NCBI GenBank assembly: GCA_003576905.1
Contig: QEVG01000006.1
Coordinates: 1 to 64,000, forward strand
Reading direction: 5' to 3'
Source: Planctomycetota bacterium
Lineage (GTDB): Bacteria > Planctomycetota > Phycisphaerae > UBA1845 > UTPLA1
DNA: 64,000 bases
Part shown: one piece after another, positions 1 to 64,000 of the stretch
How positions within the stretch are numbered: position 1 is the first letter of the stretch
How the letters are laid out: every line of letters begins with the position of its first letter
Notes under the pieces: generated by a model
What the model was told of the DNA's origin: nothing
Databases searched by the model: none
What the model saw: only the letters and a program-made list of their open reading frames with translations
Translations under genes and position numbers: made by a program

Positions 1-249
1 CTCACGAAATCCGCAACTCACCGTTCGCGCCCCGGCCCGCCCCAAACCTGAGAGCATTCAGGTTGTTCAGGTTTCATTCAGCCTTCCTGCGCAAGGAACG
101 CGGTTTTTCAGGACAAAAAATAATTTGTGCATGCCCCCATTCCGGTTTGCTTGTCCGGACCGCTCCCCGGCAGGCTGGCCCGCTCGACGCGCGGAGTTTA
201 GAATCGCGCCGCCGAGTGACCGGCGTTTCAATTCCTGCGGAGGTGACTG
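1..249. other. gene-free leader before the dioxygenase gene
   Basis: I see no gene here. A weak -10-like TAGAAT lies at 199-204 without a good -35. A strong ribosome binding site GGAGGTGA at 239-246 serves the gene starting at 250. Overlapping open frames on both strands have no recognisable protein content. Confidence 0.5.
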
Positions 250-780
250 ATGCCCGTACAGAAGCCCATAAATCTCCATGCGTGGATCGAGGAAAACAAG
301 CACCTGTTCAAGCCCCCCGTCGCGAACCGCTACCTCTACGACGGCCGCGATTTCTTCGTCATGGTCATCGTCGGGCCCAACGCCCGCAACGACTTCCACC
401 TCGTCGACTCCGAAGAGTACTTCTACCAGGTGAAGGGCGACATCGTCGTCAGGATTCGCGAAGGCGATAAGATCGTCGACTACCGCATCCGCGAGGGCGA
501 GACGTTCTTCATCCCCGCCGGCGTCCCCCACGCGCCCCAGCGCCCGCCGAACACCATCGGCGTCGTCGTCGAGCGCCGCCGCCCGCCGGGCGAGAAGGAA
601 CACATCATCTGGTATTGCCCCGGCTGCTCGGCCCTGGTCGAGGACCTCGAGTTCGACTGCGCCGACATCGTCGAGCATTTCAGCCGTGCCATGGAGGAGT
701 TCTGGAAAGACGAAGCCCGGCGAACGTGCAGGAAGTGCGGCCGCAAAGTCGAGAAACCCGAGCCGCTCAAGGCGATCTGA
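250..780 (+). CDS. nbaC: 3-hydroxyanthranilate 3,4-dioxygenase
   Basis: Cytoplasmic Fe(II) dioxygenase that opens the ring of 3-hydroxyanthranilate to 2-amino-3-carboxymuconate semialdehyde (ACMS) in the kynurenine pathway. The 176-residue cupin has the family's metal set: R46-N-D-F-H50, E55/E56 and H94 in PAGVPHAPQR, with a substrate-contact E109. The C-terminal part carries two Cys pairs, CPGC at 123-126 and CRKC at 160-163, the rubredoxin-like iron site found in bacterial members. Length is normal for the bacterial type. The start is fixed by GGAGGTGA five bases upstream. The next enzyme of the pathway, ACMS decarboxylase, lies 0.8 kb downstream on the same strand, separated by one opposing gene. 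Confidence 0.95.
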   Translation: MPVQKPINLHAWIEENKHLFKPPVANRYLYDGRDFFVMVIVGPNARNDFHLVDSEEYFYQVKGDIVVRIREGDKIVDYRIREGETFFIPAGVPHAPQRPPNTIGVVVERRRPPGEKEHIIWYCPGCSALVEDLEFDCADIVEHFSRAMEEFWKDEARRTCRKCGRKVEKPEPLKAI

Positions 781-885
781 CGCGCCTCGGAGACCTGCCC
801 CTCGGTGGCAAAGGCGCCAGACGTGGCACGGCTCAAACCGGCCGGGCGTTCGGCCCGCCTCGACAGCCTCGCGCCGCGTGAAGTG

Positions 886-1428
886 TCATGGCTTCGCGCC
901 GGTTCGGGCCGGGAATTTCTTGAAGAGTTCGCCGACCGCCGTGGTCACCAGGCGTTCCCGATCGAGCGGAGCCGCCGACTCATCCAGCCGGGCCTGGGCG
1001 ACCCCGCGCCAGATCAGCTTCCCGTCGGTTGGGTTCAGGGCGTCGACGAACAGCGAGCCCTTCTCATACGGAACTCCAAAGGGGCTGACGCTGGAGTCGG
1101 TCTTCGTCTCCCGGAACACGCCGTCGCGCAGGAGAAAGTCCGGTGTTCCCGAAGGGGACTGGCTGAAGCCCTTCTTCGCGAGCTGCTCTTCGATGATGCG
1201 CTTCAGCATCGCGTCGACCTCCGGGGACTGCGGGCGAAACTGTTCGCCCGCCCCAAGCGACGCGGGCGCCCAGGCATAGGTCGGGCCAAGGCCGTCCAGT
1301 TTCATTCCCGAACCATAGGCTGAACTCACGTCCAGTCCGGCGGGTTCGTTGCACGACGCCGTGACAAGGGCCAGAGGTAAAAGCATGAGCGACAGGATGT
1401 GGATTCGTGATTTCCAGGCCGGGCACAT
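886..1428 (-). CDS. DUF4136-like lipoprotein
   Basis: About 180 residues. The N-terminus is a lipoprotein signal: basic residues, a hydrophobic run (LSLMLLPLALVTAS) and a Cys. The rest fits the DUF4136 pattern: an aromatic 'PTYAW' strand, an 'I.EQLAKKGF' helix, a 'PDFLL' strand, 'YEKGSLFVDALN..DGKLIWRG.A' and a closing 'LFKKFPA'. Known members are outer-membrane-associated lipoproteins of unknown function. The ATG at 1428 has GGAG nine bases upstream; an ATG at 1434 is too close to it. The open frame extends further upstream but that part is not protein-like. It sits convergent to the dioxygenase gene and divergent from the decarboxylase gene. Confidence 0.75.
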   Translation of the reverse strand: MCPAWKSRIHILSLMLLPLALVTASCNEPAGLDVSSAYGSGMKLDGLGPTYAWAPASLGAGEQFRPQSPEVDAMLKRIIEEQLAKKGFSQSPSGTPDFLLRDGVFRETKTDSSVSPFGVPYEKGSLFVDALNPTDGKLIWRGVAQARLDESAAPLDRERLVTTAVGELFKKFPARTGAKP

Positions 1429-1602
1429 GGGCATGCACTCCAATACGATGGGACTCTCTGACGCAACCGCGTCCGGGGCCGACACCAAGGCCCGCGACTC
1501 CCGGGCTGAGCGAACCCCTGAACAGCGGCCCCACGATCGTACACTCAGTCGCATCAGCGGGCCATCCGGACACGAACCGTTCCGCGCCGCACGGGCGAAC
1601 GT

Positions 1603-1608
1603 TATATT
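1603..1608 (+). promoter_or_regulatory. -10 element implying a leaderless mRNA
   Basis: TATATT lies six bases before the ATG of the ACMS decarboxylase gene, which has no Shine-Dalgarno sequence. Transcription starting seven or so bases after this hexamer would begin at the ATG itself. No clear -35 is visible. Confidence 0.4.
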
Positions 1609-1614
1609 GCTCAA

Positions 1615-2679
1615 ATGGCCCGGTCAAAGATCGATCTTCACACGCACATCCTGCCTGAGCGATGGCCGGACCTCGTCAACAGGTTCGGCTATCCGGGCTG
1701 GGTCCGGTTGGATCACCACGCCCCCTGCCGGGCGCGCATGCTCATCGGCGACCGGGTCTTCCGCGAGATAGAGGAGAACTGCTGGAACCCGGGGCGGCGC
1801 ATCGACGACTGCGACCGAACGGGCGTAACGATGCAGGTGATCTCAACCGTTCCCGTGCTCTTCAGCTACTGGGCCAGGCCCGGCGACGCCCTCGAGTTCT
1901 CCCGCCTGCTCAACGACCATATCGCCTCGGTCGTTCGCGACCATCCTTCGCGCTTCATCGGGCTGGGCACGATCCCGCTCCAAGACCCGGACATGGCCTG
2001 CCGTGAGTTGGAGCGATGTGTGAAAGATCTTGGCATGCCGGGTGTCGAGATCGGCACCCATGTGGAGCCCAACAGCTACACCGGTCGCGGCGAACAGTGG
2101 AATCTCAACGACCCGGCCCTGGTGCCGGTGTTCGATACCGCCGAACAGATCGGCGCCTGCGTCTTCGTGCATCCCTGGGACATGATGGGAAAGGAACGCA
2201 TGCCGAAGTACTGGCTCCCCTGGCTCGTCGGCATGCCCGCTGAGACCAGCCTGGCGATCTGTTCGATGGTCTTTGGCGGCGTCTTCGAGCGGCATCCGCG
2301 CCTTCGCGTCGCGTATGCCCATGGCGGCGGTTCGTTTCCGTTCACCATCGGTCGCATCGAGCACGGCTGGCGAGTTCGCCCGGACCTCTGTGCGATCGAC
2401 TGCGGGCGAAACCCGCGCGAGTACCTCGCCGGGCCGGATGGGACGCCCGCGCGCTTTTGGGTCGATTCCCTCGTTCATGATCCATTCGCCCTGCGGTTTC
2501 TCATCGACGTTTTCGGCGCGGCCCGCGTCTGCATGGGCTCCGACTATCCGTTTCCTCTGGGAGAGGCGCACCCCGGCGCACTGGTAGAAGCATCGCCGAC
2601 CCTGAGCCCGGAAGAACGAGACGAGATCCTTTCGGGCGCGGCGTTGCGGTTTCTGGGACGGCGGCCGGACGGGGCGTGA
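1615..2679 (+). CDS. nbaD: 2-amino-3-carboxymuconate-6-semialdehyde decarboxylase (ACMSD)
   Basis: Metal-dependent decarboxylase of the amidohydrolase superfamily. It removes the carboxyl group of ACMS, diverting kynurenine carbon from spontaneous quinolinate formation towards 2-aminomuconate. The 354-residue protein follows animal and bacterial ACMSD almost end to end: metal-binding HTH at residues 9-11, 'FGYPGWV', 'ENCWNPG', 'TVPVLFSYWA', 'GLGTIPLQ', 'GVEIGTHV', 'VHPWDMMGKERMPKYWL', 'WLVGMPAETS', 'AHGGGSFPFT' and the metal Asp in 'GSDYPFPLGE'. The gene appears to be translated from a leaderless start. Its substrate is the product of the dioxygenase at 250-780. No kynureninase or aminomuconate dehydrogenase is seen in the window. 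Confidence 0.95.
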   Translation: MARSKIDLHTHILPERWPDLVNRFGYPGWVRLDHHAPCRARMLIGDRVFREIEENCWNPGRRIDDCDRTGVTMQVISTVPVLFSYWARPGDALEFSRLLNDHIASVVRDHPSRFIGLGTIPLQDPDMACRELERCVKDLGMPGVEIGTHVEPNSYTGRGEQWNLNDPALVPVFDTAEQIGACVFVHPWDMMGKERMPKYWLPWLVGMPAETSLAICSMVFGGVFERHPRLRVAYAHGGGSFPFTIGRIEHGWRVRPDLCAIDCGRNPREYLAGPDGTPARFWVDSLVHDPFALRFLIDVFGAARVCMGSDYPFPLGEAHPGALVEASPTLSPEERDEILSGAALRFLGRRPDGA

Positions 2680-2710
2680 CCGGTAGATGAGCGGCGCGGG
2701 CGTGGAGGCC

Positions 2711-3553
2711 TCAGTCCTCCGCAAGCGCCGTGTCGGTGCCGATCGGTGGGCCCACGCGCTTGCGGAGCGCCTGCGTCAATGCAATGGTCTTCGCCCGATT
2801 GGACCGGGCGGTGAAAGTGCCGGACAGGCGGCATCTCCCGAACAGGTCCGCGGGAGCGCCGGTGATTCGCGCCGGATACAGAGCCGCCGACTCGATTCTC
2901 CCCTGAAGGGCGCCCTGCCGCCCGGACTCCTGAAATGAGACGAATCCCGCTCCCTCATAGGTAATGCTGTCGCGCCCGGTCGTCAGGCAGTACACGATAT
3001 TCGCGTTGGTCTGGCTGCTCTCGGCAAAGGTGGTGCCGGGCTTCGCCCGCCAGAAGACCTCGATCACGACGAGCTGCGACATGCGCACGGGAACACGGCC
3101 GCGCTGCACGCGCGCCGTCGGCTCGTCTCTGGGCTTCAGCTTCGGCGCCTCAGACTCTTCGTCTTCGGCGGCGTACGACTTGATGACGGACAGGCCGGGC
3201 CCCTCCGCATCCGCACTCTCGGGCGGCGCTTCGCCCACCGGAGTGGAGGCCGCCGCCACCGGCTCTCCGGCTTCGACGGCTGGCGCCTCGATGTCCACAT
3301 AGGATGGAGGAATCTCAAAGACGAGAGTCCAATTGTTCTCCGGAGTCTGGCTGTAAAAGCCGTCATCAAAGACCTCGGCAAAGTACTCGCCGTCGGGGCG
3401 GTCCTTGAACGAGACGACTTCGAACTGTGTCGGCGGGGCCTGGCACCCAGAGGCCAGGAGCGCCAGGCTGGAGATCAGAAACGCCGCCCATGGAGAGACG
3501 CGATGGACACTTCTCGGCCCACAGGTGTGAATGTTGGCCGCCCCGTCAGGCAT
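2711..3553 (-). CDS. hypothetical lipoprotein
   Basis: About 280 residues, not matched to a family. A lipoprotein signal is clear (FLISSLALLASGC, Cys near residue 31). A globular part follows, then an Ala/Pro/Glu-rich linker (about residues 75-140), then a second part with 'LVVIEVFWRAKPGTTFAESSQTNANI.Y' and 'DSITYEGAGFVSF', ending in a basic stretch. The ATG at 3553 overlaps the stop of the upstream amidohydrolase gene by eight bases, so the two are probably co-transcribed. The longer upstream open frame overlaps that gene and is not protein-like. Surface or outer-membrane attachment is inferred from the signal. Confidence 0.6.
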   Translation of the reverse strand: MPDGAANIHTCGPRSVHRVSPWAAFLISSLALLASGCQAPPTQFEVVSFKDRPDGEYFAEVFDDGFYSQTPENNWTLVFEIPPSYVDIEAPAVEAGEPVAAASTPVGEAPPESADAEGPGLSVIKSYAAEDEESEAPKLKPRDEPTARVQRGRVPVRMSQLVVIEVFWRAKPGTTFAESSQTNANIVYCLTTGRDSITYEGAGFVSFQESGRQGALQGRIESAALYPARITGAPADLFGRCRLSGTFTARSNRAKTIALTQALRKRVGPPIGTDTALAED

Positions 3554-4466
3554 CGTGTGTTTCGATGAGTTCCATGCGTTCATTCTTCTGCCGGACGGGT
3601 GTGCTGCTGATACCGAGCAGACCCAGTGCATCACGCTCAACGATCGACGCGAGCTGCGCGCGGGGGACCGTCGGAAGGTTCGTCCCGGTAACAAGCTGAT
3701 TGATTCGATACAGCGACTCGATCGCCGTCGTCGCGGACGTATAGGGAAAATCGCTCCCGAACAGCAGCTTGTCAATGACGCCAAACTGATAAGCGGAGAG
3801 CAGCGCGTTATACGCCTGCCAGGGCCGGTGGAGCAGCGAACTGATATCCGCATAGAGATTGGGGTGCTTACCGAGAAGAACGACGCATTCCTCGACCCAC
3901 GGGTACCCCATGTGCGAGATCACAAGCTTGAGTTGCGGGAGGTCTCGCGCGACTTCGTCCAGCAGCACCGGCCGCGCGAATTCCATCTTGCTTTCAACGC
4001 GAAAGTGCCCCTGGTCAACGATGACCGGCATGCCCAGGCGCGACGCATCCGCGAATACCTGCATGGCCCGACTGTCCGCCGGGTGAAAGTCCTGCGCCGC
4101 GGGCGATACCGTGATCGCCTTCATGCCGAGGACGCCGTGGGCCTCCTGGAGGTCTGCAAGGGCTTCGGTCAGATTCGTCGGATCAATGCCCGCGACGCCG
4201 ATAAGCTTTTCCGGATGCTGACGAACGTATCGGGAAACAAGCGCGCACGGGACCTCGACGCCGAGGTAGCGGCTCTTGAACGAGAAGACCAGGCTCTTAT
4301 CCACCGGATCGCTGGCCGCGAAGTGCGATTCCATCGATGCATCCGGCCACCGGTCCAAGCCGGGCGTCAGACGAAGCGAAGCCAGACGCGACGACTGGCT
4401 TGCCGCATCATCGAAACCCAACTGAGCGGGCGATTCCCAAATGTGCGTGTGGCAATCAACGATCAT
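3546..4466 (-). CDS. amidohydrolase family protein (ACMSD-like)
   Basis: A 306-residue TIM-barrel hydrolase or decarboxylase of the amidohydrolase-2 family. It starts with the metal motif 'IVDCHTHIWES'. Further motifs are 'GVAGIDPTN', 'GMKAITVSPAAQDFHP', 'PVIVDQGH', 'LVISHMGYPWVEE' and the metal Asp in 'LLFGSDFPY'. The ATG at 4466 has GGAG nine bases upstream. The substrate cannot be read from sequence; the family covers ACMSD, gamma-resorcylate decarboxylase and related lactonases. It lies less than 2 kb from the kynurenine-branch genes but on the opposite strand. The lipoprotein gene downstream overlaps its 3' end. Confidence 0.8.
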   Translation of the reverse strand: MIVDCHTHIWESPAQLGFDDAASQSSRLASLRLTPGLDRWPDASMESHFAASDPVDKSLVFSFKSRYLGVEVPCALVSRYVRQHPEKLIGVAGIDPTNLTEALADLQEAHGVLGMKAITVSPAAQDFHPADSRAMQVFADASRLGMPVIVDQGHFRVESKMEFARPVLLDEVARDLPQLKLVISHMGYPWVEECVVLLGKHPNLYADISSLLHRPWQAYNALLSAYQFGVIDKLLFGSDFPYTSATTAIESLYRINQLVTGTNLPTVPRAQLASIVERDALGLLGISSTPVRQKNERMELIETHDA

Positions 4467-4716
4467 TCGATATTCGCTCCGGGGTCCATCCCGTCTCGTC
4501 GCTCGGCCCGGGGGAGACACATTACCCACCCAGTCCGGTAACTTAATGAGGGCCGTTTTCCATCGTAATCGCGGGCCCAATTCGATTCCACCGCCTGTAA
4601 CGGGAGCCGTATCGAAAGCCAGCGCCAGCCCCCGCGAAGCACAAAGCCAGGATTCTTCGGTGCAAAACGGAGTTCCCCAAGGTTCCAATAATCATACGAG
4701 TTCGGCGCTGATGAGA

Positions 4717-4746
4717 TTGACTCGGACCCGTTTCGGGCGTTAAGAT
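4717..4746 (+). promoter_or_regulatory. sigma-70-type promoter for the PEP-CTERM gene
   Basis: TTGACT (4717-4722), an 18-base spacer and TAAGAT (4741-4746). The predicted start near 4753 leaves a leader of about 100 bases. The leader holds a small hairpin, AGGGAC/GTCCCT at 4759-4764 and 4770-4775, and a repeated GACAGGGA at 4756 and 4780. The rest of the 4467-4851 gap shows nothing else. Confidence 0.5.
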
Positions 4747-4851
4747 AGTTCAGATTGACAGGGACGCCCTGTCCCTATCGACAGGGAAGAAGCGCGCATC
4801 GGCCAGACCGGTTCGCCCCATACGGCGAGGCGAGGACCGAGAGCGTGTAAA

Positions 4852-5637
4852 GTGTTACGGCAGGGTGAACGAGTGCGCTTTTGTGCAACAGATCGGGCGG
4901 GATTCACGGCCCCGCGCCGTGTTCTCGCCAGCGCGTTTGCATGCTGCATCGGCATGTTGAGCGCGACGACTGCGCACGGCCAGTCGTTCAGCGAAGACTT
5001 TAACAGTGTGCCGATGTTAACCGGCGCCGGCTGGGTGATGCAGAACAATAGCCAGGCGCTGGGCACGACAGGCTGGTTTCAGGGCAATACGATAGAATTC
5101 TCGGCATTTGACGGCCCGGCAAATTCCTATGTCGCAGCGAATTTCGAAAACGCCGGCAACGGAGCCGGGCAGGACACCATCAGCAACTGGCTCATCTCTC
5201 CCCTCCGCACATTCAGCAATGGCGATATCCTGAGCTTCTACACTCGCTCGGCGACGAACCAGATCTCATCCGTCTTTGTCGATCGCCTCCAGGTCCGCTT
5301 CAGCAGTGCCGGGGCCAGCACAAACGTCGGCAATTCGGCGACGAGCACCGGCGATTTCACGCAACTGCTGCTGGACATCAATGCTCAATATGGTGTCGGA
5401 ACGCAATACCCTAGCATCTGGACGTACTACGAGATCACATTCTCCGGCCTGCCCGGTCCGACTTCGGGAAGATTCGCATTCCGTTACTTTGTCGAAGACG
5501 GCGGTCCTGCCGGTGACCGATCGAACTACATCGGGATAGACAGCCTTGTTTACACGCAGATTCCGGAGCCCGGCGCGCTTGCCCTGTTTGCTGTTTCCGG
5601 CTTCCTTATCCCGCGCCGTCGCCGCCGCCGGGCCTGA
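4852..5637 (+). CDS. PEP-CTERM secreted protein, choice-of-anchor-like domain
   Basis: About 261 residues. An N-terminal signal region (VLASAFACCIGMLSATTAHG) precedes 'QSFSEDFNSVPMLTGAGWVMQNNS', the typical opening of choice-of-anchor (cleaved-adhesin-like) jelly-roll domains; 'NWLISPL' and 'DILSFYTRS' also fit. The C-terminus is a textbook PEP-CTERM tail: 'IPEPGALALFAVSGFLIP' followed by six Arg. That tail implies exosortase-dependent sorting to the cell surface; no exosortase gene lies in this window. The start is uncertain: GTG at 4852 gives the long form, and GTG at 4873 is an alternative with AGGG upstream. Confidence 0.8.
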   Translation: MLRQGERVRFCATDRAGFTAPRRVLASAFACCIGMLSATTAHGQSFSEDFNSVPMLTGAGWVMQNNSQALGTTGWFQGNTIEFSAFDGPANSYVAANFENAGNGAGQDTISNWLISPLRTFSNGDILSFYTRSATNQISSVFVDRLQVRFSSAGASTNVGNSATSTGDFTQLLLDINAQYGVGTQYPSIWTYYEITFSGLPGPTSGRFAFRYFVEDGGPAGDRSNYIGIDSLVYTQIPEPGALALFAVSGFLIPRRRRRRA

Positions 5638-5874
5638 TTTCACAACAAGTAACTATTTCAATGGCGTCAAAGTGCTCCGTCCGCGCACACAGAAACTGCA
5701 ACATCAGCTCATACCCTGCGGTAATGGACGTGTGTCTACCGAGTCAGGTCCCCCAACCGGCTTGCCCTCGCGGGCCAATCGCCAATTGAATCGCACAGGC
5801 GCCCGAGTGGCCGGCCATTGTGCCGGCCATTGGCCTTCATATAAACACGCCGGGAAAACGGACTGGCCGCAGCT

Positions 5875-7050
5875 TCAATCAACGCAATGCGCCTTGTCGA
5901 CTGTTGACGCAGCCATCGACTTTGACGCGCCATCTCCCACGAGAGCTAACATGCGATCAAGGGCGATTCGCGCAAGCGCTTTGGTCTCCGGGTCCACTGA
6001 GATCAGATTGGGGACACGACCGTCGGCTAGCTCGTCCAGCGACCACAACAGATGCTTCAAGTCGATGCGATACATCGTGGTGCAGAGACACTGAATCCCT
6101 GCAAGCAGGCGAACGGTCTTCACGTCTTCGAAGCGCTTTGCGAGCCGATGGACAAGATGAACCTCGGTGCCGACCGCCCATTTGCTCCCCGGAGTCGATG
6201 CCTCAATCGTCTTTATAATGAACTCCGTGCTGCCCGCCAGATCGGCCTTCTGTACGACGGACCAGTCGCATTCGGGATGTACGATAACTTTGAAACTCGG
6301 GTCGAGCGAGCGAATCTCATCCACCTGCCTCGCGGTGAAAAGCTGATGAACGCTGCAATGCCCCCTCCAAAGGAGTACGGTGGCACGACGGATTTCCGCG
6401 TCGGAAAGTCCACCGTCCGGCTCACGCGGGTCGTACACGGCCATCGCGTCGAGCGGCCAGCCCATTCCGTAGGCCGTATTTCGTCCCAGGTGCTGGTCTG
6501 GTAGGAAGAGCACTTTACGCCCCCCCGTCCCGCCCGTCGGGCTTTCGCCGGCCAAGGCCCACTCCAAAACCTGTCGGGCGTTCGAGCTCGTGCAGCAAGA
6601 ACCGCCGTGGCCGCCGACGAATCCCTTCACCGCCGCAGAGGAGTTTACATAGGTAACCGGCACCACCGTCGCATCGGTGGCCCGACCGATTCGGTCCCAG
6701 GCATCCTCAACCTGCTCGATCGCCGCCATGTCGGCCATGCTGCATCCGGCGGTCATGTCGGGGAGAACCACCTTGACACGATCCGTCGTGAGAATGTCCG
6801 CGGACTCGGCCATGAAATGAACGCCGCAGAAAACGACAAACTCTGCTTCCTTCTGCTGTGCGGCGAGTTGGGAGAGCTTAAAGCTGTCCCCGGTGAAGTC
6901 GGCGAACTCGATCACGTCGTCCTGCTGATAGTGATGCCCGAGGATTACTAACCTCTTGCCAAGTTGAGCTTTACGGGCGGCGATCCGGTCGCGCATCTCC
7001 CCTCCAGTCATGCGCGTGTAGGCGGGCGGTAGCGGAGCCTGATAGAGCAT
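5875..7050 (-). CDS. nadA: quinolinate synthase A
   Basis: Cytoplasmic [4Fe-4S] enzyme condensing iminoaspartate with dihydroxyacetone phosphate to quinolinate in aspartate-dependent NAD synthesis. The 391-residue protein is of the long Bacillus type. It has 'ILGHHYQQDDV', cluster Cys in 'VVFCGVHFMAE', 'HPECDWSVV' and 'QCLCTTMYRIDLKHLLWSL', plus 'VTYVNSSAAVKG', 'CCTSSNA' and 'FLPDQHLGRNTAYGMG'. NadB and NadC are not in the window. Its presence beside ACMSD matters: this organism appears to make quinolinate from aspartate while being equipped to keep kynurenine carbon away from it. A 10-base tandem repeat GCCGGCCATT lies downstream near 5812-5835. Confidence 0.97.
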   Translation of the reverse strand: MLYQAPLPPAYTRMTGGEMRDRIAARKAQLGKRLVILGHHYQQDDVIEFADFTGDSFKLSQLAAQQKEAEFVVFCGVHFMAESADILTTDRVKVVLPDMTAGCSMADMAAIEQVEDAWDRIGRATDATVVPVTYVNSSAAVKGFVGGHGGSCCTSSNARQVLEWALAGESPTGGTGGRKVLFLPDQHLGRNTAYGMGWPLDAMAVYDPREPDGGLSDAEIRRATVLLWRGHCSVHQLFTARQVDEIRSLDPSFKVIVHPECDWSVVQKADLAGSTEFIIKTIEASTPGSKWAVGTEVHLVHRLAKRFEDVKTVRLLAGIQCLCTTMYRIDLKHLLWSLDELADGRVPNLISVDPETKALARIALDRMLALVGDGASKSMAASTVDKAHCVD

Positions 7051-7299
7051 GTTGATTCACATCCCCGAGAGGAGTGTAGTTCATCCGGGCCCCCTTTGGG
7101 TATGGGGAAACATCGTTGATGCCGAGGCGGTCGTGCGCTGGTGCAAAGCCAGGGCCCGACGCCCACAATGCGGTGAACTCACAGGCCCGCCAAGGCAAAA
7201 AAGGATGCCGTGCCGAACTGCTATAACTCCATATCTATATAGATGTTACACGACTTGGTGGTGGTCGGCAAGGCGATACGACTTCCGTTTGGATTTTCT

Positions 7300-7328
7300 T
7301 TGGAGCCGAGATTTCAACAAGATATAAT
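7300..7328 (+). promoter_or_regulatory. sigma-70-type promoter for the gene at 7379
   Basis: TTGGAG (7300-7305), a 17-base spacer and a consensus TATAAT (7323-7328). The start would lie near 7335, about 44 bases before the ATG, with AAGGA at 7362-7366. The remainder of the 7051-7299 gap is AT-rich around 7228-7248 and may also hold the leftward nadA promoter, which I could not place. Confidence 0.6.
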
Positions 7329-7378
7329 GACCTCAAGAGGCATGGAGCCCGTACACGTAGTAAGGATGCGGCTGAAAC

Positions 7379-7963
7379 ATGAAGGATTCTCAATTGGAAC
7401 TGGGTCTGACAAAGCAACGTAGCACGGACTTGAATTTCTTCTTGTACCGCCGCGCACTTCATCCCGAGCTTTTCCACATCTACATGGATAAGCACATCAA
7501 GTACGGGAACTTCCAGGCGGACATCTGGGTCGTCGGTCTGTCCCACCTGGTCACCGTCCAGAGCGGCGGGACAATGGTTACGGAGTTGACGGCGGTCCCC
7601 AGCGATCTCCTGACCGACCGAAACCTGGTCACGCAGTTTCGGTTCCGGGGCGAGCGGGATTTCCAGTACCGATTCAGCGACAACATGCGGTATATCTTCA
7701 GCAGCCAGGTCGAAGAGATGACGGAGCACATCTTCCGAACCACCTATCGAGACCTGGTCCGCTATGCGAAAACCAAGGGCGTGTACGTGCCTTACAGCCA
7801 GTGGGCCACGAACGGTCTCGAACCGTTCACGTTCATCGACTACGAAACGCGCCACAACGAACTTCACGTCCACGCCTACCATGCCTTTCCCGGCGAGTGG
7901 CGGATTCTCCGCACGCAGTCGATTTTCGAGACCGGGCCGGGCACGGGCAAAAAGCCGGGGTAG
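7379..7963 (+). CDS. DUF2617-like hypothetical protein
   Basis: A 194-residue soluble protein with no signal peptide. The order of motifs 'FFLYRRALHPELF', 'ADIWVVGLSHLVTV..GG..VTEL', 'FRFRGERDFQYRFSDNMRYIFSSQVE' and 'LHVHAYHAFPGEWRILRTQSIFE' resembles my memory of DUF2617 proteins of Planctomycetes and Actinobacteria. I cannot confirm this without a profile search. The function of that family is unknown. It stands alone between its own promoter (7300-7328) and a terminator (7997-8029), so it is probably monocistronic. Confidence 0.75.
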   Translation: MKDSQLELGLTKQRSTDLNFFLYRRALHPELFHIYMDKHIKYGNFQADIWVVGLSHLVTVQSGGTMVTELTAVPSDLLTDRNLVTQFRFRGERDFQYRFSDNMRYIFSSQVEEMTEHIFRTTYRDLVRYAKTKGVYVPYSQWATNGLEPFTFIDYETRHNELHVHAYHAFPGEWRILRTQSIFETGPGTGKKPG

Positions 7964-7996
7964 ACCGCGACAACATCGGAATCTGTTTGAGTCAAC

Positions 7997-8029
7997 CGGC
8001 CGCGCGAGCTTTCCTCCGCGGCCGTTTTC
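7997..8029 (+). terminator. intrinsic terminator
   Basis: Perfect 8-bp stem CGGCCGCG/CGCGGCCG (7997-8004 with 8017-8024), a 12-base loop and a TTTTC tail. It lies 34 bases after the stop of the gene at 7379-7963. Confidence 0.6.
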
Positions 8030-8040
8030 ATGCGCCGGTT

Positions 8041-8967
8041 CTATCGCCCGGAGTTCCGTCGCTCGGGGGCGTCCTCTCCACGCCCTGTCCAGAGCCTGTT
8101 CATGGGTAATGGATGTGCCCAATCCTCAACTGGCCTGACGACGCCGTCGGCCGCAAGTTCGTATCCGAGCTGCCCGGTCGTGAGCGATTCCGCGTGCCCG
8201 TCCACAAACGCAACGGCGGCCTTTCCGCGATGCCTGGCCTCCGCGGGCGAATGGGGAATGCCACCCGAACCGGGACCGAAGCGATGGGCGTTTTTCTCGC
8301 GCGCAAGCCGCGGCGGATCAAGTGTGTAGGAATGGACGCCGTGTCCCGGACCGGCCCCGCGGCTGTCCGCTATCAGCACCGTCAGATCCGGGGCCGTGAT
8401 TTCGTTTTCGGAAACGGGGAAGTTGTCGTACTCCGGAGGCGCCGTGTCGGTACGCGAATTGCCGAGGTACTGATAATTGTATCCGTACGAGCCGTTGCGA
8501 ATGTCGTACCTGAAGGAGCCAACGAGCGACGGGCACACGAAATAGTCGTTGGTCATTCTCGTCGAAAAGGAATCCCCCCAAGGGCCGCTCGAATCCCGCG
8601 GCGGGTCGATGATCGCCCCGAGCTCAAATCCAAGAAACCACTGCCACCTCGGCTGCGCCGCGCCATATTCGTTTACATACGTCGCACCGTTCACGGTCGA
8701 AAGACGAAACGGGAAGAATTGTCCTTCGGACTTATCAAGATACATCACGGTGGACACACCCAGTCGATGCATGTTCGCGAGGCACGCCGCCGATTGTCCC
8801 GTCTGCCGCGCCGCGCTCATTGCCGGCAGGAGGATGCTGATGAGCACTGCAATTATTCCCATTACGACGAGCAACTCGATCAGAGAGAACCCTGAACGGG
8901 AGGGCCCCCAGGTTCGCAAGTATGCCTTCCCGGTGTGCGGGTCGTGACCATGGATTCGTGACTTCAT
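8041..8967 (-). CDS. prepilin-type N-terminal cleavage protein (type II secretion G-like)
   Basis: A 308-residue protein with a class III signal: a basic leader ending in 'SRSGFSLIELLVVMGIIAVLISILLPAMSAARQ'-type sequence, in which G|FSLIE is the prepilin peptidase site and the following helix is the pilin stalk. The globular part has the late 'AVAFVDGHAESL' motif that marks the H-X9-DG family expanded in planctomycetes. Individual functions in this family are unknown; pseudopilus or surface roles are inferred. The ATG at 8967 has GAGGAG seven bases upstream; the longer open frame is not protein-like. Its promoter holds an operator-like palindrome (9080-9108). Confidence 0.85.
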   Translation of the reverse strand: MKSRIHGHDPHTGKAYLRTWGPSRSGFSLIELLVVMGIIAVLISILLPAMSAARQTGQSAACLANMHRLGVSTVMYLDKSEGQFFPFRLSTVNGATYVNEYGAAQPRWQWFLGFELGAIIDPPRDSSGPWGDSFSTRMTNDYFVCPSLVGSFRYDIRNGSYGYNYQYLGNSRTDTAPPEYDNFPVSENEITAPDLTVLIADSRGAGPGHGVHSYTLDPPRLAREKNAHRFGPGSGGIPHSPAEARHRGKAAVAFVDGHAESLTTGQLGYELAADGVVRPVEDWAHPLPMNRLWTGRGEDAPERRNSGR

Positions 8968-9079
8968 TGTGAACTCCTCGAACTGAGGGCCCATGGGCTT
9001 TGGGGCCGACGCTGTTTGCGCCGACCACGGCACTCGGCGGCTCGCTGCCTCGCAACGACCTCTCAGGTCAGCGCCAGAA

Positions 9080-9108
9080 AATATATTGAGACTCAGTCTC
9101 AATTGCAA
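9080..9108 (-). promoter_or_regulatory. promoter with Fur-like palindrome as its spacer
   Basis: Read leftward: TTGCAA (9108-9103), a spacer of exactly 17 bases TTGAGACTGAGTCTCAA (9102-9086), then TATATT (9085-9080). The spacer is a perfect inverted repeat (TTGAGACT, one centre base, AGTCTCAA), extendable by one pair on each side. The 7-1-7 form TGAGACT-N-AGTCTCA has the symmetry of Fur-family boxes. It would start transcription near 9073, about 105 bases before the prepilin-type gene. A dimeric repressor bound here would cover both promoter hexamers. Confidence 0.65.
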
Positions 9109-9297
9109 CTTAAATATAGACGTGTTTATATAGTTTGCAAAATTTTATTTGACAGTTACTTATGAAACGCATGGCATTCGGTTTGGAAAACGGATCATCA
9201 CCCGGGATGGATGAGCTGCGCCGAAATCCAATGTCGCCACGGAATTGCAAGTCACACTTCAGGACTCCAAACCCCGAAGCGGCTTATGGCGTAAGTC

Positions 9298-9677
9298 CCT
9301 CGTGGTGAGTTGCCCCGCCACACTCTCCGTGCGAATTTCGTGCGCATTCTGGGAACCACGAGGATTTGGTTGCATCGAGGAGGCCGGGGTGCTAAGAATA
9401 GGATGTCACTAAGAGTTGCGTCCCTGCCATGTTCGACCACGGAGGCATGCGTTTTTTGAACCGATGCTGATTGAACCCTGGGGTCCGCTCGAAGCCGCGA
9501 CAGCCGGACATGCTCTGATGCGTCAGAGAGCTCCGGCCGGCCCGAAAAGACACCCACCTTTTTTGCGAAGGGTTCAAAAAATTGGCCTCCGACCGGCATT
9601 ACGGTGGAGACGCAATACAGCTCTTATGACACAGAAACCCGTCGGGCAATGCCTGCGACGGGTTTTCTTTTTTTTTT
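9298..9677 (+). ncRNA. candidate structured RNA of unknown class
   Basis: No convincing protein frame exists here, but long perfect inverted repeats do. CCTCGTGGT 9298-9306 pairs with 9355-9363. CGGAGGC 9440-9446 pairs with 9585-9591, and just inside it TTTTTTGAACC 9452-9462 pairs with 9571-9581. Within these arms a hairpin has GCCGGA 9503-9508/TCCGGC 9532-9537 and CTCTGA 9513-9518/TCAGAG 9523-9528 around a TGCG loop. AGGGTTCAA 9569-9577 can alternatively pair with 9471-9479, so two folds compete. The stretch ends in a strong rightward terminator. I see no signature of tmRNA, RNase P or SRP RNA. The 5' end and promoter are unclear; TTGACA at 9149-9154 lacks a good -10. Strand is inferred from the terminator. 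Confidence 0.45.
9635..9677 (+). terminator. strong intrinsic terminator, possibly bidirectional
   Basis: A 10-bp perfect stem AAACCCGTCG/CGACGGGTTT (9635-9644 with 9656-9665), with a GGC/GCC inner pairing in its loop. A T tract with one C break (9663-9677) follows on the plus strand. Leftward the tail is only TTTCTGTGT, so it may weakly terminate pgpA as well, but it is built for rightward transcription. Confidence 0.8.
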
Positions 9678-9705
9678 GCATCGAACCGCAATCGTCGCGC
9701 CTCTT

Positions 9706-10245
9706 TCAGCCGCCGATCCATGACGGTGCGTATGTCGCAACGGCTTTCAGAATCGCCAGCGTGTAAAGCCCCGCCACGACGTCATCAATCACAACTCCCC
9801 AGCCCCCGGGAAGTCTCCGTTCGATCCAGTTGGCAGGCCATACCTTCGCGATGTCGATGGCCCGCTCCAATAGGAACGCCGCGACAACAACCTGCCACGT
9901 ACATGGCAGGCCCACAAGGGCGACAAGAAAACCCGGTATCTCGTCAATGACATTTCGCCTGCTGTCCTTTTCATTCAGGATCGCATCGGTCCGGTCCGCA
10001 ACCCAGATCGAAACGAGGGTAAGGGCCGCCACCACCGACACGTACGCCGGCCACGACAATTGAAGGTACCGCGTCAGCAATAAATAGACCGGTATCCCAA
10101 CCACCGCGACAGCGACAGTCCCCGAGGCCACTGGCACAAATCCAAGGTACCCGAGAGAACCCACGAACAGAACGATGCGCTGGGCCATGCTCCTGCCGAG
10201 GGCCGGTGGGTCGTCGCCCGCTGAAATCGTCGGATCGTGCTTCAC
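9706..10245 (-). CDS. pgpA: phosphatidylglycerophosphatase A
   Basis: Membrane enzyme that dephosphorylates phosphatidylglycerol phosphate in phospholipid synthesis. The 179-residue protein shows the family marks 'GYLGFVPVASGTVA', 'VIDEIPGFLVAL', 'FLLERAIDIAKVWPANWIERRLPGGWGVVIDDVVAG' in order, with about four hydrophobic segments. The usual F-R in 'FxxFRxxDIxKPxP' is read here as 'LERAIDIAKVWP', so this motif is slightly divergent. The GTG start at 10245 overlaps the TGA of the upstream phosphorylase gene as GTGA, implying translational coupling. A longer frame to 10320 would run deep into that gene. Confidence 0.9.
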   Translation of the reverse strand: MKHDPTISAGDDPPALGRSMAQRIVLFVGSLGYLGFVPVASGTVAVAVVGIPVYLLLTRYLQLSWPAYVSVVAALTLVSIWVADRTDAILNEKDSRRNVIDEIPGFLVALVGLPCTWQVVVAAFLLERAIDIAKVWPANWIERRLPGGWGVVIDDVVAGLYTLAILKAVATYAPSWIGG

Positions 10246-11132
10246 TTCGGGAAATACTTCGAAAGGATGGGCCCCAGCCGCCGCACCAGTTCCGTCGGCA
10301 CACTTTTCCTTTTCGTCCACATCGCCATTTCAAGGGCGTCCTGGCAGTCGCACTCGGCCAGCGACCGCCCCGCCATTTCACGAAGGGCGGCGCGGATCAG
10401 CTTCACAGAGTTGGCCGTCGCGTGTTCGACATTGTGCACGATTTCGGCCAGAAGCGTGCGCCGGTCCAGACCTGGCTCATGCGGTCGCCAGCAGTCGTAA
10501 TCCGTGGGCAGCGCGACCAGCGCGTAACACATCTCCGCCTCACGTGCCAGCTTCGCCTCGGGCATGCAGGTCATTCCGATAAGGTCACCGCCCCAGGAGC
10601 GGTGCATTCGACTTTCGGCCACGGTTGAAAACGCCGGCCCTTCCATGCAGACATAGGTGCCGCCGTCGTGGACCGTCGTATCCACGGCCGTGCTGACTTC
10701 GAGAAGTCTTCTCCGCAAGCCGGCGCAAAACGGCTCCGCAAACTCCACATGTGCCGCCAGGCCCGGCTCGTCAAAAAAGGTGCCGGCGCGCCGCGTCGTC
10801 CGGTCGATGACCTGGTCGGCAATGACCAGGTCGCGCGGGCGAATCTCCTCGCGGAGGCTGCCGGTCGCCCCGCTGGCGAGAATGTGCGTCACGCCGATTG
10901 ACTTGAGCGCGAAGATATTCGCCCGATACGGAACGGCCGTCGGGCTGAGGCTGTGTGCAGTCCCATGTCGCGGCAGGAATGCGATTTCCGTCCCCTCCCA
11001 CCGGCCCCGAATGATCGGCGCGCTGGGCGGCCCGTACGGCGTCTCAACGGGCACCGCCTCCCCCTGCACCTCGGCGGCCAGCGCCTGTCCAAGCCCGGTC
11101 CCGCCGATCAAACCCACGATACATTCCGGCAT
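10242..11132 (-). CDS. mtnP: S-methyl-5'-thioadenosine phosphorylase
   Basis: Cytoplasmic phosphorylase that splits methylthioadenosine into adenine and 5-methylthioribose 1-phosphate in methionine salvage. The 296-residue protein has the PNP/MTAP-2 marks: 'IGGTGL', phosphate-site 'LPRHGTAHSLSPTAVPYRANI', 'GATGSLREEIRPRDLVIADQ', 'YVCMEGPAFSTVAES', 'IGMTCMPEAKLAREAEMCYA' and 'PTDYDCW'. The Asp in TDYDCW is typical of MTA rather than guanosine phosphorylases. The gene leads a two-gene unit with pgpA (GTGA overlap). The phosphotransferase gene at 11254 diverges from it across about 120 bases. Confidence 0.93.
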   Translation of the reverse strand: MPECIVGLIGGTGLGQALAAEVQGEAVPVETPYGPPSAPIIRGRWEGTEIAFLPRHGTAHSLSPTAVPYRANIFALKSIGVTHILASGATGSLREEIRPRDLVIADQVIDRTTRRAGTFFDEPGLAAHVEFAEPFCAGLRRRLLEVSTAVDTTVHDGGTYVCMEGPAFSTVAESRMHRSWGGDLIGMTCMPEAKLAREAEMCYALVALPTDYDCWRPHEPGLDRRTLLAEIVHNVEHATANSVKLIRAALREMAGRSLAECDCQDALEMAMWTKRKSVPTELVRRLGPILSKYFPK

Positions 11133-11253
11133 TTGCGTCTACCTCGAACGGCCCCCCGGCGCCGACGGGGCCGATGCCGGGCACTATCGGCGCAGAGGGG
11201 CCGGGCGTCAATTGCGCCCCGGCCATTTCGCCCGCCGCCCGCCCGCTTACACT

Positions 11254-12306
11254 ATGTGTATGACGGATGTTCGCGCTAGGTTTGCGGCCGATGAACTGGC
11301 CATCGTGCTCAGTCATTACGATCTGGGGTTTATTCACGACATCCGGGAGTTTCCCCGCGGTTCACATCTGGCGGCCAAGCTGATCATCAGCACGGACAAG
11401 AGCAAGTACATCCTCAAGCGGCGACCGAAGGGAAAGGACGATCCGCGCAAGGTCGCCTTTGCCCATGCCCTTCAGCTCTACCTCGCCGAGAAGAACTTCC
11501 CGTTACCCCATCTCGTTGGCACGCGGCGAGACAATAACTCGATGCTCAAGATCGGCGACGCGATCTATGAGGTCTTTGAGTTCATTGATGGCGGGCCCTA
11601 TGACATGGGGCTCCTGCCAACATATCAGGCCGGCAAGACGCTTGGGCTGTATCACCAGCTCGTGAAGGACTACGACTCGGAGTACGAGCCCCCTCCCGGC
11701 ACCTATCACGCCGCCAAGTCCGTCCATGACTCGATCCCGCGCATGGGGGAGGTCCTCAGGACGCGTCCCTCGGCGGAAGGTCGCGAGCGCGAGTTGAACG
11801 CGACGGTGGCCCAGCTTCGTGAGATTTATGCAATGGCCGCCGGCGCCGCAAACGAGGCCGGGCTCCCCAAATGGGCGCCGCAGATCATTCATTCCGACTG
11901 GCACCCCGGGAACATGATCTTTGACAAGGGGCACGTCGTCGCGGTCATCGACTACGACGCGGCGCGCGAGGCGCCGCGCGTCGTCGATATTGCAAACGGC
12001 TGCCTGCAATTTTCCCTGGTAACGGGCGACCGCGATGTGGCGACATGGGAGGACCGCACGGACATGGAACGGGCCCGCCGCTTCCTGCGCGGGTATGACG
12101 AAATGGCCGTCCTGACGCATGCTGAGCTGAAGGTGATCCCGCTGCTCATGCAGGAGGCCCTGATTGCCCAGGCGATCTCGCCGATCCTCAAGCGCGGAAC
12201 CTTCGCCGGGCTGGACGGTTTCGATTTTCTCAAGATGCTGCTGCGAAAACTCGCCTGGCTCCAGGCAAATGCCGGCGTGTTCGAACTTGATTCTCAGGAA
12301 GGCTGA
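11254..12306 (+). CDS. APH-type phosphotransferase
   Basis: A 350-residue kinase-fold protein of the aminoglycoside phosphotransferase/choline kinase superfamily. An N-lobe Lys strand 'KYILKRRP' is followed by hinge 'IYEVFEFIDGGPY', catalytic loop 'IIHSDWHPGNMIF' (Asp, His, Asn) and metal-binding 'AVIDYDAA'. The substrate cannot be read; homoserine, sugar or choline-like alcohols are all possible. Nothing suggests antibiotic resistance in particular. Start is ATG 11254 or ATG 11260; neither has a clear ribosome binding site. The gene heads a rightward run with thioesterase, MoaD-MoaE, DUF4149 and endonuclease III genes. Confidence 0.82.
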   Translation: MCMTDVRARFAADELAIVLSHYDLGFIHDIREFPRGSHLAAKLIISTDKSKYILKRRPKGKDDPRKVAFAHALQLYLAEKNFPLPHLVGTRRDNNSMLKIGDAIYEVFEFIDGGPYDMGLLPTYQAGKTLGLYHQLVKDYDSEYEPPPGTYHAAKSVHDSIPRMGEVLRTRPSAEGRERELNATVAQLREIYAMAAGAANEAGLPKWAPQIIHSDWHPGNMIFDKGHVVAVIDYDAAREAPRVVDIANGCLQFSLVTGDRDVATWEDRTDMERARRFLRGYDEMAVLTHAELKVIPLLMQEALIAQAISPILKRGTFAGLDGFDFLKMLLRKLAWLQANAGVFELDSQEG

Positions 12307-12357
12307 AGCGGCCCGGCGCGCTTGCCTCACATCGTCCGACGCGCTAGATTTCCCTCC

Positions 12358-12786
12358 ATGAACCTCGCCGAACCCGCCAGAAACGCGATCATTGAGCGGA
12401 TCTCGACAATCCCGATCGTGTCGACGCTTCAGATTCGCATCGAAGAAATGGCCACGGGCCTGTGCCGCGCGTACGTGCCGCGGGATACCAGGTACGACGG
12501 CATCTATCGCTCGTTTCATGGCGGGCTGCTGATGACCATCGCCGACAGCATTGCGTGTTTCGCGATTATGACGCGTACCGGCCCCGACGAACCGCTCACC
12601 ACGACAGACATGAACATCCGCTTCCTTGCGCCGTGCCGCGACGACGTCCGCGCCGAGGCGCGCGTCATCAAGCTGGGCCGAACGCTTTGTCCCGTGTCGG
12701 TCGATCTTTTCGAGGCCCGAGGGACGCCCGTGGCCGTCGCCCAGGTGACCTATATTCGACTGGAGAAGCCCCCGACCTCGCCATGA
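12358..12786 (+). CDS. PaaI-type hotdog thioesterase
   Basis: A 142-residue single hotdog domain of the PaaI/YdiI type, which hydrolyses acyl- or aryl-CoA thioesters. It has the helix motif 'SFHGGLLMTIADSIACFAIM' followed by 'TTDMNIRFLAPCRDDVRAEARVI' and 'VSVDLFEARGTPVAVAQVTYI'. In PaaI relatives the catalytic acid sits in the H-G-G-x-x-x-x-x-x-D helix, as seen here. The substrate is unknown. The ATG at 12358 was chosen over 12322 because the extra residues are not family-like. It ends in ATGA, overlapping a possible start of the next gene. Confidence 0.85.
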   Translation: MNLAEPARNAIIERISTIPIVSTLQIRIEEMATGLCRAYVPRDTRYDGIYRSFHGGLLMTIADSIACFAIMTRTGPDEPLTTTDMNIRFLAPCRDDVRAEARVIKLGRTLCPVSVDLFEARGTPVAVAQVTYIRLEKPPTSP

Positions 12787-12815
12787 CACACGGAGGATCA
12801 CTTGAGAGTACCCCC

Positions 12816-13490
12816 ATGCCGACCGTGACTGTCAGGTTTTTTGGTCCCGCCCGGGATCATGCAGGCACGCCCGAGGCGCGCATCGCCATCGAAGCCGCCG
12901 AGACCGTCGGCCGCCTTGCGGGTCGCCTCGCTCAAGCGTACCCCCGGCTCGGCGAAGCATTGGGCATTCGCCTTGCCGTGAACAAAAGCTTCGTTCCGCT
13001 CAGTCACGTGCTGAATGACGGGGACGAGGTGGCGGTGATTCCCCCGGTCTCTGGCGGCGCGCCGGCCGCGCGAATTCGCATCACATCCGACCCCCTCGAC
13101 GAATCCGCCATTGGGCGTGAACTCGCGCGGCCCGACGCCGGGGCGATCCTCACATTCTCCGGTACGGTACGGGCGGAGCTCGACGGCTGCCGCCCGCTCG
13201 TCGGGCTGGAATACGAGGCATACGAGGCGATGGCCGTGGAGCAGATGACCACGCTGCGCGAAAAGGCCATCGCCAAGTTCGGCATCCTCGATGCGGCGAT
13301 TCACCATCGGGTGGGAAAGCTCCGGCTGGGTGAGCCGTCCATCGTCGTGGCGGTCGTATCCGGACACCGGGCGGAGGCTTTCGACGCGTGCAAGTGGATT
13401 GTCGACACCGTCAAGCTGGACGTGCCGATTTGGAAGAAGAACCTCTGGGCCGACGGCGCGGCCGACTGGGTGGACCCAACATGCTCCTGA
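12816..13490 (+). CDS. moaX: MoaD-MoaE fusion, molybdopterin synthase
   Basis: Both subunits of molybdopterin synthase in one 224-residue chain; the enzyme inserts two sulfurs into cyclic pyranopterin monophosphate. Residues 1-85 are MoaD, a ubiquitin-like fold from 'TVTVRFFGPARDHAG' to 'GDEVAVIPPVSGG'. Residues about 90-220 are MoaE: 'GAILTFSGTVRAELDG', 'GLEYEAYEAMAVEQM', 'HHRVGKLRLGEPSIVVAVVSGHRAEAFDAC' and 'PIWKKNL'. The MoaD Gly-Gly, which must be a free C-terminus to be thiocarboxylated, is internal here, so cleavage is expected as in mycobacterial MoaX. An in-frame ATG at 12783 overlaps the preceding stop (ATGA) and would add 11 residues. Confidence 0.92.
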   Translation: MPTVTVRFFGPARDHAGTPEARIAIEAAETVGRLAGRLAQAYPRLGEALGIRLAVNKSFVPLSHVLNDGDEVAVIPPVSGGAPAARIRITSDPLDESAIGRELARPDAGAILTFSGTVRAELDGCRPLVGLEYEAYEAMAVEQMTTLREKAIAKFGILDAAIHHRVGKLRLGEPSIVVAVVSGHRAEAFDACKWIVDTVKLDVPIWKKNLWADGAADWVDPTCS

Positions 13491-13996
13491 GGACTCTGCG
13501 GGCATTGGCGCACACCGCCGCGGGCATCTGGCTCGGCGGCATGGTGATGCTTGCGATTGTCGCTCCGACGACGTTCGGCGTCATGCGGACCACCGGCGTC
13601 GATAATCCGGACGCGATCGCGGGACAGGTGATGGCCAGGAATTTCGTGCGATTCGACAAGGTGCAGATGAGCTGCGCGGCCGTGCTGCTCGTCTGGACAT
13701 CGACCACGATCCTCCGCAAGCCGAGCACGCGTGACTGGGTCCGCGCGGCGCTGATCGCAGCGGCCGCCGGACTGATGCTCTACAGTGCCTGGACGCTGAC
13801 TCCCCGGATTCTCGATCTCCAGCCGATCCTCGCCGGGCCCGACCCGGATTCCGCCATGCGCGCCGCGTTCGATCAGTTTCACGCGACCTCGGTACGCATC
13901 GCGCAGGCCCTTCTCCTGCTTCTCGTCATTGTCAATCTCGAATTGGCCCTGCCGATAGAACCGGCACCGCTCAACCCGCTGCCTGGCGAAAAATGA
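13481..13996 (+). CDS. DUF4149-like membrane protein
   Basis: A 171-residue integral membrane protein with about four hydrophobic helices: 'GIWLGGMVMLAIVAPTTFGVM', 'AAVLLVWTSTTIL', 'ALIAAAAGLMLYSAWTL' and 'ALLLLLVIVNLELAL'. The N-terminal small-residue helix followed by 'F.RFDKVQ' resembles DUF4149/TMEM205-like proteins. The function is unknown. The ATG at 13481 overlaps the moaX stop by 10 bases, and its own TGA overlaps the next ATG (ATGA), so it lies in the middle of a coupled run. No role in molybdopterin synthesis is implied by sequence. Confidence 0.7.
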   Translation: MLLRTLRALAHTAAGIWLGGMVMLAIVAPTTFGVMRTTGVDNPDAIAGQVMARNFVRFDKVQMSCAAVLLVWTSTTILRKPSTRDWVRAALIAAAAGLMLYSAWTLTPRILDLQPILAGPDPDSAMRAAFDQFHATSVRIAQALLLLLVIVNLELALPIEPAPLNPLPGEK

Positions 13997-14784
13997 AGAA
14001 GAAACGCATACCCCAAGCGGCCAAACCCCGAGTGCGGGCGGGCAGCTCGAGCGAGCCGCTTGAGTCGCGACGCGGCCGGGCCCGCGCGATTCTCGAAGAG
14101 CTTCGGCGGCTCTATCCCGAGGCCGACTGCGCCTTGGAACACAAGACTCCCCTTCAGCTTCTTGTGTCCACGATCCTCTCGGCCCAGTGCACCGATGACC
14201 GGGTGAACATGGTCACGCCGCAGCTCTTCGCCCGATATCCCGACGCACCGGCGCTTGCGGCGGCGAACCCGGCCGATGTCGAGGGGATCATCAAGTCCAC
14301 TGGATTCTTCCGGAACAAGACGAAAAACATCATAGGGGCGGGGAAAGTCATCACCGAAAAATTCTCCGGCAAGGTACCCGACACAATGGAACACCTGCTT
14401 GAGGTGCCGGGCGTGGCCCGAAAAACGGCGAACGTGGTCCTTGGCACGTGGTTCAAGAGGAACGAGGGCGTCGTCGTCGATACGCACATCGGCCGGCTAT
14501 CGCACCGGCTGGGCCTGAGCTGGCGATCGCGAAACGACAAGGATGCGGTGCGAATCGAGCAGGACCTGATGGAGGTGTTTCCTCGCGAAGAGTGGACCTT
14601 TGTCGGGCACGCCCTGATCTGGCACGGCCGAAAGGTCTGTTCCGCGCGAAAGCCGGCGTGCGATCGGTGCTCGCTCGCCGCCCATTGCCCCTCGGCGTTC
14701 TCATTTGGAAACGGGAATGCGCTCGCGGACTCAAAGGCGAGAACGCCAAAGCGCACCGCACGCCGGCGACCCCCACGCCCATGA
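13993..14784 (+). CDS. nth: endonuclease III
   Basis: DNA glycosylase/AP lyase that removes oxidised pyrimidines in base excision repair. The 263-residue protein has a helix-hairpin-helix 'LLEVPGVARKTANVVL' with catalytic K144 and D163 in 'VVDTHIGRL'. The [4Fe-4S] cluster Cys are C216, C223, C226 and C232 with the family spacing 6-2-5. Both ends are longer than the E. coli protein: about 25 basic N-terminal residues and about 30 C-terminal residues ending in Arg/Pro. The start overlaps the preceding stop as ATGA. It closes the rightward run that begins at 11254. Confidence 0.95.
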   Translation: MKKKRIPQAAKPRVRAGSSSEPLESRRGRARAILEELRRLYPEADCALEHKTPLQLLVSTILSAQCTDDRVNMVTPQLFARYPDAPALAAANPADVEGIIKSTGFFRNKTKNIIGAGKVITEKFSGKVPDTMEHLLEVPGVARKTANVVLGTWFKRNEGVVVDTHIGRLSHRLGLSWRSRNDKDAVRIEQDLMEVFPREEWTFVGHALIWHGRKVCSARKPACDRCSLAAHCPSAFSFGNGNALADSKARTPKRTARRRPPRP

Positions 14785-14807
14785 GGCACACGTCCGCGCA
14801 CCGCGCC

Positions 14808-16082
14808 TCAGTCAATAGCGCCCTCTCGAATGCCCAGAATGGTCGAGACGGTCTCCCGCTCAAAGCGCCGCATGTCGAAGAGCCGGCGGGCCCGCCGCTG
14901 CGCGGCCTCGCCCAGCCGGTCAATCGCACCGTCTTCGGAGAGAATCGCCGCCAGCGCATCGGCGAGCGATCTCGCACAGCCCGGCGGTACGACATACCCG
15001 CACTCGCCGTGCGCGACCGCCTCGGGAAGTCCCCCCACGTCGGTGACGATACACGGCTTTCCCCGGGCCATGGCCTCGATCACGCTGTTCGACATCGACT
15101 CTCGCCTCGAGGCCTGAACGTAGATATCAACACGGTCGTGCATGTCGTCCCGATCCGCACTGTATCCGGCGAACTCCACTCGGTGCCCAAGCCCGTCCGC
15201 GCCCGCCCGCCCGCGCAACTCGCCGGCGAGCGGACCATCGCCGAAATAGGCGAGCCGCGCACGCGGGAAGCGCCCCGCGATGAGCTTGAAGGCATCGTAG
15301 AGTACGTCGGCCCCTTTTGCCGGCGTCACGCGCCCGGAGGTGCCGATGCACACGGCCTCCCGCGCGGCGGTGCGACGAGGACACGACGCCGGCGGTTCGC
15401 CGTTGAAGATGATCCGGACCGATTCCTCGCGGAGGCCGTATTGCCGGATGTACGCGTCGGCGACGCGGCGGCTGTTGAGGATCACGGCGTCACAAAGGCG
15501 GGCAGGCCAGCGCTGGCGGCGCGTGACGCGGCGTCGCCAGAACCGAGGCATCGGCACGACGCGGAGCAGGCGCCGCGCGGGCAGGCTGGGCAGGCTCGGC
15601 GGCATCTGGCGGATGGAGGAAACGACGCGCAGGCCCAGCGTACGCGCCGCGAGCAACGAGGTCAGGAAAGCCGCGCCGTGGTCCTGTTGCACGACAAAAA
15701 GAGTGTCCGCCCCCGCGGCCCGAAGCCATCGCCGCCGCCGGCGCAGCAGCGCGACCGAGACGTCTCGATCGCCGGAGAGCGACTCATCGAGCCAACCCGT
15801 GTGTTCAACCGTCAGCCGGTGCGGTTCCGTCACATCCAGTAGTTCATCGTAGATCGATACGCCGGAGTACCCGACATGGACCGATGCTCCGGAGCGGAGC
15901 AGCGCGCGAATGGTCATCTGGATATACTTTTCCGCGCCGCCGGCGAAGACAAATCCATCGACGTTGAGATGATGCACGGCCAGGAGCGCAACACGGCGAC
16001 CGGCGGCAGGGAGCGCCAAAGTACCGGCGTCCTGCGCCGCACGAAATGTGGATTGCGGAGTTTGCAGGGACGTCACGGGCAT
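14808..16082 (-). CDS. GT4-family glycosyltransferase
   Basis: A 424-residue GT-B glycosyltransferase. The acceptor lobe begins 'VALLAVHHLNVDGFVFAGGAEKYI', where GGAEK is typical of GT4 enzymes. The donor lobe has 'IGTSGRVTPAKGADVLYDAF', 'LAYFGDGPLAGEL', 'VEFAGYSADRDDM' and the nucleotide-sugar motif 'ESMSNSVIEAMARGKPCIVTDVGGLPEAV'. It probably acts at the inner membrane on cell-surface glycan; the sugar is unknown. ATG 16082 has GGAG 10 bases upstream and is preferred to GTG 16115. It follows the 891-residue secreted protein gene by about 125 bases on the same strand. Confidence 0.88.
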   Translation of the reverse strand: MPVTSLQTPQSTFRAAQDAGTLALPAAGRRVALLAVHHLNVDGFVFAGGAEKYIQMTIRALLRSGASVHVGYSGVSIYDELLDVTEPHRLTVEHTGWLDESLSGDRDVSVALLRRRRRWLRAAGADTLFVVQQDHGAAFLTSLLAARTLGLRVVSSIRQMPPSLPSLPARRLLRVVPMPRFWRRRVTRRQRWPARLCDAVILNSRRVADAYIRQYGLREESVRIIFNGEPPASCPRRTAAREAVCIGTSGRVTPAKGADVLYDAFKLIAGRFPRARLAYFGDGPLAGELRGRAGADGLGHRVEFAGYSADRDDMHDRVDIYVQASRRESMSNSVIEAMARGKPCIVTDVGGLPEAVAHGECGYVVPPGCARSLADALAAILSEDGAIDRLGEAAQRRARRLFDMRRFERETVSTILGIREGAID

Positions 16083-16206
16083 GCGTTTAGCGCTCCGGTG
16101 GATAAGATTCTCCACCAGAAGTATCGGCCAATATCACCGCTCCTTCGGAAAGACGCGCCCGGATTGCGCGGATCGGTCGGTCAACGTGCCGCCGGGTGAC
16201 ACGCAC

Positions 16207-18882
16207 TTAGCCGGCCGGTTGCGGCGTATAGGCGGGGTACAGGCGGGGAGGATTGGGAATGTAAGTCTCGGCGATCGGTGCCAGGAGGTCTTCTTCGTCC
16301 AGGGGCCACGAGCCGTCTTTTCCGAGGAGACAGTCAATGGCGAAGAGCCGCCGGGCTGAGGAGCGGCTGGGCACGATCACGGATCCGAGAATTCGGTCTT
16401 CAACCGCGCGTCCCGCGAACTCGATCGTGGCCGAATCGGATTCCTCCAGGAGGTACAGGTACGGCAGAAGGGCCTCCGGCCGGACCAGAAGCAGGTCACG
16501 TTTCTTGCCGTCCTTACTGTACCGGACGGCAAGACATGCCTCACGGTCCCAGTCGAGCACATTGTTGAGTTCGATATCGCGATCAACGCCCTCTTTCCAA
16601 TCCGACAGGGCGCGATAGCGCGGCGAAGATGACAGCGCACCGGCACTCAAGGCCACGTGGCCCGCCGGCCCGGACCGTCCAGACAGCGTCAGATCCGCGA
16701 TGCCCGTCAGCTTTCGGAGGTCGGCCTCTCCGAGCCTGGGCAGTCGTTCCGCCCAGTCTCGACGCACGCGGTTCCATGAGTAACATTGCTCCGGCGTCGG
16801 CGGGGCGTATGGCGCTGCAGCGTCCTGACTCGGCGGCATGTTCAGATAGGCGAGACCGGGCACAGGCTCGTCGCGCCACGTGGCGAAACAGATGGAGAAC
16901 CCCCAGCCCTTGTCGGCGGGCGCGGCCAGGGCTTCGACGACCACGCGCACTTCATTCCAGCCGGACGCGAGGGGCGCATAGGATGCGATTGTGTCGGTCA
17001 GATTGCGATCCTCGTATTGGCCGCTCGAATAGTAGGTACCCGAATGAACGAGCCGGCCGTTGATCCACACCGCTGCGCCGTCGTTCTGGCCGATCCACAT
17101 GCGCACTTCCTGGTCGACGGGGCTGTATACCCAGCACTTCGCCTGCGCAAGCGCGGGTCCGGACGCGCCCAAGTACCGCTTCAGGTCGATGAAGTCCTCG
17201 TCGCTGACGAAGTGAATCGTCTGCCCGACGGTGGATGTCGGAATCGGGTCGAGGACATGATGCCTCTTTTCCTGCGGGTTCGCGATTGGAATAGGTCCCT
17301 GCAGCTGCCATAGCCGAGCGTACTCACGATTGCCGGGCCGCGGGGTCATGGCCACGCGCCGGTACATTTCAGGTGAAAAGTGATATCTCAGCGCCGAGCG
17401 GCAGCCGTACGCCGTGTGGGGAATGGGCTGGTATCCGCAGTCCTCCACCTCGTCCGCGGCGGGCAGGGCCTCACCGGCCTCGCCCACAATGGCCGCCCAC
17501 ATGAACTGCTGATAAAAGGCCGTGAGAAACTCCCGCCACGTCGCGTCGTGTTGCAGGACCGTGAGCGCGGCGCCGTTCGGCCCCTCATCGCCCCCGACTG
17601 TTCGGACGGTAATCGACATGTCTCCTTCGCGCCGCGGGCGTGTCACAATGACGGCGTCAAACCAGCCGCGCTCCGCAACGATGTCGCGCGATGGGCCGAT
17701 CAGCCCCCCCGGATACTCGATCATGGGCCAGCCGCTTTCGTCATCGAGTTCCAGGACAGATGCTTTCGGCGCGACGCGTCCGCGTGTCGCGGCCCAGACC
17801 ATGTAGCGCGACAGGATGAAGGCGACCTTCAGATCAAGCATGTTTTCCGAGGTCATCTTGCGCTCGCCGTCGCCCTTGATGACCACGAGAAGCGTCGACC
17901 AGATACGCGGGTTGGTCTCCCACGCCGCCACGCCGGACTGCTCCATGAAATCCATCACCTTGAAGACGTCGCCCTCGATGTGATCGAGCATTTCGCCGGC
18001 GCGGAATTGGGCGTCGGAGTGCATGGGATAGATGATCCGGCACTCGTTGAACTCCTTGTACGCCGGGGTAAAGATTGATGCCTGTTCCAGGAAGAGTCCC
18101 CAGCGGTAATGTTCGCGGAAATTACCGGAGAGCTTGTGCGGACGCTGGTCGTAGGAGAGCATCCGCAGGCCCCGCCGCGCGATCCGTGCCAGGCGTTCAT
18201 CCTTTGCGGCGATGAGCGAACGATAGACCCCGCGGGCCTGTTCCTTGCTGCCGGCCAGCTCATGCGCGAGGCCCACGAAATAGGACTTCAGTTCGTCCGT
18301 CGCCGCCGCCTGATGAAAAAGGGCGATCGGTCCGTTGAGGGAATCTCTCACGAGGAGCGGATCGGGCATACCGAAGGCGCGGATTTCCACTTCGTCGGCA
18401 ATGGAATCGAGTTCCAGCTTGATCGCCAGCCGGCCCTTGGAGTATTCCGGATTGCCGCGAATCGTCTCCAGGTTTACCACATAGGCCGTGCCGAATTTGA
18501 ACAGCTCCCAATCGGGCAGGGCCCTACCGCCGACCTCCACCTTGAACTTCCCTGGCACCTGCTCTCGATGTTCCTCGCCCTCTTGCGGGGCACTGCTCGG
18601 ATCCAGGACGGCCGGCGCCTGCATCACGTGCCACGGCCGCGCCGCCATCAGGACGACTGCCTGGCGAAGCGGGCCACCCGGCCCCGTGGGCAATCGAAAG
18701 GACTGCTGCGGTTCGGCCTTTTGAATGACCGCGGTGCCGAGAGGGACAACGGTGATGTCCTCGTGGCCCGCGGCAGTTGCCGTGTTTGTGCGCGCAAGCA
18801 GGCATGCTCCAGGGATCAGCGCGAAAACCGCCGCTTGCACCCCCCGCCGAATAACGATCTGTCCCCTGGGTCCGTTGGTCAT
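16207..18882 (-). CDS. large secreted protein of the Exb/TPR cluster
   Basis: An 891-residue protein I cannot assign to a named family. A signal peptide (AAVFALIPGACLLARTNTATAAG) is followed by a strand-rich opening. A helical middle resembles TPR-type solenoids ('YFVGLAHELAGSKEQARGVYRSLIAAKDERLARIARRGL'). A lectin-like jelly-roll follows around residues 580-680: 'WVYSPVDQEVRMWIGQNDGAAVWINGRLVHSGTYYS' is the pattern of planctomycete carbohydrate-binding-like domains. The C-terminal part is mixed. The ATG at 18882 has GGAAGG just upstream; the open frame beyond it is not protein-like. It is 97 bases after the membrane protein gene and probably closes the cluster that starts at 25333. Confidence 0.75.
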   Translation of the reverse strand: MTNGPRGQIVIRRGVQAAVFALIPGACLLARTNTATAAGHEDITVVPLGTAVIQKAEPQQSFRLPTGPGGPLRQAVVLMAARPWHVMQAPAVLDPSSAPQEGEEHREQVPGKFKVEVGGRALPDWELFKFGTAYVVNLETIRGNPEYSKGRLAIKLELDSIADEVEIRAFGMPDPLLVRDSLNGPIALFHQAAATDELKSYFVGLAHELAGSKEQARGVYRSLIAAKDERLARIARRGLRMLSYDQRPHKLSGNFREHYRWGLFLEQASIFTPAYKEFNECRIIYPMHSDAQFRAGEMLDHIEGDVFKVMDFMEQSGVAAWETNPRIWSTLLVVIKGDGERKMTSENMLDLKVAFILSRYMVWAATRGRVAPKASVLELDDESGWPMIEYPGGLIGPSRDIVAERGWFDAVIVTRPRREGDMSITVRTVGGDEGPNGAALTVLQHDATWREFLTAFYQQFMWAAIVGEAGEALPAADEVEDCGYQPIPHTAYGCRSALRYHFSPEMYRRVAMTPRPGNREYARLWQLQGPIPIANPQEKRHHVLDPIPTSTVGQTIHFVSDEDFIDLKRYLGASGPALAQAKCWVYSPVDQEVRMWIGQNDGAAVWINGRLVHSGTYYSSGQYEDRNLTDTIASYAPLASGWNEVRVVVEALAAPADKGWGFSICFATWRDEPVPGLAYLNMPPSQDAAAPYAPPTPEQCYSWNRVRRDWAERLPRLGEADLRKLTGIADLTLSGRSGPAGHVALSAGALSSSPRYRALSDWKEGVDRDIELNNVLDWDREACLAVRYSKDGKKRDLLLVRPEALLPYLYLLEESDSATIEFAGRAVEDRILGSVIVPSRSSARRLFAIDCLLGKDGSWPLDEEDLLAPIAETYIPNPPRLYPAYTPQPAG

Positions 18883-18979
18883 TTCCTTCCGCCAATTTCG
18901 TGCAGATTGCCCGATCGCCGTTGGAGGGCAATGGGCTGCGGTTCGCCTGGCTCGTCTGGCATTGTCCACGTAATCGGAG

Positions 18980-19762
18980 TCAGTCGCAACCCGACCCGCC
19001 CGCGTCGTCTTTTTCGTGCGGTCGATCCGCGCTCCTGTGGATCCAGTCGAAATCCGCCTCGGTGGGCGCTTCCTGTGCGCCCGGCCCGGCGGAAAAGCGC
19101 GTTCGCGGGCGTGAAAGGCCGCGCCGCAACAGGAACCAGATGAGTGCCATAACGACAACACCCGCAAAGATGTAGTTCCGACTTCGGCGATCGGGTCCGC
19201 CGGGATCGGGCACGGGGGCAGCCAGTGCTGCCCGGCCTACTTCCGCCCCCACGAAGAGCGGACCGGCCCCGGCCTCACCTTCAGAGGTCTGAAAGCTTCG
19301 CACCTTGATGAAATAGGCCTTTACGCGTACGCGCGAGCGCATGGGAAGCTCGCCCGGGTCGTCGGTCAGTACAACGGCCGCAAGCGCGCGCGATACGGCA
19401 TCCGCAAGTTCCAATTGATGCAGACGCCCGACGCCCTCGCGGTTCGGCACGTCATACGAATAACGCGATCGAAGCACGCCCTCAATCACAACGGCCTGCC
19501 CGCGATAATCTCCCGGCCGCTCCATCAGCAGCTTCCACGGGACCGCATCACTCTTCCCGTCGTCAACCAGCCCGGCCTTGCCCTCGGCGGTGCGGCAATA
19601 TTGGCAGAACCAGTAGAAACCGGGATCGTCGAATGAGAATACCTCGTCGCGGACATCCTCCAGCAGCCGACGGCCCTCGGAGATGCTCATCTCTTGCCCA
19701 GGTGACAGCGCGGCCCCAAGCAGCACCACTACACCGGTTACTACCAGACCCGATGGATTCAT
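18980..19762 (-). CDS. secreted or membrane-anchored protein of the Exb/TPR cluster
   Basis: A 260-residue protein without a family match. An N-terminal signal (SGLVVTGVVVLLGAALSPG) is followed by a globular region with a 'FYWFCQYC' pair of Cys and an OB-fold-like segment 'PGDYRGQAVVIEGVLRSRYSYDV'. A single transmembrane helix (NYIFAGVVVMALIWFLL) precedes a short charged C-terminal tail, so the bulk is expected outside the cytoplasmic membrane. The ATG overlaps the stop of the 906-residue protein as ATGA, implying coupling. Its conserved position suggests a part in the same machinery. Confidence 0.7.
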   Translation of the reverse strand: MNPSGLVVTGVVVLLGAALSPGQEMSISEGRRLLEDVRDEVFSFDDPGFYWFCQYCRTAEGKAGLVDDGKSDAVPWKLLMERPGDYRGQAVVIEGVLRSRYSYDVPNREGVGRLHQLELADAVSRALAAVVLTDDPGELPMRSRVRVKAYFIKVRSFQTSEGEAGAGPLFVGAEVGRAALAAPVPDPGGPDRRSRNYIFAGVVVMALIWFLLRRGLSRPRTRFSAGPGAQEAPTEADFDWIHRSADRPHEKDDAGGSGCD

Positions 19763-22479
19763 GGCGTGCCCTCGCCCGACCCGCCCGCCTTCCCGGCAAG
19801 CTCGAGCAGCCGGGCCTGCCAGGGCGGACCGCCGAGATCGGGATACCACACGCGCTCCGACGCGATGCCCTTTGAGACGAGTTCGGCCCTTCCGTGGCGA
19901 AGCTGATGGCGGAGCCAGTAGTAGCGAGCCTCCCAGTATTGGGAGCTCGAACGCTCGCGCAAGGATGGATCTTCCAGGAGACGCGCCCACAGCTTTTCCG
20001 CATGGTTTGCATCCGCGATTGAAGCCGCGGTGCCACCCTTTTCGAGCGCCATCTCCTCCATCAGTGCCGCCGCACGAATGTACGCCCCGTTGTACGGGTC
20101 CTTGCTCATCAACTGGTCATACACCTGCCGGGCTTCCTCGACCTGCCCCGAGACGCCGAGCGCCCGCGCCAGGGAGAATCGAACAACCTCCTGATCGCGA
20201 CGCCCGGTCGGTGAATCATCCAGGATCTGGAGCAGGCGACGGAGAACCGGTATGACGTCGACTGCGGCGCGGACGGCCTGCTCCGCACGACCCTGCGCCA
20301 CGAGTGTTTCGATCTGGCGATCCATCTCCGCGGCGAGGCTCAGCAGGGTCCGTTTTGATTCGCCGGTCGGCTTCCCATCGAGGAGCTTCTTCAGAACGGC
20401 CTCCGCCTCGTCGGCGCGGCCGGCACCCCGCAGGCAGCGCAGACGCAGGCCCAGAGCGCGCGGCGCATCATCCTTCGCAGGGAGAATGGCGAGTCCTTCG
20501 TCATACCGCCGCACCTCCGGAGATGCGTACAACTCAGCCGCGGATAGCCGGGCGGCACGTTCCCAGTCCTGAATGGCCTGATCGGCGGGCGCGGCGGGCT
20601 GTGACCTGCCCGCCGGGGCTCTCCCCGCGGACTCGGCAAGGTCCGTGACGAACTTTCGCCATGTGGCGGCAGCCGCATGTGCCCGGCGTTGGCGTTCCAC
20701 TTCGCCAAGTCTGCCTGCCTCCCCGTCGTACTTCGCCTGAACACACACAGCCGATCGGTACCGCGCTTCCCAGTATCTTGCGTCGCCGCGCCTTATCTTT
20801 TTCAACGCGTCCACCGCGTTGTCGTACTCTTCGGCTTCCTGAAGCGCGAGGGCGCCGACCCACACTGCCTCGGACGCCAGCGTGTTTTCGGGAAAGCGCG
20901 CGACCAAGGCGTCCGCCACCGCCGCGAGCGCAATGTAGCTCTCCTTTTTCTTCTGTTTCCCCGCCTGCTCCCGGAGGCAATGATAGGCATTGACGGCGGC
21001 GCGCTCGGCAAGATCGCCCTTTGCGTTCGTCTCCACCACTTCGGCGAAGGTCTGGGCCGCCGCCGCATGATCGCCCGTTTGGAACTGGCACACGCCGAGA
21101 TTGAACAGGGCTTCGCCCCGGCGTTTTGCCGCGCTCTTTCGGCGCAGGAACTCCGTCCACGCGGCAAGCGCCGGTTCGTGCCTTCCGGCCAGCATGAGCC
21201 GCGATGCGCGCATGAACAACTCGTCGTCATCCATCTTCGAAGGATCGCGCGAGTCGTCGTCCAGCAAGGCGAGATAGACCTGCGCCACGGCCGTCCAGAA
21301 TCCGCCGCGATCGGCGAGTTCCATGAGGCTTTGCGTCGCCCGGCGCGTTAATTCGTCCTTTTGTGCCGGAGGGCAATGCGAGGAGCGTGCCTCGAGGATA
21401 TCCGCATTGGCGATAAGCACCGGCGCGAGCCGGACGTAAAACGATGCTCCCGGCAGCTCCATTCCGTCAGGCGTCGACGCCAGCACCGCAAGTTCCTGCC
21501 GCGCTCGGTCGAATCGCTCGCGAAGGATGAACAGCCGGGCCAGTTCGTATCGGGCACGCGCCACCATCGCGGGCGGCATGGTCGATTCGATGACCCGTTT
21601 GAACGCGGCCTCGGATTCCGACGCACGCTCCAATTCCCGCAGGGCGATCCCCGCCCCGAGCGTCGCGTTGTACTTTCCTTCGTCGTCCGGTGCGGTTCGC
21701 TGCACGAGATCGAAGATGCCGAGGGCCGAATCCAGCCGGACCTTCCGGCCCATCGTCCCCGGATCACTCAGCATTCCGAGAAAGAGCGTCGTCCATGCGC
21801 TGCTCACCAGCTGCTCGCGCGAGAGCTTCTCCACCCGCGAAGACAAACCGAGCAATAGGAACTTTTCCTCCTGCGTCCGCAGATCGATGAGCATTTCGTC
21901 GAGCCGCTCCCGCGCCGTCCGGTGGAGCGCTTCGGCCTCTTTCAGCCGCGCGATCAGGCGAGCCCTTTCATAGTGCAGCCCGCTGGTGATCTCGTATTGA
22001 TCCAGGTCCGGGCCACATGCAACCGAGAGGACGAAATCGGCGTACTCGGCGCGCCACTCGGCGATGGCAAACGCCCGGCGAAGACCGTGGTGCCATTCGG
22101 CGTTGTTCTCGAGGTTGATCGCGAATTGATAGCACTTCTCTGCCCGTTCGACGAAGGTCTGACGACGGGCCGGTTCCTGTTCGTCGCGCGCCGCGCGCGA
22201 ATAGGCCCGCGCGACATGTATCTGGTGCATGGTCGGCGCGTCGGAGAAGAGTGCCTCCACCAACTCGGGCATTCCGCGTTCGGTAAGTTCCGCCGCCAGT
22301 GTCCGCTGCCGCGCGGACGGCCGATCATCCGGCTCCGACTTGGAGTTGACCCCCTGCTGAGCCGGAGACGACGCCGCCGGCAGCAACGCGACGATCGCAA
22401 CGATGGCGACCGGGTGGATGCGCCGGAATACGGCAGGCCGCCGGAGGACGGATAGCGAATAGAGCGGTATGCCGATCAT
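19759..22479 (-). CDS. tetratricopeptide-type solenoid protein
   Basis: A 906-residue protein with an N-terminal signal or anchor (VAIVAIVALLPAASSPAQQ), then almost all helical repeats. TPR-like units can be read, for example 'FNLGVCQFQTGDHAAAAQTFAEVV', 'AVWVGALALQEAEEYDNAVDALKKI' and 'EALFNL', with Ala/Leu spacing typical of TPR. Periplasmic scaffolding is inferred. Its ATG overlaps the stop of the second ExbD gene (ATGA), and its stop overlaps the next start (ATGA), so translation of three genes is linked. In transport clusters of this kind such repeat proteins play the part of TolA/TonB-associated scaffolds, but no TonB C-terminal domain is visible. Confidence 0.75.
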   Translation of the reverse strand: MIGIPLYSLSVLRRPAVFRRIHPVAIVAIVALLPAASSPAQQGVNSKSEPDDRPSARQRTLAAELTERGMPELVEALFSDAPTMHQIHVARAYSRAARDEQEPARRQTFVERAEKCYQFAINLENNAEWHHGLRRAFAIAEWRAEYADFVLSVACGPDLDQYEITSGLHYERARLIARLKEAEALHRTARERLDEMLIDLRTQEEKFLLLGLSSRVEKLSREQLVSSAWTTLFLGMLSDPGTMGRKVRLDSALGIFDLVQRTAPDDEGKYNATLGAGIALRELERASESEAAFKRVIESTMPPAMVARARYELARLFILRERFDRARQELAVLASTPDGMELPGASFYVRLAPVLIANADILEARSSHCPPAQKDELTRRATQSLMELADRGGFWTAVAQVYLALLDDDSRDPSKMDDDELFMRASRLMLAGRHEPALAAWTEFLRRKSAAKRRGEALFNLGVCQFQTGDHAAAAQTFAEVVETNAKGDLAERAAVNAYHCLREQAGKQKKKESYIALAAVADALVARFPENTLASEAVWVGALALQEAEEYDNAVDALKKIRRGDARYWEARYRSAVCVQAKYDGEAGRLGEVERQRRAHAAAATWRKFVTDLAESAGRAPAGRSQPAAPADQAIQDWERAARLSAAELYASPEVRRYDEGLAILPAKDDAPRALGLRLRCLRGAGRADEAEAVLKKLLDGKPTGESKRTLLSLAAEMDRQIETLVAQGRAEQAVRAAVDVIPVLRRLLQILDDSPTGRRDQEVVRFSLARALGVSGQVEEARQVYDQLMSKDPYNGAYIRAAALMEEMALEKGGTAASIADANHAEKLWARLLEDPSLRERSSSQYWEARYYWLRHQLRHGRAELVSKGIASERVWYPDLGGPPWQARLLELAGKAGGSGEGTP

Positions 22480-22946
22480 GGTGCGGAACTCACGCCGACG
22501 GCCGAAGCACCGACACCGAGTTGGATATTCGGCATGCCCGCCTCCAGACAGGCATCCATTGCCGCGACAACATCTCGGTATTCCACGCCGGGGTCGGCGG
22601 ACAGCAGGATCCGCCCGGAAGGGTCGGCGCCGGCCTCGCGCTTTTCGCGCAGAAGTGCCGCCAGGGCCTCGAAGGAATTTACAGAAAGGGCCTGACCGAG
22701 CACCAGAATGCGGGAGCCCGTTTCGCCCGGTTCCTGCACAAGGGCGATTCGAATCTGTGGGATAATGGAAACGGCGGATTCGCCGCCCGGTCCAAGTTGC
22801 GTGGGAAGCTGGGTCGAAAAGACTCCTTCGGACGCGGCAAAGCTCGTCCCGAGCATGAAGAAGATAAGAATCACCATGGTCACGTCCACCATGGGGGCCA
22901 GATTGGGAATGGCCGCGCGATGATGCGACTGCCGCCGGTTGAGCAT
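22476..22946 (-). CDS. exbD: ExbD/TolR-family protein (second copy)
   Basis: A 156-residue inner-membrane protein with one transmembrane helix and a periplasmic domain. The start 'PNLAPMVDVTMVILIFFML' holds the conserved Asp of the proton path. The C-terminal domain has 'RILLSADPGVEYRDVVAAMDACLEAGMPNIQLG', the family's closing fold. ExbD works with ExbB/TolQ to convert proton flow to force. It begins directly after the stop of the first ExbD copy (TAGATG) and overlaps the next gene by ATGA. The two copies differ, so a hetero-oligomer is possible. Confidence 0.92.
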   Translation of the reverse strand: MLNRRQSHHRAAIPNLAPMVDVTMVILIFFMLGTSFAASEGVFSTQLPTQLGPGGESAVSIIPQIRIALVQEPGETGSRILVLGQALSVNSFEALAALLREKREAGADPSGRILLSADPGVEYRDVVAAMDACLEAGMPNIQLGVGASAVGVSSAP

Positions 22947-23393
22947 CTAATCGCCTCCCTCCTCGTCGGTGGAAGCGCTGAACCATACGGTCTGCACCTG
23001 AAGTCGCGCACATCCTGCCAGCACCGCCTCGACGTGGCGATAGGCGACGGAGCGATCGGCCCGAATCACGCAGGTGACGTCGGCGTTGACAATCCGCTCG
23101 ATCTCCAGCCGCGCGAGGACGTCTTCAATAGCGAGCAACTCCTCGCGAATCACGTATTCGGCCGCTCCCTCCTGCGCCGCGCTCCTGCGAATGTTGACCA
23201 CGAAACGGTTCTCGCGCGGCTTGCCGCCGATGTCATCCGCCCTGCGGGCCGCCGGCAGGTCGATCCGGCTCGTCTCCTGTTCCACCATCCGCGTCGCCAG
23301 CATGAAGAAAATGAGCAGGCACATCATGACGTCCACCATGGGCGCCAGGTTCAGTTCAATCGCGGTGGTGGCGGGCGGTCTGCGCATGGCCAT
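22947..23393 (-). CDS. exbD: ExbD/TolR-family protein (first copy)
   Basis: A 148-residue ExbD/TolR homologue. 'IELNLAPMVDVMMCLLIFFMLATRM' gives the transmembrane helix with the functional Asp. The periplasmic part has 'VTCVIRADRSVAYRHVEAVLAGCARLQVQTVWFSA'. It is separated by 17 bases from the ExbB/TolQ gene upstream and abuts the second ExbD copy. Two ExbD genes behind one ExbB gene are common in planctomycete energy-transducing clusters. Confidence 0.93.
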   Translation of the reverse strand: MAMRRPPATTAIELNLAPMVDVMMCLLIFFMLATRMVEQETSRIDLPAARRADDIGGKPRENRFVVNIRRSAAQEGAAEYVIREELLAIEDVLARLEIERIVNADVTCVIRADRSVAYRHVEAVLAGCARLQVQTVWFSASTDEEGGD

Positions 23394-23410
23394 TCACGGT
23401 GTGACGCAAA

Positions 23411-24238
23411 TCAGGACTGTGATGAACTCGGCGCGGGCTCCGCCGGGCGGGCCGGCGCGCCGCCGACGCGCCGCGACCCGGATGCCGCAGCGCCGCCGCC
23501 GACGGTGATCGGCCTGAAGTACTCCAGCAGATCCATCGCGGCGGCATGCGCCGCGACCGTCATGGCGTCCACGCGGTTTCGGCAGATGCCGAAGAAGCCC
23601 ATCGACACGATCGCAACCGCAAGTCCCAGGAACGTGTTGACCAGCGCCAGGCTGATGCCGCCTGCAAGGTTTTCAGGCTTGTATCCGCCCGGCGAGGCCT
23701 GCATCTGTCCGAACGCCTCAATCATGCCGAGGACGGTGCCGAGGAGTCCCATCAGCGGCCCGAGGTTGCCGATGATGTTCAAATACTCGGCCTTCCGGAA
23801 CAGCCGGCTCGCCCAGGCGTTGGCCCGCTCGCTCGCCGCCTCGTGCATCGCGTCGAATCCGTGCCGCCCGTGGCGCAGACCGGCCGTAAGCACGTCGGCG
23901 AACATCGTCTTGCTGTCCTTGATCGACTCGATGCATTCCTTGTACCGGCGGCCCTCAATCAGTTGTCGCGTCTGTTCGATTTCCGCCTCGGGCACCATCG
24001 TCGAGCGGCGAATCGTCCAGAAATGTTCAATGATGATGGTCACGGCGGCAAGGGACATCGCGACGATAATGACACCCGGCCACTCCGCGCCGTCGAGCAG
24101 GATTTGCAGGAACGATGTCCCCGACCGTGCCGCGCCCTCGGCTCCCGCGGCTCCGGTCGCCGCCAAAAGGAACACCGCCATGCCGATGACGGACGGACTC
24201 CCATGCACCCGGCGGATTCTTCGGCTCATGTGATTCAT
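23411..24238 (-). CDS. exbB: ExbB/TolQ/MotA proton channel protein
   Basis: A 275-residue membrane protein of the MotA/TolQ/ExbB channel family. A signal-like first hydrophobic segment is followed by the usual three transmembrane helices: 'GVIIVAMSLAAVTIIIEHFW', then the conserved block 'LNIIGNLGPLMGLLGTVLGMIEAFGQM', then 'GGISLALVNTFLGLAVAIVSMGFFG'. The TolQ signature G-P-L-x-G-L-L-G-T-V is intact. The C-terminus is an Ala/Pro/Ser-rich tail. ATG 24238 is preferred; ATG 24229 or an upstream TTG are alternatives. It follows the vWA gene by 51 bases. Confidence 0.92.
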   Translation of the reverse strand: MNHMSRRIRRVHGSPSVIGMAVFLLAATGAAGAEGAARSGTSFLQILLDGAEWPGVIIVAMSLAAVTIIIEHFWTIRRSTMVPEAEIEQTRQLIEGRRYKECIESIKDSKTMFADVLTAGLRHGRHGFDAMHEAASERANAWASRLFRKAEYLNIIGNLGPLMGLLGTVLGMIEAFGQMQASPGGYKPENLAGGISLALVNTFLGLAVAIVSMGFFGICRNRVDAMTVAAHAAAMDLLEYFRPITVGGGAAASGSRRVGGAPARPAEPAPSSSQS

Positions 24239-24289
24239 CAATCGCAAAGTCAACTCCGATGATGTCCGCGGTCCGCCCCCGACGTTCGA

Positions 24290-25333
24290 TTATTGCCGCA
24301 GGTCCTCCTGCCGAACATGCTTGTAAATCCCCCGGTTTTCCTCTGCGATGGTCCGCAGCACTTTCTCGCCGTCGCCCGCCGTGTCATACACGAACAGGAT
24401 CGTGTTGATCGTGGTCGCCTTGTCACGGTTCTTCTGCCGGATGACCCGCATGATTTTCTGATTGAACTCGCCAAAGTCTCCGTCGGAAAGCAGGAACAAT
24501 ACGTCCGGCCGCGAGTCGAGCGCCGTCTGAATCGCGTCCAGCGGCTCGGTCTGCCCGCTTGGGACGATTGTCTCCAGCGAAACGAACACCTGCCGCTTGT
24601 TTTCCAACGTCGCCGTCACAAGCTGCGGAAACAGCGGCGTGCACTTGCCCTCGTTGAAAAAAATCACGTTGAACAGCTGGTCCGATTCCAGCGAACCAAT
24701 CGCCTGTTTGAGCTCCCGCTGGAGAAGGCCGAACGTGTCACTCATCGAACCGCTGCGATCGAGGACGTACACGATCGATCGCGCCTTCTGACCCTCGCCG
24801 ACCCCCCAGAGGCTTCCGACCGGGCCGCCGCCCGCGAGTTCGCGATCGCCCAGGCCGGAACCGAGTCCGCCCTTCCCGCGAAGACCGGCTCCCGTGCCCA
24901 CGACATCTTCGCGCCGCAGACCCTGCGCGGTGAACTCGGCCAGTGACGTCCCGCCGGCAATGGCCGGCAGCGTTTCCGACTCATTTTCCGGACGCTTCAG
25001 CAGGTCGCTCAGCGAAGTCGCCCCTTCCGGGTTTCCGGCCGATCGCGACGAATCGGGCCGGTCGATCATGGCATGGCCCGCGAATCGGAATCCGCCGCCC
25101 GGAACCTTTGGAAGCTCCGCCGCGACGATCTGCGCCCGAACTTCCCGAGGAGCATTGGCCGCCGCCGCCCCGACCGCCCACGTGACGAGTCCGAACAGCG
25201 TTGCGACTCCCACATGCAGGCACAGACTGATACCCGCCGAACCAACCAGCCGGCCCCACACGCCCCCGCGCCGGCGCGCGCGCCGCGCGGGAACGGAAGG
25301 AGCTTGCGCGGCAGCATGGTCCGAAGGTGACAT
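24290..25333 (-). CDS. membrane-anchored von Willebrand factor A protein
   Basis: About 347 residues. A basic cytoplasmic N-terminus and one transmembrane helix (LVGSAGISLCLHVGVATLFGLVTWAVGA) precede a Gly-rich linker ('GLRGKGGLGSGLGDRELAGGG'). A vWA domain follows, with an intact metal site: 'IVYVLDRSGSMSD' (DxSxS), a Thr in 'SGQTEPL' and 'LFLLSDGDFGE'. Such domains bind protein partners through Mg2+. The layout, one N-terminal helix and a linker into a periplasmic domain, resembles TonB/TolA-like arms. It is the first gene after the promoter at 25385-25412. GTG 25363 is a possible alternative start. Confidence 0.85.
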   Translation of the reverse strand: MSPSDHAAAQAPSVPARRARRRGGVWGRLVGSAGISLCLHVGVATLFGLVTWAVGAAAANAPREVRAQIVAAELPKVPGGGFRFAGHAMIDRPDSSRSAGNPEGATSLSDLLKRPENESETLPAIAGGTSLAEFTAQGLRREDVVGTGAGLRGKGGLGSGLGDRELAGGGPVGSLWGVGEGQKARSIVYVLDRSGSMSDTFGLLQRELKQAIGSLESDQLFNVIFFNEGKCTPLFPQLVTATLENKRQVFVSLETIVPSGQTEPLDAIQTALDSRPDVLFLLSDGDFGEFNQKIMRVIRQKNRDKATTINTILFVYDTAGDGEKVLRTIAEENRGIYKHVRQEDLRQ

Positions 25334-25384
25334 TGGGTCTGGAACCGCCAAGGCAGGTCTCACGGGGGCGATTTACTCATCATG

Positions 25385-25412
25385 ATTCTATCGGCCTGGC
25401 TCGGGCGATCAA
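25385..25412 (-). promoter_or_regulatory. sigma-70-type promoter of the vWA-Exb cluster
   Basis: Read leftward: TTGATC (25412-25407), a 16-base spacer and TAGAAT (25390-25385). The start would lie near 25378, between the folD stop and the vWA gene. This supports the cluster as a separate transcription unit from folD. Confidence 0.5.
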
Positions 25413-25514
25413 CGACGGGCCCTTTTTGCCGCCGCCCGGCATGGTGGCGGCGCCCGGTCGCACCGCCGCGGCCCGCCCTGTCCTGCCCGCGCGGCCCCGT
25501 GAGGCTCATTCCCA

Positions 25515-26390
25515 TTACGACGTCGATTTCTCGCAGGCGCGAAGGGTGTTCTCAAGCAGCATGGAAACCGTGACCGGCCCGACACCGCCCGGCACCGGCG
25601 AAATCGCCGAAGCGAGGGGCAATACCTCGTCGAATCGAACATCGCCGACGGTGCGCGTAACTTCCTTGCCGTTGGCGTCGATCAGGGTCACGCGGTGCGT
25701 GCCGACGTCAATCACCACGGTCCCGGGGGCGACGTGCTCCGCGCCGATCAGCCCGGCGACACCCGCCGCAACCATGAGAATCTCGGCGCTGCGTGTATGT
25801 TCGGCGAGGCCGCGCGTGCGCGTGTGACACTGGGTCACGGTCGCATTGGCGGCGAGCAGAAGCATCGCCAGGGGCTTGCCGACGATGACACTTCGACCGA
25901 CGACCACCGTATCTCGCCCGGCAATGTCCGGCACAACGCTGCGCAGGCACTCCACCGCCGCCGCGGCCGTACACGGAGCGAGCGCGTCGCGCCCCATCGC
26001 CAAAAGGCCGAGATTCGTCGCGCCGACACCTTCGACATCCTTGGCCGGGGCGATTCTCTGTTGGAGCTCAAATCCGTCGAGGCCGCGCGGCATCGGCATG
26101 TGCGGCATGATCCCGTGCACGGACGTATCGCGGTTCAGTCTTTCGATCGCCTCGGCGGCCTCGGCCTGGGTCGTGCCGGTGGGCAGGCGAACGAGTGCGA
26201 ATTCGATTCCTGCTTCCTTCGCGTGCTTCTCCTGGGACCGAGCGTAGCTTGCCGCCGCCTGGTCGTCTCCAATCAGAATCGCCACCAGCGAGGGGGGACG
26301 GCCCTTCTCCCTCAATTCCATCGCGCGCGCGCCGATTCGCTCCTTCATGGAGGCTGCGATCGCCTTGCCGTCGATGACCCGTGCCGCCAC
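25515..26390 (-). CDS. folD: FolD-family methylenetetrahydrofolate dehydrogenase, altered cyclohydrolase site
   Basis: A 291-residue FolD. The family enzyme oxidises 5,10-methylene-THF and hydrolyses 5,10-methenyl-THF. The NADP-binding part is normal: 'VVVGRSVIVGKPLAMLLLAANATVTQCHTRT', 'VAAGVAGLIGAEHV', 'VVIDVGTHR', 'VRFDEV' and 'PVPGGVGPVTVSMLLENT'. The substrate site is not. The catalytic Lys four residues after the conserved Tyr is Gln (Y49-A-R-S-Q53), and the usual V-Q-L-P-L-P is P-H-M-P-M-P (Gln to H97). Asp105 is kept. Loss of that Lys is known to abolish cyclohydrolase but not all dehydrogenase activity in the human enzyme. GTG 26390 has GAGG eight bases upstream. Confidence 0.9.
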   Translation of the reverse strand: MAARVIDGKAIAASMKERIGARAMELREKGRPPSLVAILIGDDQAAASYARSQEKHAKEAGIEFALVRLPTGTTQAEAAEAIERLNRDTSVHGIMPHMPMPRGLDGFELQQRIAPAKDVEGVGATNLGLLAMGRDALAPCTAAAAVECLRSVVPDIAGRDTVVVGRSVIVGKPLAMLLLAANATVTQCHTRTRGLAEHTRSAEILMVAAGVAGLIGAEHVAPGTVVIDVGTHRVTLIDANGKEVTRTVGDVRFDEVLPLASAISPVPGGVGPVTVSMLLENTLRACEKSTS

Positions 26391-26453
26391 GTCTCTTACC
26401 TCAGATCGACGAGCGAAGTATACCGCCCGCGCGTGATCGAGCACACCCTGTCG

Positions 26454-27605
26454 CTATCTGTTTCGCGAAAGGCGCTGAATGTAGGCACGCCACCGCTTCT
26501 CAAACGCGTCGTCGATGGGCCCGAAGGCCCGCTCAAAAATCGCCACGTCATCCATGCCGGCCTCCAGTTCTTCGTCGTTCGGGCTTGCCAGCGTCGCCAT
26601 GTACCAACTGAAGTCTGTGGGGTGCTTTTCAATCAGGTAGTACACCAGGCCCCACGCCGCCGCATAGACTTCGGCCGATTCTGCCGACGCGGATGAAAGA
26701 AGCTCCGCATCGGTCACGAGTCTGCGCAGCGACATTTCTTCGGCGCCCCACCGAATCAAGAGAAAATCTGCCAGCCGGTGCTCATTCAGCGCGCCGGGCG
26801 TCTCGAACTGGGTCGCCAGTCCCTCCTGAAGCCACCGCCTGCGTTTCATTTCGTGCCGCTGGAGCCCGATATGAAAGAGAACCTGGTGCGCCAGCTCGTG
26901 CCGGAACACCGTCTGGTTGATTTGCATCTCGATTTCGTCCAGGCGTTGTGCCATGTCGGCGATGGCCCGCATGCGGTCGCGCAGGCGCGCATCCATCGCC
27001 TTATCCGTGTCAAGCTCCTGGCCCGCCTCACGCCCCAGCCGCTCCCGCGCCGACTCAATGTCCGCCCGTTTCTTCCGCATGAGCGATGAATTCGCGTAGT
27101 TGAACATGATGCACCGGCCGGTGTGCTGGTCGAAAAAGCCGGGCACCCATTCGCTGGCGCGAAATCCCGTCCGCTCGGCGTATTTTTCGTAGGATTCCCA
27201 CGCATCGAAGAAAAGGACGATCATCTTTTTTTTTGCCGGCTTCGTCGGAAGCTTCATTCGCTTCGCGAAGGATTCCACGTCCGCAAAGGTGGACTCCGCC
27301 AGCCGGCGCAGGGGAAGGACGCGATCCGGAGCCGCATCGGAAACAATCGAAAAGTGCGCGCTTTGCTCGGCGCTGAAGGCGGACCCCAACTCCTGAAGCA
27401 TCTGCCTCGTCTCGTCCGTGGCGGGATCAATAGACGGCGTTCGCACGACCGGTTCACCCGGCTGCGCGACAATCACGGCGGCAGGAAGGGTTTGAATGAT
27501 AAACTCGGCGATCAGGAATCGGGCGATTCCCTGTCGAACCCCAGAGGCAATCCGTCCGGGCGCGCCCGGCGCGCGTTCAACCGCTCTGGGCTTCAAGAAG
27601 CTCAT
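26454..27605 (-). CDS. secreted DUF1570-like putative metallopeptidase
   Basis: A 383-residue protein with a hydrophobic N-terminal segment (ARFLIAEFIIQTLPAAVIVAQ) suggesting export. The core has a zinc-type motif 'FRHELAHQVLFHIG' (HExxH) followed about 25 residues later by 'RRWLQEGLATQFE', whose Glu could be the third ligand, the arrangement of MA-clan gluzincins and of DUF1570 proteins. 'MIVLFFDAWESYEKYAERTG' and 'GFFDQHTGRCIMFNY' upstream also fit DUF1570. Peptidase activity is an inference. The ATG at 27605 lies inside the 3' end of the isomerase gene (29-base overlap); the exact start is unsure. Confidence 0.75.
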   Translation of the reverse strand: MSFLKPRAVERAPGAPGRIASGVRQGIARFLIAEFIIQTLPAAVIVAQPGEPVVRTPSIDPATDETRQMLQELGSAFSAEQSAHFSIVSDAAPDRVLPLRRLAESTFADVESFAKRMKLPTKPAKKKMIVLFFDAWESYEKYAERTGFRASEWVPGFFDQHTGRCIMFNYANSSLMRKKRADIESARERLGREAGQELDTDKAMDARLRDRMRAIADMAQRLDEIEMQINQTVFRHELAHQVLFHIGLQRHEMKRRRWLQEGLATQFETPGALNEHRLADFLLIRWGAEEMSLRRLVTDAELLSSASAESAEVYAAAWGLVYYLIEKHPTDFSWYMATLASPNDEELEAGMDDVAIFERAFGPIDDAFEKRWRAYIQRLSRNR

Positions 27606-28494
27606 AGCCCTGCCGGGGGGCATACTTGTCGCCCTTATAGGCCGACATCGGAATCGGCTTTTCGTCGATAAGACCCTTCAGGTACTTCGCCGCCGCCGGC
27701 AAGGATCGATCCGCGTCGGCGAGGCCCGGTGTCCACAGCTTCGGCCAGTCAAAGACAAGGAACCCGCGGTACCCGATTCCCTTGAGGAGCTGCACCAGCC
27801 GCGGCAACTCGACGTTTCCCTGTCCCGGCAGTACGTGGCTGTCAAACGCTCGGCCCTCGAACTTCGCATCGGCGATTTTCACAAGCCCGACCCGCGCGCC
27901 CAGACGCGGAATGGAAGTCGTCGGTCGCTCGCAGCGCGTCCGTGCCGCCATGGGATTCCAGCAGCACTTGACCGCCGGGCTGTTGGCCGCGTCGACCAGG
28001 TACCACATGGCCGCGCTGTCGGTGAAGTCTCCGCTGTTTTCAATAAGCAGCGTGACCCGGTGCGCCGCGGCATGATCCGCCAGCGCGGCGATCGCCCGGG
28101 CGATGCGCCCGAGCACGACTTCCCGCCGCTCGTGCCCGAGGATCCAGATCGGATGCCGCGGAAGCTCCGCGCCAAACACGCGCACAAACGGGCAGCCCAG
28201 CTTGCCGGCCAGCTCGATATATTCGCGCACCTGCTGCTGATTCTCGGCGACTTCTTTAAGATCGCGCATGTGGAATGCGTTGGACGTCGCGAGGCAAACC
28301 AGCTCCACGCCGGCGTCACGCATCAGCTTGCCCACCTTGCCCGGATTCGACGCCAGTTGCGGCGCGAGCGGAAGGTACATCTGTCCTTCAAGTCCGCGCA
28401 GCTCGATACCCTGGTACCCGTACTCGCGGGCCTTCTCCACCATCGTGACAAGGTCCCATGCCGGGCACGCCACACTGCTGTAGGCCAGTTTCAT
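27577..28494 (-). CDS. sugar phosphate isomerase/epimerase family protein
   Basis: A 305-residue xylose-isomerase-like TIM barrel. It has 'YGYQGIELRGLEG', 'AGVELVCLATSNAFH', 'LGCPFVRVFGAELP', 'HRVTLLIENSGDFTDSAAM', 'VGLVKIADAKFEG', 'GQGNVELPRLVQLLKGIGYRGFLVFDWPKL' and a late Trp-rich end. Metal ligands are expected at Glu in 'LLIEN' and at the later Asp/His/Glu positions; the last is 'FDW' where Glu is common, so activity should not be assumed. The substrate is unknown. AGGAG lies six bases before the ATG. The next gene downstream overlaps it. Confidence 0.8.
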   Translation of the reverse strand: MKLAYSSVACPAWDLVTMVEKAREYGYQGIELRGLEGQMYLPLAPQLASNPGKVGKLMRDAGVELVCLATSNAFHMRDLKEVAENQQQVREYIELAGKLGCPFVRVFGAELPRHPIWILGHERREVVLGRIARAIAALADHAAAHRVTLLIENSGDFTDSAAMWYLVDAANSPAVKCCWNPMAARTRCERPTTSIPRLGARVGLVKIADAKFEGRAFDSHVLPGQGNVELPRLVQLLKGIGYRGFLVFDWPKLWTPGLADADRSLPAAAKYLKGLIDEKPIPMSAYKGDKYAPRQGYELLEAQSG

Positions 28495-28626
28495 TCAACG
28501 CTCCTGAAGCAAGATCCGTCCGGCCATTCGGTCCGGGGCCGTAGGCTCCCCTGCGAACGGCCGACGGGGGCCACACCTTAGGGCCAACAGCCAGACCCGT
28601 CAAAGCCCGGCTTTCCGTCCATGCGA

Positions 28627-29211
28627 TCAGGCCTCATCGCGCGGCATATCCCGCTCACGGCGCGTCGCGAGCCGCTCCTCTACCACCTGGAGGAACTCTT
28701 CGAGGTCTTCGACGGTCTGAAACCCGCTGATGCTCCGCACCGTCCCGTCGATCGCATAAACAGCCGCGTAGTCCATGCGCTGCCGGGCCGCGGCGACGTG
28801 CTCCCACGGTATGGAAAGTGTTTTCACGCCGTATTGAAAGACGATCCCCTCGGCGCTGGTGGCCACGTACCGCCGCCGCGACATTTCCCGATACAGAAGA
28901 ACCAGGCAACCGCCATAGGCGGCGACGATTCCCAGGAGGAGCACCATGCGAAAGGTCGGTTCGCCGGCGAGGATACCCGTACTTTGCAACAGACTGACGG
29001 CAGCGTACGCGACGGCCGCCCCGCCGATTACAAGTATCCACCAGAAGAGCGACCGCCACTCCTGTCGGCAGTGCCAGACGCGCGTATCCTCGTCGTAGCC
29101 CAGACCGCATTCCGGGCAACGGCCGCGCTCCGGCAGCCCCGCCCATTTGTATTCACAACGAGGACATGATCGGTCATCAGAAGACTGGTTCGGCCCGTCC
29201 ATGATCGACAT
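28627..29211 (-). CDS. zinc-ribbon membrane protein with PH-like domain
   Basis: About 194 residues. A two-knuckle zinc ribbon (CPRCEYKWAGLPERGRCPECG) opens the protein. Two transmembrane helices follow (LFWWILVIGGAAVAYAAVSLL and VLLLGIVAAYGGCLVLLY). A C-terminal PH-like domain ends it, of which 'YVATSAEGIVFQYGVKTLSIPWEHVAAARQ' is the typical opening. The function is unknown; planctomycetes have many such proteins. The start is ambiguous: ATG 29211 gives the zinc ribbon near the N-terminus, while ATG 29250 has an AGGG upstream and would add 13 residues. Confidence 0.7.
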   Translation of the reverse strand: MSIMDGPNQSSDDRSCPRCEYKWAGLPERGRCPECGLGYDEDTRVWHCRQEWRSLFWWILVIGGAAVAYAAVSLLQSTGILAGEPTFRMVLLLGIVAAYGGCLVLLYREMSRRRYVATSAEGIVFQYGVKTLSIPWEHVAAARQRMDYAAVYAIDGTVRSISGFQTVEDLEEFLQVVEERLATRRERDMPRDEA

Positions 29212-29314
29212 GAATACCCGATGCGGCCTCTTCTCCGGGGCGCCTCTCATGCCGACCCTGATAAAGAACCACCGCCGTTCCACTTCCGGTGAAATCAACT
29301 TGCAGGTCGCGCCG

Positions 29315-29491
29315 TCACTTCAGGGTGGCCAGCTTCTCCTGAAGCGATTTCAGGCGCGCCTTCTCGTCCTTGAGCTGGTCATGATAGTCGGGCGTCCGTG
29401 TGTGGTGAATCTCGGGTCCCAGCTCCCCGATTCGATCCCGAATCAGATGCCGAATCAGGGTCACCTCTTCTTTGCTAAGTTCCAGTTTCAT
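29315..29491 (-). CDS. small coiled-coil protein
   Basis: A 58-residue acidic/basic helical protein, 'MKLELSKEEVTLIRHLI' at the start and 'DEKARLKSLQEKLATL' at the end, with heptad-like Leu spacing in both halves. GGAG lies eight bases before the ATG, and the composition is protein-like, unlike the upstream extension of the frame. The family is unknown. It lies between the zinc-ribbon gene downstream and the divergent ricT gene. Confidence 0.65.
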   Translation of the reverse strand: MKLELSKEEVTLIRHLIRDRIGELGPEIHHTRTPDYHDQLKDEKARLKSLQEKLATLK

Positions 29492-29695
29492 GGCGAAACT
29501 CCGGGCCTCTCGGGCCGCCTGCGGCGGGCGTACAGGCCTCTTCCGGGAGCCGCCGACTCCCGAATCCGCGAAGCCACGCCCGTTATTTAATCCGCAATTA
29601 ACGTGCCATGACTCCTGTCCCCGGACGCGGCGCGCACTTAGTCTGTCGCACACGCCCCGGGCCGGCCTGCGGGGCCTCCTGGGTCGCAAGTCGTC

Positions 29696-29724
29696 TGTTC
29701 ACCGATAATAAGGGTGGTTATAAT
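29696..29724 (+). promoter_or_regulatory. probable ricT promoter
   Basis: Consensus TATAAT at 29719-29724 with a poor -35 (TGTTCA, 29696-29701) 17 bases upstream. The start would be near 29731, leaving a leader of about 95 bases. Nothing else is seen in the 29492-29826 gap. Confidence 0.45.
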
Positions 29725-29826
29725 CTGCGGAGTGAGGCCGGAGGGCCGGACGCCGCCGGCGCGATAAACTCTCGGGAGCGATCGCCCTGCCAGGGTAGGT
29801 CCACCCGTCTTACATAAGGGTGACCC

Positions 29827-31197
29827 ATGGTCGCCAACCTGACCGTTCTGAACAATTCGTCCGCGCTGAAAGGCTCTCCCAGCTTCAACCCCAACGGCTG
29901 TAACCCCAACGCCAAGTGCGGCAACGGGCTTGAAAAAATCTATCCCACCTGCGCGGTCCGTTACGGCTACATGAACTACATCGGTGAGTTCCGGTATGCC
30001 CCCGGCATGCTCTTCGGGTGCGGAGCGAAGGTCGTAATCCAGACAGCAAGAGGTATCGAGATCGGACAGCAGGTCAGTCTGACGTGCACCGGGTGCGACA
30101 AGTCGGTCAGGCGCCAGAGCATGCTGGATTACGTCAAGAACAGCGGTCCGGACTTCTACCGCCTGAAGTCTGGCCGCATCCTGCGCGAAGCCACGCCCCA
30201 GGATATCGAGGAACAGAAACACCTCGACGACGGCGTCAAAGAAAAAATGCATCGCGCCCGGGAGCTGTCCCGAGAGATGAACCTGGAGATGAAATTCGTC
30301 GCCTGCGAACACCTCCTCGGCGGCGAGCGGATCATCTTTCATTTCATGGCCGAGGGCCGTATTGACTTCCGGGAGTTCGTACGGACCCTGGCCCACGAAT
30401 ACCACACACGCATCGAGATGCACCAGGTCGGAGCGCGCGACGAGGCCCGACTGGTCGCCGATTATGAAATCTGCGGCCGGGAGTGCTGCTGCAAGTCCTT
30501 CCTGAAGACTCTTCGCCCGGTCACCATGCGAATGGCCAAATTGCAGAAGGCCACACTGGATCCGTCAAAGGTCTCGGGGCGCTGCGGGCGACTGCGTTGC
30601 TGCCTTCGCTACGAGCACGAGGGTTACGAAGAACTCGACAAGAAGCTCCCCAAGATCGGCAATCGCGTTCGGACGGACCGCGGGGTGGGGTCCGTGAAGG
30701 ATCGACAGATCCTGACGCAGCTCGTCACGATTCAATACGACGCGGACGACACGATCGAAACCGTGGGGATCGAGGACGTCCTCGAACGCAACCTGGCCCA
30801 GCGCGACCCTTCGCAGATTCGCCCGCCCGAGGGCCGGTCCGATCGTCCTCCCGATCGCAGGGAGCGTCGCCGACCCGAGCCCCGGCGAGACGAACGAGAA
30901 CGGGCCCCCGCGGAGGCTGTCGATACTCATGAAAAAAGCGAGCCGCCCACGGAATCTTTCGACGCCGGCATTGAAGATTCGTCGGGCGGCGAAGGACAAA
31001 GTGTTCCGCCGGAGTCCGCCGAGCGACCCGCCCGCGCCGAGAACATGTCGGAGGAGCAGTTTGGCGGCCGCCGCCGAAGGGGCAGACGCCGAGGGCGCCG
31101 CGGCCGGCGCGGACCGTTCGGCGGCCCGCCGGGCGGCGACGGCAGTTCGGGCGGAGACCCGGAACCGGGCGGACCACCGCCGCCGGCCGGCCCCTGA
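29827..31197 (+). CDS. ricT: RicT/PSP1-domain protein with basic disordered tail
   Basis: The first 260 or so residues are a PSP1/RicT (YaaT) protein: 'VVIQTARGIEIGQQV' near the start, 'HRARELSREMNLEMKFVACEHLLGGERIIFHFMAEGRIDFREFVRTLAHEY', then the Cys-rich 'ICGRECCCKSFL' and 'KVSGRCGRLRCCLRYEHEGYEEL'. In Bacillus RicT binds [4Fe-4S] clusters with RicA and RicF and tunes RNase Y and development. Here an extra N-terminal Cys set (CNPNAKCGNG) occurs. The last 180 residues are low-complexity: a charged Arg/Glu region, then a basic run rich in Arg-Arg-Gly, ending Gly/Pro. AGGGTG precedes the ATG. Confidence 0.9.
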   Translation: MVANLTVLNNSSALKGSPSFNPNGCNPNAKCGNGLEKIYPTCAVRYGYMNYIGEFRYAPGMLFGCGAKVVIQTARGIEIGQQVSLTCTGCDKSVRRQSMLDYVKNSGPDFYRLKSGRILREATPQDIEEQKHLDDGVKEKMHRARELSREMNLEMKFVACEHLLGGERIIFHFMAEGRIDFREFVRTLAHEYHTRIEMHQVGARDEARLVADYEICGRECCCKSFLKTLRPVTMRMAKLQKATLDPSKVSGRCGRLRCCLRYEHEGYEELDKKLPKIGNRVRTDRGVGSVKDRQILTQLVTIQYDADDTIETVGIEDVLERNLAQRDPSQIRPPEGRSDRPPDRRERRRPEPRRDERERAPAEAVDTHEKSEPPTESFDAGIEDSSGGEGQSVPPESAERPARAENMSEEQFGGRRRRGRRRGRRGRRGPFGGPPGGDGSSGGDPEPGGPPPPAGP

Positions 31198-31319
31198 ATA
31201 AACCGCGAGGCGCCGGACGCCCGATGAAAGACGAATATCATTTGGCAATCGGTTTGGTTTGGCGAGGGACCCGACTACAATAAACACGACGTTCGATGCC
31301 TCACGAAAAAGAAATCACC

Positions 31320-31901
31320 ATGTTTGAAACGGGAAGGAACCTCGGTGGCTACAGGCCCGAGGCCTACGATTTCCTTCGCGAAGGTCTCGACTACGCCGTC
31401 CACAAGACGCATGGGCCCCGTGCCCGGACGGTTCGCAAAATCGTCGATTGGCTTCATGCGCATCAGTCCGACCTGGCCGATCTTCCGCAGCTGCTGGCCC
31501 GCGGGGACATCCCCGGCTTCCTCATGAAGTTCATCGAAGAGATCGGGGGCCTTGAGGAGGCGGCCGAATTCATGAATCTCCACGTGGACGGCGAGGAACT
31601 TTGCTGGGCCCTTCGCGATCTGGCTCAGGAGCGCTGGGGCCTGCTGGCGCCCGTCGTACTCCGCCATTGGGGCATTCGCTCGACCCGGGATTTTGGCCGC
31701 ATGGTCTTCACGCTGATCGAACAGGGAATGCTCTCAAAACAGCCCCACGACGAGCTTTCCGATTTCGACGGCGTGTACGACTTTAAGGATGCGTTTGATC
31801 GGTGCTTCGTCATCGACCTTTCCGCCCGCGAGCAGAAGACCGAAGAAGAGTGCGCCGCCGATGACGAGGTGGACGAACCCGACGAGGTAGATGATGACTA
31901 A
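31320..31901 (+). CDS. TIGR04138/Minf_1886-family protein
   Basis: About 193 residues. The C-terminal two-thirds show the family pattern restricted to Planctomycetes and Verrucomicrobia: 'YRPEAYDFLREGLDYAVHKT' near the start, 'DGEELCWALRDLAQERWGLLAPVVLRHWGIRSTRDFGRMVFTLIEQGMLSK' and 'DFDGVYDFKDAF'. The middle has an insert of about 45 residues ('KIVDWLHAHQSDLADLPQLLARGDIPGFLM') that I do not recall from the family. It ends in an acidic tail. The function is unknown. The start may be ATG 31296; a -10-like TACAAT at 31276-31281 fits either. A small membrane protein gene overlaps its 3' end. Confidence 0.82.
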   Translation: MFETGRNLGGYRPEAYDFLREGLDYAVHKTHGPRARTVRKIVDWLHAHQSDLADLPQLLARGDIPGFLMKFIEEIGGLEEAAEFMNLHVDGEELCWALRDLAQERWGLLAPVVLRHWGIRSTRDFGRMVFTLIEQGMLSKQPHDELSDFDGVYDFKDAFDRCFVIDLSAREQKTEEECAADDEVDEPDEVDDD

Positions 31902-32067
31902 TCGCGCGGCCGAGGCCATGGAGGTGCCTCAGGACATGGCATGGGAGAAGGAGCTCGCCCCGCGCGTCACGCGCGGCCAGATCGTCCTCGCCGCCCTCGC
32001 CTATGCTGTCTGGACAATCTTCCTGGCCTATCTTGCGATCGATCGATGGTTCGGCGGCCTTCAATAA
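31891..32067 (+). CDS. small single-pass membrane protein
   Basis: A 58-residue protein. A charged, amphipathic first half ('RAAEAMEVPQDMAWEKELAPRVTRGQ') precedes one transmembrane helix, 'IVLAALAYAVWTIFLAYLAI', and a short 'DRWFGGLQ' end. The ATG at 31891 overlaps the 3' end of the TIGR04138 gene by 11 bases, which points to translational coupling. The next gene starts four bases after its stop. The family is unknown. Confidence 0.72.
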   Translation: MMTNRAAEAMEVPQDMAWEKELAPRVTRGQIVLAALAYAVWTIFLAYLAIDRWFGGLQ

Positions 32068-32070
32068 CAC

Positions 32071-33903
32071 ATGCCGGTCGAGACGACTTCAGCCTCGCAG
32101 CCCCCGTTTCTTGAGGAGAATCTGCTCGCGCTGGAATCAGTGAATCCCGCCGCCGCGCGGATGATTCGCCGGGCCGCGCCGCCCGATTCCTCTGTGCCCG
32201 TACGTGGCCGAGACGGAGTCGCCACCTATTCATGGACGGAGCCCGGCGGCTTGCTCCGCTGGCTCGGCAGGTCCTCCATGCCGAGCGTCAGTGCCCCGGC
32301 ACTGATCGACGCCTTTCAGCCCGGCGAGGCGGGAATCCTGCTCTATTCGATGGGCCACGGCGGTGAGATTGCCCTGCTGCTCGACCGAATCGAACCCTTC
32401 CAGGCAATCATGGTCGTCGAGCCGGCCGCCTGGAAGGCCGGGCTGGCCCTTCGTCTGCGCGACTTCAGCGAGGCCCTCCGCCTGCGTCGGCTCCTCGTTT
32501 TCGCCGGAGATACGGCATGGGACGCCCTCGGCGAATTCCTGCTCGAAAACCCCGGATTTCTCGAACCACAGCGCGTTCTCGCCTGGCCGTGGTTCGAGCC
32601 TGAGACGATCAGCGACATTTCAGCCCAGGTCTCGGCAATAAACCAGAAGGTAAACCAGCGCCGCGCGGAATTTCGGTCTTCTCGCAAGAGCGCACAACGG
32701 GCGGATGGGGTGGCGTCCGCCGATACGACGGCGCTGCGACTGGCAATCGTCGCCCCAACGCCCACAACGCGCGTTCGGCGGCTTTCGCACGTCTTGTGCG
32801 CGGCAGCATCGTCAATGGAAGGCCATGCGCTTCGGCTGGTTCGCGATGATCCGTCGTGTGCCCACCCGTGGAGCATTGAGGACGCGCTGGCGCGCTTTCG
32901 ACCGTCGCTCACGCTCTACATCGACGCCGGAAACGACGCTCCGCCGCGATGCCCCATCAGCGTCGCCGGGCTGACCACACATGGCCCGGTGTGCGTTCTT
33001 TCCAGGTCGGGCACGGTTGCCGAAGAAGGCTCCGCCCTGCTGAGTGCCGGTGCCTGGCTCGCAGTACCCGGCGAAAAAGCGAGCGCCGCCGCCCTGGCTG
33101 CGGGCGCTGCGTCAGAGCGGATGCTCGTCGTCCCCCCTGCGGCGCTGCCGATCCCGCGGGCAGCTTGCCGATCCACCGACGGACGACTGGCGGTCTATGC
33201 GGACGGCGCCTGCGCATCGGCGCAGGCCGCCGGGCTTCACCTGGCGACGCATCTGCGAATCTGGAGCGTGGCGGAGGAGATCATACGCGAAACCGTGGAC
33301 ACCTGCCGCCCTGACTCCTCGCTTGAAATCGTGCAGAAGGCGGAAGCGCGGTTGAAAATCCGCCTGGAAAGCGTCGAAGTCCGCGCCGGGATCGCCGAAC
33401 GCGTTCGAATGCGACTTGTGCCGCGAATCGTCTGCGAGTCGTACCTGGTCGCCCTGGTCGAGGCCGGCCTTCGGTTCGATCTGTACGGCCAGGGATGGCG
33501 CGACCACCCGCGATTCGCCACCCATTATCGGGGCGAGTGGCCGCCGCCGGAGCAACTCGGGGAGACGCTGCCCGACTACTCGGCGCTCGTTTACATTGGA
33601 CCCGGCGAGCCGGACGCGGCCGATGACTTCACAAGCCCGCTGCTCGACGCCCTTGCCGCCGGCCTTGTCTCGTTCGTTCGCGGCACGCCGCAGCCGACGC
33701 GCGCGAACGAAGCGGACGCCGCCGTGGAGCCGGCCCTTCATGCGGAACAATTCAACTCCCGGCGAGAGCTTATTTCCCGCGTCCGATCGTATCTCTCTGC
33801 GCCGGAGGCTCACCGCGCCCGTGCGAAGGCGCTTGCGGAGCGGATTCAGTGTCAGCATACCTGGCATCATCGGCTGAGGGCAATCATGGCCTCCTGCCGC
33901 TGA
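32071..33903 (+). CDS. large glycosyltransferase-like protein (CgeB-type C-terminus)
   Basis: A 610-residue protein. The first 180 residues have 'GILLYSMGHGGEIALLLDRIEPFQAIMVVEPAAWKAGLALRLRD', a Rossmann-like pattern resembling the DUF115/Maf flagellin glycosyltransferase N-terminal region. The middle ('LRLAIVAPTPTTRVRRLSHVLCAAASSM') starts a second nucleotide-binding domain. The end, 'LRFDLYGQGWRDHPRFATHYRGEWPPPEQLGETLPDYSALVYIG' and 'SPLLDALAAGLVSFVR', fits CgeB/YkvP-type GT-B enzymes. Transfer of a sugar to protein or surface glycan is an inference. Start ATG 32071 follows the small membrane protein by three bases. Two GT2 genes lie convergent to it. Confidence 0.65.
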   Translation: MPVETTSASQPPFLEENLLALESVNPAAARMIRRAAPPDSSVPVRGRDGVATYSWTEPGGLLRWLGRSSMPSVSAPALIDAFQPGEAGILLYSMGHGGEIALLLDRIEPFQAIMVVEPAAWKAGLALRLRDFSEALRLRRLLVFAGDTAWDALGEFLLENPGFLEPQRVLAWPWFEPETISDISAQVSAINQKVNQRRAEFRSSRKSAQRADGVASADTTALRLAIVAPTPTTRVRRLSHVLCAAASSMEGHALRLVRDDPSCAHPWSIEDALARFRPSLTLYIDAGNDAPPRCPISVAGLTTHGPVCVLSRSGTVAEEGSALLSAGAWLAVPGEKASAAALAAGAASERMLVVPPAALPIPRAACRSTDGRLAVYADGACASAQAAGLHLATHLRIWSVAEEIIRETVDTCRPDSSLEIVQKAEARLKIRLESVEVRAGIAERVRMRLVPRIVCESYLVALVEAGLRFDLYGQGWRDHPRFATHYRGEWPPPEQLGETLPDYSALVYIGPGEPDAADDFTSPLLDALAAGLVSFVRGTPQPTRANEADAAVEPALHAEQFNSRRELISRVRSYLSAPEAHRARAKALAERIQCQHTWHHRLRAIMASCR

Positions 33904-33935
33904 TACCGCGTCGCCCGCGGCTTCGCACTTTCGAC

Positions 33936-34706
33936 CTAAGGCCGCCGGGGCAGGCCCCGATGCTTGACGATGAACCGAACCATGCTGCGAAAATGGTGCC
34001 AGCCGGCCGCGCTCAGCGGATTTCGGCTTGATCGCCTGTGGGCGTGCACCATCTCAACGGCAGGAAGGTAATGGACGCGAAGCCCCTTTCGCCACATACG
34101 CAGGCAAAGGTCCACGTCCTCGAAGTACAGAAAAAACCGCGCGTCGAAGGGACCGTCCTCGTCCGCGTCTTTCCGGCGTAGAAACATCGCACCGCCCAGG
34201 CCCCAATCCACGTCCGCGGACCGGGTGGCGTCAAGATCTTCATAGAGATAACGGCGGAAAAATGCCGGTCGTCCGCCAAGCCAGCGCAGCGGCGACCGCG
34301 CGAACAGCACCACGGGCCATGAATAGAACCGCCGCACCGAGGGCTGCACGGCGCCTTCCGGGTACCTCAGCCGCGGCAGGATCACGCCCACGTCCGGCAT
34401 CGCGCTGAGCGACGCGACCGCCCGATCGAGCGCGCCGGCCGTGACGCGGACATCCGGGTTCGCGATCATGAGAACGTCTCCGCGCGATCGGCGAAACGCC
34501 ATGTTGATTCCCGCCGCAAATCCGACGTTCGTCGCCTCCAGGACGGTCACATTGTCACCCAGCCGGCCCGCGTCGATTCGCTCCACGGGCGAGTTGTTCG
34601 TGACAACGATCTCCCACGGACAGGAGGGAGGATGGTCGTGCAGGCTCCGAATGAGTTCGGCGAGTTGCGTTCCGGTATGATAATTGACGGTCAGAATGCT
34701 GATCAC
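33936..34706 (-). CDS. GT2-family glycosyltransferase (rhamnosyltransferase-like)
   Basis: A 256-residue GT-A enzyme. It has 'ILTVNYHTGTQLAELIRSL', 'IVVTNNSPVE', 'NVGFAAGINMAFRRSRGDVLMIANPDVRV' (the DxD position), 'GAMFLRRKDADEDGPFDARFFLYFEDVDLCLRMWRKG' and 'VHAHRRSS'. The ED-D-C/R motif and closing His are typical of WbbL/rhamnosyl-type GT2 proteins. The GTG at 34706 overlaps the preceding TGA as GTGA and has GAGGGGG upstream, so it is translationally coupled to the other GT2 gene. The longer upstream frame is rejected. Confidence 0.88.
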   Translation of the reverse strand: MISILTVNYHTGTQLAELIRSLHDHPPSCPWEIVVTNNSPVERIDAGRLGDNVTVLEATNVGFAAGINMAFRRSRGDVLMIANPDVRVTAGALDRAVASLSAMPDVGVILPRLRYPEGAVQPSVRRFYSWPVVLFARSPLRWLGGRPAFFRRYLYEDLDATRSADVDWGLGGAMFLRRKDADEDGPFDARFFLYFEDVDLCLRMWRKGLRVHYLPAVEMVHAHRRSSRNPLSAAGWHHFRSMVRFIVKHRGLPRRP

Positions 34707-35698
34707 GCGGGTCCCCCTCGACTTCGCGATCGCACATGCAGTCCCCACCAGTCGCATTCGAGCCGCCCCGCAATTTCTGAATCGGGTACCCGCCGAATCC
34801 GCGCCAGTTCTCTTCGCTTTCGCGCGATGTGCCCAATCCGGCCCAGCACGGCGCACTTGCCGCACACGTACGCCGGCCCCGCGCCCTGAACGATCTTGTG
34901 CCCTGCCTGTAACATCAGGAAAGCCAGATGGGCCGGCAGGTAGCGCCAGCGTGTCGCGCGCGGCACATCCGCCCACCAGACGATCTCCGCATTTCGCGCC
35001 GAGTTGTAGTGATACCGCCACCCCTTCGGCGAATACGACGAACTCAGGTGGTGGTAGCAGATAGACCTCGGCGCAAGCACGCACCGGTATCCCATCGCCG
35101 CCAGGCGCAGGCCCAGGTCAACGTCTTCGTAGTAGCTTTCAAACCCTTCGTCGAGAAACCCCGCCTCTACCACGGCCTCGCGCCGGTAGAACGCCGACAC
35201 GCCGGACGGCGACACGATCTCGCGCCCCAGCCGCTCGGCATCGGCCCGCTGCCCGAGGTGTCCGCGCTTCACCGCCCCGCCGACCACTGAATACACGTCC
35301 CCCGCCGTATCGACCCGGTCGGGCTCACCCGCCAACAGCGTCAGCGAGGCCGCCGCGCCGATGTTCGGCTCGTCGAACGCCGCCAGCCCCTCCGCCATCC
35401 AGTGCGAATCAACGCGCGTATCGTTGTTCAGCAGGACGACGAACGGCGTCGTCGCCGCCCGCAGCCCGACGTTGCATGTTCCGGCGAATCCGAGGTTCGT
35501 TGCGTTCACCTGAACGACGACATCCGGGTGTTTCGCGCGAAGATAGGCCACGCTGTCATCGCGCGACGCGTCGTCAACCACGAGGATTGAAAACCGCCGC
35601 TCGGTCTGACCGGCGAGCGACGCCATCAGTTCGGGCAGGAATCGCCTCCCGTTGTAGTTCGGTATGATGACCGTCGCCAGTAGGTCGTCCATCTGCAT
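34703..35698 (-). CDS. GT2-family glycosyltransferase
   Basis: A 331-residue GT-A enzyme: 'TVIIPNYNGRRFLPELMASLAGQTERRFSILVVDDASRDDS', 'NLGFAGTCNVGLRAATTPFVVLLNNDTRV', 'SPSGVSAFYRREAVVEAGFLDEGFESYYEDVDLGLRLAAMGYRC' and a C-terminal amphipathic region with 'HYNSARNAEIVWWADVP'. The nucleotide-sugar Asp (NNDT) and the catalytic ED-D are present. It forms a two-gene unit with the GT2 gene at 33936-34706. The product is likely a surface polysaccharide or glycoprotein, by analogy. ATG 35698 was chosen; ATG 35692 is possible. Confidence 0.88.
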   Translation of the reverse strand: MQMDDLLATVIIPNYNGRRFLPELMASLAGQTERRFSILVVDDASRDDSVAYLRAKHPDVVVQVNATNLGFAGTCNVGLRAATTPFVVLLNNDTRVDSHWMAEGLAAFDEPNIGAAASLTLLAGEPDRVDTAGDVYSVVGGAVKRGHLGQRADAERLGREIVSPSGVSAFYRREAVVEAGFLDEGFESYYEDVDLGLRLAAMGYRCVLAPRSICYHHLSSSYSPKGWRYHYNSARNAEIVWWADVPRATRWRYLPAHLAFLMLQAGHKIVQGAGPAYVCGKCAVLGRIGHIARKRRELARIRRVPDSEIAGRLECDWWGLHVRSRSRGGPA

Positions 35699-35856
35699 CC
35701 CGCCGCGGCCGTCCGACAGTCCGATCAAACGACGGCGGCGTGAATATACAGTCGCCGGCGCTTCGCGGCGATAATCCGCAACCGGAACTCACACGTGCGC
35801 GGAGGGCGCAAACGCCTGCTGGAGCCATGACGCGGCGTGCGATAGACTTTCCCGCC

Positions 35857-37215
35857 ATGAACTGGCGGCCCACCCTGATCGCGATAAGTGCCTTTGTCCT
35901 TGTGGCATCCGGTTGCAGCCCATCCGGCGGCGCGCCGCGCTGGGACTGGTGGAACGCAGGCAAGCAGTCTTCCCACGAGGAAATGCTCGCCGAGGAGGAA
36001 TCGCCGGAAGCGATCCACGGTGCCGCGGCGCAAGCACCGGCGAGGCCCGCCCCTCCCGCGCCTCCGCCGCGCGACCAGCCCGTCGACCCACCGGTTGAGG
36101 ATGCGCCGGTCGCGGCCGTCGCGCACAAGGAGACGCCCCAGCGGAAGAAGCCCTCGCCGGGCGCAATCCAGCCCGACGTCCTGCTTATCAACAATGAGCC
36201 GATCCGGGTCATCGACATCCTGGAGCCGCTGAACCCGCGCCTCGAACAGCTCTCGCGCGAGCTTCCGCCCCGAAGTTATTACCAGCGTGCCGCCCAACTG
36301 GTGAAGGGTCAGATTGTCGAGGCCGTCGCACAACAGCTCATCTGGCGCCGCGCGTCCGAGCACGTCACCGACGACCTCAAGCCTGCCATCGACAAGGCCC
36401 TCGACAAGGTCGAAAAGGAGCGCATTAACCGCGAGTTCGACGGGCGTGAGACCTCTTACGAAAAATACATCGCCAAACAGGGACGCACGCGCGAGGAAGT
36501 GCGAGAGCGCCTCCGCCGAACCGTCATTATCGACAGTTACCTCCGAGAACGCCTCCTCCCTCTCGTGCCCGCGCCGCGCCGCGACGAACTGCTCTCCTAC
36601 TACAACGCCAATAAGAAGGAGTACGAACAGCCCGAACGGCGCGAGCTGTTCCTGATCGACCTGCCTGTTGCGGAATTCGTCGAGACCAGGAACATATTTG
36701 GCCCGAGTCGCGAGGAAAACGACGCGGCATGGTCCCGGGCCCGCGAGGTGGCTGCCTCGGCGCGGGATGCCGTCCTTCGGGGTGAGTCCTTCGAAGAGGT
36801 CGCCCGCCAATACTCGCGCGGTCCGAAGCGCGACGAGGGGGGCGCGTGGGGCCTGATCACCCGCCCCGCCGATCCGGGCGAAGCGCCGCTCCAGGGCCGC
36901 TGGGAAAAGCCCTCGCGACGCTTGTTTCAACTTGGCGAGGGTCAGGTCAGCGAGGTGATTGAGGATGCCGAGTCCCAATCCCTTTTCATTGTGAAGTGCG
37001 GCCGGGTAGAGGGCGGCGGCGTCATCAGCTTCAAGGATGCCCAGCCGGACATTATCGAAACGCTTCGCCAGCAACGATTCGTGAAACTACGTGCCGACTT
37101 CCTTCAGGCCGAACTTGAAAAATCCACCATTGGCTCGCTGGACGATTTCATGATCATGGTGATGGACGCCATCCCGTCCCCCGGCGGCCGCTCCGCCGGC
37201 ATCGCAGCTCCCTGA
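35857..37215 (+). CDS. parvulin-type peptidylprolyl isomerase lipoprotein
   Basis: A 452-residue SurA/PrsA-like protein. A lipoprotein signal (LIAISAFVLVASGC, Cys about residue 20) is followed by a Pro/Ala/Glu-rich linker. Then comes a SurA-N-like helical region ('INNEPIRVIDILEPLNPRLEQL...GQIVEAVAQQLIWRRAS') and a PpiC domain: 'RRELFLIDLPVAEF', 'FEEVARQYSRGPKRDEGGAWGLITR' and 'LFQLGEGQVSEVIEDAESQSLFIVKCGRVE'. It should assist folding of exported proteins in the periplasm. ATG 35827 is an alternative start with GGAG very close to it. It is convergent with dapB. Confidence 0.85.
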   Translation: MNWRPTLIAISAFVLVASGCSPSGGAPRWDWWNAGKQSSHEEMLAEEESPEAIHGAAAQAPARPAPPAPPPRDQPVDPPVEDAPVAAVAHKETPQRKKPSPGAIQPDVLLINNEPIRVIDILEPLNPRLEQLSRELPPRSYYQRAAQLVKGQIVEAVAQQLIWRRASEHVTDDLKPAIDKALDKVEKERINREFDGRETSYEKYIAKQGRTREEVRERLRRTVIIDSYLRERLLPLVPAPRRDELLSYYNANKKEYEQPERRELFLIDLPVAEFVETRNIFGPSREENDAAWSRAREVAASARDAVLRGESFEEVARQYSRGPKRDEGGAWGLITRPADPGEAPLQGRWEKPSRRLFQLGEGQVSEVIEDAESQSLFIVKCGRVEGGGVISFKDAQPDIIETLRQQRFVKLRADFLQAELEKSTIGSLDDFMIMVMDAIPSPGGRSAGIAAP

Positions 37216-37290
37216 TCGGCCCGCGCCCGTGGTATCAGCCGTCGCGGCGAAATGGCCGCCGAAAGATCGACTGACTTCGCCCGATCGTCA

Positions 37291-38097
37291 TCACGCATTG
37301 CCGAACAGTACGTCCTTCATGTCGTAGAGCCCCGCGCCACGGCCCGACAGCCACGCAGCCGCCCGAAGCGCTCCGGCCGCAAACGTATCGCGCGAATGCG
37401 CAGAATGCCCCACGTGGATCGTCTCGCCGAGATTCCCGAAGTACACCGTGTGCTCGCCCACGGTGTCGCCCATGCGCAGCGCGTGCATGCCGATCTCGCC
37501 TGTGGGCCGCTGGCCGGTCTGTCCCTGCCGCCCATGAACGACGGTGGGCGCGGGGCCGCCGAGGACGGACCGCCCTTTCTGTACCGCGTCGCGCAAGGCC
37601 AGGGCCGTTCCCGAGGGCGCGTCGATCTTGAAGCGATGGTGCGCCTCCACGATTTCCACGTCGTAGGTCGCATCGAGCACTTCACTCAGTTGTTCGACGA
37701 CGCGCAGCAGCACGTTTACGCCCACGCTCATGTTCGCTGACTTCAGCACGGGTATTCGCGCCACCGCCTGGCTGATCCCTTTCCCGAGCGCCGCGTCGTG
37801 CCCCGTCGTGCCGATCACCATCGCCCGGCCCTCGCGCTGGCAAACCTCCAGCCAATGCGCCGTCCCGGCGGGCGTTGAAAAGTCGATAAGCACATCGAAA
37901 GCGCCTTGCAGCGTGTCCGTGACGGGCACCCCGGTCCGGGCGATGCCCGCCAATTCTCCGGCGTCGCGACCCAGCGCCGCGCTTCCGGCGGGCTCCAGGG
38001 CGGCCGCGAGCTCAAACCGCGCGTCCTCCGCCGCCAGGGCGATGATTCGCCGACCCATTCGGCCCGCCGCGCCTGCCATGGCATACCTGATTTTCAC
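37291..38097 (-). CDS. dapB: 4-hydroxy-tetrahydrodipicolinate reductase
   Basis: NAD(P)H-dependent reductase of the lysine/diaminopimelate pathway. The 268-residue protein has 'AGAAGRMGRRIIAL' (dinucleotide loop), 'VLIDFSTPAGTAHW', 'VIGTTGHD', 'SANMSVGVNVLLRVVEQ', catalytic 'VEIVEAHHRFKIDAPSGTAL' and 'HALRMGDTVGEHTVYFGNLGETIHVGHSAHSRDTFAAGALRA' in order. The start is GTG with GGAG seven bases upstream. It follows thrC by about 45 bases on the same strand; both belong to the aspartate family of amino acid synthesis, so an operon is likely. Confidence 0.96.
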   Translation of the reverse strand: MKIRYAMAGAAGRMGRRIIALAAEDARFELAAALEPAGSAALGRDAGELAGIARTGVPVTDTLQGAFDVLIDFSTPAGTAHWLEVCQREGRAMVIGTTGHDAALGKGISQAVARIPVLKSANMSVGVNVLLRVVEQLSEVLDATYDVEIVEAHHRFKIDAPSGTALALRDAVQKGRSVLGGPAPTVVHGRQGQTGQRPTGEIGMHALRMGDTVGEHTVYFGNLGETIHVGHSAHSRDTFAAGALRAAAWLSGRGAGLYDMKDVLFGNA

Positions 38098-38141
38098 GAT
38101 GACTCTCCCTGCAACGCGAAGCGCCCAAGGCGCCGCTCAAT

Positions 38142-39530
38142 TCAATCCTGCCCTATCGCCCGGCAAATCGCGTCGGGATCATCCGCGACACGAACCGGGC
38201 TGTTTGAGAACCGTCGCGGCGGCGCAGCCGCGCCGCCCTCTTCGCGGCCCATGTGGTACATCACCGTGGCGTCCGGGTCCTTCAGGGCATGGCCGGTCAG
38301 GATACAAACGACACGACTGCCGCGGTCGATCACGCCTTTGCTGAGGAGCTGCCGAAGCCCTGCGAGACTCGCCGCGCTGGCCGGCTCGCACCCGAACCCG
38401 GTGCGGCCGATGCGGGCCTTTTCCTCGAGAATCGCGTCGTCGGTCACCCGGCATACGACGCCGTTCATGACATCGAGCGACCGCAGCGCCTTGGCGAGAT
38501 TGACCGGCCGCGCGATTTCAATCGCCGTTGCGATGGTGGACGCCTTGACACCCGCGCCGTCCATCTTGCCGTAAAACGCCGTCACGCATTCCCGATCCCA
38601 TTCTCCCCCGTTCCAGCGAAGCCCGTGGTCGTTGAAGAGCGCGCAAAGCGTATCCGCCCCCGCGGCATTGACCACCGCCAGCCGCGGGATGTGCGAGACC
38701 AGCCCAAGCATCTGAAGCTCCATGAACGCCTTACCGAAGGCGCTCGTGTTTCCCAGGTTCCCGCCTGGTACCACGATCCAGTCCGGCGCTTCCCAGGACA
38801 TTCCCTCAAGCACCCGGTACATGATTGTCTTCTGTCCCTCGAGGCGGAACGGATTCACCGAGTTCATCAGGTACAATCCGAGCCGGTCGGAAGCTTCGCG
38901 GATGCGCCGCATGCAGGCGTCGAAATCGCCATCAACCTGGAGCGTTTGCGCGCCATAGTCCAGCGCCTGCGAGAGCTTTCCGAGGGCGATCTTCCCCGAG
39001 CCGACGAAGACGATACCACGCATCGGCCGGCCGTCCGGAAGACGTGTCAGCGAGGCATACATCGCCATGCTCGCGCTGGTATTGCCTGTCGAGGCGCAGG
39101 CCACCAGCCGCCGACCGAGCCGCCGGGCCATCGTGAACGCCGCCGCCATCCCGTTATCCTTGAAGCTGCCCGAGGGATTCAGCCCTTCATACTGAAAGCC
39201 CAGCCGCCCGGGCATGAGGTCGAGGTCCAGACTGCGGACATCCGGCGTTTGCAGAAGTGTTTGTCCCTCGCCGATCGTGACCAGCTCTTCTTCGCGAGCA
39301 AAGGGCAGCAATTCGCGAAAACGCCATACGCCGGAGAGATCCAGCGGCCGGCCGCGCCCACCCCAGCGCTCCGCGAAAAACGTGATCGCCCCCGGCGTCG
39401 GAAGGCGGTCCCAGTCATAGGCGACATCCACGAGTCCGCCGCAGAGCGGGCACCCATGAACAACTGAATCCACGTCGAGCGTCGCGTGGCAGCCGGGATC
39501 GATGCAGCGAAGGAAAACGCTTTCGGTCAT
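38142..39530 (-). CDS. thrC: threonine synthase
   Basis: PLP enzyme converting O-phosphohomoserine to threonine. The 462-residue protein starts with a zinc-ribbon-like 'CIDPGCHATLDVDSVVHGCPLCGG', then 'VTIGEGQTLLQT', the PLP lysine in 'GLNPSGSFKDNG', 'ACASTGNTSASMAMYAS', 'NSVNPFRLEGQKT', 'VPGGNLGNTSAFGKAF' and 'GFGCEPASAASLAGLRQLL'. The N-terminal zinc ribbon and length match the long bacterial type. The start ATG at 39530 has no strong ribosome binding site. With dapB downstream it forms a short aspartate-family unit. The divergent neighbour is the deiminase gene. Confidence 0.95.
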   Translation of the reverse strand: MTESVFLRCIDPGCHATLDVDSVVHGCPLCGGLVDVAYDWDRLPTPGAITFFAERWGGRGRPLDLSGVWRFRELLPFAREEELVTIGEGQTLLQTPDVRSLDLDLMPGRLGFQYEGLNPSGSFKDNGMAAAFTMARRLGRRLVACASTGNTSASMAMYASLTRLPDGRPMRGIVFVGSGKIALGKLSQALDYGAQTLQVDGDFDACMRRIREASDRLGLYLMNSVNPFRLEGQKTIMYRVLEGMSWEAPDWIVVPGGNLGNTSAFGKAFMELQMLGLVSHIPRLAVVNAAGADTLCALFNDHGLRWNGGEWDRECVTAFYGKMDGAGVKASTIATAIEIARPVNLAKALRSLDVMNGVVCRVTDDAILEEKARIGRTGFGCEPASAASLAGLRQLLSKGVIDRGSRVVCILTGHALKDPDATVMYHMGREEGGAAAPPRRFSNSPVRVADDPDAICRAIGQD

Positions 39531-39714
39531 CGAGCCGATGTTATCAGCCCCCCGGCTGAGCGGTCAAAACGGACCGCCTTATCTTCCCGCCCGAGAATGA
39601 TGTCGCATGTGCACTTACAATCGCGTCCAGCTTGAACCGGTCACGGTTTCTCCGATAAACTCGTGGAGATTCCTGTCCGGTGAAGGAAGAATGGACAAGT
39701 CGCTGGAGTGGTCT

Positions 39715-41421
39715 ATGTCGGTACGGTCGGTCGCTGCGCTGTCTCTGATATGCCTTTTCACTCTGGGCGGCGCTCCGTTCGCGGCGGTCGGCGGACCGGC
39801 TGCCGACGACCTTTCGAATCGCCCCATCGGTCCCGTGATGATTGACGGCGAACTTGTCTTTCCCGAAGGCGCGGTCATTCCGCGTTATCTCACCGACATC
39901 GAGCGCGAGTACCAGGCGACGCACCCCGACGTCTCCCCGCGCGCGGTAACGCCGCCGCCGGAAGGGCCGGTCCGCTGCGTGGCGGAATATGAGCCGATGG
40001 ACGGGATCCTCCTTGCCTGGGAACCGAGCAGTTCCGGCATCAAAACGATTCTCAAGAACCTTGCCCTTCAAATCACGACCAACGCCGCATCAAACGGGGC
40101 AAAGGTGTACATGGTCGTCGATTCGACGACCGAACGTTCGACGGTGCAGTCGACGCTTACCTCTTTTGGCGTGAACATGGGCAAGGTCGAGTTCATTGTC
40201 CGCACGACCGACTCCATCTGGATCCGCGACTATGGGCCGCGTTACATCTACATTGGAAACGTCCGAGCCGCGGTCGATCACGACTACAACCGCCCGCGCC
40301 CGAATGACGATCTGCTCCCGTCATACTTCGCATCTGTGAAAAACCACGCCTATTTCGAACACGTCCTCGTGCACGGCGGGGGCAATTATCACCTCGACGC
40401 GGTCAATCGCTCCTACGCCAGCGAGCTTATCGAGAACGAAAACCCCGGCCTGACCACCCAGCAGATTCACGACATATGGGAGGATTACCAGGCCGTTGAC
40501 ACCCATATCTTCCCGGCATTCCCGACGTCCGTGGACTCCACGCAGCACATCGACATGTGGATGCAGGTCATCGCCGACGACAAGGTGATGATCAGCGACT
40601 GGCCGAACAACGTCGGCTCGGCGCAGGATGTCATCTGCGACAACGCCGCTCTTTACATGGCCGCCAACGGCTACACGGTTTACCGCCTGCCGGCCCGCTC
40701 CGTCAGCAACGTCCACTACACCTACACCAATGTCATCATGTGCAACGATCTCGTGATGATCCCTTCCTATACCAATGCGACCGTATCGCCCCACAACGCA
40801 GAGGCCCTCGCCGCCTGGCAGGCGGCCCTGCCCGGCAAAACCATTGTTCAGATTGGCTCGCAGTCGATCGTCAGTCTCGCGGGCGTCCTGCACTGCATTT
40901 GTATGCACGTGCCCGCCAACAAGGGCGGTGTGAATCCCGGCGCATACCTCCGCACCCTTCGCGGCGGCGAGGTCCTCACACCCGGCCAGAATGTCGACAT
41001 ACGGTGGTATTCGGACGACGACGTCGCGACGGCCAATGTCGATGTCCTTCTCTCCACCAACGGCGGTGCGACCTACGATACGATGCTTGCCTCCGCGACC
41101 GCCGACGACGGGCTCTTCACCTGGACCATACCCGACGTATACACGACAAAAGCCCGTATTCGCGTTCTGGTCCGCGACGCCATCAACAAGACCGGCTACG
41201 ACGAAAGCGAATCCGACATCACGATCACCGGCGCCGCGCTCCTCGGAGACATGAACTGCGATGTGACGCTCGACCCGGGAGACATCGAGCCATTCACGAC
41301 GGCTCTTCTCGACGCGGGGGCGTTCACGGAGTGCAATCTGAGCGCAGCGGACATCAACGCCGATACGCTCATCGACGGCGCAGACATCGCCGCCTTCACC
41401 GAAGCCTTGCTCGCGCCGTAG
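39715..41421 (+). CDS. secreted peptidylarginine deiminase-like protein with Ig-like and dockerin-like domains
   Basis: A 568-residue exported protein. A signal peptide (SVRSVAALSLICLFTLGGAPFAAVGG) precedes an agmatine/peptidylarginine deiminase domain (about residues 80-425). Guanidine-site motifs are intact: 'RTTDSIWIRDYGP' (Asp), 'VLVHGGGNYHLDA', 'STQHIDMWM' (His and Asp) and the nucleophile Cys in 'LAGVLHCICMH'. Next is an Ig-like domain (about 430-515, 'RTLRGGEVLTPGQNVDIRWYSDDDV'). A dockerin-type pair closes it ('GDMNCDVTLDPGDIEPF' and 'DINADTLIDGADIAAF'). Domain order resembles Porphyromonas PAD apart from the end. ATG 39715 has GGAG six bases upstream. Substrate, peptidyl arginine or agmatine, is open; export favours the former. 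Confidence 0.87.
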   Translation: MSVRSVAALSLICLFTLGGAPFAAVGGPAADDLSNRPIGPVMIDGELVFPEGAVIPRYLTDIEREYQATHPDVSPRAVTPPPEGPVRCVAEYEPMDGILLAWEPSSSGIKTILKNLALQITTNAASNGAKVYMVVDSTTERSTVQSTLTSFGVNMGKVEFIVRTTDSIWIRDYGPRYIYIGNVRAAVDHDYNRPRPNDDLLPSYFASVKNHAYFEHVLVHGGGNYHLDAVNRSYASELIENENPGLTTQQIHDIWEDYQAVDTHIFPAFPTSVDSTQHIDMWMQVIADDKVMISDWPNNVGSAQDVICDNAALYMAANGYTVYRLPARSVSNVHYTYTNVIMCNDLVMIPSYTNATVSPHNAEALAAWQAALPGKTIVQIGSQSIVSLAGVLHCICMHVPANKGGVNPGAYLRTLRGGEVLTPGQNVDIRWYSDDDVATANVDVLLSTNGGATYDTMLASATADDGLFTWTIPDVYTTKARIRVLVRDAINKTGYDESESDITITGAALLGDMNCDVTLDPGDIEPFTTALLDAGAFTECNLSAADINADTLIDGADIAAFTEALLAP

Positions 41422-41446
41422 CACCCGATCCGCCGCACGGCGCCCT

Positions 41447-41632
41447 CTAATATTCAAGCTCGCCCCAGACGCGCGCCTCGCCGTCCTCGTCCACCTCGAC
41501 GTGGATCACGTTGGCCCGGCAGCACACCGGGCAGTCCTCCGTGTAGGTCTGCCGCGAGCCGGCGGATAGGTCCAGCGGAACGACGATCTCCTCGCCGCAC
41601 GCCCCGCAAAAATAACTTCCCTCGCCACTCAT
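41447..41632 (-). CDS. CPXCG-motif cysteine-rich small protein
   Basis: A 61-residue zinc-ribbon protein. It has 'YFCGACGEEIVVPLDLSAGSRQTYTEDCPVCCRANVIHVEVDEDG', which fits the Cys-rich CPXG family with four Cys in two CxxC pairs; the first pair reads C-G-A-C instead of C-P-x-C. The function is unknown. The start is ATG 41632 (ATG 41635 directly before). It is convergent with the deiminase gene, with 25 bases between stops. Confidence 0.8.
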   Translation of the reverse strand: MSGEGSYFCGACGEEIVVPLDLSAGSRQTYTEDCPVCCRANVIHVEVDEDGEARVWGELEY

Positions 41633-41700
41633 CATTCCGGATGACCGCCGCTGCCTGCCAGATTCGCTTATGACACTGCGGGCCCGCTCGCCGCATGAAT

Positions 41701-41728
41701 TTGAACCATTTCGGTGGGCTCGTAATAT
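41701..41728 (+). promoter_or_regulatory. promoter of the cupin gene
   Basis: TTGAAC (41701-41706), a 16-base spacer and TAATAT (41723-41728). The start near 41735 leaves a 38-base leader with GAGGAG eight bases before the ATG. Confidence 0.5.
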
Positions 41729-41772
41729 CATATCGCCCGTGCAACATCTGCCCGAACAAGAGGAGCCCTTAC

Positions 41773-42096
41773 ATGGCCTTTGTCGATACGTCGCTACATC
41801 GCCGCTTCGACCCCGCAAAGCTTCAAAAAATCAATCTGTTCGATACGCCGCAGATGTTCTGTGATGTCTATTGCCTGAAGCCCGGACAGGCGCAGAAGGT
41901 CCACAGCCACGCCGACGCGACCAAGTTCTATTTTGTCCTTGAAGGGACGGCGACCATTACGATCGGCGGCGAGACGCGTGAGATGGGCCCCGGCGAGCTT
42001 GCCTGGTCCGCAGCCGGCGAGCCCCACGGAGTCGAGAACCGCGCGGACGCCCCCCTTCGCCTACTGGTCTCAATGGCCCCGAATCCGAACAAGTGA
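41773..42096 (+). CDS. small cupin-domain protein
   Basis: A 107-residue single cupin. The first cupin motif reads 'KPGQAQKVHSHADATKFYFVLEGTATI' with metal-type His-x-His and a Glu late in the motif; the second reads 'GPGELAWSAAGEPHGVENR' with the final His. A divalent metal is likely. No substrate can be read. The upstream frame extension is not protein-like. It is convergent with the Yip1-like gene. Confidence 0.85.
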   Translation: MAFVDTSLHRRFDPAKLQKINLFDTPQMFCDVYCLKPGQAQKVHSHADATKFYFVLEGTATITIGGETREMGPGELAWSAAGEPHGVENRADAPLRLLVSMAPNPNK

Positions 42097-42126
42097 CCGC
42101 TGCCCCCCTGGGCCGAACCTCTGCCG

Positions 42127-42984
42127 CTAGTTCAAACCCAGGGACAGGAACAGGAACAACCCCGCGTTTCCCGCGATAAGCATGGGAATCGCCGCCGCGG
42201 TCAGCGCCTTTCCGCGCGTCGTATCGTGAAAGTGCTCCAGCCCGCTGCACACGACGATCAGATACCAGACCAGCCCGACCGGAGGAAAAAGCAGCACCGC
42301 CGGAAGCACGGCCGCGCCGAGCGCCACCGCGCGAACCGAGGAATCAAACTCGCAGCGACCCACCCCCAGCCCCCACAGCACGGCCTGAATCAGCAGTCCG
42401 TACAGGTAGGTCCACGCAACGTGAATGGCCGGCACGGCCAGAATCAACCCCAGAATCCCCGGCCACCGCAGCAGCACGGATACATCCGGCGCCCAGCCGG
42501 CCAGCCCCGCACGGTGAAACAGCAGCATCACGCCGAGGAAAACCGCCGCGGCGACGTAGGCGCAAAGCACACTGAAGAAGATGGCCCCGTCGTTTCGTTT
42601 GGCCGACGCCCGCCGGAAATATTCGTCGGGGTCGATCGCCAGCCGTGCGACCGCGTCGACAAACCCGGGCACGATTCCGACGCGCGATCGATCCTGCCAG
42701 GGCGTTCCATAGCGCAGCGGCTCGCCGCGCGCTCCTTCGACGATCGGGCGAACGGCCATCCGGGTCGTGTCGATCCCCTGATGACAGTTGACGCATGAAA
42801 ACCGGCTCGGTTGCGGGAGCCCGCGCTCATCCGTCCCAAGATAGGACTGCCCGCAGTGCGGACAGATAAAATGCACCGATTGTCTCGCAAAGGAATAGTC
42901 GGTCACCTCAAAGCCGGTTCCGCATTCAGGGCACCGGCATTCAGGCAGATCCCACAGGAGATAGTCACACCGTACGCAGTTCAT
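42127..42984 (-). CDS. zinc-ribbon Yip1-like membrane protein
   Basis: A 285-residue protein. The N-terminal 60 residues have three Cys pairs in a two-ribbon layout (CVRCDYLLWDLPECRCPECG, then ICPHCG and CVNCHQG). After a linker come five or so hydrophobic helices ('FFSVLCAYVAAAVFLGVMLLF', 'LGLILAVPAIHVAWTYLYGLLIQAVLWGLG', 'VALGAAVLPAVLLF', 'VGLVWYLIVVCSGLEHFH', 'LTAAAIPMLIAGNAGLFLFL'). The latter have the Yip1 pattern with 'GLEHFH'. The function is unknown. The gene follows murA by 12 bases and is probably co-transcribed. Confidence 0.78.
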   Translation of the reverse strand: MNCVRCDYLLWDLPECRCPECGTGFEVTDYSFARQSVHFICPHCGQSYLGTDERGLPQPSRFSCVNCHQGIDTTRMAVRPIVEGARGEPLRYGTPWQDRSRVGIVPGFVDAVARLAIDPDEYFRRASAKRNDGAIFFSVLCAYVAAAVFLGVMLLFHRAGLAGWAPDVSVLLRWPGILGLILAVPAIHVAWTYLYGLLIQAVLWGLGVGRCEFDSSVRAVALGAAVLPAVLLFPPVGLVWYLIVVCSGLEHFHDTTRGKALTAAAIPMLIAGNAGLFLFLSLGLN

Positions 42985-42996
42985 GGCACCGACGCT

Positions 42997-44262
42997 TCAT
43001 TCCGGCAGCCGCTTGATGTCCGCCCCCACGGCGTTCAGCCGCTGTTCGATCCGCTCATAGCCGCGGTCGATATGGTACACCCGCGAAAGCTTGGTCTTCC
43101 CCTTCGCCACCAGCCCCGCCAGCACCAGCGCCGCCGACGCACGCAGGTCACTGGCCATCACCGGCGCGCCGATGAGGTGCTTCACGCCTTCGACGATGAC
43201 CGTCGGGCCTTCCTTGTGAAGCCGCGCCCCCATTCGGCTCAGCTCGGCCACGTGCACGAATCGGTCGGGGAAAATCTTCTCCGTGATGATACTGTTCCCG
43301 TCCGCCAGGCACAAGAGCACCATGATCTGCGCCTGAAGGTCCGTCGGAAAGCCCGGATACGGCTGCGTCGTCACCGACACCGGCTCCAGCCGGCGCGAAC
43401 TCGATACCTGCACCATGTCGCCGCTGCGCTCGACGATTACGCCGACCGCCCGCAGTCGATCCACAAGCGCCAACAGATGATCGAGCCGGCAGTTGGCGAT
43501 CTTCATGTCCCCGTTCGTAATCGCTGCCGCGATCATGAACGTGCCCGCCTCGATTCGATCCGGGATAACGGTGTATTCACACCCGTGAAGTTCTTTCACG
43601 CCCTCGATCGTGATACGCGGCGTGCCGTGACCGCTGATGTGCGCTCCGCAGGCGTTAAGATAGTTTGCAAGGTCCACAACCTCCGGCTCGCAGGCCGCGC
43701 ACTCGATTACCGTGGTGCCCTCGGCCAGCGACGCCGCCATCATCACGTTCGCCGTTCCCAGCACCGTCGAGCCGAACGGCCCGCCGAGGAAGATCACGTT
43801 ACCCTTGAGCCGTTTCGCCCGAAGATGAACGTCGCCGCTGACCAGCTCGCTCTCCGCGCCGAGCTGCTGCATGCCGGCGATGTGAAGGTCGATGGGCCGG
43901 TCGCCGATGTTGCATCCGCCCGGGAGGCTGACCTGCGCATGCCGCCGCTTTGCCAGCAGCGGCCCCATCACGCACACGCTCGCCCGCATCTTCCGGACGA
44001 ACTCGTACTCCGCGTGACAGTTCATTTCGTCTTCGACCTTCAGCCGGATATCACCATTCTCCTCGCGGCTGACATTCACCCCCAGCCGCTCCAGAATGGT
44101 TGACAGGTGCTTCACGTCCTCCAGCCGGGGCACGCCCTTTAGCACCGTCTCCCCTTCCGTAAGGATCGAAGCCGCCATGATCGGCAGTGCCGCGTTCTTC
44201 GACCCGTTGACGGTGATCGTCCCACGAAGCCGGTTGCCGCCCGATATCTCGAATAGGTCCAC
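42997..44262 (-). CDS. murA: UDP-N-acetylglucosamine 1-carboxyvinyltransferase
   Basis: First committed enzyme of peptidoglycan synthesis, transferring enolpyruvate to UDP-GlcNAc. With the GTG start at 44262 the protein is 421 residues, the usual MurA length. It opens 'DLFEISGGNRLRGTITVNGSKNAALPIMAASIL' with K22-N23, and has C117 in 'SLPGGCNIG' (the fosfomycin-reactive loop Cys), 'TGTSK'-equivalent 'ERSGDMVQV', 'PYPGFPTDLQAQIMVLL' and 'DRFVHVAELSRMGA'. GGGG lies eight bases before the GTG; an upstream ATG at 44322 would add 20 unusual residues. Its presence shows that this organism makes peptidoglycan precursors. Confidence 0.95.
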   Translation of the reverse strand: MDLFEISGGNRLRGTITVNGSKNAALPIMAASILTEGETVLKGVPRLEDVKHLSTILERLGVNVSREENGDIRLKVEDEMNCHAEYEFVRKMRASVCVMGPLLAKRRHAQVSLPGGCNIGDRPIDLHIAGMQQLGAESELVSGDVHLRAKRLKGNVIFLGGPFGSTVLGTANVMMAASLAEGTTVIECAACEPEVVDLANYLNACGAHISGHGTPRITIEGVKELHGCEYTVIPDRIEAGTFMIAAAITNGDMKIANCRLDHLLALVDRLRAVGVIVERSGDMVQVSSSRRLEPVSVTTQPYPGFPTDLQAQIMVLLCLADGNSIITEKIFPDRFVHVAELSRMGARLHKEGPTVIVEGVKHLIGAPVMASDLRASAALVLAGLVAKGKTKLSRVYHIDRGYERIEQRLNAVGADIKRLPE

Positions 44263-44340
44263 TGTGACACCCCGCCCAATAGCGTGATACACCCCGGCGA
44301 TCTCCCGCGTCCATGCGGGCATGACAACCAAGGTCGTCGC

Positions 44341-44368
44341 ATTATAATATCGGACCGCCGCACGCCAA
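44341..44368 (-). promoter_or_regulatory. murA promoter
   Basis: Read leftward: TTGGCG (44368-44363), a 16-base spacer and consensus TATAAT (44346-44341). The start near 44334 leaves about 70 bases of leader before the GTG at 44262. The gap 44263-44598 to transketolase shows nothing else; its rightward promoter was not found. Confidence 0.5.
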
Positions 44369-44598
44369 AGGTTGGGATTTGATCGCCATTCTTGCCACCC
44401 GTTGCGGCCTTGGCTTCATTCGCTAGGCTAACCGCTCATGGGTCGGGCAAACCGCGCCGGAGAAGTTTCTCAACCCGCGCCGCCCGACGCGAGTGAAGCG
44501 CCCGGCCGGCGCCAAGGTTGGCCTTTAGGCAGCCGCGACCCGCCACCCGCACCCGAGAACACGACGCCATGCTGGCAGTCCAAAGGAGGGACCCGGAG

Positions 44599-46536
44599 AT
44601 GAGTTTCGAGAGTTTCGTCAACGCAAAGGCCGTCAGCCTCGGCAAGGAAGTCGTGAAAATGACCACGGCATCTGGCTCGGGCCATCCCTCCAGCGCGCTG
44701 TCCATCATGCACTGCGTCGTCGCGCTGATGTACGACGTCATGCGCTGGGATCCGGCCGATCCGTGGAATCCGGCGAGCGACCGGCTGGTCCTCTCCGAGG
44801 GTCATGCCGTGCCGGCGATTTACGCCGCCTATGCCGACCTCGGGGGCGTCGTCGGAAAAAGCCCCGCGAACAGCCGACGCCTGACCCTCGCAGACCTGGC
44901 ATCCCTTCGCGAAGCCGACAGCCCACTCGACGGTCACCCCAATCCCGCCGAGGGATTCCCGTTCTTCGACGCCGCCACCGGTTCCCTTGGCCAGGGTCTC
45001 AGCGTCGCCGCGGGTCTCGCCGTTGCCGCCCGGCTGCGAAAGGTGGACCGGCGCATCTTTGTCCTGATCGGCGATGGCGAATCGCGCGAAGGGCAGGTCT
45101 GGGAAGGAATGGACCTTATCGCCGAACGCGGTCTTCACGAGGTCTGTGCGATCTTCAACTGCAACGGCCAGGGCCAGGCGGACTATGTCTCCCCCCAGCA
45201 ATCGGCCGAGCGCATCGCCGCAAAGGCGGAGGCCTTCGGCTGGAACACGCGGGTAATTGACGGTCATGATCCCGCCGCGATCCGCCGCGCGCTCACCGAG
45301 AAAAGCGATCGGCCCGTGGCCATCATCGCCCGAACGCAAAAAGGATGGGGCTGCGAAGCGCTCAAGGACAAGTCAAACCACGGCAAGCCCGTCGCCGCCA
45401 GGGAACTCGATGCGGCCCTCGCCCAGCTTGACGGAGTGTACGCCCGGCTCGGCGTCTCCCCTCCCGCCGCGGGCCCGGCGGCGCCGCCGCAGAAACCTGC
45501 CCCCGCGGCGCCCTGGAATCGCTCGGAGATTCGCCCCGTTGACTTCCGGACCGCCCTTTCCCGCGCCGGGCTGGAGAGCGCCCTGGCAAAGAACGCGGTC
45601 GCCACGCGGCGCGCCTATGGAGCCGCCCTGCTGGCACTGGGCGACGCCGACCCGCGCATCGTCGCACTCGACGGCGACGTGCGCAATTCCACCTTCGCCG
45701 ACGTGTTCGCCGCAAAGTTCCCCGATCGCTTCGTCGAGTGCAAAATCGCCGAGCAGAACATGGTCTCGGCCGCCGCCGGCATGGCCGCCGCCGGTTTCGT
45801 ACCCTTCGTCAGCAGCTTCGCCAAGTTCCTTTCTCGCGCCTACGACCAGGTCGAGATGGCCCAGATCACCCGGGCGAATATCAAGCTCGTCGGATCGCAC
45901 AGCGGCGTTACGCTCGCCGCCGACGGCCCGAGCCAGATGAGCCTCCACGACGTGGCCTATTTTCGAAGCGCCGCCGCCACCGACGACGGACGGGGCCGCC
46001 CGGTCTGCGTCAGCTTTCATCCCTCCGACGCCGTCGCGGCCTACCATTGCACGTGGCTGATGGCCGCCCACGAGGGCATGTGCTACATGCGCACCCATCG
46101 TCCCGAGGTGCCGCTGCTCTATCCGCCCGATACGAAGTTCGAGATCGGCGGCGCCCACATTCTCGCCGAAGGCGACGCCCTCACCATCGTCTCCGCCGGA
46201 TACATGGTGCATGAATGCCGCCGCGCCATTGACGAACTCGCCAAGACGGGCATCCGTTGCGGATTGATCGACGCCTACAGCTTCCCGCTGAAGCCGGGAC
46301 CGGTGCTGAACGTAGCCGCCCGGTCGAACCGGCGCATCCTCTGCGTCGAGGACAACTACCTCGGCGGCCTGGCCGGCGCACTCGCCGAAGCCGCCGCCGA
46401 ACAGGGCGAAATCCGAGTTCACGCAATGACCTGCCGCAGACTCCCCAAGAGCGCAAAAACGACGGACGCCATCCTCGCATACGTAGGACTCAGCGCTTCA
46501 GATATCGCAGCGAAAGTCCGGTCGATTCTCAAGTAG
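44599..46536 (+). CDS. tkt: transketolase
   Basis: TPP-dependent enzyme of the non-oxidative pentose phosphate pathway. The 645-residue protein has all three domains: TPP-binding 'TASGSGHPSSALS', 'HPNPAEGFPFFDAATGSLGQGLSVAAG', 'LIGDGESREGQVWEGMDLI' with 'FNCNGQGQ' (GDGE-N), the pyrimidine domain 'LDGDVRNSTFADVFAAKFPDRFVECKIAEQNMVSAAAGMAAAG', and the C-terminal domain. The N-terminal region is close to animal transketolases rather than E. coli TktA in phrases such as 'KMTTASGSGHPSS'. Start ATG 44599 has AGGAGG nine bases upstream. A Pro/Ala-rich insert sits between the first two domains. Confidence 0.94.
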   Translation: MSFESFVNAKAVSLGKEVVKMTTASGSGHPSSALSIMHCVVALMYDVMRWDPADPWNPASDRLVLSEGHAVPAIYAAYADLGGVVGKSPANSRRLTLADLASLREADSPLDGHPNPAEGFPFFDAATGSLGQGLSVAAGLAVAARLRKVDRRIFVLIGDGESREGQVWEGMDLIAERGLHEVCAIFNCNGQGQADYVSPQQSAERIAAKAEAFGWNTRVIDGHDPAAIRRALTEKSDRPVAIIARTQKGWGCEALKDKSNHGKPVAARELDAALAQLDGVYARLGVSPPAAGPAAPPQKPAPAAPWNRSEIRPVDFRTALSRAGLESALAKNAVATRRAYGAALLALGDADPRIVALDGDVRNSTFADVFAAKFPDRFVECKIAEQNMVSAAAGMAAAGFVPFVSSFAKFLSRAYDQVEMAQITRANIKLVGSHSGVTLAADGPSQMSLHDVAYFRSAAATDDGRGRPVCVSFHPSDAVAAYHCTWLMAAHEGMCYMRTHRPEVPLLYPPDTKFEIGGAHILAEGDALTIVSAGYMVHECRRAIDELAKTGIRCGLIDAYSFPLKPGPVLNVAARSNRRILCVEDNYLGGLAGALAEAAAEQGEIRVHAMTCRRLPKSAKTTDAILAYVGLSASDIAAKVRSILK

Positions 46537-46643
46537 GTTCACGCCGCACCTCGATTTGACACGCGCCGAGGGACTCAATCGCGATTGCGCCAGCGTGATT
46601 CTGTGTGTCCCGCGATCGTTACCGCCTTGGTTGATCCAAGAAT

Positions 46644-47777
46644 TCAAACAGGCGATTGCAGCACAGTCCCGACCTGACACACCACCCGATCAATCTCGCC
46701 CTCCGTCGTTGGCCGCCCGACGGAAAAGCGAACGGCCCCGATGGCGCGCTCTCGCGAGATCCCCATTGCCGTCAGCACTGCCGACGGCTTGGCATCGCCC
46801 GAATGGCACGCCGCCCCGGTGGATGCGTACACTCCGTCCAACTTCGCCAGCAGGCTTCCCCCGACCCATCCCGAAAAACTCACGTTCAGTGTATTCGGCA
46901 GCCGCTTCGTCGGGTGGCCGTTGAGAACCACGCGATCACCCGCGACGCGCCGCAGCCCCTCCCACAATCGGTCGCGAAGCCCCGGCGTCCGCGTATCACC
47001 CAGGTGCTCCGCCGCCAGCTCCGCCGCCCGGCCCAGCCCTACCGCCATGATGACATTCTCCGTGCCGCCGCGACGGCCCTTCTCCTGAGCCGCCCCGTGC
47101 ACCAGCGCCTCGATCTCCACGCCCGACCGAACGTACAGCGCCCCGATCCCCTTCGGCCCGTAGAGCTTATGACCCGCGATTGACAGAAGGTCCGCGTGCA
47201 TCACTTCCACGTCCGTCGGAATCTTTCCCAGCGACTGCGCCGCGTCCACGTGAAAAAGGACCCCCGCCTCCCGCGCGATCCGCCCGATCTCGATGATCGG
47301 TTCGATGGTTCCCACTTCGTTCTGCGCGTGCATGACGCTGATCAGCACTGTGTCCGGCCGCAGCGCGCCGCGTATGTCGTCCGGATCGACCATCCCCATC
47401 CCATCGACCCCCACCATCGTCTTCGCGAAACCCTCGCCCTCGAGCCACCGAATCGGCTCGGTCGTCGCCGGGTGCTCCACCGCCGTCGTAATGATGTGCC
47501 GGCCGCGCCCTCGGCGAAGTCGGGCCGCCCCCTTGATCGCCATGTTGCTGGCTTCCGTGCCGCCGCTCGTGAAAACGATCTCGTCCGCGGAGGCCCCGAT
47601 CAGGCTGCCGACCGACACGCGCGCCGCCTCGACCGCCTCGCGCGCCGCCCGGCCGAGCGCGTGGCCGCTCGACGGATTGCCGAATTTTTCCTCAATGAAG
47701 GGCCGCATGGCGTCGGCCACCGCCGGATCGATCGGCGTCGTCGCGTTGTAGTCGAGGTAGATCATGATTCGTTCCAT
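46644..47777 (-). CDS. cysteine desulfurase
   Basis: PLP enzyme (NifS/IscS type) that takes sulfur from cysteine for Fe-S clusters, tRNA thiolation or MoCo. The 377-residue protein has 'MIYLDYNATTPIDP', 'GNPSSGHALGRAAREAVEAARV', 'VFTSGGTEASNMAIKG', 'VEHPATTEPI', 'MHAQNEVGTIEPI', 'VDAAQSLGKIP', the PLP-lysine 'SIAGHKLYGPKGIGALYVR', 'GTENVIMAVGL' and the loop Cys in 'YASTGAACHSGDAKPSAVL'. The start is ATG 47777 or 47765. It could supply sulfur to the MoaD domain of the moaX product, which needs a desulfurase, but this is inference. No scaffold gene (iscU) is adjacent. Confidence 0.93.
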   Translation of the reverse strand: MERIMIYLDYNATTPIDPAVADAMRPFIEEKFGNPSSGHALGRAAREAVEAARVSVGSLIGASADEIVFTSGGTEASNMAIKGAARLRRGRGRHIITTAVEHPATTEPIRWLEGEGFAKTMVGVDGMGMVDPDDIRGALRPDTVLISVMHAQNEVGTIEPIIEIGRIAREAGVLFHVDAAQSLGKIPTDVEVMHADLLSIAGHKLYGPKGIGALYVRSGVEIEALVHGAAQEKGRRGGTENVIMAVGLGRAAELAAEHLGDTRTPGLRDRLWEGLRRVAGDRVVLNGHPTKRLPNTLNVSFSGWVGGSLLAKLDGVYASTGAACHSGDAKPSAVLTAMGISRERAIGAVRFSVGRPTTEGEIDRVVCQVGTVLQSPV

Positions 47778-47885
47778 CCATTCCGGGCCGGCGCGCGGCG
47801 GCCCCTGGGCGCGAATCCCGACCCGCGACGATTTTCCCCAGGCGGCCAGTGCACCTCAATCCCGATTCCCGCCGATGATCGATGC

Positions 47886-48986
47886 ATGGATACCCGTCCC
47901 TGCATCAGGCTCTCCCGCCGCATCATCGGGCCCGGAAACCCGGTCTATGTCATCGCTGAGGCCGGCGTCAATCACAACGGCGACCCGCGGGAAGCGTTTC
48001 GGCTCATCGACGCCGCGCGCGAAGCCGGGGCGGATGCCGTCAAGTTTCAGTATTTCTCCGCCAACCAGCTTGTCGCCGCCAACGCGCCGACCTGCCAGTA
48101 CCAGCAGATGTCCATCGGCGCGGTCGACCAGAGGCAGATGCTCCGCCGCCTCGAATTGCCCATCGAACGCTTCGCCGAGCTAAAGATTCACGCCGACCGC
48201 ATCGGCGTCGATTTCCTCGTGACGCCGTTCGGCGTTTCGCAACTTCTCGAACTTGTCGACCTCGGTGTTTCCGCCCTGAAGATCGCCTCGCCCGATCTTG
48301 TGAACGTCCCGCTTCTAACCGCCGCCGCGCAGTCCGGCGCGCCGATCATCCTTTCCACCGGCGCGAGCGACCTGCATGAAGTCGATGCCGCCGTGCACCT
48401 GCTTCGCGGCCGCCGCGCCGCGGACCGATTCGCGCTGCTCCACTGCGTGTCAGCCTACCCGACCCATCCGGCCGACGCCCGGCTGCGGTGCATCCGCACC
48501 CTTGCCGACCGGTTCAACGTGCCTGTCGGATTCTCCGATCACACGGCGGATCCGGCCTTCAGCCTGCTCGCTGTATCGGCCGGCGCCGTCATCCTCGAAA
48601 AGCACCTGACGCTAGATCGATCGGCCCTTGGTCCAGATCACTTCTTCTCGCTGACGCCCCGGGACTTCGCCCGGTACGTCGCCGCGGCCCGACAGGCACA
48701 TGCCGCGCTCGGCGACGGAGTCATTGAATGCAGCGATGCCGAGCGCGAAGTCCGCCGTCTCGCGCGCGGAAGCATCGTCAGCACCATGCACATCCGACCC
48801 GGTACGCGGCTGACCGCCGACATGGTGACCGTCCGCCGACCCGGCGGCGGCATCGATCCACTCGAATGGGACCGAATCCTCCGCTCCGTCGCAAGGACCG
48901 ATATCCTCGCCGATACGCCGTTGAGCTGGCAGATGCTCGATTCTCGAATCGATAAACCAATCTCGGCCGCCGCCATCGTCGATTAA
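47886..48986 (+). CDS. neuB: N-acetylneuraminate synthase-like protein with SAF domain
   Basis: A 366-residue NeuB-type sialic-acid synthase condensing PEP with an N-acetylated aldose. It has 'VYVIAEAGVNHNGDPREAFRLIDAAREAGADAVKFQ', 'LVTPFGVSQLLELVDLGVSALKIASPDL', 'PIILSTGAS', 'LLHCVSAYPTHPADARL', 'GFSDHT', 'EKHLTLD' and a C-terminal SAF (antifreeze-like) domain 'RGSIVSTMHIRPGTRLTADMVTVRRPGGGIDP'. Motifs cover sialic, legionaminic and pseudaminic acid synthases; which cannot be told. No CMP-sugar synthetase or epimerase lies beside it. No ribosome binding site is visible before ATG 47886. Confidence 0.87.
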   Translation: MDTRPCIRLSRRIIGPGNPVYVIAEAGVNHNGDPREAFRLIDAAREAGADAVKFQYFSANQLVAANAPTCQYQQMSIGAVDQRQMLRRLELPIERFAELKIHADRIGVDFLVTPFGVSQLLELVDLGVSALKIASPDLVNVPLLTAAAQSGAPIILSTGASDLHEVDAAVHLLRGRRAADRFALLHCVSAYPTHPADARLRCIRTLADRFNVPVGFSDHTADPAFSLLAVSAGAVILEKHLTLDRSALGPDHFFSLTPRDFARYVAAARQAHAALGDGVIECSDAEREVRRLARGSIVSTMHIRPGTRLTADMVTVRRPGGGIDPLEWDRILRSVARTDILADTPLSWQMLDSRIDKPISAAAIVD

Positions 48987-49092
48987 TCCTTCATTACCCC
49001 GCACGCAAGGCCGATATGACCCTCCGGAATCCCGCCTGCGCCCGCTGTACCGGACGCGGCGACTGCTTCTGAGAAAGTACGAGAGGGTGAAC

Positions 49093-49974
49093 ATGCTGAC
49101 GGGTGCAAAAAGCAATGCCGGTGCGGACAAGATCGTGGCGGACGCCATCGCCGACCTGGGCGAGATCGCGACACTGCCCGAAGTGACCGTCAAGATCATC
49201 CAGATCGTCGAGAATCCGAAATCAACGGCCCGCGATCTGCATGAAGTCATAAAGAACGACCCCGCCCTCTCGACGCGGCTTCTCAAGGTCGTGAATTCCG
49301 CGTTTTACGGCCTGCCCGGACAGATCAGCAGCATCGACCGTGCCATCGTTCTGCTCGGCCTTTCCGCCGTGAAGAACATCGCCATCGCCGCCTCCATGAC
49401 GCATCTGTTCAATGCCGGAAGTTCCATTGATGGATTCAGCGGTGCCGAAGTGTGGCGTCACAGCGTCGCCGTCGGCGTGGGCAGCCGCATGCTCTCAGCC
49501 GCACAGGGACGGCCATCGGTCGAAGAGAGCTTCCTGGCCGGGCTTATTCACGATCTCGGCCTGCTCGTTGAGCGCCAGGTATTCGCCAAGAAGGTCGGCG
49601 AGGTCGTCAACCGTTTTCATGCCGAAGGCGGCGATTTCTGCAAGCTTGAGGAGCAGATCATCGGCGCGGACCACCAGGCCTTTGGCATGGCGCTCGCCAC
49701 CAAGTGGCGGTTCCCCGCCCCGCTCTGCACCGCCATCGGGTACCACCACCGACCGATGGATCTGGCCGCCGCCCACCGCGAGCTTTCCCTTATCGTCCAC
49801 GTAGCCGACGTCCTCGCGTGCCGGGCGAAGCTCGGCTTCTGCGTAACCGCGGAGAACGAGGAATTCAGCGAGGAAATGCTCCAGATTCTCAAGCTCAACA
49901 GCGCGGCCATTGAAGACGTATCCGCCAAGCTGCCGGAGCAGGTCGCAATCACAGAGTCTATCTTCACCGAATAA
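49093..49974 (+). CDS. HDOD-domain signalling protein
   Basis: A 293-residue stand-alone HDOD protein. It has 'LPEVTVKIIQIVENPKSTARDLHEVIKNDPALSTRLLKVVNSAFYGLPGQISSIDRAIVLLGLSAVKNIAIAAS' and a later 'LAGLIHDLGLLV...FGMALATKWRFPAPLCTAIGYHH'. The HD phosphohydrolase ligands are only partly retained, as usual in HDOD, so it is likely a regulatory or scaffolding protein in cell cycle or stress signalling. GAGAGG lies seven bases before ATG 49093; a GTG at 49087 is possible. It follows neuB by about 100 bases. Confidence 0.88.
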   Translation: MLTGAKSNAGADKIVADAIADLGEIATLPEVTVKIIQIVENPKSTARDLHEVIKNDPALSTRLLKVVNSAFYGLPGQISSIDRAIVLLGLSAVKNIAIAASMTHLFNAGSSIDGFSGAEVWRHSVAVGVGSRMLSAAQGRPSVEESFLAGLIHDLGLLVERQVFAKKVGEVVNRFHAEGGDFCKLEEQIIGADHQAFGMALATKWRFPAPLCTAIGYHHRPMDLAAAHRELSLIVHVADVLACRAKLGFCVTAENEEFSEEMLQILKLNSAAIEDVSAKLPEQVAITESIFTE

Positions 49975-50320
49975 CAGGCTGCCAGACGGCGCCCGTGCGC
50001 CTTTCCGGTTTCAATCCCCCAAGTCCGCGAATCACGCCGGTCCGCGGACGCGCTTCCCCGCGCGCCGCCCGCGGCACCGGCCGAGAATGACGCCTACTCC
50101 CCTGCGACCAGAAGCCCCGCACACCCGCCTCTTCCACCTTGGCCCAACCGCCCTGGCCCGTCCGCAAACGCATGCCGGCTGTACCGGACTTGCCACCGCC
50201 AGCGCAGATGACTCTCCCCTCCCACCGGGCATAGAATGGGTCACACCGCCATTCCTCAGGAGGGGGCGGATCGGCCGCCGGGGCTTCGCAATCGCGGCCG
50301 CGCAAGCGAGGGGACAAGCC
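49975..50320. other. gene-free region before the PKD-cyclophilin gene
   Basis: I see no gene. A 6-bp repeat TCCGCG/CGCGGA (about 50022 with 50040) has no T tract and is a weak terminator candidate. A TAGAAT at 50233-50238 lacks a good -35. An AGGAGGGGGCGG stretch near 50259 is too far from the ATG to act as its ribosome binding site. Confidence 0.5.
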
Positions 50321-51997
50321 ATGCGAAAATCGGCCATTCTCTGCCTTCTGGGGGCATGCTTCGCCTTGGGCGGCATGACGGGCGACGGCTGCCAGCAGAT
50401 TGGTTCAGGCCTTCCCGTTGATAGCGATGATCCCGCCATCATTATCCCGGTCGGCGTTTCAGAAGAGACATTCGTTCGCGTCTTCCGGGTCGATCTCCGC
50501 AAACACCCCAACACCGAAAGGATCTCCTGGGATTTCGGCGACGGCGGCGTTTCGCCCGGCCTTTCCCTTAACGACGGTCGCGAGGTCCGGCACACCTTTG
50601 TCGGTGCGGGCACCTTTACCGTCACGGTCCACCTGTTCGGCCCGCGCGACTACGTCAACAATACAGGGCCACAACTGATTGGAACCGGTTCTCTACCGGT
50701 CACCGTCGTCGGCCCCAACCGGGCGCCGTCGGCCGACTTTCTTGTGACCGAGATCGAGTCCGTCGACGGCTCGCCCGTGAACGCCGGCCGCCGCTTCGAT
50801 GCCCGTCTCAGCCGCGACCCGGACGGCTTCATTGCCTCATACGCCTGGGACTTCGGCGACGGCACCTCCGGGGAGGGCCAGCTTGTCGATCATTCCTACG
50901 AATCAAGCGGTCGTTACGTCGTTCGCCTGACGGTCACCGACGACCGCGACGCAATCGCGACGATCACGCGCAGCGTGCTGATCAACCTGCCCCCGTCGGC
51001 ACAATTCGACTTCGATATTACCGGGGGCAACCTGCTCACCGTTAACTTCGACGCAAGCGCCAGCGCTGATCCCGACGGCACCATCACCCAGTACCGGTGG
51101 AACTTCGGCGACGATTCGGTCGAGGGATTCGGCTCGACCGTTTCCCATACCTACGCGGCCCCCGATGACTATACCGTGACACTGACCGTCACCGACGACC
51201 TGGGCCAGTCGACATCCACCTCGCGGGTAGTCGAAGTCAACGGCATTCAGCCCTTCGTCCGCAGCGCCACCCCGGATTTGGGCGAGGTCGGCGAGACCGC
51301 CCTCGACGTGTCCATCGAGGGCGAAAACTTCGAGCCGGACGCAACCGTGCTCCTTCAGTTCGGCGCAAATACGATCACGCCGACCGCCGTGGCCTTTGAC
51401 AACGCCTCGCGCCTCCGCGCGACATTCGACCTTCAGAACGCCATACGCGGCGACTACGACGTCATCGTCAATAACCCGCTCGGCGGCACGGTCACCCTGT
51501 CAGACGGTTTTCGTGTCGTTTCTCCGGACCTCGTCCGGCTCACGACGAGCCTGGGAGAGATTCAGATTCAGCTCGTCCCCGACGCCCCCATCACCACCGA
51601 GAACTTCCTTCAGTATGTTGTGGACGATTTCTATGACGGCACCATCTTCCACCGCGTGATACCCGACTTCGTCGTGCAGGGCGGCTCGTTCCTACCGGGC
51701 AACGTCCAGCAGCAGCCCGTCCGGCCGCCGATTCAGAACGAGTTCAGCCCGCTTCGCAGCAACATCCGCGGTACCCTTGCCATGGCCAAGCTGCCGAATA
51801 ATCCGGACTCCGCGACGTCGGGCTTCTTTTTCAACCTCGCCGACAACTCGTCCAATCTCGACAACCAGAATGGCGGCTTCACCGTGTTTGCCAACGTGAC
51901 CCAGGGTCTCGAAGTCGTTGATGCCATGGCCGCCGTCGAGCTCAACGGCGAACAGCCCGTTGTCGATATTGTCCTGATCTCCGCCGAACGGGAATAA
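50321..51997 (+). CDS. secreted PKD-TIG-cyclophilin protein
   Basis: A 558-residue exported protein. A signal peptide (KSAILCLLGACFALGGM) is followed by three PKD-type beta domains: the first has 'ISWDFGDGG', the second 'ASYAWDFGDGTSGEG..VDHSYESSGRYVVRLTVTDD', the third 'TQYRWNFGDDSV..VSHTYAAPDDYTVTLTVTDDLG'. A TIG/IPT-like domain ('PFVRSATPDLGEVGETALDVSIEGENFEP') comes next. A cyclophilin domain ends it ('LVRLTTSLGEIQIQLVPDAPITTENFLQYV', 'FHRVIPDFVVQGG', 'NNPDSATSGFFFNLADNSSNLDNQNGGFTVFANVTQGLEVVD'). Cyclophilins are usually free or paired with simple anchors. The Cys at residue 24 is not in a clear lipobox. A surface or periplasmic location is inferred. Confidence 0.88.
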   Translation: MRKSAILCLLGACFALGGMTGDGCQQIGSGLPVDSDDPAIIIPVGVSEETFVRVFRVDLRKHPNTERISWDFGDGGVSPGLSLNDGREVRHTFVGAGTFTVTVHLFGPRDYVNNTGPQLIGTGSLPVTVVGPNRAPSADFLVTEIESVDGSPVNAGRRFDARLSRDPDGFIASYAWDFGDGTSGEGQLVDHSYESSGRYVVRLTVTDDRDAIATITRSVLINLPPSAQFDFDITGGNLLTVNFDASASADPDGTITQYRWNFGDDSVEGFGSTVSHTYAAPDDYTVTLTVTDDLGQSTSTSRVVEVNGIQPFVRSATPDLGEVGETALDVSIEGENFEPDATVLLQFGANTITPTAVAFDNASRLRATFDLQNAIRGDYDVIVNNPLGGTVTLSDGFRVVSPDLVRLTTSLGEIQIQLVPDAPITTENFLQYVVDDFYDGTIFHRVIPDFVVQGGSFLPGNVQQQPVRPPIQNEFSPLRSNIRGTLAMAKLPNNPDSATSGFFFNLADNSSNLDNQNGGFTVFANVTQGLEVVDAMAAVELNGEQPVVDIVLISAERE

Positions 51998-52012
51998 CCA
52001 TCACGCCGGTCG

Positions 52013-53053
52013 TCACCCGCGCCGGCTGCGGTATCGTCGGAGCATGATCACACCCGCGGCAAGCAGCCATAGAGTGCTCGGCTCGGGCACATTCGAGTAA
52101 CATTCGCTGTAGGCCCATTCGATGTACTCAGGAATCAGAGCCACCCCCGCGTACACGTTCCCGAAGTCCGCGATGAACCGGTTGCCCAGCATGTCCTCGG
52201 GGGTCACCGCCCGTGTAAAGACCGCCTCGATATCCCGCGTGAAGCCTGCCACCGCCGTCCCGTTTGCAAGCGTGACCGGCTGAGGGTCTTCGACAAGGAT
52301 CGGCCCGCCCGAATCGCCACGCATACCCATTCCTTCCCCGAGTATTCCCCCGCCGCCGGGCGTATCGATGGACGTCAGAAGCGCGGTGTAGTAATAGGGC
52401 GAATCGAGAGACCAGTCGTCGGTCTGTAGCCCCTCGGACGTGTTGTTCCAGAATCGCTGCGTCCCGTACGAAGACGCCGCATTCTCCATCTCGAGATAGG
52501 CGAACCGATTGCCGCCCGCCGCCGTCTGAACCTGCGTCAGGATGCCCGTCCGCCCGTACCCCAGCCCCGTAAAGGCATGGTCTTCCGGATTGACCTCGAC
52601 CAGGTCAAGCGGGTCCAGCGTCTGAAAAAACGGCGTGTCGGGCACCGGCACCACCATGACCGCCAGGTCGGGCTTGTGAAACTCCCCATTGACGTAGATT
52701 TCCTTGTATTGGCCGAGGGCCATGTAGTCCGCCTTGTAGAACGGCCCCGTGTTCATTCCATACGGCGTGTTACCAAACGCGATGGATCCGTTCACGCCGT
52801 CCTTCACGACGTGGTCGGCCGTAATAACGCAGAGAAACCGCTGGTCCGTCGGGGCGTGAAAGATGTTCTCGAAGACGGATCCAGATCCGCGGCCCCCGGT
52901 TCCATCCGGTTGCGACGAGACCCGCACGACCTGGTCGAGCCCGCCGAGTTGCAGATCAGGCACGCCGCCACGGGCGACCGGCGCGATGCCTGCCCGCAGG
53001 CACACGCCTGCGAGAAATACGAAGCGAATGCGATTGGAAGTCTTGGGCGACAT
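52013..53053 (-). CDS. PEP-CTERM trypsin-like serine protease
   Basis: A 346-residue exported protein. A weak signal region (RFVFLAGVCLRAGIAPVARGG) precedes a chymotrypsin-fold domain: His in 'FLCVITADHVVKDG', Asp in 'KPDLAVMVVPV' and the nucleophile in 'GMRGDSGGPILV'. The C-terminus is a PEP-CTERM sorting signal, 'VPEPSTLWLLAAGVIMLRRYRSRRG'. So a serine protease is predicted at the cell surface or released by exosortase. The spacing of the triad looks complete; activity is inferred. AAAGGG lies seven bases before the ATG. It is convergent with the PKD-cyclophilin gene, 15 bases apart. Confidence 0.82.
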   Translation of the reverse strand: MSPKTSNRIRFVFLAGVCLRAGIAPVARGGVPDLQLGGLDQVVRVSSQPDGTGGRGSGSVFENIFHAPTDQRFLCVITADHVVKDGVNGSIAFGNTPYGMNTGPFYKADYMALGQYKEIYVNGEFHKPDLAVMVVPVPDTPFFQTLDPLDLVEVNPEDHAFTGLGYGRTGILTQVQTAAGGNRFAYLEMENAASSYGTQRFWNNTSEGLQTDDWSLDSPYYYTALLTSIDTPGGGGILGEGMGMRGDSGGPILVEDPQPVTLANGTAVAGFTRDIEAVFTRAVTPEDMLGNRFIADFGNVYAGVALIPEYIEWAYSECYSNVPEPSTLWLLAAGVIMLRRYRSRRG

Positions 53054-53571
53054 GTTTGTACCCTTTCAAAACAGGATGAATCTCCACCTCCAGTGCGATG
53101 CTCCGTTCCAGAAATGATCGTGAGCGGCCATTCGGCCGGCGACGAGTTGCCTGACGGAGGCGCGCGGCACCAGGCGCGGGCTCTCTGCCCATGACCGCCA
53201 CGACGGGGTTTCGCGGCCTGAACAATTCGAAGAGTCACGACGTGCCCCTCCCGATCAACCCATAGGCGCGCACATCTCGAACACACTTCCCCCGTGCGCC
53301 GAATGGGTGTTTGACCTCGGTAAACGCGTGCGACCGCGATGGCGCGATCGCGCAGGCGCTTCGACCCGAATGAAAGCGTCAAAGAAAATCCGGCAGGGCC
53401 GGCGGATTCAAAGCGGCGATGATCCCACCGCCGCGTACAGATCAAGACGTGTTGCGACAAATGATATCCCGCACATCCGAATTTGTAAAGGGTCCGCGCG
53501 GCCGACCGCGCTCATGCCGCGCAATGAGCGCTGGCCACTCCGCGCCCCCGCGCTGTACCATGTGCGCACCC

Positions 53572-53601
53572 ATGACATCCACGCGGACCATCGGATATGA
53601 T
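53572..53601 (+). promoter_or_regulatory. promoter of the cystathionine synthase/lyase gene
   Basis: ATGACA (53572-53577), an 18-base spacer and TATGAT (53596-53601), both five of six to consensus. The start near 53608 leaves a 26-base leader with GGAG seven bases before the ATG. In the rest of the 53054-53633 gap I see nothing else, and no SAM riboswitch. Confidence 0.55.
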
Positions 53602-53633
53602 GGTACGCAGATGTCTTTCCTCCGGAGCTGAAC

Positions 53634-54806
53634 ATGAACTTCGCAACGCGCGCCATTCACGTCGGACAGGAAGCCGATCCCACGACCGGGGCCACCATTG
53701 TCCCCATCTACCAGACCTCCACCTACACCCAGGAGGGCATCGGCCAGCACAAGGGATTTGAATATTCCCGCACCGGCAACCCGACGCGCGCCGCGCTCGA
53801 AACATGCCTCGCATCGCTGGAGAACGGCAAACACGGACTCGCCTTCGCCTCCGGCACCGCCGCGAGCGCCGCCATCATGAACCTGCTCTCTTCCGGTGAT
53901 CATGTCGTCTGCGCCGATGACGTCTACGGCGGCACCTATCGCCTCTTCGAACTCGTGCTCAAGCGCTACGGCCTCGAGTATTCCTGGGTTGATATGACCA
54001 GCGCCGACAACGTGCGCAAGGCGATCCGCCCCAATACCAGGATGATCTGGATCGAAACGCCGACCAATCCGCTGCTTTCCGTGGTTGAAATCGCCGCCCT
54101 GGCCGAGATCGCCCGCAAGGCGAACCTCATCACCGTGGTCGACAACACCTTCGCCAGTCCGTACCTCCAGCAGCCGCTCGATCTCGGAGCTGACATTGTC
54201 TGCCATAGCACGACCAAGTACCTCGGCGGGCACTCCGATGTCGTCGGCGGCGCCATGATCACCAACAACGAGCAGTACTACACCACCGTTAAGTACCACC
54301 AGAACGCCGTCGGGGGCGTCCCCGGCCCGTTCGATTCCTGGCTTGTCCTGCGCGGCATCAAGACCCTGTCCGTCCGCATGCGGGCACATTGCGAAAACGC
54401 GATGAAGATCGCCCATTGGCTCGAAAGCTGCAACGCCGTTGAAAAGGTCATCTATCCCGGCCTTCCGTCCCACCGGCAGCACGCCCTCGCCAAGCGCCAG
54501 ATGCGCGGCTTCGGCGGAATGGTCTCGTTCGTCATCAAAGGCGGCGAGGCGGCGGCGAAAAAGGTCGCGGGCCGCACAAAGCTCTTCTCCCTCGCCGAAA
54601 GCCTCGGCGGCGTCGAAAGCCTCATCGGCCACCCCGCCACAATGACGCACGCCAGCATCCCCAGGGAACAGCGCGAGGCCCGCGGCATCACCGGCGGCCT
54701 GCTCCGCCTCTCCGTCGGCATCGAAGACCCCGATGACCTGATAGCCGACCTCGAGCACGCCTTTGCCGCGGCGCGCGCCGAACGGCCCGTCCCCGCAGTC
54801 GTGTAG
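53634..54806 (+). CDS. cystathionine gamma-synthase/lyase family PLP enzyme
   Basis: A 390-residue member of the Cys/Met metabolism PLP family. It has 'TRAIHVGQEADPTTGATIVPIYQTSTY', 'EYSRTGNPTRAALETCLASLENGKHGLAFASGTAAS', 'DDVYGGTYRLF', 'IWIETPTNPLLSVVEI', 'VVDNTFASPYLQQPLDLGADIVCHSTTKYLGGHSDVVGG' (PLP Lys) and 'FSLAESLGGVESLIGHPATMTHASIP'. The last motif and general sequence are closest to gamma-synthase/gamma-lyase types. Which of the two cannot be told from sequence alone. It is preceded by its own promoter and stands alone. Confidence 0.93.
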   Translation: MNFATRAIHVGQEADPTTGATIVPIYQTSTYTQEGIGQHKGFEYSRTGNPTRAALETCLASLENGKHGLAFASGTAASAAIMNLLSSGDHVVCADDVYGGTYRLFELVLKRYGLEYSWVDMTSADNVRKAIRPNTRMIWIETPTNPLLSVVEIAALAEIARKANLITVVDNTFASPYLQQPLDLGADIVCHSTTKYLGGHSDVVGGAMITNNEQYYTTVKYHQNAVGGVPGPFDSWLVLRGIKTLSVRMRAHCENAMKIAHWLESCNAVEKVIYPGLPSHRQHALAKRQMRGFGGMVSFVIKGGEAAAKKVAGRTKLFSLAESLGGVESLIGHPATMTHASIPREQREARGITGGLLRLSVGIEDPDDLIADLEHAFAAARAERPVPAVV

Positions 54807-54855
54807 TTTTTTCCCGCGTCGCGGGATCACGCCCCCAGGTCGCGCGCACCGGGCA

Positions 54856-55896
54856 TCAGCCGCGCAGCACAGCCGCGACAAAGGGGAGAATATCCGCCTC
54901 GGAGATCGCCCCATCTCCGTCAAAATCGCCGGCGCAGATCATTCGCCTCGGCTGCGAGGCATGACATAGGGCCTCCGCGAAACGGGCCACATCCGATCGA
55001 TTCAGGACCTGGTCCCCGTCAAGATCGCCCGTCGCCGGCCGTCCGCATGGCGCGCGAACCACGCGCCGATGGAAGAACGCGGCGGCCCGGGCCGCGATGT
55101 CTCCGGCGTGCGCCCACAGGAGATGATCCCCGCCGAGCCAGTACGTCTCGATCGGAATGCCGAGCGTACGGCACCTCATTTCCAGATGCTGGGCATACCG
55201 AAACGGCACCGTCTCATCCCGCCGCCCGTGTATCAGCAGCACCGGCGGCGCGCCCGGACGCACCATCGATGTGTCGATCCACGACCCGCTGATGATGCAC
55301 GCCGCCGCGACCTGGCCCGACGCGTCTGGGCAACAGTCGTTCTCCGGCAGCCGGCCTTCCGAGTCGAACGCCACCATGCCCGCCGTCATGCCTCCCGCCG
55401 AGTGGCCCTCAATCGCGATCAGGTCGGGATCGACGCCCCACCCGGCGGCGTTGGCCCGCATCCACCGCACCGCCCCCAGGGCATCGTGCCGCGCGTCATC
55501 GAGTACCTGGTCATACATCCCCCGGCGGACTTTTCCGGGCCGCAGGCGATAATTGATCGATGCAACAACGTAGCCGCGCCGCGCGAGCAGTGTGCAGAAA
55601 TCCGCGACGCGCTCGTCGGCCTTGTCGCCCGAAACGAATCCTCCGCCGTGAACGTGGACGATGGCCGCCCGGTACCGCTCGGTGTCGTCGCCCGGCTCGT
55701 AGATATCGAGGTGCTGCATCTCCACCCGGCCGTCGAAGGTCGTCGAGGCGCCAAACGGGATGTCCCGCGCGATCACCACGTCTGAAAACACGATGTCGCG
55801 GTATCGCTCACCCGCAGAAACCAACGCCCCGTCGCCCGCCGACGCGAATGCGAACAACCCGGCCATCAGCCACAGTAAAGTCGATGCCATGCGCAT
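54856..55896 (-). CDS. secreted alpha/beta hydrolase with dockerin-type repeats
   Basis: A 346-residue exported protein. A signal peptide (STLLWLMAGLFAFASAGDG) precedes an esterase/lipase-like alpha/beta hydrolase: oxyanion 'AIVHVHGGGFVSGDKA', nucleophile 'IAIEGHSAGGMTAG', Asp in 'IHGRRDETVPF' and His in 'GGDHLLWAH'. The last 70 residues hold a dockerin-type pair, 'GDLDGDQVLNRSDVARFAEALC' and 'CAGDFDGDGAISEADILPFVAAVL', with calcium-loop Asp/Asn positions. A cell-surface or cellulosome-like attachment is possible but no cohesin is seen in the window. It is convergent with the cystathionine gene. Confidence 0.85.
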   Translation of the reverse strand: MRMASTLLWLMAGLFAFASAGDGALVSAGERYRDIVFSDVVIARDIPFGASTTFDGRVEMQHLDIYEPGDDTERYRAAIVHVHGGGFVSGDKADERVADFCTLLARRGYVVASINYRLRPGKVRRGMYDQVLDDARHDALGAVRWMRANAAGWGVDPDLIAIEGHSAGGMTAGMVAFDSEGRLPENDCCPDASGQVAAACIISGSWIDTSMVRPGAPPVLLIHGRRDETVPFRYAQHLEMRCRTLGIPIETYWLGGDHLLWAHAGDIAARAAAFFHRRVVRAPCGRPATGDLDGDQVLNRSDVARFAEALCHASQPRRMICAGDFDGDGAISEADILPFVAAVLRG

Positions 55897-56027
55897 GGCG
55901 AATACTTACCGCAGCGAGACGGCGGAAACAACGCGTCACGGCATGATTCCAAAAGAAGCAACGGTAGCGCCGTGCCGGCATCCAAGCAACCGAATTGAGT
56001 CTGGGGCTGGGGCGCAGGCGCGCCGGG

Positions 56028-56080
56028 TAAAAAGCGTGAGGCCGAGTCGGCGTTCCGGTAAACACCAACCCGGCCTCACG
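56028..56080 (-). terminator. intrinsic terminator for the ECF sigma operon
   Basis: A 9-bp perfect stem CGTGAGGCC/GGCCTCACG (56035-56043 with 56072-56080) with a 28-base loop. Read leftward it is followed by CTTTTTA (56034-56028). It lies about 25 bases after the stop of the gene at 56105-56566. Confidence 0.65.
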
Positions 56081-56104
56081 TTGCAAGAGTGAAATATGGA
56101 GCGG

Positions 56105-56566
56105 TTAGCTCCCTAGCAGACACCTCTGAAGGCGCTCCGCTTGCAGTAGCGGATCCCCATGGGTGTCCGGGATGCGATCGATGAAGGCCTGAATGTCCAT
56201 CGCGTCAACCACTCCGTCACCGTTGAAATCGCATTCCACCTTCATATTGGCGGTCGTCACCGCCCCGGCGTCTGCGATTGTCTTCGGTGAGTCGGAATGG
56301 ACGGCCGCGAGGCCATCCTTCGCCATTTCATCGAACGCTCGAGTTCCAAAGAGGCTTGGCCCAACGAACACGACCGCAACCGCCGCCGCGGCCGCGAGCG
56401 GCAGCGCCACCCGCACCCACCGGTAACGGTTTGACGCGAACGTCGCCGTTCGCGAACCGGCCGACTGCCACGGATAAACCTTGGCGGCGACCGCGAAGGC
56501 GCCTTCGCGATGGGCTTGGCCCAGCGTCGTTAGCAATCCTTCGAGTGCCTGTGCCTGAAGAGCCAT
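56105..56566 (-). CDS. membrane protein with dockerin-type motif, likely anti-sigma partner
   Basis: A 153-residue protein 16 bases after an ECF sigma gene. The N-terminal 50 residues are cytoplasmic and helical ('ALQAQALEGLLTTLGQAHREGAFAVAAKV'). One transmembrane helix follows ('VRVALPLAAAAAVAVVFVGPSLF'). The outer part ends with a single dockerin-like calcium loop, 'ECDFNGDGVVDAMDIQAFIDRI'. The layout (sigma gene, then a single-pass protein with short cytoplasmic domain) is that of anti-sigma factors. No classical zinc anti-sigma His/Cys motif is present, so the role is an inference. Confidence 0.65.
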   Translation of the reverse strand: MALQAQALEGLLTTLGQAHREGAFAVAAKVYPWQSAGSRTATFASNRYRWVRVALPLAAAAAVAVVFVGPSLFGTRAFDEMAKDGLAAVHSDSPKTIADAGAVTTANMKVECDFNGDGVVDAMDIQAFIDRIPDTHGDPLLQAERLQRCLLGS

Positions 56567-56582
56567 TACGAAACCTCACCCC

Positions 56583-57167
56583 TTATTGACCTTCAGGCCC
56601 TTCCTGCGCAGAAAAAATCTCGGAAATTTCCAGCCCCTTGGCGGTCATGCACCGTCGCAAGGCCTCCATGATTGCCGGAAGCCGCTGCGACCGAAGCGTG
56701 GACTCCGGAATCCTAAGTTCTTCTGCGATAACCCTTAACGTCGCTCCATCAAAATACCTCCGCCGAACGACAACGGCATCTTCCGGCGACAGGCGTCCCA
56801 TACATTCGTTCAATCCGCTCAGAAGCTCCGCCTCCGAAGCAACCGTTTCCGGGCTTTCAAACGATATACGCTCATCCGGACGGTCCCCGGTCGTCGTGGG
56901 TGACTTGCGACAATGCTCCCGGTACACGTTCTGCACAATGCCCGCCATCCACACGACGAAGGGGCGGGACGAGTCATAGGCCCGGCGCTGCTCGTACGCC
57001 CGACACCAGGACTCATTGAGAATTTCGTCCAGCCAGTCCGACCGGTGGGAAACGCGCCACGCCACCAATCGCACCCTTTCATGGCAGCGGTCATACAGCC
57101 GGGCGAACGCCGCTTCGTCCCCCTCCCCGAGGGCCTGTTCGAGTTGTTTTTCAGATCGATCGCCCAT
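56583..57167 (-). CDS. ECF-type RNA polymerase sigma factor
   Basis: A 194-residue sigma-70-family protein with regions 2 and 4. Region 2 reads 'DEAAFARLYDRCHERVRLVAWRVSHRSDWLDEILNESWCRAYEQRR...RPFVVWMAGIVQNVYREHCRK', region 4 'LSPEDAVVVRRRYFDGATLRVIAEELRIPESTLRSQRLPAIMEALRRCM' with the helix-turn-helix. This belongs to the planctomycete-expanded ECF groups. ATG 57167 is chosen; the frame to 57320 is not protein-like. The dockerin-bearing membrane gene follows by 16 bases and the unit ends at the terminator 56028-56080. Confidence 0.88.
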   Translation of the reverse strand: MGDRSEKQLEQALGEGDEAAFARLYDRCHERVRLVAWRVSHRSDWLDEILNESWCRAYEQRRAYDSSRPFVVWMAGIVQNVYREHCRKSPTTTGDRPDERISFESPETVASEAELLSGLNECMGRLSPEDAVVVRRRYFDGATLRVIAEELRIPESTLRSQRLPAIMEALRRCMTAKGLEISEIFSAQEGPEGQ

Positions 57168-57463
57168 GTGCTGTGCCGGTTGATCCCCGACCCCGCTCCG
57201 CCATGGGGCAAAATGGAGCCGGGCCGACGGAGCAATCCCGACATTATGCGGAAAAACGCGCGGTGACAAAGGAGGGCGCAATTCCCCGCCGCTCGGCGTC
57301 GAATCCCGTGCATCCCGCACAAGTCCCCCAACCCGAAAAACGCCGCGCGCTCAGAAAGAGCCGATTGCGGATTTCGGCGGGCCTGCCTGCGTCATGAACC
57401 GCCGCCGGTTGACACCGGGCCGCCACGCCGAGTTTGCAAAACTCACAGCGCGCGGCACGCCTT

Positions 57464-57491
57464 TTGCCCTTTATTTTGAACCTGCTACACT
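57464..57491 (+). promoter_or_regulatory. possible pnt operon promoter
   Basis: TTGCCC (57464-57469), a 16-base spacer and TACACT (57486-57491), four of six each. A start near 57498 leaves a leader of about 120 bases. Nothing else is seen in 57168-57463 beyond GC-rich sequence and the leftward start of the sigma gene. Confidence 0.35.
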
Positions 57492-57616
57492 GCGAACGGC
57501 GACGCACTCCGCGCCGCCGTTTGCTGGGGCAAGTGGCGTGCGGATGCGCGGCGACCCCGCCACGGATTCATCCGCCGACACGGCTCATCCCGCAGCCAGG
57601 CTGACGAGAGGCGTTG

Positions 57617-58762
57617 ATGAAGATTGCAATCCCCAAGGCCACCTTCGAGGGAGAACAACGCGTCTCCCTCGTCCCCGAAACCTGCACACGAATTAAGAAA
57701 CTCGGACTGGAAGTCCTCCTTGAAGCCGGGGCGGGCGCAGGTGCCGGCTTCCCCGACCACGAGTATGAGGCGGCCGGCGCACGCGTGATGGCCGACGGCT
57801 CGGCCATGATGCAGGAGGCCGACATCGTGGTCATGCTCTATCCGCCCACCGAGGCGGAAATCTCCCGCATGCGCTCCGGCATGACGCTGTTCTCCATCCT
57901 CAATCCGCTGATTCGCCACGACGTCACCCGCCGGCTTGCCCAGCGCGGGATCACGGCCCTGGCCATGGACATGATGCCGCGCATCAGCAGGGCACAGAAG
58001 ATGGACGTCCTCAGCTCCCAGGCCACCGTCGCGGGCTACAAGGCCGTGCTGCTCGCCGCTTCCGAACTACGCAAGATGTTCCCCCTGCTCATGACCGCCG
58101 CCGGCACGCTGACCCCCGCGAAAGTGCTGATCCTGGGCGCGGGCGTTGCCGGCTTGCAGGCCATCGCCACAGCCCGGCGACTTGGTGCCGTCGTTGAGGC
58201 ATTCGATGTTCGGCCCGCCGTCAGGGAACAGGTTCAGAGTCTGGGGGCCAAGTTCGTTGAGGTTGAGTCCCCCGCCGCCGACGCCGAAGACAAGGGCGGC
58301 TATGCCAAGGAGATGTCCGAGGCATACAAACAAAAGCAGGCCGAAGCCATCGCCCGCCATGTAAAGGACGCGGACGTGGCGATTTCAACGGCCCTGATTC
58401 CCGGCAAGCCCGCCCCGCGATTGATCACGTCTGCCATGGTCGCCACCATGCGACCCGGCTCAGTCATCATCGATCTCGCCGCAGAGGCCGGAGGCAACTG
58501 CGAGCTGACGCGGCCGGGCGAGCGCGTCATGACGGACAACGGGGCTCTGGTCCTTGGGCCCCGCAATCTCCCATCGACGGTGCCCTATCACGCCAGCCAG
58601 ATGTACTCGCGAAACATCGCCTCCTTCCTTCAGGACCTCGTCAAGAACGGCCAGCTCACGCTCAGCATGGAGGACGAGTGTGTGGCGGGCACATTGATCA
58701 CGCACGGCGGACAGGTCGTGCATCCGCGAATCAAGGATTTGATGGAATCCGCGACGGCCTGA
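57617..58762 (+). CDS. pntA: NAD(P) transhydrogenase alpha subunit part 1
   Basis: NAD(H)-binding domain I of proton-translocating transhydrogenase, 381 residues. It starts 'MKIAIPKATFEGEQRVSLVPETC', and has 'AGARVMADGSAMMQEADIVVMLYPP', 'ALAMDMMPRISRAQKMDVLSSQATVAGYKAVLLAA', 'TPAKVLILGAGVAGLQAIATARRLGAVVEAFDVRPAVREQVQSLGAKFVEV' and 'TALIPGKPAPRLIT'. The chain stops before the membrane part, so this is the split form with the alpha subunit in two genes. ATG 57617 is chosen over a TTG three bases upstream. It leads a three-gene run. Confidence 0.95.
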   Translation: MKIAIPKATFEGEQRVSLVPETCTRIKKLGLEVLLEAGAGAGAGFPDHEYEAAGARVMADGSAMMQEADIVVMLYPPTEAEISRMRSGMTLFSILNPLIRHDVTRRLAQRGITALAMDMMPRISRAQKMDVLSSQATVAGYKAVLLAASELRKMFPLLMTAAGTLTPAKVLILGAGVAGLQAIATARRLGAVVEAFDVRPAVREQVQSLGAKFVEVESPAADAEDKGGYAKEMSEAYKQKQAEAIARHVKDADVAISTALIPGKPAPRLITSAMVATMRPGSVIIDLAAEAGGNCELTRPGERVMTDNGALVLGPRNLPSTVPYHASQMYSRNIASFLQDLVKNGQLTLSMEDECVAGTLITHGGQVVHPRIKDLMESATA

Positions 58763-58794
58763 CGCCGAGCGGCCCCGAGCAAGGACTCTAGACC

Positions 58795-59139
58795 ATGAAC
58801 CCTCTTGCGATTTCACTCCTGCTTCTGGCCAGCGCCGAACCCGGCGCGGCTTCTCCGGCCGCCATGTTCGTCACGGCCCTGACGGTCTTCGTGCTCGCCA
58901 CATTCATCGGCTTCGAGGTGATCACTAAGGTGCCGCCGACGCTGCACACGCCGCTCATGTCCGGCTCGAACGCCATCTCCGGGATCACCATCATCGGCGC
59001 GATTCTGGTGGCCGGCCTGAAGCTCAATTTCATCACCAGCTTCTTCGGCGTCATCGCCATCATGTTCGCCATGATCAACGTGGTCGGCGGTTTCCTCGTG
59101 ACCCACCGCATGCTCGGCATGTTCAGGAAGAAGGATTAA
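58795..59139 (+). CDS. pntA: NAD(P) transhydrogenase alpha subunit part 2 (membrane)
   Basis: A 114-residue membrane protein that completes the alpha subunit (the PntAB or PntA-II part). About three transmembrane helices: 'FVTALTVFVLATFIGFEVITKV', 'GITIIGAILVAGLKL' and 'SFFGVIAIMFAMINVVGGFLV'. It has the family phrases 'TPLMSGSNAISGITIIGA' and 'NVVGGFLVTHRMLGMFRKK'. It follows the first part by 32 bases and precedes pntB by three. The N-terminus has a short extra signal-like hydrophobic run. Confidence 0.94.
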   Translation: MNPLAISLLLLASAEPGAASPAAMFVTALTVFVLATFIGFEVITKVPPTLHTPLMSGSNAISGITIIGAILVAGLKLNFITSFFGVIAIMFAMINVVGGFLVTHRMLGMFRKKD

Positions 59140-59142
59140 GCC

Positions 59143-60582
59143 TTGTCTTCGGAAATCAACAATATCATCTACCTCGTGGCCGCCGTCGCGTTCATCTTCG
59201 CGCTCAAGCGACTCAGTCACCCGCGCACCGCCGTCCGGGGAAACCTCATCGGCGCGCTCGGAATGCTCGTCGCCATCGTCATCACCATCCTCATCGCCAT
59301 CGACGACCCGGACATCTCCGGCCTGGGCTACTGGCTCATCGGTATCGGACTCCTGATCGGCACGATTGCCGGCGCCGTTTTCGCCGTGAAGGTCCCCATG
59401 ACCGGAATGCCGCAGATGGTCGGCCTCTTGAACGGCTTCGGCGGCGGCGCTTCGATGCTGGTCGCCGCGTCCGAACTCGTCGCCACTCTCCCGGACATTC
59501 GCGAAGCCCTCTCCTCCGGAACCATCAACACCGCCCTGTACTTCTTCGTCGGCTCCACCATGGCGGCTGGCATCATCGGGGCCGTCACCTTTTTCGGAAG
59601 TCTCGTCGCCGCCGGAAAACTCCAGGAACTCAAATGGGTCCCCAACGGAAACGTCATCCCCGCGCAGCAGCTTGTTAACGCCCTGTTGCTGCTTCTTGTC
59701 CTCGCCGGCGCTGTCTGGGGCACTTACGACCTCACCAAGGTCTGGGTCTTCTGGCCCATCGTCGTCATCGCTTCGGTGCTCGGCATTCTGCTCACAACCC
59801 CCATCGGCGGAGCCGACATGCCGGTCGTCATCTGCCTGCTCAACTCCTATTCCGGCATGGCCGCCGCCGCGACCGGATTCGTCATCAACAACAACGGCCT
59901 TATCATCGCCGGCTCCCTGGTCGGCTCTTCCGGGATCATCCTCTGCCAGATCATGTGCAAGGCCATGAACCGATCCCTTGCCAACGTACTCTTCGGCAAG
60001 CTCGGAACCGCCGACGCCGCCGCAAAGGGCGACGATGTCTACGCCGGAAAAGTAAAGTCCGCCTCCGCAGAGGAAATCGGCATGCTCCTGGAAAGTGCCC
60101 GCCGCGTCGTCATTGTTCCCGGCTATGGAATGGCCGTCTCCCAGGCCCAGCACGCCGTACGCGATCTTTCCAACGCACTTGAGGCCCGCGGCGCCGAAGT
60201 TGAGTTCGGCATTCATCCCGTCGCCGGACGCATGCCCGGCCATATGAACGTGCTCCTGGCCGAAGCCAACATCCCCTATGACAAAGTAAAGGAGATGGAC
60301 GACATCAATTCGTCTTTCGAACAGACCGATGTCGCAATCGTCATCGGCGCAAACGACGTCGTGAATCCGCTGGCCCGCACAGACCCGAAGTCTCCCATCG
60401 CCGGAATGCCCATCCTCGACGTCGACAAGGCCCGAACCGTTATCGTCGTAAAGCGAAGTCTCAGCCCCGGCTTTGCCGGCATCCCCAACCCGCTCTTCGC
60501 CGCCGACAATACGCTCATGTACTTCGGCGACGGGAAGAAGGCGATTCTCGATCTGGTGGCGGCGCTCAAGGCGGCAGCCTGA
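59143..60582 (+). CDS. pntB: NAD(P) transhydrogenase beta subunit
   Basis: A 479-residue membrane protein with about nine helices and the NADP-binding domain III. It has 'LKRLSHPRTAVRGNLIGALGMLVAI', 'GMPQMVGLLNGFGGGASMLVA', 'GGADMPVVICLLNSYSGMAAAATGFVINN', and at the end 'VVIVPGYGMAVSQAQHAVRDLSNALEARGAEVEFGIHPVAGRMPGHMNVLLAEANIPYDKVKEMDDINSSFEQTDVAIVIGANDVVNPLARTDPKSPIAGMPIL'-type sequence with the GYG and NDV motifs. It makes NADPH from NADH driven by the proton gradient. The start is TTG, with AAGGA nine bases upstream. An antisense 606-codon frame over it is a composition shadow. Confidence 0.95.
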   Translation: MSSEINNIIYLVAAVAFIFALKRLSHPRTAVRGNLIGALGMLVAIVITILIAIDDPDISGLGYWLIGIGLLIGTIAGAVFAVKVPMTGMPQMVGLLNGFGGGASMLVAASELVATLPDIREALSSGTINTALYFFVGSTMAAGIIGAVTFFGSLVAAGKLQELKWVPNGNVIPAQQLVNALLLLLVLAGAVWGTYDLTKVWVFWPIVVIASVLGILLTTPIGGADMPVVICLLNSYSGMAAAATGFVINNNGLIIAGSLVGSSGIILCQIMCKAMNRSLANVLFGKLGTADAAAKGDDVYAGKVKSASAEEIGMLLESARRVVIVPGYGMAVSQAQHAVRDLSNALEARGAEVEFGIHPVAGRMPGHMNVLLAEANIPYDKVKEMDDINSSFEQTDVAIVIGANDVVNPLARTDPKSPIAGMPILDVDKARTVIVVKRSLSPGFAGIPNPLFAADNTLMYFGDGKKAILDLVAALKAAA

Positions 60583-60745
60583 CTCCCTTGTCCGCGCGCC
60601 GGATTGCCGGCCGCAATCAAATCCACCTTGCAATCCGCAGGAATCCGGGCAAGCATCTCACCCGACGCGCGCCTATCCTTCAGTGGGATCGGCGGATGTC
60701 GTCTCAGTTCATGATTTGTGCCCCGAGGCCGTCGATCAAACGCGA

Positions 60746-61681
60746 ATGTCCACCGCCTACCTCTGGCATCCCGTCTCGCTCGAACACGACACCGGCGTGC
60801 ACGTCGAGACCATCGCCCGCGCCGATCGAATGAACCCGGCCAACATGCGCCGCCTCGTGCCCGATCTGAACGTCCGGCCCGTCGAAAAACACGACACCGT
60901 CGAGTGGATCCTCACCGTCCACGAGCGCGCGTATCACGATTTCGTCAGCGATGCCTGCATCGCCCGCCACCGTCTGCTCGACGAAGGCGACACGGTCATC
61001 TGCGAGCGAAGCTACGATGCCGCCCTCGCCTCGGTGGACGCCGCCCTCACCGCCGCCGATCTCGTCATGTCCGGAGAGTGCCGCACCGCCTTCTCCGCCA
61101 TGCGCCCCCCCGGTCATCACGCACTTCCCGGCCGCGCCATGGGCTTCTGCCTCTTCTCCAACATTTCCATCCTCGCGCGGTATCTCCAGCGGCGCCACGG
61201 CATCGGACAAATCGCCATCGTCGACTGGGACGTCCACCACGGCAATGGCACCCAGGCCATTTTCTACGACGACCCGAGTGTCTTTTTCGTGTCACTCCAT
61301 CAGCATCCCCTCTGGCCGGGCTCAGGCATGCGCCACGAACGCGGCGAAGGGCCCGGCATGGGATACACCTTGAACATTCCGATCCCGCCGGCGACCCCCG
61401 AAGCCGAGTACCTCGCCCGGTTCGACGCCGAAGTCTTGCCCGCCCTGCGAAAATTCGCGCCCGAGTTCATCCTGATTTCCGCAGGCTTCGACGCTCACCG
61501 CGACGACCCCCTTGCGAATCTCATGCTTACCGAGTCGGCCTTCGCGACCCTCACCGACCGCGTCTCCGAGGTCGCCGCAGAGACCGCCGGAGGCCGAGTC
61601 ATCAGCGTCCTCGAAGGCGGCTACAACCTCGCCGCCCTCGAAAAATCCACCGCGGCCCACATAATGGCCCTCGGTCGCTAG
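60746..61681 (+). CDS. histone deacetylase family protein
   Basis: A 311-residue zinc amidohydrolase of the class II HDAC/AcuC/acetylpolyamine type. It has 'YLWHPVSLEHDTGVHVE' at the start, 'FSAMRPPGHHALPGRAMGFCLFSNISILARYL' (RPPGHHA), the metal-binding 'IAIVDWDVHHGNGTQAIFYDDPSVFFVSLHQ', 'FILISAGFDAHRDDPLANL' and 'LEGGYNLAAL'. Bacterial members deacetylate polyamines or proteins. Substrate is unknown. It follows pntB by about 160 bases on the same strand. ATG 60746 has no strong ribosome binding site. Confidence 0.92.
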   Translation: MSTAYLWHPVSLEHDTGVHVETIARADRMNPANMRRLVPDLNVRPVEKHDTVEWILTVHERAYHDFVSDACIARHRLLDEGDTVICERSYDAALASVDAALTAADLVMSGECRTAFSAMRPPGHHALPGRAMGFCLFSNISILARYLQRRHGIGQIAIVDWDVHHGNGTQAIFYDDPSVFFVSLHQHPLWPGSGMRHERGEGPGMGYTLNIPIPPATPEAEYLARFDAEVLPALRKFAPEFILISAGFDAHRDDPLANLMLTESAFATLTDRVSEVAAETAGGRVISVLEGGYNLAALEKSTAAHIMALGR

Positions 61682-61830
61682 CTGCCCGGCCTGAAAAACC
61701 CTCGCAGCATGCGCCGGCGATGCCCATTGCCCTCGCGCATCCCCCTGGCACGCGCCTTGCCACACTGCCCGGCAACTGAACGCCCCGCGGGCCGCCCGGC
61801 GCGCCCCGGATCATCCGCACTGGAGAAATC

Positions 61831-63165
61831 ATGGCCCCCGGAAACGATCCCACGCGCGTCCTCATCCTCGGTGCCGCCGGTCGAGACTTCCACAACTTCA
61901 ACTGCTGTTACCGCGAGGACCCGGGCTGTCGCGTAGTCGCCTTTACGGCGACACAGATTCCGAACATCGACGGCCGGGCATACCCCCCCGAGCTCGCCGG
62001 TCCACTCTACCCCCAGGGAATCCCGATTCATCCGGAAATCGAACTGGAGGCGCTGATCCGCGACCTGAGGATTGACCTCGCCGTTTTCAGCTACTCCGAC
62101 GTGCCCCATGCCTATGTCATGCACATGGCATCGCGCGTCAGCGCCGCGGGGGCCGACTTCGGCCTCATCGGCGCCGCCCGGACGATGTTCCCCTCCCGCC
62201 GCCCCGTCGTTGCCGTCTGCGCCGTCCGCACCGGCTGCGGAAAGAGTCAGACCACGCGGCTCGTCGCTGGAGCGCTCCGCGCAATGGGCAAACGCATCGC
62301 CGTCATCCGCCACCCCATGCCCTATGGCGACCTCCGCAGGCAGGCATGCCAGCGCTTCGCCACCCTTGCTGACATGGATCAGCACGAATGCACGATCGAA
62401 GAACGCGAGGAATACGAGCTTCATATTGCGAACGGCAATCTCCTTTTCGCCGGAGTTGATTACCAGCGCATCCTCGCGGCCGCCGAAGCCGAGGCCGACG
62501 TCATCCTCTGGGACGGCGGCAACAACGACACTCCCTTCTACAAGCCTGACCTGTGGATTACCGTCGCCGATCCGCATCGGCCCGGCCACGAACTTGCTTA
62601 CTACCCCGGCGAGACCAATTTCCGCATGGCCGATGTAATCCTCATCAATAAGGTCAACACCGCGCGTCCGGAGGACGTCGCGACGATCGAATCAAACGCC
62701 GCGGCCGTCAACCCGCGTGCAAGGGTCATCCGCGCCGACTCCGACATCCTCTGCGACGCCCGCGACCAGATTCACGGCAAGCGCGTTCTCGTTGTCGAGG
62801 ATGGACCGACCCTCACCCACGGCGAAATGCGCATCGGCGCGGCCCACGTCGCCGCCCGGAAGTTCGGCGCGACCCGGATCGTCGACCCCCGCCCCCACGC
62901 CGCGGGCTCCATTCGCGACGTCTTTCAAAAATACGGACACCTCACCGACATTCTCCCCGCCATGGGCTACGGGCGGTCGCAGATCGCCGACCTCGAGGCC
63001 ACGATCAACGCAACACCCTGCGACCTCGTGCTCATCGGCACCCCGATCGACCTGGCTCTCCTGATCAAGATCAACAAACCGGCCGTCCGCGTCGCTTATG
63101 AACTGGCGGGAGCCGGTGCCGCGACACTCACAGAACTCGTCCGCGCGCATCCGCGGCTGCTGTGA
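61831..63165 (+). CDS. cyclic 2,3-diphosphoglycerate synthetase-like P-loop protein
   Basis: A 444-residue protein of the family annotated as GTPase or cyclic-2,3-diphosphoglycerate synthetase. An N-terminal Rossmann-like part ('RVLILGAAGRDFHNFNCCYREDPGCRVVAFTATQIPNIDGR') is followed by a P-loop 'VVAVCAVRTGCGKSQTTRLVAG'. Later come 'VILWDGGNNDTPFYKPDLWITVADPHRPGHELAYYPGETNFRMADVILINKVNTA', where NKV could be a nucleotide base site. cDPG itself is known from methanogens; whether this homologue makes it is unknown. GGAGAAATC precedes ATG 61831. It is a stand-alone gene. Confidence 0.85.
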   Translation: MAPGNDPTRVLILGAAGRDFHNFNCCYREDPGCRVVAFTATQIPNIDGRAYPPELAGPLYPQGIPIHPEIELEALIRDLRIDLAVFSYSDVPHAYVMHMASRVSAAGADFGLIGAARTMFPSRRPVVAVCAVRTGCGKSQTTRLVAGALRAMGKRIAVIRHPMPYGDLRRQACQRFATLADMDQHECTIEEREEYELHIANGNLLFAGVDYQRILAAAEAEADVILWDGGNNDTPFYKPDLWITVADPHRPGHELAYYPGETNFRMADVILINKVNTARPEDVATIESNAAAVNPRARVIRADSDILCDARDQIHGKRVLVVEDGPTLTHGEMRIGAAHVAARKFGATRIVDPRPHAAGSIRDVFQKYGHLTDILPAMGYGRSQIADLEATINATPCDLVLIGTPIDLALLIKINKPAVRVAYELAGAGAATLTELVRAHPRLL

Positions 63166-63332
63166 CGAAGGGCCGCCGCCCCCTTGCTGCTCCCATCGAT
63201 AACGCCCTTTTCTCCACCCTCCCGGCGCGGGCTGGCCACGATAAAACGGCGACTTTACCCATTTTCCCCGCCCGTTCCGGCCGGGCTCAACGCTCTCCGT
63301 CCATGTAGCAGGGTGCGCTGCCGTGCGGCGGG

Positions 63333-63341
63333 TGGTATAAT
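63333..63341 (+). promoter_or_regulatory. extended -10 promoter
   Basis: TGG-TATAAT (63333-63341), an extended -10 with consensus hexamer and no recognisable -35. A start near 63348 leaves about 70 bases of leader before the ATG at 63419. Confidence 0.5.
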
Positions 63342-63418
63342 GGGGTCGGTCGGGCCCAACTCCCGCGCAGAGCGTCCCCGGTAACTCCGCCTCGCCCGTC
63401 CATTGGAAGGAGTTGTCA

Positions 63419-64000
63419 ATGTCGGCCAATAGGATCACTTTCGCCTTTGTTGCGCCCCGCCGCGTATTCTTCCATGGCTACGCGGCCATGATTGCGTGCA
63501 TCCTCTCCGCTCCCGCCGCCGCTCAGGTTCGCTTTCAGATCGTCAACGCAAATGCAGGCATCAACGGCCAGGCCTGCGCCGACGAATGGACCTGCACCGG
63601 CTTTGCCACGCCCCTTACCCAGCCCTGCGCACAGGTCGGCTTTTCGCCCAGCGTAGCGGGCCATGAATATGGCATCCAGTGCTGGGCGCACGTCAAGGAC
63701 TGGCAGAATCCTCCCGGCCCGTTCTGCCCGAATCCGCCCACTTTTATGGAATCCGACATACTCGCGCATGCATTCATCGACGGCGACAATACCAGCCAGG
63801 TCCTCTTCGAATGGCGAAATCTCGCACTCTCTCAGAGCTTTGACGACACCGAATTCGCCTCGTCCGACATCACCCTCAACGCCGCCATCGACCTCCAGAT
63901 CGTTGACCCCAGCGCTCCGCCCGGAAGTCCGGTCATCGTCTATTACTCGTGGAGCGCCTTCGGCGGTGCGAGCCCCGAGCACGATTGTCCGAGCTTTCCG
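63419..64000 (+). CDS. secreted cysteine-rich protein, cut by the window edge
   Basis: Open from ATG 63419 to the end of the window (194 codons, no stop). GGAAGGAG lies six bases upstream. A signal peptide is clear: basic start, 'YAAMIACILSAPAAAQ'. The mature part begins 'VRFQIVNANAGINGQACADEWTCTGF', with Cys pairs recurring ('QPCAQVG', 'IQCWAHV', 'PFCPNPPTF', 'EHDC'), suggesting disulfides outside the cell. No family is recognised. The C-terminus, where a PEP-CTERM or dockerin signal might lie, is not in the window. Confidence 0.8.
   Translation, partial: MSANRITFAFVAPRRVFFHGYAAMIACILSAPAAAQVRFQIVNANAGINGQACADEWTCTGFATPLTQPCAQVGFSPSVAGHEYGIQCWAHVKDWQNPPGPFCPNPPTFMESDILAHAFIDGDNTSQVLFEWRNLALSQSFDDTEFASSDITLNAAIDLQIVDPSAPPGSPVIVYYSWSAFGGASPEHDCPSFP

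Follow-up and report, generated by a model that had tools for sequence, protein, structure and literature searches.

A conserved vWA–ExbB–ExbD–ExbD–TPR gene core in a planctomycetal genome: a probable envelope motor of the vWA force-transducer class

Introduction

Does a run of tightly spaced genes that joins a vWA protein to ExbB, two ExbD and a TPR protein encode an energy-transducing envelope machine, and which of the genes around it belong to that machine? The question is raised by a planctomycetal contig (QEVG01000006.1), of which a stretch of 64,000 nucleotides, called the window here, was analysed. The initial annotation had taken the run for a new, possibly phylum-specific device for uptake or envelope tension. 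The core has been published before: for the PVC group, Planctomycetes being named, Williams-Jones et al. (2025) describe vWA 'force transducers' that have a TonB/TolA-type helix and are encoded beside a tolQ-like gene, a pair of dissimilar tolR-like genes and a gene for a TPR protein (PMC12204202). Phylum specificity does not hold either, as the class extends to Proteobacteria, Verrucomicrobia, Bacteroidetes, and Rhodothermaota; a role in gliding is proposed for it, and the portion of the article drawn on here gives no phenotype (PMC12204202).

The gene cluster and its extent

The order, spacing, and domain calls of the seven genes originally listed are borne out by the ORF coordinates and Pfam. 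A glycosyltransferase gene at the left end was missing from that list; in 14 of the 16 family genomes that carry the 891-residue gene, it lies 3' of the latter, either immediately or separated by a single gene. The features are:

24290-25363, minus strand, vWA force-transducer candidate (GTG start, alternative ATG at 25333; ORF, Pfam, and alignment)
23411-24253, minus strand, ExbB/TolQ-type motor subunit (TTG start, alternative ATG at 24238; Pfam and alignment with solved TolQ)
22947-23393, minus strand, ExbD/TolR-type subunit 1 (Pfam and own lineage)
22476-22946, minus strand, ExbD/TolR-type subunit 2 (Pfam and own lineage)
19759-22479, minus strand, 906-residue TPR protein, conserved core member (Pfam, relatives, and hydropathy)
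18980-19762, minus strand, 260-residue protein with a predicted OB fold and TM helix
16207-18882, minus strand, 891-residue protein, probably exported, associated but not core
14808-16115, minus strand, glycosyltransferase, conserved partner of the 891-residue gene (Pfam Glycos_transf_1 / Glyco_transf_4)

From the vWA gene to the 891-residue gene, the intergenic gaps calculated from the ORF coordinates are 51, 17, 0, -4, -4, and 97 bp. Pfam identifies VWA_3 (8.8e-11), MotA_ExbB (2.7e-25), and ExbD twice (3e-19 and 6e-19). The domain searches suggested earlier for the three remaining proteins returned TPR_19 (8e-14) for the 906-residue protein and no Pfam match above cut-off for those of 260 and 891 residues. 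The sequence previously read as a promoter (TTGATC-16-TAGAAT, 25412-25385) is indeed present but carries no evidential weight, because shuffled sequence yields a mean of 1.5 such sites compared to the single one found; terminators are likewise about as frequent as in shuffled sequence (9 vs a mean of 8.5). Identity as a defence system was dropped after a PADLOC search of seven proteins at E 0.1 gave no match.

Conservation of the core

Gene-order conservation, which the initial annotation had set as the test of its proposal, was found for the core, for the most part for the 260-residue gene (directly 3' of the TPR gene in 11/17 genomes of the window's own family), and unevenly for the 891-residue gene (downstream of the motor cluster in 11/16 family genomes, elsewhere in five). 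The order vWA-ExbB-ExbD-ExbD-TPR goes beyond chance because 15 of 17 family genomes have these five genes in an unbroken row. In a second family (f4), ExbB-ExbD-ExbD-TPR stand together in eight of 13 sampled genomes, one of them (G038) without a detected vWA gene, and three more have the vWA and Exb genes with the TPR gene elsewhere. The ten loci fetched from other families of the order had been selected by a match to ExbB or TPR; each contains ExbB-ExbD-ExbD-TPR, and nine contain vWA as well. The core is thus a real unit that is recognisable throughout the order. As one genome of the own family (G002) lacks it, another (G004) has its parts scattered, and the TPR gene is separate in those three of 13 f4 genomes, the machine is not indispensable.

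Across the phylum, the TPR profile at 1e-25 recovered at least 5 of 294 genomes, the own one included, which is an undercount, with three candidates per genome scored. The vWA profile at 1e-20 recovered 112/294, again including the own genome, which cannot be read as a count of the system because the listed matches are mostly the vWA domain alone. When 20 loci were fetched from these vWA matches, ExbB and ExbD adjoined the vWA gene in ten.

The genome also holds a paralogous locus on another contig (C41), encoding an M56 peptidase, a TPR protein of 1050 aa, ExbB, ExbD, and a PD40 protein; it has no vWA match, and its arrangement differs from that of the core.

Motor subunits and the vWA protein

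The vWA protein starts with a cytoplasmic segment, followed by a single TM helix bearing the motif SLCLH, a Gly-rich linker (residues ~73-193, 25 Gly of 121 residues), and a C-terminal vWA domain (Pfam VWA_3, residues 197-348). This domain has a complete MIDAS (D202, S204, S206, T272, and D294) that is invariant in 18 aligned vWA proteins. The same 18 all share the Ser and the His of the Ser-x3-His helix motif (S46 and H50 in the window), whereas positions +7 (F57 in the window; L13/F3/I1/M1 overall) and +11 (T61; T14/S2/F1/P1) vary. Among 40 called vWA genes, 35 show SxxxH within a hydrophobic stretch, and three of the five misses are cut by or lie near a contig end. In the 20 phylum loci, where the motif was read by tblastn and from frames extended to the stop (the gene caller fails or trims starts in some loci), it was found in 17 of 21 vWA proteins. 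Loci with vWA beside Exb genes carry it in nine of ten cases, the exception (L205) having Ala for Ser; this replacement occurs in both L205 vWA genes and in one of L135. The motif is also present, with no Exb genes nearby, in eight of the ten loci where ExbB/ExbD do not adjoin vWA.

The ExbB TM threonines T173 and T207 are invariant in 19 aligned rows and align with solved TolQ (8odt). The TM Asp21 is conserved in both ExbD proteins (22/22 rows for subunit 1, 21/21 for subunit 2), and the first ExbD separates from the second, giving two groups of 36 rows with a support of 99. By sequence, they constitute two old lineages that were kept apart throughout. Together with the Ser/His helix and the conserved order, the motor residues support the earlier view that the genes encode an envelope machine that transduces energy and includes a TonB-like vWA protein.

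The 906-residue TPR protein has one N-terminal hydrophobic stretch according to hydropathy and is probably exported. What had been called a membrane protein of 260 residues can be described more closely: it has an N-terminal hydrophobic stretch, a TM segment at ~198-216, and a tail with a conserved DFxW, and it is predicted, with moderate confidence, to present an OB fold (~66-182) on its one C-terminal helix.

Relationship to known systems and proposed mechanism

The locus probably belongs to the vWA class of 2025. It shares with it the single TM helix with a Ser/His motif, the presumably flexible linker and the C-terminal vWA domain, as well as the tolQ-like gene, the heterologous tolR-like pair and the co-occurring TPR gene (PMC12204202). 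The published description of the class also includes a predicted motor box within the disordered region and a predicted docking of the helix at the edge of the motor (PMC12204202). Two differences stand out: in the published loci, vWA is often found 3' of the genes for the TPR protein and the motor, whereas vWA is the first gene here, and neither an OB-fold membrane protein nor a pseudo-peptidase/glycosyltransferase pair appears in the consulted part of the published description (PMC12204202). The related TPH-vWA class, described as having no tolR/exbD beside tolQ and a vWA helix with a pore Asp (PMC12204202), was ruled out, as the locus has two ExbD and its vWA helix bears SxxxH and no Asp.

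With genes, motifs, conservation, and lineages as the observed level, we infer complex formation, proton use, force, and a partner. We consider it likely that the core forms a proton-driven motor of the Ton/Tol superfamily with a vWA-tipped transducer, that is, a member of the 2025 class to which an OB-fold protein was added. The vWA, ExbB, ExbD1, ExbD2, and TPR proteins would build a 5:2-type inner-membrane motor, in which an ExbB pentamer surrounds an axle made of an unlike pair of ExbD proteins. The vWA protein would use its Ser/His helix to bind the motor laterally, and its flexible linker would pass the force on to the periplasmic vWA tip, which may grip an envelope partner through the MIDAS metal site, the TPR protein serving as adaptor. 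In the own family, the OB-fold membrane protein would join the motor, and the probably secreted pseudo-metallopeptidase and the glycosyltransferase next door could be a client or mere neighbours. As for the role of such a motor, our guess would be tethering of the outer envelope or moving of a surface protein.

The Ton system (TonB-ExbB-ExbD) resembles the locus in its motor subunits and the TonB-type helix motif, but the locus has two ExbD, and vWA occupies the position of the TonB C-terminal domain. Uptake via TonB-dependent receptors, one of the functions initially envisaged, was rejected for this genome, in which a search for the receptor Plug domain gave 0 matches (the control matched in 3/14).

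A further known system is Tol-Pal (TolQ-TolR-TolA-TolB-Pal). In an alternative that we regard as unlikely, the motor would be a lineage-specific replacement for it, keeping the outer membrane attached to the wall, with the vWA tip standing in for the TolA C-terminal domain. ExbB and both ExbD obtain their best profile scores with TolQ/TolR models, far below the curated cut-offs, ExbB likewise scores best against solved TolQ, and the operon includes a TPR protein whose match to the YbgF model stays under the cut-off. However, the TolA C-terminal domain, TolB, and Pal are absent from the cluster genes, proteins with an OmpA domain are encoded on other contigs (three hits), and G002 lives without the core.

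A gliding motor similar to Agl/Glt, in which surface adhesins are moved by envelope proteins powered by one TolQ-like and two TolR-like subunits, appears less probable still; the traction element would be the jelly-roll protein of 891 residues or another secreted protein. The AglR-AglQ-AglS motor of Myxococcus is likewise composed of one TolQ-like and two TolR-like proteins and works with a TonB-like transducer, GltG, and the TPR-type GltC (PMC3169522), and it is the 2025 paper itself that raises gliding for the vWA class (PMC12204202). Membership of the Agl-Glt machinery would call for homologs of GltD, GltE, and GltG that co-evolve with one TolQ and two TolR. Yet the agreement with Agl-Glt is one of motor make-up only, the vWA adhesin CglB of that machinery being a surface protein and not a tethered transducer (PMC12204202), the 891-residue protein can occur away from the motor, and a literature search combining Phycisphaer-, gliding, and ExbB found nothing.

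For the preferred reading of a vWA-tipped motor, the locus offers a deep comparative set, with an order-wide core, two separate ExbD lineages, family-specific added parts, and, in G002, a natural loss of the core, which close relatives retain. Function can therefore be tested by comparing gene content with phenotype.

The 891-residue protein and its glycosyltransferase partner

The 891-residue protein begins with a beta-rich part, followed by helical repeats, a metzincin-like domain without zinc ligands (322-516), a jelly roll resembling GH2/CBM/PA14 (516-670), and a C-terminal part. Its N-terminus is signal-like by eye, no segment exceeding KD 1.6, and the protein is probably secreted. These folds, too, are predictions of moderate confidence. 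The model (pLDDT 65) aligns from residue 322 with metzincins/zincins such as ADAMTS and snake venom metalloproteinases (VIA Z 9.4-10.1, rmsd 3.7-4.6, 166-179 residues); the best Foldseek E value was 1.9e-3, and a search of solved structures with the profile of the protein gave nothing significant. In contrast to these enzymes, it has neither HExxH nor a Pfam match. Of the 16 family copies, that of the window among them, 15 lack HExxH and one has it intact, and it is present in distant relatives (L123, L129, L130, L067, and L075); homologs that carry it include those of G004 and G076; the third zinc His classic for metzincins was seen in none, not even in relatives with HExxH. The protein therefore looks like a pseudo-metallopeptidase that has lost its catalytic residues.

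The protein had also been counted as part of the machine. It is not core, because in 5/16 genomes its gene is located away from the motor genes, and one family genome from which the motor is gone retains it. Rather than being a fixed machine part, it travels with the glycosyltransferase, which is near each of the five separated copies. These separated and motorless copies also argue against all eight genes forming one machine, with the pseudo-peptidase as force-receiving or glycan-binding end, an alternative we deem doubtful; in its favour, the tree of the protein contains a 13-row clade (100/100) in which 11 of 13 copies follow the motor cluster. Similarly speculative, and in our view improbable, is a history in which the zinc site of a secreted metallopeptidase was lost first and the protein then, on a single occasion, took up a place next to the proton motor, as a client that binds glycan or envelope without catalysis; together with the OB-fold protein, the motor would make up a force-driven machine of the envelope with a dead protease as its working end. 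The more general sequence of events, loss of catalysis and then a new gene neighbourhood, is likely, and the family may serve as an example of it.

Gene order of the motor core

The seven leftward open reading frames have the positions and spacing described in the initial annotation, and its vWA, ExbB, ExbD and TPR identities are borne out by Pfam (vWA, MotA_ExbB, twice ExbD, and TPR for the 906-residue protein); the 260- and 891-residue proteins gave no Pfam match above cut-off.

16207-25363, minus strand: cluster with the core vWA-ExbB-ExbD-ExbD-TPR
18980-19762, minus strand: gene of the 260-residue protein
16207-18882, minus strand: gene of the 891-residue protein
14808-16115, minus strand: glycosyltransferase gene

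The closest NCBIfam models are TolQ for ExbB and TolR for both ExbD proteins, with scores far under the curated cut-offs. The proposed promoter is present as a sequence match, though such sites are as numerous as expected by chance.

At 1e-5, 31 of the 61 genomes searched, the window's own among them, have a match to the TPR protein; stretches fetched for 28 of the 30 other positive genomes were searched by tblastn and with a small gene caller. This gene-neighbourhood comparison upheld the proposed order: vWA-ExbB-ExbD-ExbD-TPR is contiguous in 15 of the 17 genomes of the window's family, with vWA truncated by the contig end in G011. One exception is G004, where the vWA, ExbB, TPR, 260- and 891-residue genes are spread over five contigs and the five searched stretches yielded no ExbD. 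The other is G002 (96% complete), in which searches for the TPR, vWA, ExbB and 260-residue genes found none. Here, the folD-DUF1570 block that flanks the window's cluster is intact and contig-internal, and an opposite-strand gene occupies the cluster site; the absence is therefore not due to a contig end, and G002 has lost the motor core.

In family f4 (13 genomes of the TPR search), ExbB-ExbD-ExbD-TPR lie together in eight; vWA is undetected in G038, and vWA and TPR are truncated by contig ends in G041. In three f4 genomes (G019, G029, G056) the vWA-Exb genes are present and TPR is encoded elsewhere, the only match in G044 is a distant paralog, and G053 gave none. In six f4 loci (L043, L045, L048-L051) a DUF1844-type gene stands 5' of vWA, preceded in five by lgt- and panC-type genes (calls from grouped genes, one member per group domain-scanned).

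Ten loci from the order's other families (L058-L060, L152-L158; chosen for a TPR or ExbB match) all keep ExbB-ExbD-ExbD-TPR, and nine keep vWA, with an extra gene (251-392 residues) between vWA and ExbB. Two such extra genes were scanned, giving TPR matches under the cut-offs for L058 and just above one cut-off for L133. The class-level loci L132-L135 (chosen by TPR match) share this gene order. Two consecutive vWA-type genes precede the motor genes in the class-level loci L132, L135 and L205; the first of L132 has no Pfam match, and this locus also holds a third ExbD call. At phylum scale, ExbB and ExbD adjoin vWA in 10 of 20 loci fetched from vWA matches, which is not a frequency, since these loci were selected by score with some spread.

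Motor motifs and the published class

Throughout 18 aligned vWA proteins, the helix carries His with Ser at -4 (18/18 each), followed by L, F, I or M at +7 and by T or S at +11 (16/18), which is also the spacing in E. coli TonB (Ser16-His20-Leu27-Ser31). SxxxH falls inside the most hydrophobic stretch of 35 of 40 called vWA genes (frames read back to the previous stop). The misses comprise L039, L054 and L160, which are cut by or start at a contig end (the motif of L054 is nevertheless visible in the alignment), the second vWA gene of L135 (Ala replacing Ser) and L133 (none in the stretch examined). SxxxH occurs in 17 of the 21 vWA genes of the 20 phylum loci: in nine of ten loci with Exb genes, the exception being L205 (Ala replacing Ser in both genes), and in eight of ten without adjoining Exb genes. 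For the latter eight (L195-L199, L203, L206, L213), whose vWA proteins have SxxxH in the TM helix and neither ExbB nor ExbD nearby, the motor may be encoded elsewhere.

The vWA MIDAS residues are invariant in the alignment, the ExbD aspartate is kept in 22/22 and 21/21 rows, and ExbB T173 and T207 are invariant (19 rows) and line up with threonine residues in the solved TolQ structure. A quick tree, confined to loci with exactly two called ExbD, separates first and second ExbD into two groups of 36 rows each (one change, support 99; shuffled mean 24.4), which argues that the pair is old and kept separate, as would be expected for an unlike axle pair.

By its testable sequence features, the window locus belongs to the vWA force-transducer class set out in the passages and Fig. 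4 legend of PMC12204202 (Williams-Jones et al. 2025), where the SHLS motif is named; the gene order differs from the one given there, vWA being the first gene of the cluster. The core is a further member of this known class. By analogy with Ton/Tol biology and the published models, proton flow via ExbB:ExbD would act on the helix of the vWA protein and so turn or strain that protein, whose vWA tip would pull a periplasmic or outer-membrane partner, with the TPR protein as the likely bridge.

TonB-receptor uptake is unlikely in the window's genome, a genome search having given no plug-domain match. This genome has a second Exb-type locus (G000:C41; L056:1955-13224), in the order M56 (BlaR1-type) peptidase, 1050-aa TPR protein, ExbB, one ExbD and PD40 beta-propeller protein; L159 looks similar, judged by gene order. 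Adjoining MotA-type and OmpA/MotB-type matches at G000:C26:42129-43274 are probably a flagellar stator pair.

The 891-residue protein

This protein, initially grouped with the machine, occurs in 16 of the 17 family genomes (missing in G005). Its gene lies 3' of the cluster in 11 of the 16, as proposed, but elsewhere in G002, G004, G011, G012 and G013. A glycosyltransferase gene comes next in 14 of the 16 genomes (after one intervening gene in G004 and G010); G008 has none there, and in G007 the contig stops within the gene. Since the motor is lost in G002 and the pair of 891-residue and glycosyltransferase genes can persist without it, this pair is not counted as part of the machine.

Of 293 other genomes in a wider phylum sample (three candidates scored per genome), 34 match the protein at 1e-8, and most of these matches cover the jelly-roll part (~500-690); neither family nor relatives have a Pfam match. 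One scan returned eight loci: six from Planctomycetota/Phycisphaerae-type metagenome genomes with long matches (L061-L066), one Armatimonadota and one Phycisphaerae fragment. L061-L065 correspond to G012, G009, G002, G016 and G008, and L066 very probably to G015; hence, they add no genomes. The rows behind both AlphaFold2 models (260 and 891 residues) were drawn from these loci.

The 891-residue model (7 sequences) is moderate (pLDDT 65.4, pTM 0.46; Foldseek best E 1.9e-3). In VIA-align, which carries the warning that best Z values of 7-8 are common without kinship, the part from residue 322 superposes on metzincins (Z 9.4-10.1) and residues 516-670 superpose on jelly rolls of the GH2/CBM type (Z up to 10.6). 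The metzincin-like reading is independently supported, as HEWNH or HEWLH stands at the aligned site in the relatives L129, L130, L075 and the Armatimonadota locus L067 and in the family copy of G004 (L123), with a TH or LH pair ~20 residues downstream. HExxH is missing in the window and 14 other family copies, as is the TH/LH pair in those of their aligned rows inspected; G013 has a partial site only (RQWNH). The classic HExxHxxGxxH was not seen even in relatives with intact HExxH, and 'zincin-like' is therefore the safer name.

An 18-row tree unites all 11 linked copies with G002 and G012 in a 13-copy clade (100/100), leaving the unlinked G013, G011 and G004 outside with two outgroups. Catalysis was thus likely lost first and the motor neighbourhood gained after. 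This order is no more than likely, because support for placing G004 beside the outgroups is 84/87 and the two outgroups join through long branches.

The 260-residue protein

The 260-residue gene, placed in the cluster by the initial annotation, was matched in 14 of the 17 family genomes and sits directly 3' of the TPR gene in 11. It lies elsewhere in G004 and on another contig, near its end, in G012, and G009 retains only helix and tail; none was found in G002, G011 or G005 (75% complete, its contig stopping inside the TPR gene). In the AlphaFold2 prediction (4 sequences) the protein adopts an OB fold, with a mean pLDDT of 67.7 and blocks at 70-93 across residues 61-180. Foldseek gave six matches <1e-3, mostly single-strand DNA-binding proteins, and VIA-align ranks an OB-fold lipoprotein from Klebsiella first (3f1z; Z 9.1, rmsd 2.7, 105 residues); sharing an OB fold carries no information on the ligand. 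Passages of the literature searched contain no OB-fold companion of a vWA motor, do not present the 891-residue protein as separable from the motor or as a likely pseudo-enzyme, and trace no two-lineage ExbD pair over an order. The 260-residue protein has hydrophobic stretches at both its N- and C-terminus, and DFxW in its tail is invariant (10 rows).
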